Positions 1-64,000 of a stretch of DNA of 64,000 nt are shown piece after piece; within the stretch, counting starts at the first letter, position 1; each line of letters starts with the position of its first letter. The DNA is from Lucinisca nassula (taxonomy: Eukaryota > Mollusca > Bivalvia > Lucinida > Lucinidae), in NCBI GenBank assembly GCA_963580285.1, contig CAUZLF010000734.1:61970-125969 (forward strand). Reading direction: 5' to 3'. Both the position numbers and the translations under genes were made by a program. Under the pieces are notes generated by a model that was given only the letters and a program-made list of their open reading frames with translations, had not been told where the DNA came from and did not search any database.

Positions 1-355
1 GAAAATGGTTTAATCACTCCTCAGACAATTAGCTACATCTAACGGTAGAAGTTTGCATTACAAAAAATGGACTATTCTACGATCTCATGAATGGTTATGT
101 TTTGGCGCCAAATAGCAGACGCTGGGCGAGAAAAGTCGAACTCTGTTGTTGGTTATTGACACGGAGCTTCTGGGGATAATTCGGGAGCTGTGCAAAGCGC
201 TGGTTTTCTATCCACCTCTATTTACAACCGTTTAGCTATCGAGAAAATATTTTTTACCGGTTCCTAACGTTTTTTTTATGAACGAGATACACACAATGAC
301 ATTAAACACGTGTTGGGGTGCTGGCGTCGGATGACGTCATTTACCGATCGCGTGC
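1..355 (-). repeat. Interspersed repeat, inverted relative to 50790-51200
   Basis: This stretch reads as a diverged reverse complement of 50790-51200. Shared landmarks include a block about AAATAGCAGACGCTGGGCG, the 'ttattgacacggagcttc' block and the 'catttaccgatc' block at the far end. The other copy lies inside an 8.4-kb hAT-like insertion, so this may be part of a second copy of that element running off the window. No coding potential is seen. The stretch 356-640 that follows holds no feature I can recognise. Confidence 0.6.
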
Positions 356-1143
356 AGAAAAATGGTAGCGTCAGTTTGTGGGCGGCGATTTTTATCATTC
401 AAAAATCATCGATCGGCATTTTCCGTATGTCTGGTCTTCGCCGGACTTTGCCGGAAAAAAGCATGCAGTCCATGACCTCGGCTATAAGACGGGGTCAATT
501 TTTCGGGCTCTTTTTGGAGGGAAAAATCCTCGTCTTATAGCCGAATTTTTACGGTACATATTTACATATGAAGTTCGTCTTATGTTGAGCATGGTGTAAT
601 GTACCAATCACATCCCTCTGGAGCATAGATTGTTGGCACTCGTTAGAGCGCATCCGGGACGTTTCGCCCCCAAACCGTTTCCTTCCCTAGTCGTTTCGCC
701 CCCAAGACGTTTCCTTCCTGGTCGTTTCCCCCCTAGTCGTTTCGCCCCCCCCCCCCCTAGTCGTTTCGTCCCCCTAGTCGTTTCGCCCACTTTTCACTGT
801 AAGGCTAATTTTCAATGTTGAACTTTTATTAGAGGTAAGAAGAGGCAAATATTTAAGTGGCATCATCGCCCTGTCACGTCAGCCTAAGTATCTGTATCTG
901 TTCGTTAAGGGACTTCATTCATACTTGAACAGTATGTCTCTGATGGCGCGTGAAAAAGAGAAAGTGGGAAATATTGGAAAGAAAAAGAAATAGTGGATAG
1001 ACAAGAAAGAAAAGAAAGATTCCTGCCTGCTTTTTCAAATCATCATTGGCAACCAGACCTCTCTGGCTACAGAAGTGTCGCCCAACCGGCACAGGTTAAA
1101 AAATCCCTCAGACTTTACTTACAGACCGGCCCCTACCTAGCTA

Positions 1144-1325
1144 TTAAAACGAGAGGGTAGACGGTCCCTGCTTGAATGATACCAAGTCAGGGGCCTCAGA
1201 AACAGATGCTGGTAAACTATTCCAACCGGGTATAGTCCTAGGGAAGAAGCTGTACTTGAATGTATCGAGCTTACCGCGTTGCCTGATCAGGGTCTGCATT
1301 ATTTGCTTACAGTTCAGGAATTACT
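1144..1325 (-). pseudogene. LINE reverse transcriptase, C-terminal remnant
   Basis: On the minus strand a short open segment ends with TAA at 1146-1144. It contains the motif FFPRTIPGWNSLP, which closes many CR1/Jockey-type LINE ORF2 proteins; the same motif type is seen at the C-termini of the RT copies at 3111-5077 and 5880-6787. Only the last ~55 residues are present, so this is a 5'-truncated insertion. It sits inside the 650-2026 foldback element. Confidence 0.6.
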
Positions 1326-1419
1326 GAGTCCGATGCCGCAAATCCGATCAGAGTATACATAAATTGCTGACAGAACATTGATGAAAGGAATAGACTTGAT
1401 CATTGCTTCCACTTCTATT

Positions 1420-1612
1420 TATTATGTTGCATCGGCGTTGACGCGTCGTTGCGTAGACGACATTTACGGCAATACTCAACCATATATTACCTAGTGGGCA
1501 CACAATGTGTATGCAACGTCGTATCAACGCCGATGCAACGTAATAAAGTTGCATCGGCGTTGACCCGATGTTGCGTCTAGACGGCATTTGCGGCAATATT
1601 CAACAATGTATT
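1420..1612. repeat. Palindromic MITE-like repeat
   Basis: The block TTGCATCGGCGTTGAC occurs directly at about 1425 and 1551 and inverted (TCAACGCCGATGCAAC) at about 1527. Each is followed by related sequence ending in a 'ggcaatattcaac'-type tail. This gives a short foldback with a partial duplication. No coding capacity. Confidence 0.6.
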
Positions 1613-2261
1613 ACTGGCCGACTCTGTTAACGAACCAAGAGACCAATTTAAAACAAAACTGGTAAAGGTGCTAAAGCAATAATTAAAGACTTTTAACTTT
1701 GCAAAGAGCACATGCTTTCACACCTTATCATTAAGGGCATTAATTGCGTGATTAATGTGTCAAATCAAATAAACAATGTGAATAACGGTATTGATCAAAA
1801 CAGGTGATACTTATCATAATTCCTAATTAACATTTTCATTCAAAGAACAGGTTCTTCTCTTTTTCTCTCTCTCATATATGAATCTTTTATATATAAAATA
1901 TAGTAAAATAGTTTGGGGGCGAAACGACTAGGCTTTGGGGGCGAAACGACTAGGGTAAGGGGGCGAAACGACTAGGGGCCAAAACGACTAGGGGGGAAAC
2001 GTCTCGGGGGCGAAACGTCTTGTTACCGTTAGAGCTGCCCCACAGGGATAGTTCTAACGAGCACCCATAAATTATGTCTACCTAAAGGGATATAAGGGTC
2101 ATACACATTAAAGGCGCCATTTTGGCGCATGTGCGTAATGGTGTCATGCACCCACTGTGTATCGTCTTCGTCATCGGGAAAAGGATCAGGAGTCTGCATA
2201 GACCATAAAGTTGACCTGTATGTATGTGTACTTAAGCCAAACTTACCGCAAAACAAATTTT

Positions 2262-2366
2262 ACTTTTACTAAGTTGACTTAGGTACGAGTTGACTAAGGT
2301 ACGAGTTGACCAAACTCGGTTACGAGTTGACTAAGGTACGAGTTGACTTAGGTACGAGTTGACCAG
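2262..2366. repeat. Short tandem repeat, unit about 17 bp
   Basis: About five to six imperfect copies of TAGGTACGAGTTGACT-type units. The unit is not seen elsewhere in the window. 2027-2261 before it holds nothing recognisable. Confidence 0.7.
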
Positions 2367-2369
2367 AAA

Positions 2370-2575
2370 CCATCAGAGGCAAGTGCACTAACCACTGAGC
2401 TATCCCTGCAAATGAGGCCAATGGTGCGTATTCGGACACCGAAATTTTACCGCTGCATTTTCTTTTTCTTCTATTACTGCTACTACCACTGCACCAAAGT
2501 GCTCAACTCGAACCCCAAGACCTCTAGCATCAGAGGCGAGTGCACTAACCAGTGAGCTATCACACTCCAAGCAAA
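2370..2575 (-). repeat. tRNA-derived SINE heads (two fragments)
   Basis: On the minus strand two pieces carry the internal promoter pattern of a tRNA-derived SINE: an A-box-like TAGCTCACTGGTTAGTGCAC and, in the 2480-2575 piece, a B-box-like GGGTTCGAGTT. The head resembles the plus-strand SINE at 20595-20820. Neither would fold as a functional tRNA by eye. 2576-3030 is without a feature I can recognise. Confidence 0.55.
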
Positions 2576-3032
2576 CAAAACTATTGACAAATACCTCTTG
2601 TTACACTTGCTGGTGAACGAATTTCCTTGGAAGTTTCACCTGTAACATGTAACGATACAGAAATTTGTATTAATTTCCTTTTGTAAACCGAAACTGAAAG
2701 TGAAACTGGTCATAGAAAACTTTTTCAAAATCAATTGCGAAGTGTGCGGCCATGAACATCGAATCATTTTGGGGCTTTAAGTTTTGTTGATTGGTTTACT
2801 GACTCGTCTTGCTACAAAGGCATGTCTACAAGCGTTTTCTAGTTAAAATTCCTCTCACCGGCAAAACGATGTGGTATCCAGGCGGAAACAGCGTCCTTGT
2901 CAAAACGAGTCGCCGGAAACAGGCACCTTGCAATAAAAGCTATAATTTAAAATCCTGGCGAAATAATTCTGCCTAAAATACGGGTCTGCCTATTTGCAGA
3001 CACGAAACCGTCAACAACCGACAAGAAGCTCT

Positions 3033-3109
3033 TTTTATCTATCTTCTTATACTGAGTCGGTCACATTTTGCCACCACCTCAGTTGGATGGGTGACTAAAT
3101 TTAGCTAAA
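3033..3109 (-). repeat. Inverted copy of a LINE 3' tail (left arm)
   Basis: The reverse complement of this stretch matches the LINE tail at 5376-5462, including ACCGACTCAGTATAAGAAG and the TAGCTAAATTTAG block next to it. The two copies are about 75 bp long and face each other across the RT coding region at 3111-5077. A shorter relative lies at 5819-5872, again directly before an RT fragment. It could be a separate minus-strand insertion of a heavily 5'-truncated copy. Confidence 0.7.
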
Positions 3110-3110
3110 A

Positions 3111-5077
3111 ATGTCACCGGATGAGTCCTTTAAACTGTATTTTCGTGCTCGCAAGTCTAGCAGCCCTGACGTTAAGAACCATTACAAACGGTTCAGAGCA
3201 CATGTGCAAAAGGTTATAAGAGATGCATATTGGAAGCATGTTTCCAGCATCTTTACCTTTGAAGATGACAATATAGATCCCGATAGTCCCCAAAAGAATG
3301 GTAAAGTTAAAAAGTTTTGGTCATTCGTAAAGTCCCTGAAAAAGGATGCGTTTGGGATCACTTCGCTAAGGGAAAATGGAATTCTAAAAACAAATGCGCG
3401 CGATAAGGCTAATATTTGCAATAAACAGTTTCAATCAGCATTTACGCGTGAAACTGATGGTGAGCTACCATCTAAAGGTGCAAGTCCGTTCCCCTCTATG
3501 GGGGACATAACAGTTGACCCCAATGGGGTCGCTAAACTGTTAGGTAAGCTCAAGATACATAAGGCATCTGGGCCCGATGACCTGAATGCCAGGGTACTTA
3601 AGGAATGTAGTGCTGAAATATCTCCTGTGTTGGCCTTTATCTTCAATCAATCACTTGCCCAGGGCACTGTACCAGATGACTGGCGACAAGCAAATGTAAT
3701 CCCGGTCTATAAAAAAGGGGAAAATATGATGCAGCAAATTATAGACCAGTGTCGCTAACATGCATCTGTTGCAAAACCCTGGAGCATATATTAGTAAGCA
3801 ACATCAACAAGCACTTAGCCTTTGAGAGCATTCTTGCTGACTGTCAACATGGTTTCCGGAGTCAAAGGTCTTGCGAAACGCAGCTTGTTCAATTTTACCA
3901 TGACATTGTGAGCAATCTGGATGGGGCCATAAATCGTGGCCACAAACAGACTGACTTGATCATCATGGACTTTGCTAAGGCCTTTGACAAGGTACCTCAC
4001 AGAAGGCTATTACATAAACTGGAGTACTATGGGATAAGAGGATCCACGCATAGGTGGATTAGCTCATGGCTCTCTGGCCGCTCACAACAAGTTGTACTTG
4101 ATGGCCAAGCGTCTGATCCAGTCCCTGTTTTATCTGGAGTCCCCCAAGGATCGGTCCTTGGACCGGTCCTTTTCTTGGTTTTCATTAATGATCTCCCCGA
4201 TAATATCAGGTCATCGGTCCGCTTGTTTGCTGATGATTGTGTCCTGTATAGGAACATATATTCTCCTTCTGACTGTCTTATTTTACAAGATGACCTGGAT
4301 CAACTTGCACAGTGGGAGGCCGATTGGCAAATGAAGTTCAATGTGGCCAAATGTCACTCAATGAGAGTGTCACGACACCCTCCGGACAAGCAAATTAAGT
4401 TTGACTATACTCTTCACCAGCAAGTTTTGGAGCATGTTCAATCCGCCAAATATCTTGGTATCACCATCACTGACGATTTTGATTGGGGTCAACATATCTC
4501 AGAGATTACATCTAAAGCAACTAGGACTTTGGGATTCCTTAGACGGAACTTGGCTTTTGCACCTAGGCAGACAAAGGATGTTGCATATAAAACATTGGTT
4601 CGCCCTCAACTCGAATATGCATCACCCATTTGGCACCCCTATGTTAAAACTCAGACTCAGCAGGTGGAGAAGGTGCAGAGGACGGCTGCTCGATGGTCCT
4701 GTAGGCGATGGCGAAATAGAAGTAGCGTCGGTGACATGCTTAATGAGCTGGAGTGGCCGTCCCTGGAGGCCCGTCGTGAGCAGTCCTCTTTAACCTTCTT
4801 CTACAAGATACACTCTGATTCAGTGTCTATTGATAAAGATAGGTACTTGACCCCTGTAACACTGTCGACTCAAACAAGGGCATCAAAAGTAAACGACTCA
4901 CAATATCGTAGATACCAGTCCTATAGTGACCCCCTGAAGAACTCGTTTTTTCCTAGAACTATTCCCCAATGGAATAGTCTTCCCTCCTCTGCGGTGAATG
5001 CCAAGTCCGCAGAAGAGTTCAAAGTAGAAGTAAAACAAAGATCAGGAATTGATACAATTAACTTACTCCATCCATAA
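3111..5077 (+). pseudogene. LINE ORF2 reverse transcriptase (CR1/Jockey type), frameshifted, 5'-truncated
   Basis: Two consecutive open segments (3111-3758 and 3749-5077) form one RT. The first carries the linker and finger motifs (HKASGPDDLNARVLKE, WRQANVIPVYKKG). The second carries QHGFRSQRSCETQL, the DFAKAFD catalytic block, SGVPQGSVLGP, the LFADD active site near 4225, and the C-terminal FPRTIPQWNSLPSS motif. A 2-nt excess near 3725 shifts the frame between KKGEN and RPVSLT. No endonuclease or ORF1 is present upstream, so the copy is 5'-truncated. The last ~18 codons come from an inserted Penelope-element tail (from 5021). In the related copies at 21285 and 43840 the reading ends with FKA-type residues instead. 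Not active. Confidence 0.85.
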
Positions 5078-5261
5078 AAGACATCAAAGGGAAAGAAATA
5101 CAAACATTAAGCGACCAGACCATAATGGAAACCTAAACAAAGGAAGGCCATATGGACAGTTACTTTCCCACAAAATGGCCATATGGCCATCCAAAATTAA
5201 AAGACACAAGTGATACACACAGTAAGTAACAAACAACAACATAAATAAATCGCCACGGAAG
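5021..5261 (-). mobile_element. 5'-truncated Penelope-like element tail inserted in the LINE
   Basis: The segment matches 7349-7612, which forms the 3' end of the Penelope-like element on the minus strand. The conserved terminus reads AAAGTAGAAGTAAAACAAAG on the plus strand. LINE sequence resumes at about 5262 ('cccgcacagtgtaagattggg'), parallel to the uninterrupted copies at 21640 and 44070. A short AAG repeat at the junctions may be the target duplication. The insertion replaces the normal LINE stop codon. Confidence 0.75.
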
Positions 5262-5466
5262 CCCGCACAGTGTAAGATTGGGTCGAAGAGGTATGCGTTT
5301 TAGGATACCTCTGTTATGCAGATTGTAAATAGTTTTAAGGACGCATCCAGTGCCTCTCTTTTTTTCTTTTTTTTTCAGCTAAATTCTAAATTTAGCCACC
5401 CAATCAACTGAGGTAATGGCCAGATATGACCGACTCAGTATAAGAAGATAGATAGATAGATAGATT
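5262..5466 (+). repeat. LINE 3' UTR and (GATA)n end
   Basis: Continues the 3111-5077 LINE: 'cagattgtaaatagttttaagga', a T-rich run, the ACCGACTCAGTATAAGAAG block, then GATA repeats at about 5446-5464. The same tail occurs at 24343-24425 and in part at 52524-52593. Microsatellite-like 3' ends replace poly(A) in several LINE clades. Confidence 0.75.
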
Positions 5467-5487
5467 TACATATCTATCTTTTATACT

Positions 5488-5815
5488 GCGGGCCTCGGTA
5501 GCTCAGTCGGATGCGCGTCTGACTGGTGATCCTGCACGTAATCCCCGAGAGGGGGTGATGCAGTAGTGATATAGAGATAGATAGATAGACACGGGTTCGA
5601 TACTTGCCGGGGTTGGCAGCATTCTTTTGTGGAGATTGATCATGAAATTTTTCTATGGTCATTCTCTCCTCTGGCGAGAGAATGTGCATTGTAGTGTAAA
5701 TAAGTTCTGAATAGTTAAGCCTGCCCAGGAAAAGTGTGGGTAGGTAAACTGACCGGTTAAACAAGACCTAAATAGTGTTGACTGGGTCATTAAACTCCAA
5801 TACAAACAAATAAAT
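5488..5815 (+). mobile_element. tRNA-derived SINE
   Basis: The head has an A-box region (CTCGGTAGCTCAGTCGGATG) and a B-box (ACGGGTTCGATACTTGCC) at about 5586-5603. They are pushed apart by an inserted stretch with GATA repeats, so it is not a functional tRNA. The body ('catgaaatttttctatggtc', 'gcctgcccaggaaaagtgtgg', 'tagtgttgactgggtcattaaac') recurs at 12230-12420 and 19380-19620. Such SINEs rely on a LINE for mobility. Confidence 0.7.
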
Positions 5816-5818
5816 AAA

Positions 5819-5872
5819 TCTTCTTATACTTAGTTGCTCACATTTGGCCATTTATCTCAGTTACATATCTAT
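5819..5872 (-). repeat. Inverted LINE-tail fragment
   Basis: A diverged, shorter version of the 3033-3109 arm ('tcttatacttagttgctcacatttggcc'). It stops where the truncated RT at 5874 begins, repeating the arrangement seen at 3033/3111. Confidence 0.55.
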
Positions 5873-5879
5873 CTGTAGG

Positions 5880-6787
5880 GACCACAAGGGACTGTTCTTG
5901 GTCCTATATTGTTCTCCCTGTACATCAATGATATTTCCACTGACATTGACTCAGAAATAAGGCTGTTTGCAGATGACTGTGTTTGTTACCGGGAAATTAA
6001 AGATACAGATGACTCACTGAAACTTCAGGCTGACATAGATAGATTAGGATGTTGGGCCAGAAAATGGGGCATGAGATTTCAACCAGTTAAATGCAATATT
6101 ATGCAGATAACAAGGAAGAGATCTAATAAAGTTGAGGCTTCTTACACCTTAGAGGGAACGGTCCTCGAAAATGTGAATTCCATTAAATACCTTGGTGTGA
6201 CAATCACCCACGATTTGAGATGGAATACACACATTAGCAATATGTGTACAAAGGCGAATAGAACACTTGGTTTCCTGAGGCGAAATCTTCATCAGTGTCC
6301 TCAGGATGTGAAAGAGACAGCATACAGGGGACTTGTTTGCCCAATCTTGGAATATGGTAGTTGCATCTGGGACCCAAGCGGAGTGGTCCTTAATGAAGAA
6401 ATTGAAAAAGTTCAGAATAGAGCTGCTAGATTTGTAACTGGAAATTATTGCTTTGAAACTGGGAGCATGACTGGAATTCTAGGAAAATTAAGATGGGAGT
6501 CTCTCAAGAAAAGGAGAAGAGACAGTAGGCTCATACTCTTATACAAAGGTCTAAAGGGTGCTGCCAGCATTCCAACAGATGAGCTTGTTTCCCCGGCTAG
6601 GCACTGTAGAAAACACCATTCAATGACGTTTCAGACCCTTACTGCAAGAACGGATATTTATAAAGAATCGTTTTACCCCCGAACCATTAGAGATTGGAAT
6701 GCCCTTCCCGATTCTATTATTTTGACGGCTGAAGGTGCTGAGGATTGTGTAGCTAAGTTTACATCTTTGGTTAGAGCTAGGGACTAA
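5880..6787 (+). pseudogene. LINE reverse transcriptase fragment (CR1/Jockey type), 5'-truncated
   Basis: Reading begins inside the RT core at PQGTVLGPILFSLYINDI and is open to the stop at 6785-6787. It includes LFADDCVCY (catalytic Asp pair), the thumb region and the C-terminal FYPRTIRDWNALPDS motif. The N-terminal half of the RT and the endonuclease are missing. The remaining ~300 codons have no stop, so the insertion is fairly young. It differs clearly from the 3111-5077 copy and is a second family. 6788-6900 is its probable 3' UTR. Confidence 0.8.
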
Positions 6788-6904
6788 CTTCCCATATCAC
6801 AGGTCCTGGTGTATGAATGTCATTTGACGTGTCACCAGTAACAATTCTGATTCTGGTTACGTCTGAATAACAGAGGTATCCTTTCTTTCTGTATATACTA
6901 CAAC

Positions 6905-7005
6905 ACCATCCCACGAGGATTACCTGCAGGTGTACATTACATACACTCCAGGTTTGCAGGATGAAAGCCTACACAGTAATCATGTAATTACGGAGGGATC
7001 GGGTG
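6905..7005 (-). repeat. Fragment of the SINE-like repeat seen at 20800-20890
   Basis: On the minus strand this carries 'gtaattacatgattactgtg' and 'ctttcatcctgcaaacctgg', matching plus-strand sequence at about 20820-20870. Fragment only. Confidence 0.6.
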
Positions 7006-7014
7006 GTTCTCCCT

Positions 7015-7037
7015 NNNNNNNNNNNNNNNNNNNNNNN
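7015..7037. other. Assembly gap (Ns)
   Basis: A run of 23 N characters. Sequence on either side need not be contiguous. Confidence 0.99.
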
Positions 7038-7348
7038 GAATTGTTTCCTCCATGATTCAAGCCTTTGTTGATACACGGAGCGTCTTTAGATACAAGCACT
7101 TATTCACTATGAAAATAGGGGTCTCCCTATTGGGTGACAAGAAGTTGCAAGAGGTGACAAGAAGTGACAAGAGCTATTTTATGGTGGCAAGAAACTTTCT
7201 AACACAAAATTAAACTATATTATTGCTTAAAATGATAAATTTAATGTTATTCTTGAGTTAGAAATTAATTTTGGTCAAATTTAAAGACGTTTGGAGGAAA
7301 AAGCAACATGCTTTATTCAGACGTTATATATCCGCATTTACCGACAAG

Positions 7349-7916
7349 AAAGTAGAAGTAAAACAAAGATCAGGAATTGATACAATTAACTTACTCCACC
7401 CATAAAAGACACCAAAGGGAAAGAAATATAAACATTAAGCGACCAGACCATAATGAAAACCTAAACAAAGGAAGGCCATAAGGACAGTTACTTTCCCACA
7501 AAATGGCCATATGGCCATCCAAAACCAAAAGACACAAGTGAACCACATAGTAAGTAACAAACAACAACATAAATAAATCGCCACAGAAGAGCCGCCTTGG
7601 AACGGTCAGTGGAAGATTTCCACTGGGGGGCTTAAATCGATTTTACGTGGCCACAATCCTCGCCCTTACTTCCGTCGCGATTTAGACAAATAATTTGTTC
7701 AGTCCTAATGAAGGCCTCCTAACTCATCAGTGCAACATCTCCGTGAACACAAAAAATCAAAGAACCACAGAGGTGAGACAACGGTGAGGACTCGACAGCA
7801 AGAAACCACTGAAATGCTGGAGCAAAAGAAAACCAACAGTTAGACTCCGATGAGCCCGACCAGAGACAGAGCATCAGGCACCAACCAACATTATCTCTCT
7901 AATTTTCAATAAGCCT
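7349..7916 (-). other. Penelope-like element 3' UTR
   Basis: Non-coding stretch between the RT stop and the conserved 3' terminus at 7349. 7349-7612 matches the copies at 5021-5261 and 48463-48629. If the in-frame TGAs upstream are selenocysteine codons, a SECIS element would be expected here on the minus strand; I could not identify one by eye. A CTGATGA string at about 7729 (minus) lacks a pairing partner and a GAAA. Confidence 0.65.
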
Positions 7917-9505
7917 TTACGTTGGAGCCGTCATAGAATCTGAGGCCTGACCCACCGGCGTGCAATTAAAGAGGGAAGCAAAGTTGCCAACCGTGATTGG
8001 GTTAACTACCATGCATGCAGTCTGTCGTATAATATCCATGTTGTACCCAATCTTTTTATATCGAAGAATGATTTTACGAAATTGGGTGCTGAAGTCATTG
8101 CGGTTATATATTTTTCTGAATTTATATACTAAGTCACCATAAAATTTGGGTTCCGATAGACCTTGTTGCAGAAGAGATTTAAGTCCAATATTGAATTTTA
8201 AAATTAAATCAGAATGGCGTCTATAAAATTTTGAAAAGGCTTTGCGTAGTTTATGGTACCAATAACCCTGATTAAGGAGTTTAGCCGTTAATAATTTATT
8301 ACGAGTGTTGAAGTCAGTTATATGACTACACACTCTAGCAAATCGAATTAATTGCGAAATATAAACGCTATAGGATGGCGCACGAGGAACATCACCATCC
8401 AAAAAAGGAAAATTTACAATCTCAAAATCAAATTCATCGCGTTTATTATAAATTTTGCACGAAACAAATCCATCTACAATAGATAGATGTAAATCCAAAA
8501 ACGGGGCCTCGGTATCAGAAGAATTTGCTTTATTTAACTGAAGTTCTAGGGGGTAAATCTGACTGATCAAACCATCAAAATAGGTATTATCAATATTTAA
8601 TAAATCATCTAAATATCTAGAAGTAGAGCTAAAAGCTTCAATAATTTCAGATTGGTTATCAATGGAAAGCGACAAAATGAAGTCTCTTTCATAACAATAC
8701 AAGAACAGATCAGCCACAAGAGGTGCGCAATTAGTACCCATCGGAATACCCACAATTTGTCTAAATAACTTAGTACCGAATCTAATATAAATATTGTCAA
8801 GTAGAAAGGTGAGGGCATCACACACTTTCTGACATGACCAAAGTGTATAATTCTTATGCTCTTTAGAAGTGAAAAATGCATTTCTGACATTACATGCAAG
8901 ATAGAGAGAATCTTCTCTATGAAAAGCCCATTCAATTAAATCATTAAGCTTTTCTTTTATAAGATTATGAGGAAGTGTAGTGTAAAGAGTGGAAAAATCG
9001 TAGGTAGACAGACTAGAAGCACGAAAATGTCTAGATTTCAATTTATTTAAAACCTCATTCGAATTTTTTATAGACCAAAACAGAATTTCTTCCTGATCTT
9101 TCAAAGACTTTATCACAATATCTAATTACATGCGTTTTAATAGCAGTAAGGCAGGAAGTTAATAATTAAGAAAGTTCAGTGGTAGTGCAAGAGCTAGAAT
9201 TTGCAATAAACCGTGCTTTGTAAGGTTTTTTATGAAGTTTTGGTAACCAGTATAGCGTAGGAAGCTTGTCTTGGCCTTCGTTAACACACACAGCAAACTT
9301 GGTGGCTGAAAGACAAACATGTTTATCTACTATAGCTCTCTCTTCAGCTAAAGGCTGAAGTTCATGGGCCTTAGTACCACCAAGCTCCTGCTTAAGCGTG
9401 ATAACATAGTGGAGCCGTCACACAACGACGACGTTGTTAGCGGCCTTGTCTGCAGGGGCCAAAACAAACTTCTTATGAAATTCTTGAATACCTAGTTTTA
9501 AGATG
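7917..9505 (-). pseudogene. Penelope-like reverse transcriptase core
   Basis: The minus strand encodes APADKAANNVVVV, an in-frame TGA at 9418-9420, then RLHYVITLKQELGG, a LYWLPKLHK motif (typical of Penelope-type RTs), an in-frame TAA at 9166-9168, and a frame change near 9085. It then continues into a 399-codon open segment (9116-7917) with TYDFSTLYTTLPH (motif A), GIPMGTNCAPLVADLFLYCYE (motif B region), SRYLDDLL (motif C with the catalytic Asp pair) and EAPFLDLHLSIV (motif D/E region). TYDFS.LYT and YLDD-type motifs separate this RT from the LINE RTs in the window. The C-terminus has no second endonuclease. Confidence 0.85.
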
Positions 9506-9509
9506 ACGT

Positions 9510-9579
9510 AAAGTAGAAGTAAAACAAAGATCAGGAATTGATACAATTAACTTACTCCACCCATAAAAGACACCATAAA
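9510..9579 (-). mobile_element. 70-bp Penelope-element tail inserted in its own RT gene
   Basis: The segment is the terminal ~70 bp of the element's own 3' UTR, from AAAGTAGAAGTAAAACAAAG to 'aaagacaccataaa'. It is flanked by GACGT at 9505-9509 and 9580-9584, a likely 5-bp target duplication. It ends the upstream reading frame after LLPPKPKTS with residues read from the tail. Without it the pre-RT domain would join the RT core. Confidence 0.75.
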
Positions 9580-10304
9580 GACGTCTTGGGCTTAGGAGGT
9601 AATAAGTTAGTAATTTGAGAATAGAAAGAAATGCGTTTATTCACTAGTTTTAAAATGCTAAGTTTCCAGTCCTTAAGGGCTTTATGCTCAACATACTCTC
9701 GCTTACACCATCGATTACCGAATTCATTCAAGGAAGCAGCGATTTCATCTCTACATTTACTGAAATCAATTTTAGAATGAAACCGATATTTCGGTCCTTT
9801 ATAAATTATATTCCTTATCCTAGAATCAGGAATAATTTTCAAATTGCCAGTAACTACATGACCAGCAGCAGGATAGCAATACTTTGAGTTTTTACAATCA
9901 CATGAATCAGGGGTATTAGTATCAATATCAAGATCTGAAACAAGTTTATTGAAATTAAAAATGATAGATCTAACATGTTTGTTATATTTATAGCAAATTA
10001 TAGGTGTTTCAGTATTTTGAAAATAAGCAGGAATGGAAGAAAGCACCGATCTCTCACGGAAGATACTGGGTAAATCTATAAAATCCATACCCTTATTAAT
10101 GAAAGATATTTTGAAGAAATGGCGTTTATGATTAATTTCAGAATCAATGTAAGGACGGAGAGAATGCTGAGTATAGCCTCTAGTTAAGAGAGCCGCATCA
10201 TATAACTGATGAGAACTATCGTAGAATTTATTCACCTCGGTGTCCAGAAGACGTAAAACAGAAACGGGTAATGAACTTAAAAATGAAAGCATAGTGGCGT
10301 CCAT
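9580..10304 (-). pseudogene. Penelope-like element pre-RT domain
   Basis: About 240 codons with the conserved pieces CKNSKYCYPAAGHVVTGNL and RNIIYKGPKYR and a basic region (CKREYVEHKALKDWK). These resemble the segment that lies between GIY-YIG and the RT core in many Penelope-like proteins of invertebrates; this is recalled family knowledge. A CDCKNSKYC cysteine cluster is intact. The frame differs by one from the upstream GIY-YIG segment, which ends 22 bp earlier at a TGA (10327-10329). Either a frame error or a separate ORF with its own ATG at 10304 explains this. Confidence 0.7.
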
Positions 10305-10326
10305 GATTTAATAATATAATTGACAG

Positions 10327-11343
10327 TCACTTCAGTCTAGTATTGTTTCGTTTAAACGCACGTGATTTACGTTTAAAGTTACCATTTTTCCTGGTGCCGT
10401 GAGATCTAGTTCTGCGTTTTCGACATTCCAGGAGTGAGAAAATATCAAAGTCCGGCATTCTGGAAATATTAGCCTCATGATAAATGTTGTCATTAAATCC
10501 CAGTGGAAAAGGGGTCTGTAAAAATTTAATCCATTTCAGTTCAGCTTCATGTCTTTTGATTATTTTGAATCTAGATGTAGAATTTGCATCGTAATAAAGT
10601 TTTTCCACTGGTTGTATAACAATGTTATTTACAGAATGACCTGTATGTCGAAAGTGACGGTACAAGAAAGTGTCAGTTTTCTTAGGCTTACTCATTCTAC
10701 GATAATGCTCGTTCAATCTAGTTTTAAGCATGCGGTTAGTTTGACCGACGTACTGCATATTACAGTTTGCAGCACGTCAAGTAATTAAATAAATTAAATC
10801 TGTAGACTGTCATGTCAAATCATACATGTTAACTACAGAGAAGCGTCTACCGTTTACAGATGAAGTAACGGTAGACGCAGTGCTTAAATGCGAACAACAT
10901 CTGCACCTCTTGGCATTGCACTTAGAAATACTAGGATACATTCCACTTCTTTTCCACGGATTAGTATATTTTCGAAGGATGGGCGATTTGAGAGGAGATA
11001 GTCTTATACGAAGACTACTCCCAAAAACATTGGTATTGCCTGCTCCTTTGAGATTAACTGAAGTTACAGAAGACAAATTTAAGGGTCTAACCAATACCGA
11101 AGGCAACATAGTATTAAAGTTCTTAATAGAATGGGGAATCCGTACAGAAGAAGCAGAGTGTAACCTAAGGGGTGATATTGATATTTTAAATGTATTTGTA
11201 ATACTCATTTTGGTTAATAAGGTTGTGATACCGTCAAAACTAAAGCGATGTTCATACCGGTTATTAAATAAATAAATAAAACAGCATATAAAATTACTGA
11301 AGAAGATTCCTTCGAATAGAAGGAAGGTACAACAAAAGCCCAC
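10327..11343 (-). CDS. GIY-YIG endonuclease with Cys-rich leader; two in-frame TGAs, possible selenocysteines
   Basis: A single minus-strand frame runs from about 11343 to 10327 if two TGA codons are read through: 10812-10810 and 10779-10777. Before them lies a cysteine cluster (CNAKRCRCC). Between and after them the reading is QSTDLIYLIT, TGA, RAANCNMQYVGQTNRMLKTR, then LNEH. QYVGQT and the R...EH residues are the GIY-YIG core, and a basic C-terminus follows. In related Penelope-type proteins I expect Cys at both TGA positions (the patterns LTC.ST and YLITC..C before QYVGQT), where they complete a zinc-binding set. Both TGAs lying at such positions, with the frame otherwise open, favours selenocysteine over random decay. 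The first ~45 codons look non-coding, so the true start is probably internal, perhaps the Met near 11208. The final TGA at 10327 may be a real stop. Confidence 0.65.
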
Positions 11344-11583
11344 AAAACATCCTAGTCTACTTAAAGTACAGGGATGTCAAACAAGCAGTTGTTATACAAG
11401 GAGGAACGAACATCGGTTTAATAATGACCTTCAACAGGTATCTAAAAGATGTCAATTGATAGAACAGTGAAAAGCAATTGTATAAGCAATCCCTGAGGAT
11501 TGGAAAAATAAGAGCATTAAATGCATGTACGGGGAGACCTTTTACAGCCGCCACACGGCACAAACAAAACAGCCCTGATATGC

Positions 11584-11603
11584 AAAGTAGAAGTAAAACA
11601 AAG
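11584..11603 (-). repeat. 20-bp Penelope-element terminus before the element's leader
   Basis: AAAGTAGAAGTAAAACAAAG occurs here just upstream of the element's 5' leader. It may be a minimal truncated copy or the end of a preceding partial copy, since Penelope-like elements often form head-to-tail partial tandems. Confidence 0.55.
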
Positions 11604-11935
11604 AAAGTTCTCTTTATATACAAAGTCACTTCATTTTATAAGCACAAAAGTGAATTTTAAGTGGGTATCTGTGACTTTCCTTCATGTTTTTTTTTTTTTT
11701 TTTTTTCGCTGCTCATAAACATAAACTGTGGGTACTCGTTATAACCGAAGAAGCAGTTAACCGCATTTACCGACCAGAGATTTCTCAAATAACTCATGCT
11801 CAAAAACAATGACGTCTCATTCTATAAATATAAAGCGAGTTTATTTACCAGGATTCATGTGATTTTCCTACACGGGAAAGCCCATTTTATATAGAAAAAA
11901 CTGGGCTTACCCATTATGATTTTTGTTACTTTGAA

Positions 11936-12225
11936 TTGGTGTTTAACATCCCCGTCAACATTATTTATGACATTTTGAAGACGTTGTTTCCAATTTTGTG
12001 GGACTTTTACCCGACATTATGATCTCAAGCCCTGCCGCCCAATGAAACCAGAAGGCTTATATGCACCGGACGATCTGATTCTCACCACTTTGCCTGGGCA
12101 GGCTTAGTTCTTCTAAGCGGTTTACCAGCTCTCGTGTGTGGTCAGATTCAGCGAAGAGTGGAAGCATCATGCAGCCCAATCTATTTCTCAAAGCCCCAGA
12201 TTGACGGGGACGAACCCATTATGAT
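11936..12225 (+). repeat. Interspersed 'CCCCGTCAACA' repeat, ~300 bp
   Basis: One of several copies. Landmarks are 'tttaacatccccgtcaaca', 'acgttgtttccaattttgtgg', 'acccgacattatgatctcaag' and 'ggaagcatcatgcagcccat'. Other copies lie at 21183-21280, 24425-24722, 37196-37460 (minus) and 59440-59755. It resembles a SINE-sized element; no promoter boxes were identified. 11684-11707 is a T-run. Confidence 0.65.
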
Positions 12226-12420
12226 AAGTCACCCGTGCATTCAAGAAGGGCAGTTGTCAGTTTCTGGCGAAAGAATTACACTGTACTGGTTAACCGCTTA
12301 CGTATAAGCCTGCCCAGGAAAAGTGTGGATAAATGAACTGACCGGCTCAAAATGACCTAAATAGTGTTGACTGGGCCGTTAAACCGCAATATACAAACAA
12401 ACAAGCAGTTGAGATAGAAG
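12226..12420 (+). repeat. SINE body fragment
   Basis: Matches the body of the 5488 and 19380 SINEs ('gcattcaagaagggcagttg', 'tggttaaccgcttacgtataa', 'gcctgcccaggaaaagtgtgg'). The tRNA-like head is absent. Confidence 0.6.
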
Positions 12421-12584
12421 TCTTCCTTCCTACATTAATCGCGCGTGCGCCAGTCATTAAGAGAATTGCTGTCACACAGTATTGAGTTATCTCGGTTGAT
12501 TAATCACAAGCTCGTGTTATTAGCATTTGGTCGACATATTATTTTGACTACGCTTGCTAATCATAAATTCATAGCTTTGACAAG

Positions 12585-12588
12585 AGAA

Positions 12589-12631
<43 letters not shown>

Positions 12632-12735
12632 AATAGTATTTTTTAATTCTCAGGATTATATTCCGTCTATTTAAAATATTCATAGCTTTGACATGAGAAT
12701 AAATAAATATATGAATAAATAAATAAATCGCTAAT
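12585..12735. repeat. (TAAA)n microsatellite, two blocks
   Basis: AATAAATA runs at about 12587-12632 and 12700-12728, separated by a partial duplication containing 'catagctttgac.gagaataaataaat'. Confidence 0.9.
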
Positions 12736-12764
12736 TTCCGCTGTGTGTGTGTGTGGTTGGTGGC

Positions 12765-13117
12765 TTTAAGCAAGTGTGCCTAGAAATACTTGGATCAGCC
12801 TGCGCATATGCGCAGCATCCATGGTATGTTTCCTCCATTGAGGGTATAATTTTATGTGACGGAAAAATATAGTAGATCGTTTCATACACGCAAAATTTTG
12901 TTGTCACCAAATTAACTTATCTTTATTAACTGAAGCGGCACTGGTGCGTCATCGAGCATGTGTGCCTAGAAAAGACTTGGATCAGCCTGCGCATATGCGC
13001 AGTCCGGTATGTTTTCTCTGCTTAGGGTATAATTTTATGTGACAGAGAAATATAGTAGATCATCTCATACGTGTAAAATTTTCTTGTCACCAAATTAACT
13101 TGACTGTATTCCCGACC

Positions 13118-13148
<31 letters not shown>

Positions 13149-13625
13149 AAAAAAAACCTGAAGAGGCACTGAAGCGTCATCGATCAAGTGTGCCTAGAAA
13201 GGATCAGCCTGAGCATGTGCACAGTCTGATATGTTTTCTCTGTTTAGGGAATAATTTTATGTGACGGAGAAATATAGTATGGCATCTAATACGTGTAAAA
13301 TTTTCTTGTCACCAAATTAACTTGAATTTATTCCCAACCAAAAAATAAATCTGAAGAGGCACTGAAGCGTCGTCGAGCAAGTGTGCCTAGAAAAGACTTG
13401 GATCACCCTGTGCATATGCGCAGTCTGGTTTGTTTTATCGGCTGTTTGTTTTTATGTGACGGAGAAATATAGTAGATCATTTCATACATGTAAAGTTTTC
13501 TTGTCACCAGCTTGACTTTATTCCAGACAAGAAAATCTGTAGAACACTGAAGCGTCATCGAGTATGTGTGGCTAGAAAAGACTTGGATCAGCCTGCGCAT
13601 ACGCTCAGCCTGATATATGAATCTC
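12765..13625 (+). repeat. Tandem satellite, ~190-230 bp unit, five copies
   Basis: Units start at about 12768, 12955, 13185, 13377 and 13563 with GTGTGCCTAGAAA. Each contains GATCAGCCTGCGCATATGCG followed by CAG, which makes a CTGCGCATATGCGCAG palindrome in the early units; later units have degraded it. Each also has 'gggtataattttatgtgac', 'gaaatatagtagatc' and 'cttgtcaccaaattaacttg'. A C-run and CA repeat at 13113-13150 interrupt one unit. The CTTGTCACC part also occurs in the arms of the enclosing 7120-14160 element. Confidence 0.85.
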
Positions 13626-13689
13626 TGCTAAGGTCTATTCACATTTTACTGGGATTTTGCCTAGTCATGTTACGATAAATAATTTTGTT

Positions 13690-13930
13690 TATGACAGGGA
13701 TGTAGTCATTTTTCTCCTATTACTGCTACTCGCTCACACCTGAGCATTACGAGCAGGATTTCCTGGGTGGTAACCAGTAATTTTTATTATTTTATTTATC
13801 TATTTATTAAGCAATGTGGATGAAGTGCCTTGCTCAAGGACACAACACTTTGGTCAGCGTGAGGCTCGAACCTGGAACCTCTCGATCACAAATCCGATGC
13901 GCTACCACTGCACCAAAGCGCTTACAGGCT
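13690..13930 (-). repeat. tRNA-derived SINE, minus strand
   Basis: On the minus strand there is a head-like 'cactttggtgcagtggtagc' with an A-box feel, a B-box-like GGTTCGAGCC and then a body with 'tgtgtccttgagcaaggcac'. This last phrase is common in repeats of aquatic invertebrates. A T/A-rich stretch at 13775-13805 interrupts it. Confidence 0.5.
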
Positions 13931-14160
13931 TTAATACGCATGCGAGCGTTTGCGTTTCTCTGGCTCGATTATTTAGATGCAGCGCACCATTGGAGTCAAA
14001 AGCTTCCTAAAATGTTTAATACATCATATTTTATTTTTAAAAAGGGTCGCAAATACGTTTTAACACTTCTTGTCACCATAAAATAGCTATTGTCACTTCT
14101 TGTCACCTCTTGTCACCTCTTGTCACTTCTTGTCACCTCTTGTCACCAAATAGGGAGACC

Positions 14161-14913
14161 GACTGCTTTCGTTCTGATTCTTAAATTTTGTATTGACTCT
14201 GTTTATTTGCTTGCATGTTCAAATGTGTTTGGAAATAAAAATATGCTTAAACTAACTTCTCCAAAATGACCTATACAGTGTTGACGGGGACGCCAAACAA
14301 TCAAAATCATTGGTATTAATAGAAAAACAAACCAAAACAATCCTTGGTGATGGTGATTTCTGTCATTCCCAGGGTGATTTCGGTGATTTCTGTGGTGATT
14401 TTGATGATGTCGATTGATTTCGATGATTTCGGTCTTTCCGATGACCGCTGGTGCATTCGTGCCGCATCATATACTTTGGTTGCGAAGAGTTATCGCTCTT
14501 TTGTTTACAAATGGCTGCTGTCGTGTCCCAACCACCTCATTTTATTTCCAGTTTACGATACCTATGTTAAGCTAGAACTTTAATTGAAAAAGAAAAAAAC
14601 AAAAAACCTGAACCTAGTCGTACAAAACTGACTATTTCGTTAGTAAGACTTTCAGACTGACCATGAATAAGCAAGTGAAGAAACAAGAAATAGCAAGCAA
14701 GGTATCGATTACTCCCATACATGAGAGTTCTGCGTTCCAGACATTCATATTTTACATTTATATGCTGATATTTATGTTTTTGTTATTCTTCGGAACGCGA
14801 ATGCACATCTATAAAAAAAAAACAAATCTATAAATGAGTGCATGCGTACTAGCTAATGCGTACGTCTAACTTGTTGGACTAGGTATCGATATGACCACAT
14901 GGGCCAGTGGCCC
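14161..14913. other. Non-coding stretch, no gene seen
   Basis: AT-rich sequence with a short run of GTGATTTC-type repeats at 14345-14440 and A-runs near 14585 and 14813. No coding signal or known repeat recognised. Confidence 0.6.
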
Positions 14914-15416
14914 CTGTGGATAGGTCGGGTATAAAAGCCAAGGCCGCGCCGGTCCGGGCCGAGCCGCCGAGCCTACTGAAAATTTTGTTTTTAGTCTCTA
15001 GATACAAGTTAGATATATATTTTGGCGAATGTGGGATTAATTTATTATAAATTGGATATGTTATAACTACAAGTAGTTTCACACACCTACATTGCTTATT
15101 TATCTTTTAATAACTGTTTTCCGAAATCCAGGGGTATAAAAGCCAAGGCGGCGAAAGAGTATTGATAATTCCGAATTTCTTTCCAATTCATCGGTTAAAT
15201 TACTTCTTTTTGGCCTTATGATATTTGAATTTGGTTAAACTTATTATGTGTTCGTGATAAAATTAAATATACTCACCATAATCATTCTTACGGTTTTCTT
15301 ACGGTTCCCGAGACCTTCATTTAAGCATCACTGCTTGTAGTGGCCCATCATAGCTGCCAATCATCTTCTTGGGTTAAAATCAATAAAACTGTTTGGGTGT
15401 GCGCAGGTAGGTTATA

Positions 15417-18241
15417 TTATGTACAGCTGAACTTCTGGGGGTGGTCTTTCCAAGCGTCGTTTAGAGAAGACTTGAATTTGTTGAGAGAGTCGCTGTTAAC
15501 ACAATCCATTGGCAGTGAATTCCAAGGGTTAATCACCCTTTGAGAAAAAACATTCGCCCTCTGAGTTGTCCTATTCTGTTGTTTAGATAGCTTGTAATTA
15601 TGCCCTCTTGTTCTCGTTTCCGATGACATTTTGAAAAAGGTATTTACTTCCAACTTGTCTATTTTCTGCATTATCTTATAAACTTGGATAACATCATTGC
15701 GAGCCCTTCTGTATGTTAATGTAGGTAAACCTAAGTGTTTCATTCTTTCTTCATAGCTAAAATTCTTTATAGCCTTAACCAGCTTTGTTGCACGCCGTTG
15801 TACGTTTTCAATCAGAAATATATCCTTTTTCATATATGGTGACCAAACCACTGTGGCATACTCTAAATGGGGTCGTATTAGTGTTTTGTAGAGGGGAAGG
15901 AACATTTCCTTGTCCATGTAGGTGAATGTGCGGTTCACAAGTCCGAGCATTTTGTTTGCCTTGTTGACACAGTTAACGATATGATTATCAAATCTTAATG
16001 TATTTTCAAAAGTTACACCTAGATCTTTTTCACTGTCAACCTGTTCAATCTGTATACGTTGTCCTGCCTCTGTCATGGAATAAACTTGCTTTGGGTTGTT
16101 CCGTCCTATATGTAATGACTTACATTTCTTGGCATTGAATCGTAGCTCCCATAAATCAGACCATTCTGAAAGTTTTGAAAGGTCATCCTGTAGACTGTTA
16201 ATGTCTGTCTCACCTGTAGTACTGACTGTTGAGTAAACTTTCGTATCATCAGCAAAGATTTTAATGAAGTTCGCAACTGAATCTGGGAGATCATTAATGT
16301 ATACCAAAAACAGTGCTGGCCCTAGGACGCTGCCCTGTGGAATCCCTGATATTACATCTGACCAAGCTGATTCTTCACCACTGACTACCACTTTTTGTTT
16401 CCTATCAGATAAGAAGCTTTTTATCCATTTCAGCACAGGTCCTCGTATTCCATAAGCATATAATTTATTTGCCAATCGAGCATGAGCAACTGTGTCAAAA
16501 GCCTTTCTAAAGTCCAGGTATATCACATCAATATTTTCTTGACAATCAAGGGCATGTGACCATTCTTCAAGTACTTGCAATAGTTGTGTTACACAGGAGT
16601 GTCCACTTCTGAATCCGAACTGATCTTTTGAAAATAGATTGTTACTTTCCATATGGTACATTAGCTTGTCTCTTACTAAAGATTCAAGAATTTTACATAT
16701 CACACATGTAAGACTGACTGGGCGATAGTTCTCTGCCTGCTTCTTATCCCCTTTCTTGAAAATAGGCGAGACATGTGCCTGACGCCATTGATATGGTACT
16801 TCTCCTGTTTGTAATGATCTATTAAAGAGACGGGCCAATGGCTCACACAGAACCTCCTTCAACTCTACCAAAAATTTGCAATGAATACCGTCCGGTCCTG
16901 CCGATTTCGATGTATTAAGCTTGCTTAACTTTTTCAGAACCTCCTCAGGGGTTACTATAATATTTTCCAAGATAAAGTCCACCTGTCTATCTACTAACGT
17001 TGGGACATTTTCAGTACTTTCCCTAGTAAAGACACTTGAGAAGAATCTGTTCAAAACTTCTGCCTTTTCCTTATTGTTTACTGTTAATTCACCATTTTCT
17101 TGCATAAGGTCGCATACTTTATCTCTGGTTTTGCAGCCTGATTTTATGTAACTCCAAAAGACTTTCGGTGCTTCCTTTACATTCAAACATATGTTCTTTT
17201 CATAAATATACTTAGCATGTCTAATCGCATTGGTACATGAATTTCTCTGATCCGTGTATGTATTACAGTTCTCAGCATTGTTGCAATTTCTCAATTTTGT
17301 CCAAGCTCTTCTCTTCTTATCTATAGCTTCAGCTGTTGTCTTATTCATCCAAGGTTTCCTGTATGAATGTGATTTTGATACTAAGGGTACAAAGTCATCC
17401 ACAACCTGATTTACTCTGTTGTTAATGAAATCCCAAATGTCATTTATTGATTCCAAGTCGTCAAAATCCCATTCTGATTCCAGTAGTACCTCCCTCATAG
17501 CTTCATAGTCTCCCTTGAAAAAATTATGTCTCGGAGGACCCTGGGTTCCAGTTGGGATATAACAAATAAAATCAAAAAATAGCACCAGATGATCACTAGC
17601 ACCTAAACCAGGATGATAGGTCAAATTGTCAACCATTAGCTCTTCATTGGAGAATACGAGATCCAGACAGCTGTCTTGTTGGTTCTCTCTATATCTAGTA
17701 GGTTTAATAACATGTTGTGTCATTAGTAACTGTCTCTGATAGTCTCTAAAAATAATGAGGCATGGTGGTCTATGCTTACTGAAGTATCTAGAATTTGCCA
17801 GTCTATTTCTTTAAAATTGAAATCACCACATATTAATATGTGTGAGTGACCAAATTGTACAGCACTCTTCAAAAGGGCGTTTAACTTCATATTGTTGTCA
17901 TTAGAACTGCTAGGGCTTCTGTAGATACACCCTAATAAAAGTTTGTCACTGTTTAAAAGTCTTATACTACACCAAACTGATTCCGTATAATTACAAAGTG
18001 TCAGTGGTTCAACCAATATTGAAGCCAATGAATCATGTACATAAATTGCCACTCCTCTTCCGTGTACAAATGACGGAATAAAACATTCATATCCGGATAT
18101 AGAGAATTCACATTTTTCCGGTTGAGTTAAGCAATGTTTTGGTAAGATTTCAGTCAAAAGAATTATCTTTGGCGTGTATTTCTTTATCAACAATTGCAGC
18201 TCATCCCGTTTGTTCAAAAGGGAGTCACAGTTTGTATACAT
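15417..18241 (-). pseudogene. LINE ORF2: apurinic-type endonuclease plus reverse transcriptase, one frameshift
   Basis: The endonuclease part (18241-17723) shows YTNCDSLLNKRDEL, ILLTEILPKH, GRGVAIYVHDSL and the ICGDFNFKEIDW block. The frame then slips by a single missing base at about 17723 and continues as a 768-codon segment with the endonuclease SDHLVLFFDF block, KSAGPDGIHCKFL, FGFRSGHSCVTQLLQ, YLDFRKAFDTVAH, SGIPQGSVLGP and FADDTKVY (about residue 490). It ends with the RVINPWNSLPMDCVN motif. Order and motifs fit a CR1/Jockey-group LINE. Apart from the one frameshift the copy is complete and open, so it is a recent insertion. It stops 77 bp after ORF1. Confidence 0.88.
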
Positions 18242-18317
18242 GACACGTAATGAGTTAGTATCACAGCTTTTAAAATCAATCTTATTTACATGATTAAAAT
18301 GATTAAAAGTTTGTGCT

Positions 18318-18971
18318 TTAAAAGGGACCTGTCAATGCTTGGGTGAGAGAGGTACTAAGGTGAGCCTCTCCATCCTCTGAGTCACTCTCTATGTTTTCAC
18401 CAACATTAATTATTCTCCTTCCCCTCAATTTAATGTTCTTTTCCCCTTTTTTAATCCTCTCCTCGTATTCCAGCCTAATTTTCTCTCTTTCTGCCTTACT
18501 TTCAAGCCTTTGTGATAAAGTCAGATCTTTAGTAATAGAAACTTTGGCCACTTCCTTATCTGAACATGTTTGAAGTTTCTTACTTCCACGTAAAATGTCC
18601 CTTCTCTGACTCTTATCTATAAACTTTACCAATGTTCCCCTTGGTTTACTCAGCACTGCTGATCCTGCCTGTGCTTTGGGCTTCTGACCTAAGCGTATGA
18701 CCTGCGAACAATTAATGTCCTTAATTCCGAGTGCACTACAAACACGACATATAAAGTCATTATCATGAACTCTTCTTTCATTCGGGTCTTCCTTGTCGCT
18801 TTCTGGAATGCCCCAGAAAATAAGGTTTAGTTCTCTCTTCGCTATCTCATCACGTTCTTTCAATTTCTTTTCTAGTAATTTTTCAAAGTCTGAAAGTGTC
18901 TCTTCTTTCACATCCTTCTTCATCTCGTCGACTTCGTCCCTCGTTATCAACTTTCCCATATTTTGCTCCAT
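18318..18971 (-). CDS. LINE ORF1 protein
   Basis: 217 codons. The N-terminal ~45 residues are charged and fit a coiled coil (EEMKKDVKEE-like pattern, EKLLEKKLKERDEIAKRE). A domain follows with LNLIFWGIPES, a GIKDINCSQVIRLGQK piece, TLVKFIDKSQRRDIL and AKVSITKDLTLSQRLESKA. These resemble the RRM-like and C-terminal parts of L1-type ORF1 RNA-binding proteins found in several LINE groups. It precedes ORF2 on the same strand, as in a two-ORF LINE. The family match is by pattern only. Confidence 0.8.
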   Translation of the reverse strand: MEQNMGKLITRDEVDEMKKDVKEETLSDFEKLLEKKLKERDEIAKRELNLIFWGIPESDKEDPNERRVHDNDFICRVCSALGIKDINCSQVIRLGQKPKAQAGSAVLSKPRGTLVKFIDKSQRRDILRGSKKLQTCSDKEVAKVSITKDLTLSQRLESKAEREKIRLEYEERIKKGEKNIKLRGRRIINVGENIESDSEDGEAHLSTSLTQALTGPF

Positions 18972-19297
18972 ATCATCTTAATTGATCGAATTTCTTATTT
19001 TATTTTTGTTTCTATTTTTAGAATAACCTTATTACAGGAAACGACCGAAAAGGGCCGAAAGGGAAGGCACACGGCGACCGAAATGATCCGAATCGAATGA
19101 CGACCCATGTCAGACTGTTATCCCAGTGGACAACGTTTGTATATGCGACGTTGTTTTAATGATAGGTCAAGGACTTCAGGGTTTTACGCCGTTGGTTTGA
19201 CGTCGTTAAAACAGCACTGGGATACTTTGTAAGGGAACTAAACAATCTTTTCCAGCAAACTTTTTCAGAAAAAAAAAAACTTAAAAAAAAATGTTCC

Positions 19298-19362
19298 CAG
19301 CAGGCACTCCACGTTGAATCAACGTTGAAACAAACTTGATTCAACATTGTGTGCCTGCAGGG
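19298..19362. repeat. Palindromic MITE-like repeat
   Basis: GCAGGCACTCCACGTTGAAT and the inverted ATTCAACATTGTGTGCCTGC face each other across about 20 bp. Short imperfect foldback. Confidence 0.6.
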
Positions 19363-19379
19363 TTCTGTTTTCTGTTTAC

Positions 19380-19620
19380 TGCCAGTAGGAGCTGTTTACT
19401 GACTGATGATCAGGAGGATGCGGGTTCGATACCTGATGAGATCGGCAGCATTCTTTCGTCGAGATTGAACATGAAATATTTTCTTCAGTCATTCTCTCCC
19501 TTTCACTGATTCAAGAAGGGCAGTCGTCAGTTTTGGGCGAAAGAATGTGCATTATACTGGTTAACCGCTTACGTATAAGCATGCTTTTGGAAAGTGTGGA
19601 TAGGTAAAATTTATTATCCG
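19380..19620 (+). mobile_element. tRNA-derived SINE, second copy
   Basis: B-box-like GCGGGTTCGATACCTG near 19420, followed by the same body as at 5600-5760 and 12230-12340 ('attctttcgtcgagattgaac', 'tggttaaccgcttacgtataa'). The A-box half is degraded. Confidence 0.6.
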
Positions 19621-20594
19621 GCAATACACGCGGCCGCCAAATGCATTTAGTCTCTGCCGAGGCGTTATCTTTGTCTTTTGGCGAGTTATCTGCAGGTATG
19701 CAAATTGCATCGAATTTTGTTGCAACCCTTTCTTTTTAAAGTGACAGGCTGAGATCTAAAACAATTAGATGAGTCAATTAATGCACTAATCACTTACTGA
19801 CTGAAGCATATTAATAAGCAATAATAATACAATAGGTAAGTATCAAAACATAATTAATATGTCTAAAACATGATAAAGAAATATGATGAGTTTCATAAAG
19901 CTCTATCTCTGGTTCCTACCATTCAGATAGTATATTTAAAGGCCCTTATCATTTATCTGACATTGCCGTCAGTTGCGGTTCATTACGACGTGGCCTACAT
20001 AAAACCACCAAAAATACGGTTATTACAGATACTAAAAGGAATTGACTTGAATTATTACAATAAAAGGTTTAGAAAATACTTATTTGGGGTTGTCATATAC
20101 ATTTTTTCACACATTCATGTCTATTTCATTCAAATTCGATCAAAAAGTACGAAAAAATCGCCTTGGCTTTTATACCCCTAAAAATTTACAAAATTGCAAT
20201 AAAACACAAATTAGGGCACCAAAAAGAACAAAAATTATGCTGAGTATCACATTTGATACAATTAACATTATCATATTAAAATTTACCACTAACATTTCTT
20301 CTTCGGTTAGAATTCCGAAAAAATAAAATCTTCGGATCGGCATTTTTTGGCTCGGCGGCTCGGCCCGGCGCGGCCTTGGCTTTTATACCCGACCCTGTGG
20401 ATATGACAAGGTTTTGTTTGATTTGACGTTTAACGTCCCTGTCAACACTGTAAATAGTGCTGGCTATTCGGAGCTGAAAAGATAATTGATTAACATTCCT
20501 GTCATTGTGATCGATAATCGATTAGTAATCACGGAAGATTTGGTCATAATTTTACCTGTCTGGCTTTCTGTCTGAGCATGACTCCTACCATTAC

Positions 20595-20900
20595 GCGATC
20601 GGAGCGTGATAGCTGAGTGGTTAGTGCACCTGCCTCTGATGCTAGAGGTTCCATGTTCGATCCCCGGCAGCAGCGATAAAATTTCGGTGTCCGAACACGC
20701 TCCATTGGCATCATTTGCAGGGATGAATGTCATAAAGTTCACCGTCCTTCGGATCGGGACGTTAACTGGAGGCCCCTGTGCAGGGGGAACCATCCCCTGT
20801 GCAGGTTAAAGATCCCTACCGTAATTACATGATTACTGTGAAGGCTTTCATCCTGCAAAACCTGGAGTGTATGTAATATACACCTGCGGTAATGGTCAAA
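20595..20900 (+). mobile_element. tRNA-derived SINE
   Basis: The head GTGATAGCTGAGTGGTTAGT (A-box) with GTTCGATCCCCGG (B-box) at about 20654-20666 resembles a tRNA. The body continues with 'gataaaatttcggtgtccga', 'cgtccttcggatcgggacgt' and 'ttacatgattactgtgaagg'. Related pieces are at 2370-2575 and 6905-7005, both on the minus strand. It splits a copy of the CCCCGTCAACA repeat (20425-20455 and 21183-21280). Confidence 0.7.
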
Positions 20901-20952
20901 TGTGACCAATGCAGTATCAGAAGATAGGATAGGATAGGACCATACGCTGTAC

Positions 20953-21052
20953 TTTGCCATATGTATTTGAACAGACAAGCCTGAGCAAACAGTGTAGACC
21001 CAGTGACGCCGCAAAACACGGCGTCTCATATGGGTCTGCATTATAGTTTGCC
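20953..21052. repeat. Foldback repeat, 'AAACAGTGTAGACCC' family
   Basis: GAGCAAACAGTGTAGACCCA and inverted GGGTCTGCATTATAGTTTGC flank a hairpin core GACGCCG/CGGCGTC. Related units occur at 36065-36132, 39264-39310, 41620-41660, 41874-41920, 43122-43188 and 43440-43500. Confidence 0.6.
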
Positions 21053-21182
21053 ACTCATACAGCTATTTTTGGCACAACTTTGGGTAAGAAATTATACTAA
21101 TCGATTGCAAGCAAATCAGTAATGATAATCATTTTTGCGGAATTTATCAATTAAATAACCGATTGTCCGATTAATCGTGCCA

Positions 21183-21284
21183 GCCTTAACTGTAAAGGTC
21201 ATTTTGGAGACGTTGCTTCCAATTTTGTGGGACATTTACCCGACATTGAGATGAAATGACATCTCAAGCCCTGTACCTCACAGG
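21183..21284 (+). repeat. 'CCCCGTCAACA' repeat, second part
   Basis: 'aaaggtcattttggagacgt' through 'atgacatctcaagccctg' continues the repeat begun at 20425-20455. Confidence 0.6.
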
Positions 21285-21720
21285 AGGCTATTGTACAAAC
21301 TGGATCATTATGGGATAAGAGGATCCACACTTAAGTGGGTTAGCTCATGGCTCTCTGGACGCACACAACAAGTTGTAGTCTTGATGGCCAAGCATCGGAT
21401 CCAGTCCCTGTTTTGTCTGGTGTCCCACAAGATTCAGTACTTGGACTGGTCCTTTTCTTGATATTTATTAACGATCTTCCTGATAAAATCAAAACTAAAC
21501 AACAGTCAATATCGTAGGTACCAGGCTTATAGTGATGCCGTGAAGAATTCTTTCTTCCCTAGAACTATTCCTCAGTGGAATAGTCTTCCCTCCTCTGTGG
21601 TAAATGCCAAATCTGCAGAGTTGTTCAAAGCTCGCATGGTGTAGATTGGGACTCAGAGATATGCGTTTTAGTACACCTCTGAAAGCAGATTGTAAATAGT
21701 TTTAAGAACTCATCCAGTGT
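21285..21720 (+). pseudogene. LINE RT remnant with internal deletion
   Basis: Close relative of the 3111-5077 LINE. It starts in the DKVPHRRLLHK-equivalent region, runs through VPQ..VLG (now with changes) to INDLPDKIK, then jumps directly to the C-terminal region before NSLPSSVVNAKSAELFKARM and a stop at about 21644. Roughly 800 bp of RT core are missing. The 3' UTR continues to about 21748, where an AGCTCACC element has inserted; the LINE end resumes at 24343. Confidence 0.75.
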
Positions 21721-21748
21721 TTTTTTTTTTATTTTGTTGTTGTTTTTT

Positions 21749-24310
21749 AGCTCACCAGAGCCAAAGGCTCCGGGGGAGCTTATAGGATAGGCAGTTGTCC
21801 GTCGTCTGGCGTCGTCGTCGTCGTCTGGCGTTAACATTTTCAAACGACATCTCCTCTGAAGCCCAAATTTCATCTGTATCATCCTTGGGCAGGGGGATTG
21901 AAAGTTTGTGTTTTTAATGAAAATCGGCTCATTAATTTGGTTGCTATGGCAACTTAGAGTGCCCATAGACTTATAATGGGGAAAATAGAAAAATGGCATT
22001 TACTGCCAAGCCTCTGCAGATATTTTGACAAAACTTTCAAAGAAATGTTCCATAGGCGATCTACTATCTGCTGTATGATTTTAGGCCTTCTGCTCATTTT
22101 TGTTGGTTGCCATGGAAACCAAAATAAAAAAAATAGACAAAAAATACTTAAAAAATCATCTTCTCAGAAACCATATGCTCTAGGAGGCTGAGACTATATG
22201 AAAATATTCACCATATTTGCCTTTACAGGTTTTGTGTTTTTTATGAAATTTGGCCTTTTAGTTTTGTTGCTATGGCAACTTAGAGTTTCCATTGACTTAT
22301 AATGGGGAAAACTGAAAAATGGCATTTACTGCCAAGTCATTGCAGATATTTTGACAAAACTTACATAAACATGTTCCTTGAGTAAACTTCTCTCAGCCAT
22401 ATGCTTTTATGTCAACCTGGGGGTCCCCTAGGTTGTGCCGGGGCCATGCCCCGCCCCCTCCACTTCATGAAATGCCTTATATCTCAGAATCCTAACAGAC
22501 CCCAACCCCTAAACCATATATATTCTTGTTCCTTATGATAAGATGCATTAAGTGACACCAACCTGGGGATCCCCCGGGATGTGCCGGGGACATGCCCTGC
22601 CCCCTCCATTTCATAAAATGCCATTTATCTCAGAAACCATTCAGATCCCCACCCCTAAACTATATTATATTCTTGTTCCTTATGCTAAGATGCATGAAGT
22701 GACACCAACCTGGGGGTCCCCCGGGATGTGCCGGGGACATGCCCCACCCCCTCCACTTCATAAAATGCCATTTATCTCGGAAACCATTGAGATCCCCACC
22801 CCTAAACCATATAATATTCTTGTTCCTTTTGATAAGATGGGCTCAGTGACACCAACCTGGGGGTCCCCTGGGGTTTGCCGGGGTCATGCCCCACCCCCTC
22901 CACTTCATAAAAGGCCCAATATCCCAGTAACCTTACAGATCCCCACCCCTAAACCATATATATTCTCGTCCATTATGATAAGACGCATTCAGTGACACCA
23001 ACCTGGGGGTCCCCAGGGATGTTCTGGGGCCATGCCCCACCCCCTCCAAATCATACTAGAGCTGCTGCCTAACGGGCGCCAATTATACCCCCGCTACCGA
23101 CAATTTTTTACAAGTATTTGACCTTGAGGAAGGTCAACGTAAAGGTCAAGGTCAGGTTTGTGTATATCAATCTTAAGTACTAGTGGCAAGGTGTGTGGTG
23201 TGTGAATATTATAGAAATCGGTCAAAGAATAAGGAAGTTATGAGCAATGTTAAAGTTTTTTGTAACAGACCGACGACAGACGATTTGTAACGGACCGACG
23301 ACGACAAGCTGACTCCTATATACCCCCTTCAAACTTCGTTTGCGGGGGTATAAATATCACAATATCTTGGAAACCTTACAGATCTCCACCCCTAAACCAT
23401 ATATATGCTTGTTCCTTATGATAAGACACATTCATTGACACCAACCTGGGGGTCTCCCAGGGCCTTGTCCCACCCCTGCACTTCAGAAAAGGCCTTATAT
23501 CTCAGAAACTTGTCAGAGCCCCAACCCTAAACCATATATATTCATCTTCCTTATGATAAGACGCATTCGGTGACACCAGCTTGTGAGTCCCTGGGGCATG
23601 CCCGGGCCATGCCCCACCGCTTGACTTCATTAAAAGCCATATATCTCAGAAATCGTTCAGCTCCCCACCCCTAAACCATATATATTCTTGTTCCTTATGA
23701 TAATACTCGTTCAGTCACACCAACTTGGGGTCTCTTTTTGCTGAGGCAATGTGCCCCGCACTTCCACTTTATAAAAGGTCATATATTTCAGAAACCATTC
23801 AAATCCCCACCCCATAATCATATATGTTCTTGTTCCTTATTATTAGCACACCTACTGTAGGGGTGTCCGCAGGGGCCTTTCCACTTCATAAAAGGGCCTC
23901 ATATCTCAGAAACTGTTCAGATTCCCACCCCTAAACCATATATATACTTGATCCTTATGATAAGACACATTTAGGGACAGCAATCTTGGGCTTTCCTGGG
24001 ATCGACAGGGCATGCTCCAACCCCTCCACTGTTTAAGAGGCCTTATATATCCAGCCATACAGATCCCCACTGCTAAACCATCCTAGTGTGATAAGACATT
24101 TAGTGATAACCAACCATTGGGTCCATTCCCCACCCCTCTACTTCATTAAAGACCTAATGTTTCATATACTGAATCCACATGGGTGCTCATTTGGATATGG
24201 GGGTTCTCTTGGCAGATTAAAATGATATCATATTATAATACATGGCTGCAATTTGGCAGTGCCCACCTGAGCTCTGGTGAGCATAGTGGCCCATGGGCCT
24301 CTTGTTTTTG
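21749..24310 (+). mobile_element. AGCTCACC VNTR element, copy 1
   Basis: The left end is AGCTCACCAGAGCC followed by 'aaggctccgggggagctt'. The right end reads GAGCTCTGGTGAGCATAGTG then 'gcccatgggcctcttg', so GCTCACCAGAGC is inverted at both ends. The interior has a ~300-bp block repeated twice ('ttgctatggcaacttagagt', 'aaaatggcatttactgccaa'), then about ten tandem units of ~147 bp ('gacaccaacctgggggtccc', 'aaaccatatatattcttgtt'). No transposase or reliable ORF; open frames inside the array are by-products of the repeat. It lies inside the T-rich tail of a LINE. Confidence 0.8.
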
Positions 24311-24342
24311 TTTTGTTTTTTGGGGGGGGGGGGGGGGGGGGG

Positions 24343-24425
24343 GGGCTAAATTCTAAATTAAGCGCACCACCCAACTGAGGTAATGGCCAAGTATGACAGA
24401 CTCAGTATATAAAGATAGATAGTCG
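24343..24425 (+). repeat. LINE 3' end resumed after insertion
   Basis: 'ctaaattctaaattaagcgc' through 'gactcagtatataaagatag' matches the 5380-5460 tail. It is the continuation of the 21285-21748 LINE. A 22-25 nt G run (24318-24343) marks the junction. Confidence 0.7.
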
Positions 24426-24722
24426 CCCAATGAAACCAATAGGGTTTATTAGCATGGATGGTCTGCCTCGCACCGCGGTTCCTGGACAGACTTAGATTTT
24501 GAAGTGCAATATAAGTATCATGTGTTTTGTAGTAGGGAAATGCACATACGATTTACTTAGGTACCAGGAGACTATAGGCAGCGATAAAATGCCTTGTAGA
24601 TATACAACAACAATGCTTAGATCCTCTAAGCGGTTTACCAGTACTAGTGTGCGGGCCAGATTCAGCTCTGCGTGGAAGCATCATGCAGCCCATATATTTT
24701 TTCAAGCCCCTATGGGCGGGGG
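24425..24722 (+). repeat. 'CCCCGTCAACA' family repeat, 3' part
   Basis: Contains 'cgcccaatgaaaccaatagg', 'tcctctaagcggtttaccag', 'tggaagcatcatgcagccca' and ends 'cccctatgggcgggggccg', as in the 59440-59755 copy. Confidence 0.65.
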
Positions 24723-24731
24723 CCGTATGAC

Positions 24732-25700
24732 AAGATTCCAGGACAAAATCCCCCCAGACATAATCCCCCTGGACAAAAACCCCCTTTTTGTAAAGGTGGA
24801 CAAAATCCCCCCTGACATTTGTTCAGGTGGACAAAATCCCCCTGGACAAAATCCCCACCGGACATAATCCCCCCTGCTCTTTATAAAGGTGGACAGTATC
24901 CCGCACACCTCCACATGAGGTTTACTTTCATTCGAGTTTCGAGTATCGAGTTGAAGATTTCGAGTTATAAACTTCGAGTTTCGAGTTGAAAACTTCGAGT
25001 TTCGAGTTTAAAAGTTCGAGTTTCGAGTTCAAGATTTCGAGCTTCGAGTTGAAAACTTTGAGTTTCAAGTTGTAAACTTCGAGTTTCTTTTGAAAATCAG
25101 TCTGTCGTTTTGAAAACTGCAGATTCCATATCAGATTTGGTGCAGTACTATTAAAGCTATATTGGTGCTCATGGAGAAATTATTGCCCGTCAACACTATA
25201 GGTCATTTTGGAGACGTTGCTTGCAAGATCAAAGTAAAAAGGGCATAATTGTATTAACTTTTTGTAATTGTACATGTGTGTTTTGGGGTTTTATGGACCT
25301 CTCAAGTCTCAACCCATTAGGATTATGTCTGGCATGATCAGTTAACCTAACCCAGTTCCAGACACAATTAGATTCCTGATCTTAGATTCCTGATCTGTAT
25401 TGATTCTTGACCATTGCCTTCACTTCTATGCTAGAACCTCTACCATTACGAAAAACGCCTGTTCAAATAAATGGACATATTCCAATAACAAATTCCAATA
25501 TTTTTCATATTTCTGCTCAAAAACATACATTGTGGGTAGTGGAAGGATAATTAACTAGAACAATTTAGAGCAAGTGTGATTTTGTATGGGGGGCGTGGGG
25601 GTTGTCCAACCTGATGGGGGATTTTGTCCGGGGGGGCATTTTGTCCGCCTTTACAAAAAGGGGGGATTTCGTCCGGGGTGGATTTTGTCTGGCTACCGTA
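24732..25700. mobile_element. Foldback DNA element with tandem GGACAAAATCCCCC arms
   Basis: The left arm (about 24738-24905) has about seven units of the GGACAAAATCCCCCC type. The right arm (about 25608-25693) has the inverted form (GGGGGATTTTGTCCGG). CCGTATGACAAG occurs immediately outside on both sides (about 24722-24733 and 25696-25707), a candidate target duplication of up to 12 bp. The interior has a run of 'ttcgagtttcgagtt' repeats (24930-25085) and no ORF. The design parallels the 650-2026 element. Confidence 0.65.
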
Positions 25701-26063
25701 TGACAAGGTACATGTACCAGTCCAGAAAATATTCATATTTTGGTGATAAAATCACCATTATGTTTGAATAGGTATCCACAATGTACATTTAGCTCTTAAG
25801 AGCGAGGGAGGGGAGGCCACTAACTAACTACCAGGTGATTCCTGTGGTGATTTCGGTCTTTCCGATGCAACTTTTAGACCGTTTTTATTTGATCACTAGT
25901 AGTGAAATGCTGCCTAGAACAATCTTTTCAGTGCATGGTCACCATTTTGACTGTGGCAACAAATCTTACATTTCTTATTGTTAAAAAATAGATAAAAAAA
26001 AAAAAAAAAAAAGTTCCTACCTTATTGTTGGTCTTAAAGCCCAATGAAAAATGCTGTTTTAAA

Positions 26064-26150
26064 ACAACAATATTGGTTGAAATATTTTGAGAGTAATTCA
26101 GCCTTAGCCACACTTTGGCAACTATGGCACACTGGCTGGTGGCGCTGTAG
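26064..26150 (+). repeat. ~85-bp segment shared with the 5' end of the LINE at 35490-35575
   Basis: From 'caatattggttgaaatattt' to 'ggctggtggcgctgt' this is almost identical to 35488-35573. The other copy lies at the upstream end of a minus-strand LINE, so this may be an isolated fragment of that LINE's 5' region or a repeat both carry. 25701-26063 otherwise holds no feature beyond an A-run. Confidence 0.6.
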
Positions 26151-26777
26151 TCAACTATATGACATACCTCATTGGATTTCAGTGCAGACGTATATGTGGG
26201 TATTTGTTAACTGCCCCATTTACCCACAAACTTTACTAGTGAGTAGAAAATAATGTATATACCCTTGTAAATGCCTCTTTTACTTAGATATTAAGTCGTT
26301 TAAAAGGGTATTTGTTACACAGTAATAATAATAATAATAATAACTAGATGTCTCCCCCGTTTTTGACTGCTACGTATAACCTTGACATTGGAGGTATTGA
26401 GCTGGGTCTTGTGTGCAACACATCATCTAATGAAGATGAACATTTCTGCATAGTAACTTTAAAAATGTTCACAGAAAAATAAAAAAGTTATTGGCCGTAA
26501 ACAAAAAAAGCACTTTTTTACCTTTGACCTCTAAGTATGGCCTTGACCTTTGCGGTACAACACATCGTCTCATGATGGTTAACATTTCTGCCAAGTAATT
26601 TCATAATCCATCAAAGAATAAGGAAGTTATTGACTGTCCTTTTTTTTACCTTTGACCTCTAGGTATGACCTTGACATTGGAGGTATGGACCTTGGTCTTG
26701 CACATGACTCATGGTCCAACTTTCAAGCCTCTAGCTCCAATAGTTTTTGAGATATCTTGCTGACAAGATTTTATTAA

Positions 26778-29458
26778 AACAAGAAGCCCATGGGCCACAA
26801 TGCTCACCAGAGCTCAGGGGGCCACTGCCCACTGGCAGCAATGTATTTTAATTAACCATGGAAGCCCTGCTCCCAAGGCTGCTACAGATAAAATTTTGAC
26901 CCAATCAGACTAGTGGTTTCAGAGGTCTGATGTCGCTTGAAGACAACAGATGACAGTTGACAATTTCCCACCTGTGGCAATAGGCCAAAAAGAACATTAT
27001 TAAAGGAACATTTCTATGAAAGTTTGACAAAATATCTTGAGAGGCATTAATGTCATTTTTCAATTTTCCCCATAAGTCAATGGAAACTCTTAACTTGCCA
27101 TAGCAAACAAACCAATGAGCCAAATTTCATAAACCAGAGCTCAGGTGGGCACTGCCCAATGGAGCCCTGATTGGTGTCACTAAATGGGTCTTATAAAAAG
27201 GAACAGAGACATATATGGTTTAGCGGTGGGGATATATGTATGGTTCCTGAGACGTAAGGCCTTTTAAGCAATGGAGGGATTCGGGCATGGCAGATCTCAG
27301 AAAAGCCAAAGATTGTTGTCACTGAATATGTTTTATCATAAAGATCAAGAATATATATGGTTAGATGGTGGGGATCTGAACGGTTTCTGAGATATGAGGC
27401 CCTTTTATGAAGTGGAAGGGAGAGAAATGGCCCCTGCGGACCCCTCAAGACAGGGGTGACTGAATGTGTCTAATAACAATGAACAAGAATATATGTGATT
27501 ATAGGATGGGGATTTGAATGGTTTCTGAGATATATGGCCTATTATTAAGTGGAGTCTTATCATCAGGAACAAGAATATATATGGTTTAGGGTGGGGATCT
27601 GAACGGTTTCTGAGATATATGGATTTTAAGGGGTGGGGCATGGCCCGTGGAACCCCGGGGGGACCCCCATGCTGGTGTCACTGTTTGCGTCTTATCATAA
27701 GGAACAAGAATATATATGGTTTAGGGGTGGGCTCTGAACAGTTTCTCAGATATATGGTCTTTTGTGAAGTCGAGGGGTGGAGTATGGCCTGGGCACAACC
27801 TGGGTGACCCCTAGGTTGGTGTCACTGAATGTGTCTTATCATAAGGAACAAGAATATATATGGTTTTGGGGTGGGGATCTGTAAGGTTTCTGGAATATTT
27901 AGCCTTTTATGAAGTGGAGGGGGTTGGGCATGGCCCCACGCACATCCCGGGGGACCCCCAAGTTGGTGTCACTGAATGCGACTTATCATAAGGAACGAGA
28001 ATATATATGGTTTAGGGGTGGGGATCTGTAAGTTTACTGGTGTCACTGTTTGCGTCTTATCATAAGGAACAAGAATATATATGGTTTAGGGGTTGGCTCT
28101 GAACAGTTTCTCAGATATATGGTCTTTTGTGAAGTCGAGGGGTGGAGTGTGGCCCGGGCACAACCTGGGTGACCCCTAGGTTGGTGTCACTGAATGTGTC
28201 TTATCATAAGGAACAAGAATATATATGGTTTTGGGGTGGGGATCTGTAAGGTTTCTGGAATATTTAGCCTTTTATGAAGTGGAGGGGGTTGGGCATGGCC
28301 CCACGCACATCCCGGGGGACCCCCAAGTTGGTGTCACTGAGTGCGACTTATCATAAGGAACGAGAATATATATGGTTTAGGGGTGGGGATCTGTAAGGTT
28401 ACTGGGATATTGGGCCTTTTATGAAGTGGTGGGGGTGGGGCATGGCCCCGGCACATCCCGGGGAACCCCAAGGTTGGTGTCACTGAGTCATCTTATCATA
28501 AGAAACAAAAGTATCTATGGTTTTGGGGTGGGGATCTCAATGGTTTCTGAGATAAATGGCATTTTATGAAGTGGAGGGGGTGAGGCATGTCCCCGGCACA
28601 TCCCGGGGGACCCCCAGGTTGGTGTCACTTAATGCATCTTATCATAAGGAACAAGAATATATATGATTTAGGGGTTGGGATCTGTAAGGTATCTGAGATA
28701 TAAGGCATTTTATGAAGTGGAGAGGGCGGGGCATGGCCCCGGCACAACCTAGGGGATCCCCAGGTTGACATAAAAGCATTATGGCTGAGAGAAGTTTACT
28801 CAAGGAACATGTCCATGTTAGTTTTGTCAAAATATCTGCAATGACTTGGCAGTAAATGCCATTTTTCAGTTTTCCCCATTATAAGTCAATGGAAACTCTA
28901 AGTTGCCATAGCAACAAAACTAAAAGGCCAAATTTCATAAAAAACACAAAACCTGTAAAGGCAAATATGATGAATATTTTCATAAAGTCTCAGCCTCCTA
29001 GAGCATATGGTTTCTGAGGAGATGATTTTTTAAGTATTTTTTTTTCTATTTTTTGCATTTTGGTTTCCATGGCAACCAATAAAAATGAACAGAAGGCCTA
29101 AAATCATACGGCAGATAGTAGATTGCCTATGGAACATTTCTATGCAAGTTTTGTCAAAATATCTGCAGAGGCTTGGCAGTAAATGCCATTTTTCAATTTT
29201 CCCCATTATAAGTCTATGGAAACAACAAGTTGCCATAGCAACCAAACTAATGAGCCGATTTTCATAAAAAAACACAAACTTTCAATCCCCCAGCCCAAGG
29301 ATGCTACAGATAAAATTTGGGCCCAATCGGCCCAGTGGCTTCAGAGGAGATGTTGTTTGAAAGTGTTGACGACGACGACATACGACGGACGACAGACGAC
29401 AACGACGGACAACTGCCTATCCTATAAGCTCCCCCGGAGCCTTCGGCTCTGGTGAGCT
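26778..29458 (-). mobile_element. AGCTCACC VNTR element, copy 2 (minus strand)
   Basis: Reverse-oriented full copy: 'aacaagaagcccatgggcca' at the left and 'cttcggctctggtgagct' at the right. The ~147-bp VNTR occupies about 27170-28770. A ~364-bp block (27675-28037) is repeated almost exactly at 28039-28400. Host array sequence matches up on either side (gattttattaaaa before, aaaaaattcaaagggc after), so it inserted in an A/T-run. Confidence 0.8.
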
Positions 29459-29462
29459 AAAA

Positions 29463-30950
29463 AATTCAAAGGGCAATAACTCTTGAAAGGGGCATAATCC
29501 GGATGAGAAAAAAATACGCGTCAGCTTATTTTCCATTAGGAATGCATATATGAAATTTCAAAACCATAGCATACACAGTTCTAAAGTTATGCTATGCATC
29601 ACTTTTAGCATTCATTACAATGGGCACAAATTACCAAAATGACAAAGGGCCATAACTCGCAAAGTATTTTTCGGAATTTTGTCAAAAGTTAATCAGTTCA
29701 TATACTCATCACCACCAATATACTCAACAACTTTCAAGGCTCTAGCTCCAATAGTGTTTTGAGAAATTTTGCTGACAAGATTTTATTACAAAAATTTCAA
29801 AGGGCAATAACTCTTGAAAGGGGCATAATCCAGACGAGAAAAAAAATACGGGTCCGCTAATTTTTCATGAGGAACCCATATATGAAATTTCAAAACCCTA
29901 GCATACACGGTTCTAAAGTTATGCTATGCATCACTTTTAGCATACATTACAATGGGCACAAATTACCAAAATGACAAAGGGCCATAACTCACAAAGTATT
30001 TTTTGGAATTTTGTCAAAAGTTAATCAGTTCATATACTCATCACCACCAATATATTCACCAACTTTCAAGCCTCTAGCTCCAATAGTTTTTGAGATATCT
30101 TGCTGACAAGATTTTATTAAAAAAATTTCAAAGGGCAATAACTCTTGAAAGGGGCATAATCCTGACGAGAAAAATAATACGCGTCAGCTTATTTTCCATC
30201 AGAAATGCATATATGAAATTTCAAAACTATAGCATACACGGTTCTAAAGTTATGCTATGCATCACTTTTAGCATACATTACAATGGGCACAAATTACTAA
30301 AATGACAAAGGGCCATAACTCACAAAGTATTTTTCGGAATTTTGTCATAAGTTAATCAGTTCATCTACTCATCACCAACAATCTATTCACCAACTTTCAA
30401 GGCTTTAGCTCCAATAGTTTTTGAGATATCTTGCTGACAAAATTTTATTTAAAAAATTTCAAAGGGCAATAACTCTTGAAAGGGGCATATTCCGGACGAG
30501 AAAAAAAATACGTGTCAGCTAATTTTCCATGAGGAATCCATATATGAAATTTCAAAACCCTAGCATACACAGTTCTAAAGTTATGCTATGCATCACTTTT
30601 AGCATACATTACAATGGGCACAAATTACCAAAATGACAAAGGGCCATAACTCACAAAGTATTTTTCGGAATTTTGTCAAAAGTTAATCAGTTCATCTACT
30701 CATCACCATCAATATACTCACCAACTTTCAAGGCTCTAGCTCCAATAGTTTTTTAGATATCTTGCTGACATGATTTTATTAAAAAAAAAAAAATTCAAAG
30801 GGCAATAACTCTTGAAGGGGGCATAATTCGGACGAGAAAATAAATACGTGTCAGCTAATTTTCCATGAGGAATCCATATATGAAATTTCAAAACCCTAGC
30901 ATACACGGTTCTTTAGTTATGCTATGCATCAAAAGCGTAATCGACGGACG
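29463..30950 (+). repeat. Tandem array, ~330-bp unit, 4.5 copies
   Basis: Units begin at about 29463, 29793, 30122, 30455 and 30790 with TTTCAAAGGGCAATAACTCT. Each includes 'gttatgctatgcatcacttt' and 'aatgacaaagggccataact'. Highly similar copies, no ORF. Confidence 0.85.
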
Positions 30951-31019
30951 AAGGGACAAACGAACCAGAACCAATATACCCCTCCAACTTTTTCAAAGTT
31001 GGGGGCATAATAATAAAGT

Positions 31020-31830
31020 TATTGACAGAACACAAAAAAGGCCCTTTTTTACCTTTAACCTCTATGTATGACCTTGACCTTTCAGGTATTAAACTGGGTC
31101 ATGGGTGCAACACATCATCTCATGGTGGTTAACATTTCTGCCTAGCAATTTCAAAATCCATCTGAAAATAAGAAAGTTATTGACCAAACACGAAAAAAGG
31201 CCCCTTTTTTACCTTTGACCTCTATGTATGACCTTGACATTTTAGGTACCAAACTGAATCATGCATGCAACACATCGTCCCATAATAGTCAACATGTTTG
31301 CCAAGTAACTTCAAATTCTATAGGTATTGACAAAACCCGAAAAAAGGCCCCTTTTTTTACCTTTGACCTCTAAGTATGACCTTGACCTTTGAGGTACCAA
31401 CCTGGGTCATGCACGCAACAAATCGCCTTATATTGGTTCACATTTCTGCCATGTGATTTCAAAATCCATCTCAAAATAAGAAAGTTTTTGACCAAATACG
31501 AAAAAAAGGCCCACTTTTTGACCTTTGACCTCTAAGTATGACCTTGACCTTTGAGGTACCGACCTGCCTCATGTGCACCACACATCGTCTCATGATTGTT
31601 AATAATTATGCCAAGTAATTTTAAAATCCATCTCAAAATAAGAAAGTTATTGACCAAATACGAAAAAAAGGCCCCTTTTTTTACCTTTGACCTCTAAGTA
31701 TGACCTTGACCTTTAAGGTACCAACTTGCCTCATGCGCACCACACATCTTCTTATGGTTGTTAATATTTCTGCCGAGTAATCTTAAAATCCATCAAAAAA
31801 TAAGAAAGTTATTGACCGGACACGATTTGC
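31020..31830 (+). repeat. Tandem array, ~160-bp unit, about five copies
   Basis: Units share 'ttttacctttgacctctaag', 'tatgaccttgacctttgagg' and 'aaaataagaaagttattgac'. Older relatives lie at 26380-26720. 31831-32088 is the element's terminal part, with an ACAGACGGACAGACAGACG run. Confidence 0.8.
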
Positions 31831-32239
31831 CCATACATATATACATACCAACAAACTTCCTAGGGAGATAATTCAAAAAGTATAAATGCGAGAGTTATGG
31901 TTCTTGCGCACTGCACGTCGTCTAATGCTGATTAATATTTATACGAAGTTTCGTGAAGATAGCTCGGTTTTCAAGTTACAGAGCGGACACGGATGTGTGA
32001 CAGACGGACAGACAGACGCCCGGGGGAAAAACAATATGTCTCACCGAAAAAAAATTTTTCGGGGGAGACATGATAATAATGACTTTATTTATAGAGAAGG
32101 CCCAGTTGGACATACGTCCAATCTTCCCTGGGGTCCTCTTTTGAAACATATACAAACATACAATATTTACAACATTTACAAAGATGATGACATAAATTAA
32201 GCATAGCTAGAACATGTTCTGGAAAAGGTTAGAAGCACT

Positions 32240-33784
32240 AACTTCATTCATACTGGTAATTTAACTTAAGGAGAAAAACACTGAAGGTACCTTGCTTTAA
32301 ACTGATCGACAGAGGTACTTTAATTGTTTTATATTATCAGGGATGGCATTCCATATCTTAGAACCAGAGTATGAAAGTGAGTTACGAAAGAGCTCGATAT
32401 TCGGTTTTGGTATGTACAATAAGCCATCTGTAGCAGATCTTAGTGATCTTTGGTGAATATCAGTTGTGAGTGTAAAATAGTCTTTCAGATATGATGGAGC
32501 ATAGTTATTGACAACCTTGTACATCATGACAGCTTTTTGATAGTACACTGTCTGGAAATCTCATCCATTTCAATTCAGTGAACATAGCCTCTGACTGTGT
32601 ATCTATATTCTTATCAAGAATAATTCTGGCTGCCCTTTTCTGCAGTTTGATCATGCAGTCTGTTAGGTTGTTGTTAATATTCCCCCAGACAGTGCAACAG
32701 TAATCAATATGAGGTAGAACATATGCATTAAAGAACAGCTTTCTTGTTGGTATAGGTAGGCAGTATTTGATTTTATTGAGCAGGTATAGAAGGGAATTGC
32801 ACTTTTTAATTGTGTTTTCAACTTGCGTTTCCCATGACAGTCTGTTATCAATATGGACACCCAGAAGTTTTTCATTATTTGTTACTTGGATAACCTCATC
32901 AGAAAGAAGTAGATCTGGACAGTTTTGTTGTATCTTGGTTCCTGTATTTCTAGTTGCAACAAACATTGCCTTAGTTTTGGGGACATTGATGACCATTTTA
33001 TTTCTAACACACAAGTTCCGGAAGTTTTCTAGGTCAGTATTCAAACAAGTTGTTAGATGCAAAATGGAAGGATCGGAGGAAGAAAGGGTAGCATCATCAG
33101 CAAACAGATCTAGGATACATGTATTGATTGAGAGTGGCAAATCATTGATATAAATTAGGAAAAGCAAGGGTCCAAGAACAGATCCTTGTGGTACCCCAGC
33201 TGTTATCTGTTTGGGGCCTGATAGTTTACCAGAAATCTTTACTTGTTGGAATCTGTTTGCCAAGTAGGACTGAAACCATAACTGTGTACTACAGCTAAGT
33301 TTGTATTCTGCCAGTTTTTCAAGCAGTAGGTCATGATTTACTAAGTCAAAGGCTTTAGTAAGGTCTAGAAATACAGTTCCTACAGTCTCACTGTTATTTA
33401 GGGCTTTTAACCAATTATCAACAATTTTGGTCAGTGCCGTCTGACAAGAGTGACGTCTTCTAAAACCTGATTGATATTCATATAGAATACTATTTGATTC
33501 AAGGAAGGTGACCATACAGTTACTGACATGGCGTTCAAAAATAGAATTAATAACAGGGAGGACAGAGATAGGTCAATAGTTATTTATAAGTGTTGTGTTT
33601 CCCTTTTTGAATATTGGAGTCACCTTAGCCTTTTTAAGAGCATCTGGGTAGAAACTGTGTTTTATGCTCAAATTAAGAATGGTAGTTAATGGTTGTGATA
33701 TCATTGGAGCAGCAAGTTTTAAGTACTTTGCACCTATGTCATCTATGCCAGTTGCCTTATTGGCTTTAAGATTTTGAAGTTCTT
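32240..33784 (-). pseudogene. CR1/L2-like LINE reverse transcriptase, decayed
   Basis: On the minus strand the reading NKATGIDDIGAKYLK and KVTPIFKKGN is followed by a TGA in place of Arg before PISVLP (about 33571). Then comes a 336-codon segment with YQSGFRRRHSCQTALTKI, FLDLTKAFDLVNH, TAGVPQGSVLGPLLFLIYIN and LFADDATLS. The C-terminus shifts frame near 32540 and ends SYSGSKIWNAIPDNIKQLK (about 32310). Three or more inactivating changes are visible. The 3' UTR reaches about 32240 or beyond. Confidence 0.85.
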
Positions 33785-35575
33785 TCAGGATAGAGGATTC
33801 TGTCGCAAGGGAAAGACAAAATTCTTGAGTATTTTGCAGCTTTGGCTTAACATAGTTTTTGATATTTTTAAATCAGGATTCACAACTGAGGTACTATTTG
33901 CTGTACTTAAGGTCTTATGTACTGAGGTAAAAAAGTTGTTGAAAGTGTTAGCAGCAATTTCTTGGTCCAGGATAGGATTGCCATCATCATCACTGATAAA
34001 GTTTGTGCATTGTTTGGCTGACTTGCCAGTAAGGTCATGTAGTGTTTGCCAGAGATGCTTTGGATTGCTACTATTGTTAATGGAGTCCAAATACAATCTT
34101 GATTTGGAATTTCGTATTAAACTTTTAACCTTATTTCTCCAAAACGAATACTGGTTATTGTTTTTTGATTTATGAAACTGGTCTCTAATTTTGATTGCAT
34201 TTAAGATATCTGAATTAATCCAGTTTGGTTGCCTTTGTCTTTTCACTCGTCTTTTTTTCACAGGGGCATGATTGGATAAGACTGAGACAAATATGTCAGA
34301 AAAGTAATCCAAGGCATCACTGGCATCATCAAATATGTCCATCACTGACCACGGTTGCTCAAAGAGATCATTGAGAAACTGTGATTCATCGAAGTTTTTT
34401 GTGTCCCTATAATTAATGAATTTGTGAACAGGTCCAGTTTCAGATGTTTTCGTCAATTTTCTGGTGAAGCAGACAGGATAATGATCACTAATGGCCAGTG
34501 TAGGTATTGAGAGATCAGAAATATTATTGGGAGTGTTAGAGTATATATGATCAATCAGAGTTTATGATGTGGCTGTAATTCTTGTAGGCTTTTTCAGAAG
34601 TTGCGTCAGATTTAAACTTTCTGTTGTGTAGAGCCATTGTTTGCTACTGCTGTTTTCACAAAGCACATTAAAATTAAAGTCACCAGTCACAATGATTTCT
34701 TTGGTCTATAAATTGGCTCGTTCTAGTGTCTCTTCAAATTTTTCAACCCACAGTTTTGTTGCTGATGGTGGTCTATAACAGTAGCACAAAAGAAATGGTT
34801 TTGCTTTGTTGTTTTTCACTTCTAGCCACAATATTTCAGTGTCTTCCGTCTCCAGGTCATCACGCTGAATGCATGCAATGTTTGATCTTGTGTAGACTAT
34901 CAAGCCACCGCCATGACTGTGTCTGTCCTTACGTATAATGTTATAGTCTGGGATATGCAAGTCGGCATCTGAAAATTCACTATTTAAGAATGTTTCACAT
35001 AAACACAGAATGTCTATGTTCTGTTTGCTTATGAGAAACTTTATTTCATTGAGTTTGGGGTATAAATAATGAATGTTTAGATGGGTAATGTGAAGACCTT
35101 TCTTTTCAAACCATGCATTCATGTGATGACTCTGGCACCTGTTATCAAGTCTATGAGAATGTATGCTTTTTGGTTGCAGTTCTGCTGAAGCCAGGGTGGG
35201 AAGAATGGCATGGGCATATACATCATTCGATCCCAGCTGTTGTTGTTGCTGTTGTTGTTCCTCCTGTTGATGTTGTTGTTGTTGTTGTTGTTCCTGTTGT
35301 AGTAACTCCTGTTGTTGTTCCTGTTGTTGTTGTTGTTCCCATTGTTGTTGTTGTTGTTGTTCCCATTGTTGTTCCTGTTGTTCCCATTGTTGTTGTTGTT
35401 TCCATTTTTTTTTTGTTCCTGTTGTTGCTGCTGTAGTTGTTCCTGTTGATGTTGCCATTTGTGATTCTGTTGTTGTTGGAAGTAATTGCATTACAATATT
35501 GGTTGAAATATTTTGAGAGTAATTCAGCCTTAGCCACACTTTGGCAACTATGGCACACTGGCTGGTGGCGCTGTC
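33785..35575 (-). pseudogene. CR1/L2-like LINE endonuclease with polyglutamine-rich leader
   Basis: Upstream part of the same LINE. The leader (35539 to about 35230) is Gln-rich from CAA repeats. The endonuclease follows: LHITHLNIHYLYPKLNEI, ILCLCETFLNSEF, GGGLIVYTRSNIACIQRDD. A TAG at 34706-34708 interrupts before KEIIVTGDFNFN, and a TAA near 34567 precedes LIDHIYSN; ISDHYPVCFTRK closes the domain. A 223-codon linker leads to the RT with a frame change near 33790. Point nonsense changes in one frame indicate decay of a once-intact gene. Confidence 0.8.
35230..35475. repeat. (TTG)n-rich microsatellite in LINE coding region
   Basis: TTGTTG runs broken by TTCC and CCA triplets. The minus strand keeps an open frame with Gln, Glu and Trp (QQQQQWEQQQ type). 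Probably an expanded low-complexity coding stretch. Confidence 0.85.
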
Positions 35576-35825
35576 TTGTTAACATGATGCGAACTGAGCC
35601 ACAACCTAGGCCTGCTATGTTACATTGTGTATACTGTTTGATTGTCCACTTCAGATGAAAGAAATAAAGCAGAGACAGCATAACTGGATGAAAGAGAGAG
35701 CTGCTTCTAAAGATAAAGAAGGTATCAGGACATAAACATACCATGATGGCCCTATTACGAAAACACGCCTATACAAATACATTGCCAATTTTTTTGGCCA
35801 AAAATTAGAAATTTTAAGATGAAAA

Positions 35826-35965
35826 ATTGTGGTATTTTTCTTATTTTTGCTCAAAACATAGATTGCGGGGACTCGATAGAACCGCCTTGACGAGGCGGTT
35901 CTATGGAGTACCCACAATCTATGTTTCTGAGCAGAAATAAGAAAAATAATGTATACCCCCTTAAA
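35826..35965. repeat. Palindromic MITE, 'AACATAGATTG' family
   Basis: AAACATAGATTGCGGGGACT and AGTACCCACAATCTATGTTT face each other around GAACCGCC.TTGACGA.GGCGGTTC. Diverged or half copies lie at 11705-11760, 25500-25545, 36270-36320, 42080-42130 and 47590-47640. Confidence 0.7.
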
Positions 35966-36062
35966 CCCCAGTTTTACTATATAAAAGTGGGGTATGAGGG
36001 GGTCAAAATTATATAGACGTGTTTTCGTGATGCTAAGTACATGTATTGGGACAGATAGGCCT

Positions 36063-36135
36063 AAGCAAACAGTGAAGACCCAGATCAGACTGCTCCTGAA
36101 GGAGCAGTCTAATCAGGGTCTACACTGTTTGCATT
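36063..36135. repeat. Palindromic foldback, 'AAACAGTG.AGACCC' family
   Basis: GCAAACAGTGAAGACCC, AGATCAGACTGCTCC, TGAA, then the inverted copy ending GTCTACACTGTTTGC. Nearly perfect 30+ bp arms, the best-preserved member of the family described at 20953. Confidence 0.75.
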
Positions 36136-37195
36136 TTCATCTGCACTTTTTTTTGGACTCATTGCTGGGTCGTGAAACAGTTTTGTTAAAATTTTAGGAG
36201 AATTACAGCAAGTGCTCAAGGTGTCCCGATTTTTAGGACATTTAGGAATTTAAGTTATATGTATGTTTGGTGTACTCATTAGAATTGCCTCACTGAGGCG
36301 ATTCTAATGAGGTCACACAGCACACTTTCATTTTATATTAGAATTATGCCTCCTGAAATGCGCCGCTACGAAAAACTAAATGGCTTCAGCTACCCTGTCT
36401 TGAACACATTTTCATGTACATGTCCCAAAGGTGTTTGAGCCATTGAAGTTTCACTGTATATTAAAAAATTGTTATTTAGTGGGGTAGATCTAGAAACTTA
36501 TGACACAGATGCAGAGCCATAAAACAATTTGTCATGACACTTTACGTGCCAGTAACCATGTGTTATTACATGTGTGGTCATATGATTTTTGTCGCACCTG
36601 CTTGTATCAGGGTGCAACAGTGGCGTCAGCTTTTCCATCGTTTGTCCTTCCATCTGTTAACATTTATGTCTAAGTTCGACATTTAAGTCAAAGTTTGTAT
36701 CAAAATCAAATACAAAGCTGATCAACCTTCAAACCTTGCATGAAACATGTCCTTGACCTGACTTGATTGGGTGACCTTGACCTATATTTTGTGCTCTAGT
36801 GACTTTTGACCATTATGTCCAGGTTTGACATTTAGGTCACAGTTAATGGTGTAATCAACTACAAGACTATACAACCATCTAACCTTGCATGAAACATCTG
36901 TCTGAGCTCCTGACTAGGCAAGAGCCTCCACCCGGTGACCTTGACCTTTATTTTCAACTCCAGTGACATTGACACAAATTACGTTGATGTTCCAGATCTC
37001 CTCAAATAAAAGGCCTACAACCATCAAATCTAACATAGTGCTTCTCCTAGATGTACTGACTCTGCAGGTACATGTACTTTGACCCACTGACCTTGACCTA
37101 TATTTTATGCTCCATTGATTTTGGCACAATTTACATCTATGTTCCAGATCTCAAATAAAAGGTCAACAACCACCAAATTTTGCAAAGGTCTTCTC

Positions 37196-37460
37196 CTAGA
37201 TATCTTACGGCCCCCGCCCATCGTGGCTTGAAGAAATAGATGGGCTGCATGATGCTTCCACACAAAGCTGAAACTGACCTGCGCACGAGTACTGGTAAAC
37301 CACTTACAGGAAAAAAACCTGCCCAGGCAAAGCGGCGCGAGTCTGACTGTCCATGCTTATAAACCATCATCTCGGTGTCGGCTAAAAGTCCCACGAAACT
37401 GGAAGCAATATCTCAAGAATGACCTTTGCAGTGTTGACGGGGGCATCAAACCTCAGATCA
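37196..37460 (-). repeat. 'CCCCGTCAACA' repeat, minus strand
   Basis: Reverse-oriented 'ggcccccgcccat' head, 'gcatgatgcttccacac' and, at the far side, 'ttgcagtgttgacgggggca'. Matches 59440-59755 reversed. Confidence 0.6.
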
Positions 37461-37749
37461 AACAAACAAATCCTAGATGTACTGACTGCAGGTACCTTGA
37501 TCGTGACCTTTACCTATATTTTACGCAACAGTGACTTTGACACAGTTTATGTTTATATATATTTTCCTGGAGAAATACATGGAATTCCTGGTAAATACTG
37601 GGAAATAGGTATGTATATATACATAGATGGTACTGATTGAGACTGCTTAATATACACCAACTACCTAACTATTTGAAAGCAAAATCATTCAAGTTCTTAA
37701 TATACACCAACTACCTAACTATTTGAAAGCAAAATTATTCAAGTTCATG

Positions 37750-37908
37750 CAGGGCTTGAAAATTCCACTTTTCTGAGTACAATGACAAAAAAAAATTGAA
37801 GGACAAGTAAAAAGTTTGCCTAGTCCTTATGACATTTACCAAAGTTTACATGGACTTAGTCATGTAGGACAACTGGACAAGTGAAATTTTTAAGAATTTT
37901 CCAGCCCT
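37750..37908. mobile_element. hAT-like MITE, 159 bp
   Basis: Ends CAGGGCTTGAAAATTCC and the inverse of AGGGCTGGAAAATTC. The subterminal 'gacaagtgaaattt' recalls the ends of the large hAT-like element at 44107-52516 ('aatttcacttgcccacc'). No clear 8-bp duplication. Confidence 0.5.
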
Positions 37909-38087
37909 TTTTATATTGAATAATTTGAAAGATCTATAGTCCCTTGCCTTCATATAGAATGTACATAATTTCTTCTCAAACATGATTCTAAAATATTAGT
38001 TTTTAACTTTCAGCTATTTTTAATGACAGATTCCATTCTGTCTATTCTTGTTGTGCTGCACGTTTAAAGTAATTCAGGCTTCAGTAA

Positions 38088-38342
38088 TTCAGCTGGTGTA
38101 TGGGAATGTGTGGCGGCGGTAAAACGTCTCCCTGCCCTACATCATAGTGTAGATTATATTTTCTTTTCCTTTGGGATCATTGATTCCATTGTGGAATTTC
38201 GAAAATATCCGAGGGTCACTGATGAGGCCTAATTGGCCGAAACTAGCTAGTCTGACCCAGAAAACATGTACACTCCATATTTTTCAGTTCTGTGGTGTAT
38301 TCCTTGCTTTCAAAGGATAACCCTTTTATAGAACATATTCAG
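38088..38342 (+). mobile_element. Retrozyme monomer, circularly permuted
   Basis: About 255 bp, sharing its whole length with the unit at 40415-40700 but starting at a different point: it begins at 'cagctggtgtatgggaatgt' and ends at 'tatagaacatattcag'. The hammerhead lies in the middle. A permuted monomer fits insertion from a circular RNA. No ORF, no poly(A). Confidence 0.7.
38213..38258 (+). ncRNA. Type I hammerhead ribozyme 1
   Basis: Stem I GGGTCA (38213-38218) pairs with TGACCC (38253-38258). The core is CTGATGA (38219-38225), stem II GGCC-loop-GGCC (38226-38238) and GAAA (38239-38242). The minimal stem III is the palindrome CTAGCTAG (38243-38250), and the cleavage triplet GTC ends at 38252. 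All conserved core positions are present. A short palindromic stem III is known from animal hammerheads (schistosome, Penelope-type and retrozyme families), which tend to act as dimers. Confidence 0.88.
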
Positions 38343-40414
38343 TTGTTCCGGCTTTAACCGCCATAGAAATATAAGTTCGCACAATATGTAGTCCGGTTTG
38401 GCGCAGTAATCAAAATTGTACAAGCGTATTAGTTATCCTGTAAGCATAATACAAACTTTTGAAGCAGACGACTTGACGATTTTATCTTACGATTCAGCAT
38501 TTCGTATGAATCAGCTGCATCATGCGACGGGTTTGGCCACGACTGCTCAGGTTTTACACCGTTTTCTATCAGTGCTGTCAATATTTAATCTTTAAAGTCC
38601 AGCCTGCCGTTGGACCAGGTCAGCTGCAGACAAGAATATTAATGGGTTTTCTTTCTGACGTTTAGGTCAGTTACAACTAAGGTGTATATTGACTTTGCAT
38701 GGAGAATATGGAAATAAAGGCTGTCCCTTTCAACCCTGGAATATGGTACAGGTAATAAGTGTAGGTCCTGTGATATAATTCTAGGTGCCATATATTTATC
38801 AGAATGGACGAGCCCAACTTCAGTGATGGAAGAGTGCACGTCAGAAATAAATCAAAGCACTGACAACACTCATACCGATTGTCTCTAAATACAGGCTGGT
38901 CATGAACGGCGACTTGAACTGATTCGTTTAACTAATGCAAAAAGTGTAGAACAAGATCAGCACCGTGTTCTGTGGTGTTTGATCTGAAGTTACATTGTTT
39001 GCCAGATCCAACATTTGATTCATGTGCAGATTTTACAGATAACACTTACATGTACCCAACACTGACAAACGACGCGGCTATGCTTGGGTTGATTGTTTGG
39101 CATTCAACCTGAAGTTGCTAATAAGAAAAGGGCTTCAGTGCTAATGTCTACGTGGCTATCACTGACTTGTCAGAATAACTTTTTGTCTTGTAGAAAATAG
39201 CCGCAGTGAGATCAGGGTATTCCATTAGGCGGAAGAGGGTTATCCTGGAATCATAGGGTGAGCTTGGCAAACAGTGTATACCAAGATCAGACGCTGCAGA
39301 GTGCATCTTATCAAAATCTTTACTATTTGTTTGGAATTTCAGAGTTAAATGAAACAGTTTAAATCTCAGCCCAGGACTATTACTCCAACCTACACCCCAC
39401 ACTCTCAGTGCTTTGATTCTGAAACCAAACGATTACAACACGCTTAGGCACCATGCCCTTAAGCTAAAAAGGTTAAATCAATCAACCACGACGTGTTGTT
39501 ACCAGTCCGGCCACGTTGATCCTGTGCACCAGATTCACACCAGTACAGATAGAAACCACATGTTCAGGATCAAACTTTTGATGTGTAATTTAAGGTCGTG
39601 CCTAGAAAAGAAGAAACTGAAATTTGTTCTCAAAAAGCATTAAGTCAACCAATCGGAATTCAAGTTGGTCTAAAGTGCGAACCTGTCACATACAAAATAG
39701 TGACACGGACCACAGTTTGCAAATGTTATATCGTCTAATAATTAATCATTTTAATTGATCATTAAAATTTGTTAGTGTAAACATCCTTAAAATTCAAACA
39801 TCCAAAGGTTGTTGTAAATGATCTCAAAGAAATTTAACCTTGTGGTTTAGTGTTACACTAAAGCATACAAAACATGTACCGGTAGTTCCAATGGCAAACT
39901 CTCTTAAATAAGCTAAGTGATTCTGATCTGGGTCTGCCCTGTTTGCCCAGGCATGTCTGTCAAAAATATTGGGATCATTATGGTATTTTATCTTCAAGCA
40001 TATGAGTGGTTTTAATACTCTCTGCACCTTACTTGTTCATAACAACAGATCACTTTATATTTATGCTTGTGTTTGGTTGAGAAAAAGCAGACTAGTGAAA
40101 TATATGTATGGTGAGATATTTTGCAAACTAGCCAACTCTTCACTATTTCAATTAAATAACACAAATATTAATATTGTTTTTCTATGAAATAACTAAACAA
40201 AATTCGTATTTTCCACTATTTCCCAGTATTTCCCACTTTTGCAGAGATTTGGAGTATTTCCCAGGATGGTAATTACCAGTGGGAATTCCCGCCACCGGTA
40301 TTTACCGACCAGCCATGCTCTGCAGGTACCTTGACCTGGTGGCCTTGACCTATATTTTATGCTCCAGTGATTTTGACAAAATTTATGTTGATGTTTCAGA
40401 TCTCCTCAAATTAA

Positions 40415-40700
40415 AGGCCTAGAAAACATGTACACTCCATATTTTCCAGTTCTGTGGTGTATTCCTTGCTTCCAAAGGATAACCCTTTCTAGAACATATT
40501 TAACATCACTACAGCTGGTGTCTGGGAATATGTGGTGGCCATAAATAAGTCTGCCTGCCCTACATCATAGTGCAGTTTGTATTTTCTTGTCCTTTGGGAT
40601 CATTGATTCCATTGTGGAATTTTGAAAATATTTGAGGGTCACTGATGAGGCCTAATTGGCCGAAACTAGCTAGTCTGGCCCAGGAAACATGTACACTCCA
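40415..40700 (+). mobile_element. Retrozyme, one unit plus short overlap
   Basis: The phrase AAACATGTACACTCCA occurs at about 40424 and again at 40685, giving a 261-bp unit ending in a hammerhead. The short terminal duplication suggests derivation from a tandem or circular template. Confidence 0.7.
40636..40681 (+). ncRNA. Type I hammerhead ribozyme 2
   Basis: GGGTCA (40636-40641) with TGGCCC (40676-40681), using one G-U pair. CTGATGA at 40642-40648, GGCC/GGCC stem II, GAAA at 40662-40665, CTAGCTAG stem III, cleavage after GTC at 40675. Complete core. Confidence 0.88.
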
Positions 40701-40944
40701 AACCTTGCATAGCGCTTCTCCTCGATGTACTGATGTGGCAGGTACCTTTACCTGGTGACCATGACCTATATTTTTAGTCCAGTGACTTTGACACATTTCC
40801 CGTCCAGAACGAAATTAACTTATTTAGTACAATGTTATGATTGTTGTTCCTGTGACTTTTGCCCTCAGCAGGTGCGACTCCACCGTCTGTGGAATTCTTG
40901 TTATGACATCCACTAAATAACCTTGTTTGATAAATAGAGAATAC

Positions 40945-41098
40945 CAGGTGAGGGCCCTTTCATATCAAGTTTATCAGGCAAGGCTTCAAAAGAACGCTTG
41001 TAGAATCGCAAGGCTTGCCGAGGGATTCTACATGCATTCTCAAAGCAGAGCCTGATAAACTTGATATCAAATGTCACGAATCTGGTATTATATTTATC
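40945..41098. repeat. Foldback MITE
   Basis: CATATCAAGTTTATCAGGC at the left and GCCTGATAAACTTGATATCA at the right, with inner TGTAGAATC/GATTCTACA. About 50-bp arms with a short spacer. Confidence 0.7.
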
Positions 41099-41767
41099 AG
41101 TTTAACCCCTTGTACACTCTTAAATAAGCAATTTATGATTAGTTATTGATGGTCCTAAGTACATCCAAACATTCCGGCGGTCGATATATTTTGTATCAGC
41201 TGACCATATGTTTTCCTATAATATTTGTTTTCAAGCAATTTTTCCATTTTGTCCAGTAATAATAATTGTTTTGCCATTTTTTCTAGTAGCCCCAGTTCAT
41301 TCATAATTTAACTATTGTCGCTTTGACCTGATAAAGCTCACTTGTCCTGAGATATCATATGATTATCAGGTCAATGTGCGGCAATGCAATTAATATAGAG
41401 GGTAACTGATAAATTATGCTTTTTGGATCAATTGTTTGTCTGCTAAGCACAGAAGCTCTTCAAAGCTGATGTCACTGTGACTATCACTGATTTGTAAGAA
41501 TCAAGGTAAAGGTTATCTATAGAAAATAGCTGCGCTTTTCTTATCCCTGTCAGATCAGAGTGTTGTGTAAGAGAGTTGTCTATAGAATCTTGGTTTGAAT
41601 CTTGGGTTGGGCTTGGCACACACTGTAGACCCTGATCAGGTTCTTCACTGTTTGCTTAAAATACTGGAATTTTAAGGGTTAATGCTCAGTTCAGAACTTT
41701 TTGTCAAGCTTACACTCGGTGACAATCAGTCCACTAGCTTTGTCAGTGGTTTTGTTTTAGCGTGTAT

Positions 41768-41794
41768 TGGGGGGGGGGGGGGGGGGGGGGGGGT
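41768..41794. repeat. G-run
   Basis: An uninterrupted run of about 26 G. Similar runs lie at 24318-24343 (G) and 13113-13134 (C). Assembly length there is unreliable. Confidence 0.95.
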
Positions 41795-42193
41795 AGGTGT
41801 TGGGTCATTCTATGTATTTTTCAGAAAAAAGAATAGACGTAATGATCCTAAGTATTGGGACAGACAGGTCCAAGCAAACAGTGCAAATCCAGATCAGGAT
41901 CTACATTGCTTACCATTCTGTCTGCACTTTTTTGGACTCCTTGCTGGATCAAGAAACAAATTTGTTAAAATTTTAGGAGAGCTACAGCAAGTCCTCAAGG
42001 TGTCTGAATTTTTACAGTATTCCACAATAGGTGATTTACATGGAATGTCAGACTTTGGTTACTGGTATCTTCTACTGTTTCTAGGCGGTTCTAACGAGTA
42101 CCCACAATCTGTCTTTTTCGCAGAAATATAAAAAAATATCAGAATTTTTGTACCTGAAAATTTTCATTTTTTGGTGGTAAAATTTTCAATATA

Positions 42194-42399
42194 CAGTAAA
42201 ATTCCTATATTAAGACCACCTTTGGGACTGTTCAAAAGTGGTCTTAAAGACCACTTTTCAACAGCCCCAAAGGTGGTCCCTGACCAAAGGACGCTGTGGG
42301 CAGAAAACACAAAGCAAAATTAATTGCAGCCTTCAAAGTGAGCTTTTTAAAGCAGAATTAAGCTTAGTGTTAGGTGGTCTTAATAGCGAAACTTCACTG
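42194..42399. mobile_element. Tc1/mariner-like MITE, 206 bp
   Basis: The left end CAGTAAAATTCCTATATTAA leads into GACCACC. The right end is the inverse of CAGTGAAGTTTCGCTATTAA then GACCACC. TA lies on both sides (42192-42193, 42400-42401). It sits 49 bp upstream of the exon at 42449. Confidence 0.75.
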
Positions 42400-42448
42400 T
42401 ATTTGAAAAGGCATGTGTACGTAATGTCATTTCCTATTTAATTTTCAG

Positions 42449-42984
42449 GTTCACCAGCAAAGACATACAGTGCTCATTCAGCTCCAAACAGCTCTGTTAG
42501 AAGTTCTGTCCCAGTTAGTGGAAACAACAACCACAAACCAAGTTACCTTCTAGCAGAGGATGTCATTGCTTCCAACAAATCTAATGCCAAGTTCCAGAAC
42601 TGGTTAAAGTCAAGAGAAAAGAAATCAGGTGATGAAGGAGACAGGATTGTGTATCATAGTGAACAACCTTATGACAGCAGTAACTATAGCAATGAGGTCG
42701 GAGCTGACCATGTTGGTTACCATGGTGATGTAAATGTGCTCAGGGTTTCAAGTTCTAGAAGTCCAGAGTATGCCACACCAGACTTGGGCTGGAACAGTGA
42801 TGACGAGACAGGGGAGATAACTGCTGCTCAACTAATGTCCCCTGAAGACTTTGATGCCGTCGCTGATGATATTATAGCAAGAGTTAAAGGTGATCTGAAT
42901 GTGAAGAGAGGAACACAGAAGTCAACTGAAGGAAATAACGCAAAACTTACTAGTCACATATGTGCTAATTGTGAGCATTTGATG
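42449..42984 (+). CDS. Exon of a host RING-finger gene
   Basis: Preceded by a polypyrimidine tract and AG (TTTAATTTTCAG, ending 42448) and followed by the donor GTAGGT (42985). The exon is 536 nt: two bases completing a split codon, then 178 codons. It is open throughout, starting SPAKTYSAHSAPNSS. The protein is Ser/Asn-rich and acidic (LGWNSDDETGEITAAQLMSP), probably disordered, and ends with HICANCEHLM, whose CxxC supplies the first metal-binding pair of a RING finger. The next exon in phase is at 55881. The gene continues upstream outside what I can identify. I do not recognise the family; an E3 ubiquitin ligase role is inferred only from the RING. Confidence 0.75.
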
Positions 42985-43084
42985 GTAGGTATTGATACTG
43001 TAGTCGTAGACCACTTGCTCACTATAATCTGGCATTTGCCAAATATTTCAATCAAAACACGGGCAGCTTTGGTCAGTCAATAAT

Positions 43085-43839
43085 TTTAACCCTTGTCATG
43101 CTGAGCCCGGATATGCCTTATCTTTGAAACAATGTAGATCCAGATCAGATGGCTTCTGAAGAAGCCATCTGATCAGAATCTACATTGTTTGTCATTCGGA
43201 TTGTGAATTTGTTGCAATAATTTTTTTTAATCAAGTAATCTGATTGGTTGATAATCAGTAGTGGGTGTGGCAGATTAATATATTCAGCAGGACAAGGGTT
43301 GAATTTCTTTGAGTGTAAGCTGGGAAATTCAGAATTGAATTGTTACTGGTGATACATCAAATGACATTCATAAACCAGGGATTGGCCCTGAATGGGTATT
43401 TAGGCTATTTTGTTTAACCCTTAAATTATTTTTTTTATTGCAAACATTAAGAACCCTGATCAAACACTGTGTTTTGCGCATCTGATCTCAGTCTACACTA
43501 ATTTGCTATATCCCAGCACATGAGCCCAGTCCAGATTTTAGAAATAACCCACTTTACACAGCAGTCTGACATCACAGAGAAAAGAATTGCATGGCTGAAA
43601 AATAACCATTACCTGGATTTCATACAAACTTTTTGGTCACATGGACAAATGCATGAAAACTTCTATATGCATGCACTTAGTAACTTTGAGTAGACTGATA
43701 AACAATCAACTAAAAACAACTAATAAGAGGTTTGTTACATTTTTATCTAATATATATCTAGCGCATAGTGTTGCAAAATTATCCATTTTGAGATAAAAAA
43801 TATTTTGTCAGAAAAACACCATTTTTGACCAGTTTTATC
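43085..43839. other. Intron sequence with two foldback repeats
   Basis: A palindrome at 43122-43188 (GTAGATCCAGATCAGATGGC / inverse GCCATCTGATCAGAATCTAC) and a diverged relative at 43440-43500. Nothing else recognised. Confidence 0.55.
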
Positions 43840-44106
43840 CAGACTGCCTGTCGTGAGCAGTACTTTCTAGATACACTCTGGTATTGTGTCTCTGGATTCA
43901 GATATATAATTGACCCCTGTGACAGCTTCAACTCAAACAAGGGCATCAAAAATAAATAACATACAATATCGTAGGTATCTGGCCTATAGTGATGTCCTTA
44001 AGCATTCTTTTTTCCCAGAACTTCCCTCGACTGCGTTAGATGCCAAGTCTGGGAGGAGTTCAAAGCCCATACAGTATAGATTGGGACTCAGAGGTATGCA
44101 TTTTAG
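43840..44106 (+). pseudogene. LINE RT C-terminal remnant
   Basis: Relative of 4770-5020 (TPVTASTQTRASK, YRRY, then LPSTALDAKSG). It is cut after 'gaggtatgcattttag' by the hAT-like element; the LINE 3' UTR resumes at 52517. Confidence 0.7.
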
Positions 44107-47100
44107 CAGGGCCTGACAAATCCAAAAAAATTTCACTTGCCCACCAGGCAAGTAAAATATTTTTGCACTTGTCCAGCTCAAAAACCTACTTGCCCAAGAT
44201 TTTGGAACTCAAAGTGGGGTTGGATGCGGGGGTGATAATCGTGACGATGATGACGACCAACATTTAAAAAATTTAATCCAAGGTTTCTATTAAGTTTCAA
44301 GCACAACCACTTTCCATTAGGGTCTAGTTATTTCATGTTTGTGTTTCTTTTCCTTTGGTGTCTCTGATGGGAGCTGTGGGTTAATTGTATCGATTCCTGA
44401 TCATTACCTTCACTTCTATTTATTTCCCTCCATGCAGTAATACGGTAGAAAATACTGTAGTTGTCACGGTCAGTAACGGTACTTTTTCAAGTTAATTGCT
44501 GACATAATACCTTAACCAATTAGCAATTTAAGATACAGATATAAACTCATTTAGCTTGAGACGCATGATAAACATGAGCTGCAGCCAATATAGATCTACT
44601 CAAAAGATCAGAAGCGTCAGGGCAGCGAGATAAGAGATGAAAAGAATGCAGTTTATTTAGCTTACAATTTAATGATCCAACCACAAGACGAGGACCCCCT
44701 CCATCCAAAACGAACCCAAACTTTCAAACCCGCACTACAGGCAAGTTCAATGTGATCATCAAAGTTTTCCGCCATCCTAATCGCCGTCCACAAACCACCA
44801 CTTCCATTTTTAGCTCACCAGAGCCGAAGGCTCCGGGGGAGCTTATAGGATAGGCAGGTGTCCGTCGTCGTCGTCTGCGTCTGTGTCTGCGTCTTCTTCG
44901 TCAACATTTTCAAACGACATATCCTCTGAAGCCACTGGGCCGATTCAGTCCAAATTTCATCTGTAGCATCCTTAGGCAGGGGGATTGAAAGTTTGTGTTT
45001 TTAATGAAAATCGGCTCATTAGTTTGGTTGCTATGGCAACTTAGAGTGCCCATAGACTTATAATGGGGAAAATAGAAAAATGGCATTTACTGCCAAGCCT
45101 CTGCAGATATTTTGACAAAACTTTCAAAGAAATGTTCCATAGGCGATCTACTATCTGCCGTATGATTTAAAGCCTTCTGCTCATTTTTGTTGGTTGCCAT
45201 GGAAACCAAAATGCAAAAAATAGACAAAAAATACTTAAAAAATCATCTCCTCAGAAACCATATGCTCTAGGAGGCTGAGACTATATGAAAATATTCACCA
45301 TATTTGCCTTTAAAGGTTTTGTGTTTTTTATGAAATTTGGCCTTTTAGTTTTGTTGCTATGGCAACTTAGAGTTTCCATTGACTTATAATAGGGAAAACT
45401 GAAAAATGGCATTTACTGCCAAGTCATTGCAGATATTTTGACAAAACTTACATAAACATGTTCCTTGAGTAAACTTCTCTCAGCCATATGCTTTTATGTC
45501 AACCTGGGGGTCCCCTAGGTTGTGCCGGGGCCATGCCCCGCCCCCCTCCACTTCATAAAATGCCTTATATCTCAGAAACCTTACAGATCCCAACCCGTAA
45601 ACCATATATATTCTTGTTCCTTATGATAAGATGCATTAAGTGACACCAACTGGGGGTCCCACGGGATGTGCCGGGGACATGCCCTGCCCCCTCTATTTCA
45701 TAAAATGCCATTTATCTCAGAAACCATTCAGATCCCCACCCCTAAACTATATATATTCTTGTTCCTTATGCAAAGATGCATTAAGTGACACCAACTTTGG
45801 GTTCCCCCTGGGATGGGCCGGGGACATGCCCCACCCCCTCCACTTCATAAAATGCCATTTATCTCAGAAACCATTGAGATCCCCACCCCTAAACCATATA
45901 TATTCTTGTTCCTTATGATAAGACACATTCAGTGATACCAACATTGGGGTCTCTCTGGGGTGTGCTGGGGCCATGCCCCACCCTTCCACTTCATAAATGC
46001 CATATATCTCAGAAACCATTCAGATCCCCACCCCTAAACTATATATATTCTTGTTTCTTATGATAAGACGCATTCAGTGACACCAATCTGAGGGTCCCCT
46101 AGGATGTGGCGGGGCTTATGCCCAACCCCCTCCACTTCGTAAAAGGCTGAATATCTCAGAAACCGTTCAGATCCCCACCCCTAAACCATTTAAATTCTTG
46201 TTCCTTATGATAAGACGCATTCAGTGATACCAACCTTAGGGTCTCCCTTGCCGCACGGGGGCTATGCCCGACCCCTCCACTTCATAAAAGGCCCAATATC
46301 TCAGAAACCGTTCAGATCCCCACCCCTAAACCATATAAATTCTTGTTCCTTATGTTAAGATGCATTCAGTGATATCAACCTAAGGATCTCCCAGGCCGCA
46401 CCAGGGCTATGCCCCAACCTTCCACTTCATAAAAGGTGATATATCTCGGAAACCCTTCAGATCCCCACCCCAAAACCATGTATATTCTTGTTTCTTATGA
46501 AAAGACGCATTCAGTGACACCAATCTGGGGGTCCCCTAGGATGTGCCAGGGCTATGCCCCACCCCCTGCACTTAGTAAAAGCCCAATATCTCAGAAACCG
46601 TTCAGATCCCCACCCCTAAAGCATATAAATTCTTGTTCCTTATGATAAGATGCATTCAGTGATACCAATCTAAGGGTCTCCCGGGCCGCACGGGGGCTGT
46701 GCCCCACCCTTCCACTTCATAAAAGGTGATACGTCTCGGAAACCATTCAGATCCCCATCCCAAAACCATATATATTCTTGTTTCATATGATAAGACGCAT
46801 TCATTGAAACCAACTTGGGGGTCCTCTGGAATGTGCCCGGGCCATGCCCAACCCCCTCCACTTCGTAAAAGGCTCAATATCTCGGAAACCATTCAGAACC
46901 CCCAACCCTAAACCATATATATTCTTGTTCCTTATGATGAGACACATTCAGTGATACCAACCTAGGGGTCTCTTGGGGTGTGCTGGGGCTATGCCCCACC
47001 CTTCCACTTCATAAAAAGCAATATATCTCAGAAACTGTTCAGATCCCCACCCCTAAAATATGTATATTTGTGTTCCCTATAATAAGACTCATTCACTCAC

Positions 47101-48462
47101 ATCAATGCGTCTATGTGCTAGGGCAACATGCTGATGCCATGGCCCACGCCTCTACTTCATAAAAGGCCATATATCTCAGACACCATTAAGATCCCCACCT
47201 CATAATCATATATATTCTTGTTTCTTATGATTAGACACATTCAGTCACACAAACTTGGTGGTCCACAGGGGCCATTCCTCTCCTCATCATTTCATAAGAG
47301 GGCCTCATATCTTGGAAACTGTTCATATCCCCACCCCAGGGCGTCAAGTGATATTAGGAGTCAAAAATATAGGTTAGGTCCAGAAATATAGGTATCTAGC
47401 GGCCAGGAATATAGGATATTATAGGTTGCCTACACTGAAGAAAACAAGCCAGATTTGTATTTTTCCACCACCACCTACCAGCTCTCTCTTTTATTAATAA
47501 TACAACATATAGAAATAGATAAGGTGGTCAGCTGGTTATAATTAAGGAAAAAAATCTTTAATTAATATCCATAAAAATCAGTCCTTAGTAGGTGATTCTA
47601 ATGAATGCCCTCAATGTATGTTTTATACAGAACTGAGTGATCTACTTAAATATCATCAGATAGCCACCTTATCTATTTCTTGGAACAGGAGATGTGTCTA
47701 TCTGATAATTTAGGCAGAATTAAAACATGGGACATTGTTCCCTTTAAACAAGAGGGCCTTGATGGCCCTAGATTGCTCACGTGATCTAAAGTGTCACAAG
47801 TAGGCTGCGTAGAGCCTCCATTTTTATGGTCCCAGGGCTATTATTTGCACAATCGTGGTCAAGGTCCACTATATAAAGCACCATACCAAATATCAAAGCC
47901 TGACCCTTCTGGTTTCAGACAAGAAGATTTTTTAAGGTTATCCCTATATAAGCCTATGTAAAACCAGTGGGCCCTGGGGCAGAGCCAGTTTTGGCCATAG
48001 GGCTATAACTTGAACAATCTTGGTAGAGACCCACTAGATGAAGCTTCATACCAAATATCCAAGACCTGTGCCTTCTGGTTTCAGACAAGAAGATTTTTAA
48101 AGGCTTTTTTCTTATTTTCCCCTATTTTTGTGTGCTGTGGCAACCACACGAAAAAATTCAGACACAATTCCACATGGAGTCTTTGTGGACAGTTACAGAA
48201 ATCATGGTGGAACTCTTTTTTCCTGTCTGACTCTAGCAGTACCTGGAATTTGGTTACAGATTCCACAAGGAAAATGGCCAGATCATAACAGAAATTCTGC
48301 ATGAAAACGTTAACTAAATCTCTGTTTAAAAATCTGGCATGAAAACAGAGCATAATCACTTCCTGTAACATAACATTTTGGCAGGAGCACTCCTATAACA
48401 CATTCAAAGGCATCAGGGATGATGGCTTGCTTTGAGTGTTGCTTTACAACTTACAAGTATAA

Positions 48463-48629
48463 AAAGTAGAAGTAAAACAAAGATCAGGAATTGATACAAT
48501 TAACCCACTCCACCCATAAAAGACACCAAAGGGAAAGAAATACAAACATTAAGCGACCAGACCATAATGGAAACCTAAACAAAGGAAGGCCATAAGGACA
48601 GTTACTTTCCCACAAAATGGCCATATGGC
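48463..48629 (-). mobile_element. 5'-truncated Penelope-like element tail
   Basis: AAAGTAGAAGTAAAACAAAG and onward, nearly identical to 7349-7515, ending at 'aaaatggccatatggc'. Truncated earlier than the 5021 copy but with the same constant terminus. Confidence 0.75.
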
Positions 48630-49451
48630 TGTTTTAAGAATTTCCAACTATATTTTGGATGACAACTGTGAGTTACTTTGAGTATTTTAGATTAACAGTG
48701 TTTTAAATTGATTAAATGCTTAACTAGTGGGGTGCCAAAAGTTTTATGTTTGCAAACTGCAAAGATTGCACCCCATCCACATATTTATGTATGTGTTTGC
48801 AGACTGAAGATATTAGATCACAATGAATCTTTGGAAAGCCAAGGATTCAAATTCAAGAGTTACATGAACGTTTACATATAAGTAGAATGCAAGGTCTTTG
48901 TATGTTCTTTTCCAGCACAAGTATATTCCTTCCTTATTGTGTATAGATAAAAACTCCAAATGTTAAGATGATTGTGATATGTTAATGAAACTGGACCAAA
49001 TATTTAAATTAGCAGGAATCCTGCAGGAATATACAGACAGTAATACTGTCACAAGCTCAGGCAGAAGTCCTGTCAATAATTCATTCAGGAATCCTGCCAA
49101 TAATTCATGCAGGAACCATGAAGGAATCCTGCCAGTAATATATACAGGAATCCTGTCTGTTTTTTTCTACAGGCTTCCTGGATCAGTTTTCCAGCTAATT
49201 TAAATATTTCACAAGCTTTTCCACACTGATTCCCACCTGAATCCTGACTCAAATACAAAATTTAAGTGAAAATTCTATGTGGAAATTCTATTTGAAAATT
49301 TTTCATACAGGTTTCATGTCAGAATCCTGTCACAATATTTCTGCAGAAATACTGCAACTTAATTTCATACAAATATGTTCTAGAAATGGTTTTCCTTTGG
49401 AAGCAAAGAATACATGACAGAACTGGAAAATATGGAGTGTACATATTTCCT

Positions 49452-49497
49452 GGGCCAGACTAGCTAGTTTCAGCCATTTAGGCCTAATCAGTTACCC
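49452..49497 (-). ncRNA. Hammerhead ribozyme 3, mutated core
   Basis: Same architecture as the others, but the core reads CTGATTA instead of CTGATGA, changing the invariant G8. Stem I also has a mismatch (GGGTAA against TGGCCC). CTAGCTAG and GAAA are kept. Predicted inactive. Confidence 0.75.
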
Positions 49498-49709
49498 TCA
49501 AATATTTTTAGAATTCCACAATAGAATCAAGGAGCCCAAAGAACAAGAAAATATAAACTACATTATGATGTAGAGCAGGGGACTTTTTACAGCCGCCACA
49601 CATTCCCAGACAACAGCTGTAGTGACGTCAAATATGTTCTAGAGGGGTTTTCCTTTGGAAGCAAGGAATACACAACAGAACTAAAAAATATGGAGTGTAC
49701 ATGTTTTCT

Positions 49710-49755
49710 GTGCCAGACTAGCTAGTTTCGGCCAGTTAGGCCTCATCAGTGACCC
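49710..49755 (-). ncRNA. Type I hammerhead ribozyme 4
   Basis: Minus strand GGGTCA, CTGATGA, GGCC-loop-GGCC, GAAA, CTAGCTAG, TC, then TGGCAC. The core is complete; stem I has one mismatch. Confidence 0.85.
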
Positions 49756-50789
49756 TCAAATATTTTCAAAATTCCACAATGGAATCAATGATCCCAAAGG
49801 ACAAGAAAATATAAACTACACTAGCCTGTGAGAATTCAGCTTGGACTGAAATTCGTTGAACAACTTTGAGAGAGGACCACCTAAAAATGGTTTCTGTCAA
49901 GTTTGGTCAAAATCTATTCAGGGGCTTAGGAGATGTCATTTGAAGGAATTGTGGAGGGACAGATGGACGCACGGATGGGGGAAGATGGTGGATGGTGACT
50001 GATCACACTAGCTCGCCTGCTAAAATAACAGCAAAAACTTGTTTAATATTCATAAAGAAACAATAGTAAAAACAAAATGGAACATTTCAAATTTGAAAAA
50101 TAGCAGAACTTCAACTAGCTAAAGCTTTCCAAAAGCTGGGCTGATCTGGGTTGCTACACCAAAAAAGAATACAAATTCCTAAAAGGAAAAAGCTTACTAA
50201 GCCCAAATAATATAGAAAACATCTACTGTCAAAGATTCTTTAGAAACTTTGTATTCCTTGCTTACACAAATTTCCAAATTATAGGTATTTATAGGTATTT
50301 TGGTAAAATATAGGATTTTATAGGTTATTATAGGTAATGGCCTGAAATATAGGAAAATATAGGTAAATATAGGTAACTTGACACCCTGCCACCCCTAAAC
50401 AATATATTTTCTTGGTCCTTATTATGAGACACATTCAGCGACAACAATCTTGGGGTCTGCCAGGGCTATGCTCCAACCCCTTCGCAGCTTAAAAGGCCTT
50501 ATATCTCAGTAACAGTACACATCCCAACCCCTAAACCATATATATTCATGTGTCTTATGATAAGATGGATTCAGTGATACCATTCAGGGCTCTGTTGGGT
50601 CCATGTCTCATCCTTCGTCCTCATAAAAGGCCTAATATTTCAGATACAGAGTCCACATGGGTGCTCATTTTGAAATGGGGATTTGTTTGGGAGACTTTAT
50701 AATCAATAAATTAAAACCTGAAACCATACATGGCTGCCAATGGGCAGTGTCCGCCTGAGTTCTGGTGAGCATTGTGGCCCATGGGCCTC

Positions 50790-51200
50790 TTGTTCTGCAT
50801 GTGATCGGTAAATGACCTCATCTGACCCCAGCAACCCCACACATGTTTAATGTCATTGTTTTATTTTAATGGGACGCATGTCTTTCATAAAAAAAATGTT
50901 TGGAACCGTTAAAAATATATTTTCTTGATAGCTAAATGGCTGTGGATAGAGTTGGATGGAAAACAGCGCAACTTATCCCCGGAAGCTCTGTGTCAATTAC
51001 CAACAACAGCATATGGATGTGTTTACACAAATTGAAGCGTTCGACTTTACCCGCCAAGCGTCTGCTATTTGGCACCAAAACATAACCATTCACGAGATAG
51101 TAGTATAGTCTGTTTTTATTATGCATACATCTACCATTAGATTTAGCTAATCGTCTTAGGAGCTATTAAATCATTTTCAAATTGATTGTGGATTAATTTT
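50790..51200 (+). repeat. Interspersed repeat, inverted copy of 1-355
   Basis: 'catgtgatcggtaaatgacc', 'acacatgtttaatgtcattg', 'gcgtctgctatttggcacca' match the start of the window in reverse. Confidence 0.6.
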
Positions 51201-51244
51201 ATGGCAGGGATAAATGCAAATTAGAGACATACCTTAACCTTATT

Positions 51245-52110
51245 AGCTCGTCTGTTTTTTGAAAAAAAACTTTCCAGCTATTGTCATCACTCCGGCGTCT
51301 GCGTTGTCGTCTGGCGTCGTTCCAAAAAAACTTAACCTTGGCTATAACTTAAAAAGTATTACACCTAGCCTCATGAAACTTCATACACACACTCATCATC
51401 ACAAGAGCTACATTTTGACCAAGGACCATAACAACATTGTTGATTTTGACTGAATTATCTCCCCTTTTCCAATTTTTTTCTGAAACACATTTTTTGCTCT
51501 CATTTTAATACTATTCACAACAGAGCCTTCAAACTTCACATGAATGTTCCTTGGGACAAGACCTTTTCAGTGATACCACCTTTTTTGATCTGTGACCTTG
51601 ACCTTTGAACTTTGACCTATTTTTAGAAAATTTAACCGAAAACGTTAACCTTGACCATATTTCCAAAAGTATTTGGCCTACCTTCATGAAACTTCATACA
51701 CATACTCACCATCACAAGAGCTACATTCCCTACAAGTTTTATAACTCCATCTTGCAATTTGATTGAATTATCTCCCCTTTTCTCTCCGTTTTTTTTTAAA
51801 TTGTTTTTGTCTCTTATTTCAATACTATTCACAACAGAGCCTTCCAACTTCACATGAATGTTCCTTGGGACAAGACCTTTTCAGTCATACCATGCTTTTT
51901 GACCTGTGACCTTGACCTTTGAACTTTGACCTATTTTTCGAAAATTTCACCGAAAACCTTAACCTTGACCATATTTCCAAAAGTATTTGGCCTACCTTCA
52001 TGAAACTTCATACACATACTCACCATCACAAGAGCTACATTCCCTACAAGTTTTATAACTCCATCTTGCAATTTGATTGCTCTTGTTTGACTTAGAACTT
52101 TGGTTTTCTA
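51245..52110 (+). repeat. Tandem repeat element, ~305-bp unit
   Basis: 'tcatgaaacttcatacacac', 'cacaacagagccttcaaact', 'gtgaccttgacctttgaact' are repeated two to three times. It begins 'ttagctcgtctg' and ends 'gcggtgctcttgtttt', an end similar in style to that of the AGCTCACC elements. Confidence 0.65.
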
Positions 52111-52523
52111 AAAGAAACTGCAGACGAGCGTTGGCACCCGCATGCGGTGCTCTTGTTTTCACACCTTGTCACGCTTATCAAAAGTGCTGGTGGTACACAC
52201 TACACCAGAAAAGAAAGACATGCACCGCCGGGCAATGTTAAATTGGCAATTATATGACAGGGATTAACAATAGTGTCATAATTGAACCGTTATAAATACA
52301 TAGATGGTTTGTCTCTGAATTGCCGACAAAGCGGGACCGTGCAGCAATTATTCTGATTTACTTACTGGTCTAGTTTTACCGTATTCATGGACTTAAAAGA
52401 CAGTTGCAGACGATTTTTGCACTTGCCCAACCGGGCGTCGAAAGTTCAAAGTGCACCGGCCCGGCACGATATCCGACTTGTCCGAGGTGGCTGGGCAATG
52501 GATTTGTCAGCCCCTGATTTTAG

Positions 52524-52593
52524 TATACATCTGTTATTCAGATTGTAAATAGTTTTAAGGACTCATCCACTGTCCTCTTTTTTTTCTTTTTAT
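52524..52593 (+). repeat. LINE 3' UTR resumed after the hAT-like insertion
   Basis: 'ttcagattgtaaatagtttt' and 'aaggactcatccactgtcct' match 5320-5370. It ends in a T-run where the next AGCTCACC element starts. Confidence 0.7.
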
Positions 52594-54740
52594 AGCTCAC
52601 CAGAGCCGAAGGCTCTGGGGGAGCTTATAGGATAGGCAGTTGTCCGTCGTCTGCGTCCATCAACACTTTCAAACAACATCTCTTCTGAAGCCACTGGGCC
52701 GATTGGGCCCAAATTTTATCTGTATCATCCTTAGGCTGGGGGATTGAAAGTTTATGTTTTTTTATGAAAATCGGCTCATTAGTTTGGTTGCTATGGCAAC
52801 TTAGAGTTTCCATAGACTTATAATGAGGAAAATTGAAAAATGGCATTTACTGCCAAGCCTCTGCAGATATTTTGACAAATCTTTGATAGAAATGTTCTTT
52901 AGGCAATCTACTTTTTGCCATATGATTTTAAGCCTAATGCTCATTTTCTTTGGTTGCCATGGAAACCAAAATGCAAAAAATAGAAAAAAAAACCCTTAAA
53001 AAATCACCTCCTCAGAAACCGTAAGCTCTAGGTGGAGACTTTATGAAAATATTCACCATATTTGCCTTTACAGATTTTATGTTTTTTTTTATGAAATTCG
53101 GCTCTTGAGTGTGGTTGCTATGGCAACTTAGATTTTCCATAGACTTATAATAGGGAAAATTAAAAAATGGCATGAAATGCCAAACCTTTGCAGATATTTT
53201 GACACAACTTTCATGAAAATTTTTCCTTAAGCAATCTACCATCTGCCATACGATTTTAGGCCTATTGCTCATTTTTACTGGTTGCTATGGAAACCAACAT
53301 GAAAAAATAGAAAAAAAATTAAAAAATCGTCTCCACAGAAACCATATGCTCTTTGAGGCTGAGAGTTCATGGAAATATTCAAAATATTTGCCTTTACAGG
53401 TTTTATGTTTTTAGCTGACCATGGTGTCAACACTTTTAAACATCTTCTCCTCTGAAGCCACTGGGCTGATTAAGCCCAAATTTTATCTGTAGCATCCTTG
53501 GGCTGGGGGATTGAAAGTTTGTGTTTTTTAAAATCAGCTGTTTAGTTTGGTTGCTATGGCAACTTAGAGTTTCCATAGACTTATAATGGGGAAAATTGAA
53601 AAATGGCATTTACTGCCAAGTCATCACAGATATTTTGACAAAACTTTTATAGAAATGTTTCATGAGTAAACTTCTCTCAGCCATATGCTTTCATGCCAAC
53701 CTGAGGGTCCCCCAGGTTGTGCCTGGGCCATGCCCCTCCCCCACCACTTATTAAAAGGCCATATATCTCAGAAACCATTCAGATCTAGACACCTAAACCA
53801 TATATATTCTTGTTCCTATTGATAAGACACATTCAGTGACACCAACCTGGGGGTCCTCTGGGATGCGCAAGGCCATGCCCCACCCCCTCCACTTCATAAA
53901 AGGCCCAATATCTCGAAAACCATTCAGATCCCCACCCCTGTACCATATATACTCTTGTTCCTTAAGATAAGACCCATTCAGTGACATCAACCTGGGGGTC
54001 CCCTGGGATGCGCCGGGGCCATGTCCCACTCCCTCCATTTCATAAAAGGCCCAATATCTCGGAAACCTTACAGATCCCTACCCCTAAACCATATATATTC
54101 TTGCTCCTTATGATAAGACACATTCATTGACACCAAATTGGGGGTCTTTCGGGGTGCGCCGGAGCCATGCCCCACCCCTCCACTTCACAAAAGGCCATAT
54201 ATCTCAGAAACTGTTCAGATCCCCACCCCTAAACCATATTTGTTTTTGCTCATTTCGATAAGACGCATTCAGTGACACCAACCTGGGGGTCCCCAGGGAT
54301 GTGCTGGGGCCATGCCCCACCCCCTCCATTTCATAATATCACAATATCTCGGAAACCTAACAGATCCCCACCCCTAAACCATATATATTCTTGTTCCTTA
54401 TGATAAGACTCATTCATTGACACCAACCTTGGGGTCTCCCCGGGACCTTGCCCCCCCCCCTGCACTTCACAAAAGGCCTTATATCTCAGAAACTGTTCAG
54501 AGCCCCACCCCTAAACCATATATATTCATCTTCCTTATGATAAGACACATTCAGTGACACCAGCTTGTGAGTCCCCGGGGCATGCCCAGGCCATGCCCCA
54601 CCGCTTGACTTCATTAAAAGCCATATATCTCAGAAATTGTTTAGATCCCCACCCCTAAACCATATATATTCTTGTTCCTTATGATAAGACTCGTTCAGTC
54701 ACATCAACTTGGGTGTCTCTTTGTGCTGAGGCAATGTGCT
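52594..54740 (+). mobile_element. AGCTCACC VNTR element, copy 4, right end lost
   Basis: Starts AGCTCACCAGAGCCGAAGG. Has three rounds of the ~300-bp block, then seven ~147-bp units (53700-54730). It breaks off at 'ctgaggcaatgtgct', where the 40-bp minisatellite begins; the usual right end (GAGCTCTGGTGAGC) is absent. Confidence 0.75.
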
Positions 54741-55530
54741 CACATGGATAAGAATAGCCACTATATATAACTCATAATCTCACATCGATAAGAATAGCCA
54801 CTATAAATAACTCATAATTTTACATCTATAAGAATAGCCATTATCAATAACTCATAATCTCACATTGATTAGAATAGCCATTATAAATAACTCATAATCT
54901 CACATCGATAAGAATAGCCACTATAAATAACTCATAATCTCACATCGATAAGAATAGCCATTATAAATAACTCATAGTCTCACATCAATAAGAATAGCCA
55001 CTATAAGTAACTCATAATCTCACATCGATAAGAATAGCCATTGTAAATATCTCATAATCTCACATCGATAAGAATAGCCACTATAAATAACTCATATTCT
55101 TACATCGATTAGAATAGCCAGTATAAATAACTCATAATCTTACATCGATAAGAATAGCCATTATAAATAACTCATAATCTCACATTGATAAGAATAGCCA
55201 TTATAAATAACTCATAAGCTCACATCGATAAGAATAGCCACTATAAATAACTCATAATCTCACATAGATAAGAATAGCCATTATAAATAACTCATAAGCT
55301 CACATCGATAAGAATAGCCATTATAAATAACTCATAGTCTTACATCGATAAGAATAGCCATTATAAATAACTCATAAGCTCACATCGATAAGAATAGCCA
55401 TTATAAATAACTCATAATCTCACATCGATAAGAATAGCCACAATAAATAACTCATAATCTTACATCGATAAGAATAGCCACTATAAATAACTCATAATCT
55501 CACATTTATAAAAATAGCTGCCATAAATAA
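54741..55530. repeat. 40-bp minisatellite, ~20 copies
   Basis: Unit CACATCGATAAGAATAGCCA followed by 'ctataaataactcataatct'. About 20 copies with scattered substitutions and no length change for at least 18 units. Not related to the neighbouring VNTR. 55531-55880 is intron without recognisable features. Confidence 0.95.
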
Positions 55531-55880
55531 CCGTTACCTGGTTTTCTGACAAGTCAGTGATAGTCTCCTGGGGCCGGTTGTTCAAAACTAATGATGTCCT
55601 TTGAGAACATATCGTTAAAATTTTGATGATTAAATATGGTAGGTATACTATTTTTGCAGAAAAAGTGTGAGCATTTTTTGCAAATGCAATAGATGCTCAC
55701 ATTTTTTCAGCCAAAATACCAGAGAATTTGATATTGTACATACTAGAACAGTTAACAATTTGACCACTAATGGGCTCATTAAGCTAACAATGCTTTGAAC
55801 TTCTGGACACAGAACTTCAGCTGCACTTAACTTTGGGTTGATTGTTTATAAAGGGCTTTGTGGTTATAATGTTCTTGCAG

Positions 55881-56061
55881 GTACCACCAAACCACAACCC
55901 CATGTTGGTGATACCATGTGGTCACAGTTTGTGTAAATCATGTTCCAAGAAGACGAAGTATTGTTGTGTTTGTGGTTGTCCAGCACAGTCTACAACTGAA
56001 AATGTTATGCTACAACAGATTATAACAGACTACCAGTCTCAAGAAAGGGCAAAGAAGGAAG
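55881..56061 (+). CDS. Exon of the host RING-finger gene (RING core)
   Basis: Acceptor TTCTTGCAG ends at 55880; donor GTAATT follows 56061. The 181-nt exon is in phase 0 with the exon at 42449-42984. It reads VPPNHNPMLVIPCGHSLCKS, then CSKKTKYCCVCGCP and a polar helix-like tail (LQQIITDYQSQERAKKE). With CANC from the upstream exon this gives C-x2-C, CGHxLCxxC and CCVC, a C3HC4-like RING that binds two zinc ions. RINGs usually recruit E2 enzymes; substrate and gene name cannot be told. The reading leaves the exon after one base of a codon. Confidence 0.75.
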
Positions 56062-56164
56062 GTAATTGTATGCCACACCCTCCTTATAGCCTTGTTCGTT
56101 GTAAGACAGTTTTGGATGTAACACGGTTAAAAGATGGATCCCAAAAGTGTATAGATTATAAATA

Positions 56165-57240
56165 ACAAGAATTCCGCCGAAGGCTATGCCGCCCCTGTGG
56201 GGGCGCAAAGTCACCCAACCATGATATGTAGGTGTAGGTCAAACACAGATGCTTGCATAAAAGTTTCCATTCTTAAATGCAAACTTGTACAAAGTATCAT
56301 TAATGAAGCTGTAATAATTCTTGAGAAATGAACTTAACCATTAGGGTGACCGCTAGGGTGGTGGCAGTATTTTACGAAGTCAGTGAACCATGAAATTTTG
56401 GTCAGAGTCAAATATGGATGCCATCCCCAGATTCAAGTTTGAACCAAATATCATTAATGAAGCGTTAAAAGTTCTTTAGAAATAAACTTGACCATTAGGG
56501 TGAACACTAGGGTGGTCGCAATATTTTACAAAGTCTGTGAATCATGAAATATAGGTCAAGGTTAAATATGGATGCTTGCATTTAAGTTGCCACCCCCAGA
56601 TACAAGTTTTTACCAAGTATCATTAATAAATCTCTTATAGTTCTTGAGAAATAAACTTGACCATTAGGGGGAACGCTAGGGTGGTCACAATATTTTACAA
56701 AGTCAGTGAACCATGTAGGTTAAGGTCAAATATGGATGCTTGCATTTAAGTTGCCATCCACAGATACAAGTTTGTACCAAATATCATTAATGAACCTCTT
56801 ATAGTTCTTGAGAAATAAACTTGACAGTCAGTGAACCATGAAATTTAGGTCAAGGTCAAATATGGATGCTTGCATTTAAGTAACCATCCCCAGATACAAG
56901 TTTGTACCAAGTATCATTAATGAAGCTCTTACAGTTCTTGAGAAATAAACTTGACTATTAGGGTGAAAGCTAGGGTAGTCTCAATATTTTACGAAGTCCG
57001 TGAACCATGAAGTGTAGGTCAAGGTCAAATATGGATGCTTGCATTTAAGTAACCACCCCAGATACAAGTTTGTACCAAGTATCATTAATGAAGCTCTTAT
57101 AGTTCTTGAGAAATAAACTTGAACCTCAGGATGAACGCTAGGATGGTTGCAAATGTTGACGCCCTGACAGATGGACGGACGGACGGAAAACCTGGCACCT
57201 GTATCGCGCCATGCTAATAGCAGGCGCGACAAAAATGGCC
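56165..57240 (+). repeat. Tandem repeat element, ~120-180 bp units
   Basis: Five to six units with 'gaaatttaggtcaaggtcaa', 'atatggatgcttgcatttaa', 'ccagatacaagtttgtacca' and 'gagaaataaacttgaccatt'. Ends 'atagcaggcgcgacaaaaat', the inverse of the end motif at 58385. Confidence 0.75.
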
Positions 57241-57554
57241 ATAAATGGTCAATTTTAGCTCACCTGGACAAAGTCCAGGAAGCTACTCCCAACATTGGTG
57301 TTGGTGTCAGCATTAGAATCATCATTGGTGGCTGCGTTTACGTTAAAGATTTTCAAGAGCTCATAATTTCTTAACCATATGATGGATATGGTTCATATTT
57401 TTGTATGATGATAGATATAGGTCCAAAATTTTATTCAGCAATACCCCAGCCCATACCCATGACCTCAAGATCAAGACTTGGAAATTTTTAATGTTAAAGT
57501 TTTTAAAGAGCTCATATTTTCTAAACATTTTGATGGATTTGATTCATATCTGGA

Positions 57555-58087
57555 AGAAATTCAAGGAGTTGCTACCAGTTCTCTCTTCCCGCCACCTCTC
57601 GTTCAAGACATGTGGCCGTGTGTACAGCTCTTGTGTGCGGAGCACGAAGCTCCATGCCAGTGTGACATGACCTTTACAAAGCTAAACCTCCAACGTCTTC
57701 ATTGGAATGACAGGGCAATGATCAGACAGATCTGCAATGTCAAGCCCCATCAGGTCCAGTGAGCTACTTGAGCATCTTGGCATTGAGGACCTGAACCTCA
57801 TCCTGAAAGGGAGAAGGCTCCACTGGTATTGACATGTGGAATACTCCAACGCTGCAGTCAAGATTGCCTGTGCCATACAGGTAGGTGGAAAGCGGGAGGC
57901 TGGAAGGCCCAAGATGACCTGGAAGCAGCTGACAGAAAGAGATTCCAGAGAATGGAAGCTCTCTGCTATCGATCCTCATGATAGACAAGCCTGGAGATCT
58001 GGTGTAAGATCGGCCATGCATGCAGCAAGCAAGCTACCTGGAAGGGGGCCCACTTATGTGGATGCTGCCCCTGTACCTGCACGTTAA
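57555..58087 (+). pseudogene. RTE-type LINE reverse transcriptase C-terminal remnant
   Basis: The segments TCGRVYSSCVRSTKLHAS, LQRLHWNDRAMIRQICNVK, SSELLEHLGIEDLNLILKGR and (after a TGA at about 57827) AGRPKMTWKQLTERDSREWK occur in order across two or three frames. They match the familiar C-terminus of RTE-like 'endonuclease-reverse transcriptase' proteins. Frameshifts and stops make it non-functional. 57256-57554 is a repeat beginning 'agctcacctggacaaag'. Confidence 0.75.
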
Positions 58088-58384
58088 TCAAAAATCCGTT
58101 GAAGATGATGATGATTTGGTAAGATGATAGATATAAGCCCAAAGTTACATTGCCCTTGCCCAAGCTTATGACCTCAAGGTTAAGGTCACAGGCTTAGAAA
58201 TTTTATGTATAAGTTTTTTCTGAGCTCTGTTTTCCAAACAATATGATGGATTTGGTTCATATTTGTATGGTGATAGGTACAGGTCCAAAGTTTTATTCAA
58301 CAGTAACCCCTTCCATGCCCATGACCTCAAAGTCAAGGTCATGGACTTTAAGGTTTTAAGTGAAAGTTTTTAAGGTCTCTTTTT

Positions 58385-59350
58385 GTCGCGCCTGCTTTGG
58401 CAGGAAGATATATAGGCCGGCCGGCCGTCTTTCCGTCAACATTTTACACTGGGTGTCTTGTCATCACAACTCCTCCTACAGTTTCATACAGATTATTTTG
58501 AAACTTTGTGTGTGTTTTGGACATGGTATAAGGATGTGCGTGTGGTTTGGACTTTATGTTCGGATTAATTTTTGTCACTTTTTCCACATTGTGAACATAG
58601 TCATTTTTAACCTTCAATTGATATATGATAGGTACCTCTTGTCATCGCAACTCCTCTTGCAGTTTTATACTGATCATTTTGAAACTTTGCATGTGTTTTC
58701 GCCATGGTATGAGGATGTGCATGTTGTTTCGATATAAATCTCAGAGTATTTTTTTTCTCACTTTTTGCACATTGTGAACTTAGCCGTTTTTAAGTTTCAG
58801 TTGATATACGATAGATACCTCTTGTCATCGCAACTCCTCTTACAGTTTTATATCGATCATTTTGAAACTTTTTGTGTGTTTTTGCTATGGTATGAGGATG
58901 TGCATGTGGTTTGGACTTAATCTTCAGATCAATTTTTATCATTTTTCCCACATTGGGAACTTAGTCATTTTTAACCTTCAATTGATATATGATATGTACC
59001 TCTGGTCATCGCAACTCCTCTTTCAGTTTTATGCCGATCATTTTGAAACTTTGCATGTGCTTTTGCCATGGTATGAGAATGTGCATGTGGTTTCGACATA
59101 ATTCTCAGAATATTTTTTTTCACTTTTTGCGCATTGTGAACTAAGTCATTTTTAAGCTTCAATTGATATACGATAGATACCTCTTGTCATCGCAACTCCT
59201 CTTACAGTTTTATACCGATCATTTTGTAACTTTGCATGTGCTTTCACCATGGTATGAAGATGTGCATGTGGTTTGGACGTAATTCTCGGAATATTTTTTT
59301 TCCACATTTTGCAAATAGGAGATACCTCTTTGTCACCGCAACTCCTCTTA
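58385..59350 (+). repeat. Tandem repeat element, ~181-bp unit, about five copies
   Basis: Starts TTGTCGCGCCTGCTTTGGCA. Units share 'tcatcgcaactcctcttaca', 'gatcattttgaaactttgca', 'catggtatgaggatgtgcat'. Open frames here come from the repeat. Confidence 0.85.
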
Positions 59351-59354
59351 CAGT

Positions 59355-59760
59355 TTGTAGCTCACCTGTCATGTAGTGACGAAGTGAGCTTTTGTGATCA
59401 CTTTTTGTCCGTCGTGCGTCCGTCCATCCATGTGTCCGTGCATTTGGTTGGTTGGTTGATTTGAGGTTTAACGTCCCCGTCAACACTGTATAGGTCATTT
59501 TGGAGACGTTGCTTCCAATTTTGTGGGACTTTTACCCGACATTGAGATGAAATGACATCTCAAGCCCTGTCGCCCAATGAAACTAATAAAGTTTATAAGC
59601 ATGGACGGTCCAAATCACACTGCATTGCCTGGACAGGCTTAGATCCTCTAAGCAGTTTACAAGTACTTGTGTGCGTATGGTTTCAGCTCTGCATGGAAGC
59701 ATCATACAGCCCATCTATTTCTTTCTAGCCCCTATGGGCGGGGGCCGTGCATCTGTAAAC
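59355..59760 (+). repeat. 'CCCCGTCAACA' repeat, most complete copy
   Basis: From 'ttgaggtttaacgtccccgt' through 'acgttgcttccaattttgtg', 'catctcaagccctgtcgccc' to 'cccctatgggcgggggccg' (about 59455-59750). It is preceded by a 'tagctcacctgtcatgtagt' fragment (59355-59440). Confidence 0.7.
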
Positions 59761-59939
59761 AATTTCAAATAAGTATATCTCTAATAACCCATGGTCAATC
59801 TTGATCAAATTTCATGAGAAGCATCATCAGGTAGGGGGAAAGGCTGCATAAGGTTTTTGGGCTGATCAGATTGGAATTCTGGTTGACATGGCAACATATA
59901 GTTCGAATAATCTTACAATGGGAAAAAATTAAAATATCT

Positions 59940-62900
59940 TCGTCTCTGAAACCACTGGGCTCAGAGCTTAGATATTAAGCTTGTAACAATGTCAAGTGGT
60001 CACCTACATAAATCCTGCCAATAATGCCCCTAGGGTCCAAATTGGCCACCACCCCGGGGCCCCTTTACGCCTATAGGCTCATAATGGAAAAAAAAGCTTC
60101 AAAAATCTTCTTCTCTGAAACCACAAGGCCCAGAGCTTAGATATTTAGCATGTAAATATGGCAAGTGGTCACCTACATAATTCCTGCCAATCATGCCCCT
60201 GGGTTCCAAATGGGCCACGCACCGGGGCCCTTCGCTCCCATAAACTCATAATGGAAAAAAGCTTCAAAAATCTTCTGGTCTGAAACCCCATGGCCCAGAG
60301 CTTAGGTATTTAGCATGTAGCAATGGCAAGTGGTCACCTACATAATTCCTGCCAATCATGCCCCTGGGGTCCAAATTAACCACACCCCAGGGCCCCTTAG
60401 CTCCCATTGACTAATAATGGAAAAAAAAAACTTTCTGAAATCTTATTCTCTGAAACCACAAGGCCCAGAGCTTAGATATTTAGCATGTAGCAACGGCAAG
60501 TGGTCACCTACATAATTCCTGCCAATCATGCCCCTGGGTTCCAAATGGGCCAACCCCCTGGGGCCCCTTAGCTCCCATAGACTCATAATGGAAAAAAAGC
60601 TTCAAAAATCTTCTTCTCTGAAACCACAGAGCCAAGAGCTCAGAAAATTAGCATGTAGCAACGGCAAGTGGTCACCTACATAATTCCTGCCAATCATGCC
60701 CTTTGGGTCCAAACTGGCCACGCCCTGGAGCCCCTTAGCTCCTATAGACTCATAATGGAAAAAAAGCTTCTTCTCTGAAACCACAGGGCCCAGAGCTTAG
60801 ATATTTAGCGTGTAGCAACGGCAATTGGACACCCACATAATTCCTGCAAATCATGCCCCTTGGTTCCAAATGGGCCACGCCCCGGGGCCCCTTTGCTCCC
60901 ATAGACTCATAATGGAAAAACTCTTCAAAAATCTTCTCTGAAACCACAGGGCCCAGAGCTTAGATATTTAGCACGTAGCAACTGCAAGTGGTCACCTACA
61001 TAATTCCTGCCAATCATGCCCCTGGGGTTCAAACAGGCCATGCCCCGGAGCCCCTTAGCTCCTATAGACACTCATAATGGAAAAAAAGCTTCCAAAATCT
61101 TCTTCTGAAACCACAGGGCCCAGAGCTTAGATATTTAGCATGTAGCAATGGCAAGTGGTCACCTACATAATTCCTGCCAATCATGCCCCTGGGGTCCAAA
61201 TGGGCCACGCCCCGGGGCCCCTTAGCTCCTATAGACTCAAAATGGAAAAAAGGTTCAAACAGCTTCTTCTCTGAAACCACAGGGCCCAGAGCTTAGATAT
61301 TTAGCATGTAGCAATGGCAAGTGGTCACCTACATAATTCCTGCAAATCATGCCCCTGGGGTCCACATGGGCCACACTCTGGGGCCCCTTAGCTCCTATAG
61401 ACTCAAAATGGAAAAAAGGTTCAAACAGCTTCTTCTCTGAAACCACAGGGCCCAGAGCTGAGATATTTAGCATGTAGCATTGGTAAGTGGTCACCTACCA
61501 AAATCCTGCCAATCATGCCCCTGGGGTCCAAATGGGCCACGCCCCGGGGCCCCTTAGCTCCTATAGACTCATAATGGAAAAAATTATTAAGCTTGTGACA
61601 ATGTCAAGTGGTCACCTACATAAATCCTGCCAATAATGCCCCTAGGGTCCAAATTGGCCACCACCCCGGGGCCCCTTTACGCCTATAGGCTCATAATGGA
61701 AAAAAAAACTTCAAAAATCTTCTTCTCTGAAACCACAGGGCCCAGAGCAATGGCCACACCCCAGGGCCCCTTAGCTCCCATAGACTCATAATGGAAAAAA
61801 AGCTTCTAAAATCTTCTTCTCTGAAACCACAAGGTCCAGAGCTTAGATATTTAGCATGTAGCAATGGCAAGTGGTCACCTACATAATTCCTGCCAATCAT
61901 GCCCCTGGGTTCCATATGGGCCACGCCCTGGGGCCCCTTAGCTCCCATAGACACATAATGGAAAAAAAACTTCAAAAATCTTCTTCTCTGAAACCACCGA
62001 GCCAAGAGCTTAGAAATTTAGCATGTAGCAACGGCAAGTGGTCAACTACATAATTCCTGCCAATCATGCTCCTGGGGTCCAAAGGGGCCACGCCCCGGGG
62101 CCCCTTAACTCCTATAGACTCATAAAGGTTCAAACAGCTTCTTCTCTGAAACCACAGGGCCCAGAGCTTAGATATTTAGCATGTAGCAATGGCAAGTGGT
62201 CACCTACATAATTCCTGCCAATCATGCCCCTGGGGTCCAAATGGGCCACACCCTGGGGCCCCTTAGCTCCTATAGACTCAAAATGGAAAAAAGGTTCAAA
62301 CAGCTTCTTCTCTGAAACCACAGGGCCCAGAGCTGAGATATTTAGCATGTAGCATTGGTAAGTGGTCACCTACCAAAATCCTGCCAATCATGCCCCTGGG
62401 GTCCAAATGGGCCACGCCCCGGGGCCCCTTAGCTCCTATAGACTCATAATGGAAAAAAAAACTTCAAAAATCTTCTTCTCTGAAACCAAAGGGCCCAGAG
62501 CAATGGCCACACCCCAGGGCCCCTTAGCTCCCATAGACTCATAATGGAAAAAAAGCTTCTAAAATCTTCTTCTCTGAAACCACAAGGTCCAGAGCTTAGA
62601 TATTTAGCATGTAGCAATGGCAAGTGGTCACCTACATAATTCCTGCCAATCATGCCCCTGGGTTCCAAATGGGCCACGCCCTGGGGCCCCTTAGCTCCCA
62701 TAGACTCATAATGGAAAAAAAAAACTTCAAAAATCTTCTTCTCTGAAACCACCGAGCCAAGAGCTTAGAAATTTAGCATGTAGCAACGGCAAGTGGTCAA
62801 CTACATAATTCCTGCCAATCATGCCCCTGGGGTCCAAAGGGGCCATACCACGGAGCCCCTTAGCTCCTATAGACACTCATAATGGAAAAAAAGCTTCCAA

Positions 62901-64000
62901 AATCTTCTTCTGAAACCACAGGGCCTAGAGCTTAGATATTTAGCATGTAGCAATGGCAAGTGGTCACCTACATAATTCCTGCCAATCATGCCCCTTGGGT
63001 CCAAATGGGCCACACCCTGGGGCCCCTTAGCTCCTATAGACTCAAAATGGAAAAAAGGTTCAAACAGCTTCTTCTCTGAAACCACAGGGCCCAGAGCTGA
63101 GATATTTAGCATGTAGCATTGGTAAGTGGTCACCTACCAAAATCCTGCCAATCATGCCCCTGGGGTCCAAATGGGCCACGCCCCGGGGCCCCTTAGCTCC
63201 TATAGACTCATAATGGAAAAAAAAACTTCAAAAATCTTCTTCTCTGAAACCAAAGGGCCCAGAGCAATGGCCACACCCCAGGGCCCCTTAGCTCCCATAG
63301 ACTCATAATGGAAAAAAAGCTTCTAAAATCTTCTTCTCTGAAACCACAAGGTCCAGAGCTTAGATATTTAGCATGTAGCAATGGCAAGTGGTCACCTACA
63401 TAATTCCTGCCAATCATGCCCCTGGGTTCCAAATGGGCCACGCCCTGGGGCCCCTTAGCTCCCATAGACTCATAATGGAAAAAAAAACTTCAAAAATCTT
63501 CTTCTCTGAAACCACCGAGCCAAGAGCTTAGAAATTTAGCATGTAGCAACGGCAAGTGGTCAACTACATAATTCCTGCCAATCATGCCCCTGGGGTCCAA
63601 AGGGGCCATACCACGGAGCCCCTTAGCTCCTATAGACACTCATAATGGAAAAAAAGCTTCCAAAATCTTCTTCTGAAACCACAGGGCCTAGAGCTTAGAT
63701 ATTTAGCATGTAGCAATGGCAAGTGGTCACCTACATAATTCCTGCCAATCATGCCCCTTGGGTCCAAATGGGCCACACCCTGGGGCCCCTTAGCTCCTAT
63801 AGACTCAAAATGGAAAAAAGGTTCAAACAGCTTCTTCTCTGAAACCACAGGGCCCAGAGCTGAGATATTTAGCATGTAGCATTGGTAAGTGGTCACCTAC
63901 CAAAATCCTGCCAATCATGCCCCTGGGGTCCAAATGGGCCACGCCCCGGGGCCCCTTAGCTCCTATAGACTCATAATGGAAAAAAAAACTTCAAAAATCT
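59940..64000. repeat. ~165-bp satellite with ~764-bp higher-order period
   Basis: Over twenty units with 'tcacctacataattcctgcc', 'aatcatgcccctggggtcca', 'gggccccttagctcctatag' and 'actcataatggaaaaaa'. From about 61690 several different units repeat as a block: matching points lie at 62444 and 63208, at 62867 and 63630, and at 62362 and 63126. Consecutive blocks are almost identical. The array runs off the window. All open frames within it are by-products. Confidence 0.9.

Follow-up and report, generated by a model that had tools for sequence, protein, structure and literature searches.

The window analysed here is a stretch of 64,000 nucleotides from the clam Lucinisca nassula (contig CAUZLF010000734.1, positions 61,970 to 125,969). 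On its minus strand lies a retroelement that is best read as a Naiad-type Penelope-like selenoprotein, a further member of a kind that has been reported in clams. The element has a single ORF of 1,074 codons, which would run from 11208 to the TAA at 7919-7917 and is interrupted by in-frame TGAs that are candidates for selenocysteine (Sec). The endonuclease (EN) part, the reverse transcriptase (RT) part and the other features are listed below by their window positions.

7349..11604, minus strand: Naiad-type Penelope-like element, inactive copy, 5' end at 11604 and 3' end at 7349
10327..11208, minus strand: N-terminal part of the ORF with the GIY-YIG endonuclease, start codon 11208-11206
10810..10812, minus strand: TGA 1, Sec candidate, residue 133, TGA in 23/23 copies
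10797-10780 and 10755-10738, minus strand: GIY-YIG motifs LIYLIT and QYVGQT, respectively
10777..10779, minus strand: TGA 2, Sec candidate, residue 144, TGA in 25/25 copies
10327..10329, minus strand: TGA 4, Sec candidate, residue 294, in the EN-RT linker, TGA in 38/38 copies
9894..9902, minus strand: CxC linker motif, CDC, with Cys in the family of the window element
9510..9575, minus strand: 66-nt insert in the RT frame of the window copy, duplicating the 3' end of the element
9418..9420, minus strand: TGA 3, Sec candidate, residue 575, in the RT part, TGA in 61/62 copies and TGG in locus L023
9166..9168, minus strand: private nonsense TAA of the window copy, AAA in the other 27/28 copies
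7917..9509, minus strand: RT part 3' of the insert, with YLDD at 8615-8604 and, in the window copy, a disrupted frame
7865..7944, minus strand: SECIS-like hairpin that spans the stop codon, with AUGA at 7934-7931 and with UGAU on the 3' side
7917..7919, minus strand: terminator TAA, located apically in the SECIS-like hairpin

In an alignment, the region from 11604 to 7349 was matched by full-length copies in the loci L025 and L028. The element carries a terminal direct repeat of 21 nt (11584-11604 and 7349-7369). The insert at 9510-9575 is identical to 7349-7414, and in relatives its two flanks abut. Compared with L025, the window copy has a 2-nt deletion near 10294, the insert of about 66 nt and a 1-nt insertion near 9084, and 47 of the 3,223 aligned positions differ. 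Its open frames cover 188 aa to TGA 1, 149 aa past TGA 2 and 83 aa past TGA 3. The window copy is a dead member of its family, through lesions other than the TGAs. One frame runs through all four TGAs to the TAA in L025, L028 and L027, where the aligned part of L027 starts within the ORF, and through three of them in L023.

The identity of the element was studied with structure models and profile searches. The model of the endonuclease had a pLDDT of 82.4, and the two PDB matches ranked first were both I-TevI (E 0.003 and 0.005). For the full model, with a pLDDT of 78.8, the first 17 PDB matches were telomerase, at low TM-scores of 0.23-0.31 by query length. Of the 22 aligned members, 13 had a Pfam match to GIY-YIG and 11 one to RVT_1; the focal endonuclease piece and the window pieces gave no family above the cut-off. 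The GIY-YIG endonuclease stands upstream of the RT in one frame in L025, L028, L023 and L027, and the order GIY-YIG, CxC linker, telomerase-like RT fits the Naiad layout. Tandem copies were found in L025, and on the contig C3 four EN matches follow each other at a spacing of 4,163 nt. A hammerhead ribozyme, which Naiads are not known to carry, was not matched at E <= 10 within 6500-12500 of the window, and two weak hammerhead matches in L023 lie outside the element. The scan of genome_contigs returned only one short fragment, L029, which covers no Sec site, and the scan of viral_contigs returned no copy of the element. Two close relatives bear the names of MAGs of Thiodiazotropha, which are symbionts of lucinid clams, and this is compatible with a bivalve host.

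The original prediction had placed TGAs at 10812-10810, 10779-10777 and 9420-9418 of the minus strand. When the sequence was re-read, all three were present in the contexts that had been given for them, and the TAA at 9166 was confirmed as well. The codons at these sites were then counted in other copies of the family. The sample consisted of 20 larger loci, 40 short upstream pieces and eight further loci, one of which was the window's own place and was left out, and a match had to reach 90% identity and a length of 60 nt to be counted. The census copies are separate places, with two tandem copies in L025; the sequences of the pieces L032, L046 and L047 are the same. TGA was retained throughout at TGAs 1, 2 and 4, and at TGA 3 in every copy except L023. 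The first codon of the CxC was TGT in 46/46 copies, and the terminator was TAA in 31/31. Eighteen other in-frame stops occurred, each in one copy, and these comprised 12 TAA, 4 TAG and 2 TGA. The claim that the pattern exceeds coincidence was thus confirmed, as was the expectation that young copies keep their TGA. A decay of the window copy can be ruled out as the origin of the TGAs, since the same TGAs are common to the copies of the family. The TAA at 9168-9166 was likewise ruled out as part of the pattern, from which it had been set apart from the start, since it is private to the window copy. At site 4, L016 has an AGA; with 84% identity, this locus is below the census threshold.

Genome matches of three protein queries were scored for stops as well. 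They are the best-scoring among many more candidates and hence a non-random sample in which broken copies are under-represented. With the query P0253, 72 of these 73 best-scoring matches had four TGAs and one had three, and neither TAA nor TAG was found. With P0133, a query of 286 aa that spans site 4, all 136 had one TGA and no other stop. Of the 44 matches scored with P0257, 41 belonged to the family of the window element and contained 160 TGA, 1 TAA and 0 TAG: 34 had four TGAs only, five had three, one had five and one had four plus the TAA. A TGA has accordingly been lost in five of these 41 copies, and in L023.

TGA 4 had been missed before, and the endonuclease frame had been read as ending at 10327. 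This boundary was rejected, since the frame of the long copies runs through the TGA, which is shared by 38/38. TGA 4 lies in the linker and the long copies have a Met 13 codons further on, and one could therefore imagine two separate ORFs, with the endonuclease ending at a UGA and the RT starting independently downstream. However, TGAs 1 and 2 would still cut the endonuclease, and TGA 3 would interrupt the RT part at the very residue with which a strand predicted in the structure model ends. In addition, relatives continue through the position of TGA 4 in one frame. We find an arrangement of separate ORFs barely credible.

The residues at the TGA sites were then read from a protein alignment of 33 relatives, in which the non-gap rows were counted for each site. 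Cys was present in 13/16 relatives at site 1 (1 Trp, 2 mis-aligned), in 14/17 at site 2 (1 Trp, 2 mis-aligned) and in 22/30 at site 3 (5 Trp; the 3 Asp are in canonical elements), which agrees with the Cys that had been expected at the three TGAs. In a separate comparison, 14 relatives covered site 3, with 11 Cys, 2 Trp and 1 Ile. The second Cys of the CxC was conserved in 30/30 non-gap relatives. Site 4 lies within a predicted helix of the EN-RT linker, and Cys was found there in 0/24 non-gap relatives and in two closer ones, P0128 and P0174. The Sec of site 4 may have been gained from a non-conserved Cys. Conserved Cys was found in 11 columns, with the focal sequence mis-aligned in one of them, and three of the four TGAs coincide with such a column (P 0.0015 against random one-step codons).

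Within the conserved-Cys columns, Trp occurs only at 133, 144, 437 and 575. Among the endonuclease relatives, 88/120 begin at a Met six residues behind site 2, as would be expected if a stop stood at site 2. In those that cover the sites, Trp was read in 10/11 at site 1 and in 11/12 at site 2, and the only Cys came from one mis-aligned row. At the first Cys of the CxC, the frame of relatives often stops or a Trp is present. The Trp at the Cys sites of the relatives would be a TGA that was translated with a code in which TGA means Trp, since frames like P0138 stop just before residue 437 and P0242, which is of the same kind, has Trp there. As a side observation, relatives seem to have UGA at the CxC position that is Cys in the family of the window, and one Sec candidate of this family is at a linker site that is not a conserved Cys.

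Selection on the ORF was analysed by comparing shared and singleton variants. Variants in at least three copies were 35 synonymous and 14 non-synonymous, whereas singletons were 119 and 241, respectively, with nonsense changes included (Fisher p 4e-7); the count excluded double changes, variants that occurred in just two copies, and sites covered by fewer than 8 copies. Judged by these variants, the ORF was under purifying selection in the active lineage. As an internal control, the same genome has a second Naiad-like family (L070-L072), with TGT at site 2 in the one copy that covers it, and with TGC at site 3 and TGT at the CxC in three copies each. Relatives with TGC or TGT at the sites, as foreseen in the original prediction, are therefore present in this genome at sites 2 and 3. 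The 12,503 bases of the second family gave no Rfam match at E <= 10, SECIS included.

These data bear on the possibility that the copies are a non-autonomous family, which descended from a dead master with four nonsense mutations and was amplified in trans. The same TGAs are indeed common to the copies, and retroelements can be mobilised in trans. However, the stops shared by the copies are all TGA and the private ones mostly TAA or TAG, and purifying selection is seen on the shared variants. In other families, the frame stops at these Cys sites or has a Trp there, and the only stop-free match scored with P0253, P0133 or P0257 was L070, a member of the distant second family. A dead master is in our opinion highly improbable.

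A search for a SECIS element at the 3' end of the element had been suggested. In a search of 4,227 Rfam families, SECIS_1 matched the minus strand at 7944-7865 with 25.1 bits and E 0.15, and was the best match by E-value within 6500-12500 of the window. A SECIS_1 match was thus found at the 3' end, but the scores across the copies (23.9-27.9 bits) did not reach the Rfam gathering score of 35. Our claim is for this reason that the element works like a selenoprotein gene, and not that it has a certified SECIS. Ten SECIS_1 matches at E <= 10 were obtained in the window and the copies, all at this 3' place of a copy. In the hairpin, AUGA and UGAU are accompanied by an AAA loop and by a helix that contains a single U-U mismatch, and the terminator UAA is located in the loop. 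Since the hairpin starts inside the coding region, a search of 7349-7916 alone, as had been suggested, would have cut the SECIS-like element.

The folds were also examined. In many young copies the apical arm is longer and the folding energy is about -50 to -53 kcal/mol, compared to -39 kcal/mol for the window copy, as calculated without shuffles. The z-scores from shuffles were weak, with -1.76 (window, 123 nt), +0.16 (window, 101 nt), -0.23 (L027) and -2.33 (L011). When the 3' 642 nt were shuffled, a crude SECIS pattern turned up in 33 of 2,000 cases, which makes its occurrence there unusual; when the whole element was shuffled, it turned up in 71 of 300 cases and is thus not unusual. L019 contains two copies with 81% identity, which were not matched by SECIS_1 and which fold in a different way.

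The end of the ORF was compared among 120 relatives, 86 of which finish within one residue of the ORF of the window element. Among these 86, which are not independent of one another, residue 1070 is Met in 83 and the next residue is Met, Thr, Ile or Lys in all. A Met followed by a residue whose codon begins with A implies an ATGA, the AUGA of the SECIS core, in 83/86 relatives. Since the C-terminal tail is predicted to be disordered in the model, its conservation is likelier owed to the RNA than to the protein.

The UGAs might also be passed by ordinary readthrough, with Trp, Arg or Cys inserted from near-cognate tRNAs and the hairpin being incidental. All four UGAs are directly followed by a C at the +4 position, a context that also favours plain readthrough, and the SECIS match scores lower than the curated threshold requires. 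However, four readthrough events in succession would give very little full-length product, and this reading faces the Cys of the relatives at three of the sites and a hairpin with a SECIS core whose AUGA is implied in nearly all relatives that share the ORF end. We consider ordinary readthrough quite improbable.

The UGAs are common to the best-preserved copies, the frame is otherwise open and three of the sites are Cys in relatives. Taken together, our results make it very probable that this is a Naiad-type element with four UGAs (133, 144, 294 and 575) that are decoded as Sec through a SECIS overlapping the stop codon. The single ORF would encode an N-terminal GIY-YIG endonuclease, the CxC linker and a telomerase-like reverse transcriptase. 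The last codons of the ORF would already belong to the SECIS, which would extend across the UAA terminator. SECIS-binding proteins would sit on the hairpin and direct the decoding, and the host ribosome would read the four UGAs as Sec. Sec insertion, its efficiency and any selenium dependence of transposition are inferred.

The original reading as a Naiad-type selenoprotein is supported by the domain order, the retained TGAs, the Cys sites and the SECIS_1 match. Compared by domains and by the arrangement of the copies, Naiads share with the window element the N-terminal GIY-YIG endonuclease, the CxC linker, the telomerase-like RT and the tandem copies. A study of 2021 by Craig, Yushenova, Rodriguez and Arkhipova reportedly found selenoproteins with several selenocysteines among the Naiads of spiders and clams. 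The window family has one Sec candidate at a non-conserved linker site and an ordinary first Cys in the CxC. Several UGAs in one ORF are also decoded through a SECIS in selenoprotein P, which resembles the window element in its multiple UGAs per ORF but is a secreted host protein.

Two features were unfamiliar to us, the candidate Sec in the linker, where Cys is not conserved, and the putative SECIS that overlaps the stop codon. For the latter, a partial precedent may be seen in the GPX4-like selenoprotein of fowlpox virus (Mix et al. 2007), which has its SECIS inside the ORF, as described in PMC6769590. According to the same source, a SECIS within the ORF is functional in mammalian cells. The SECIS would in both cases extend beyond the confines of the 3' UTR, but lies within the ORF in the viral gene and across the stop codon here.

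A possible scenario, which we put forward tentatively and hold to be somewhat less probable than not, is that UGA and UGC/UGU became nearly interchangeable in the Naiad lineage once a SECIS had been gained across the stop codon. Sec sites would therefore come and go, the element would be tied to the selenium supply of the host, and the UAA terminator would provide the apical adenosines of the SECIS.

For the annotation of genomes, our results are a warning that the Sec-bearing ORFs of such elements resemble pseudogenes. The near-identical copies and a Cys-coded sister family in one genome would allow a direct test of why Sec is kept, be it for catalysis, for metal binding or by drift, and the same system would show how a SECIS works that overlaps the stop codon. 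If Sec is needed, the mobility of a retroelement depends on a trace-element pathway of its host.

The same genome contains a second Naiad-like family (L070:1-4401), which is Cys-coded and was found to have an open frame of 885 aa. When its three copies (L070-L072, 12,503 bases) were searched with Rfam at E <= 10, no SECIS match was obtained.

In the window, the Naiad copy is adjoined by a reverse transcriptase fragment at 5879-6787 (+), which matched RVT_1 of Pfam (E 1.9e-13) and belongs to a different retroelement. Near the 3' end of the Naiad-type element, a run of N at 7015-7037 represents either a gap or masked sequence. Satellite-like direct repeats with a spacing of about 180-230 nt were observed at 12796-13500, adjoined by AAAT-rich repeats at 12559-12728.

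At L023, a locus of the same genome bearing a copy of the window's element family, a weak type III hammerhead-like match (321-375; 28 bits, under the gathering score) falls outside the Naiad-type element.
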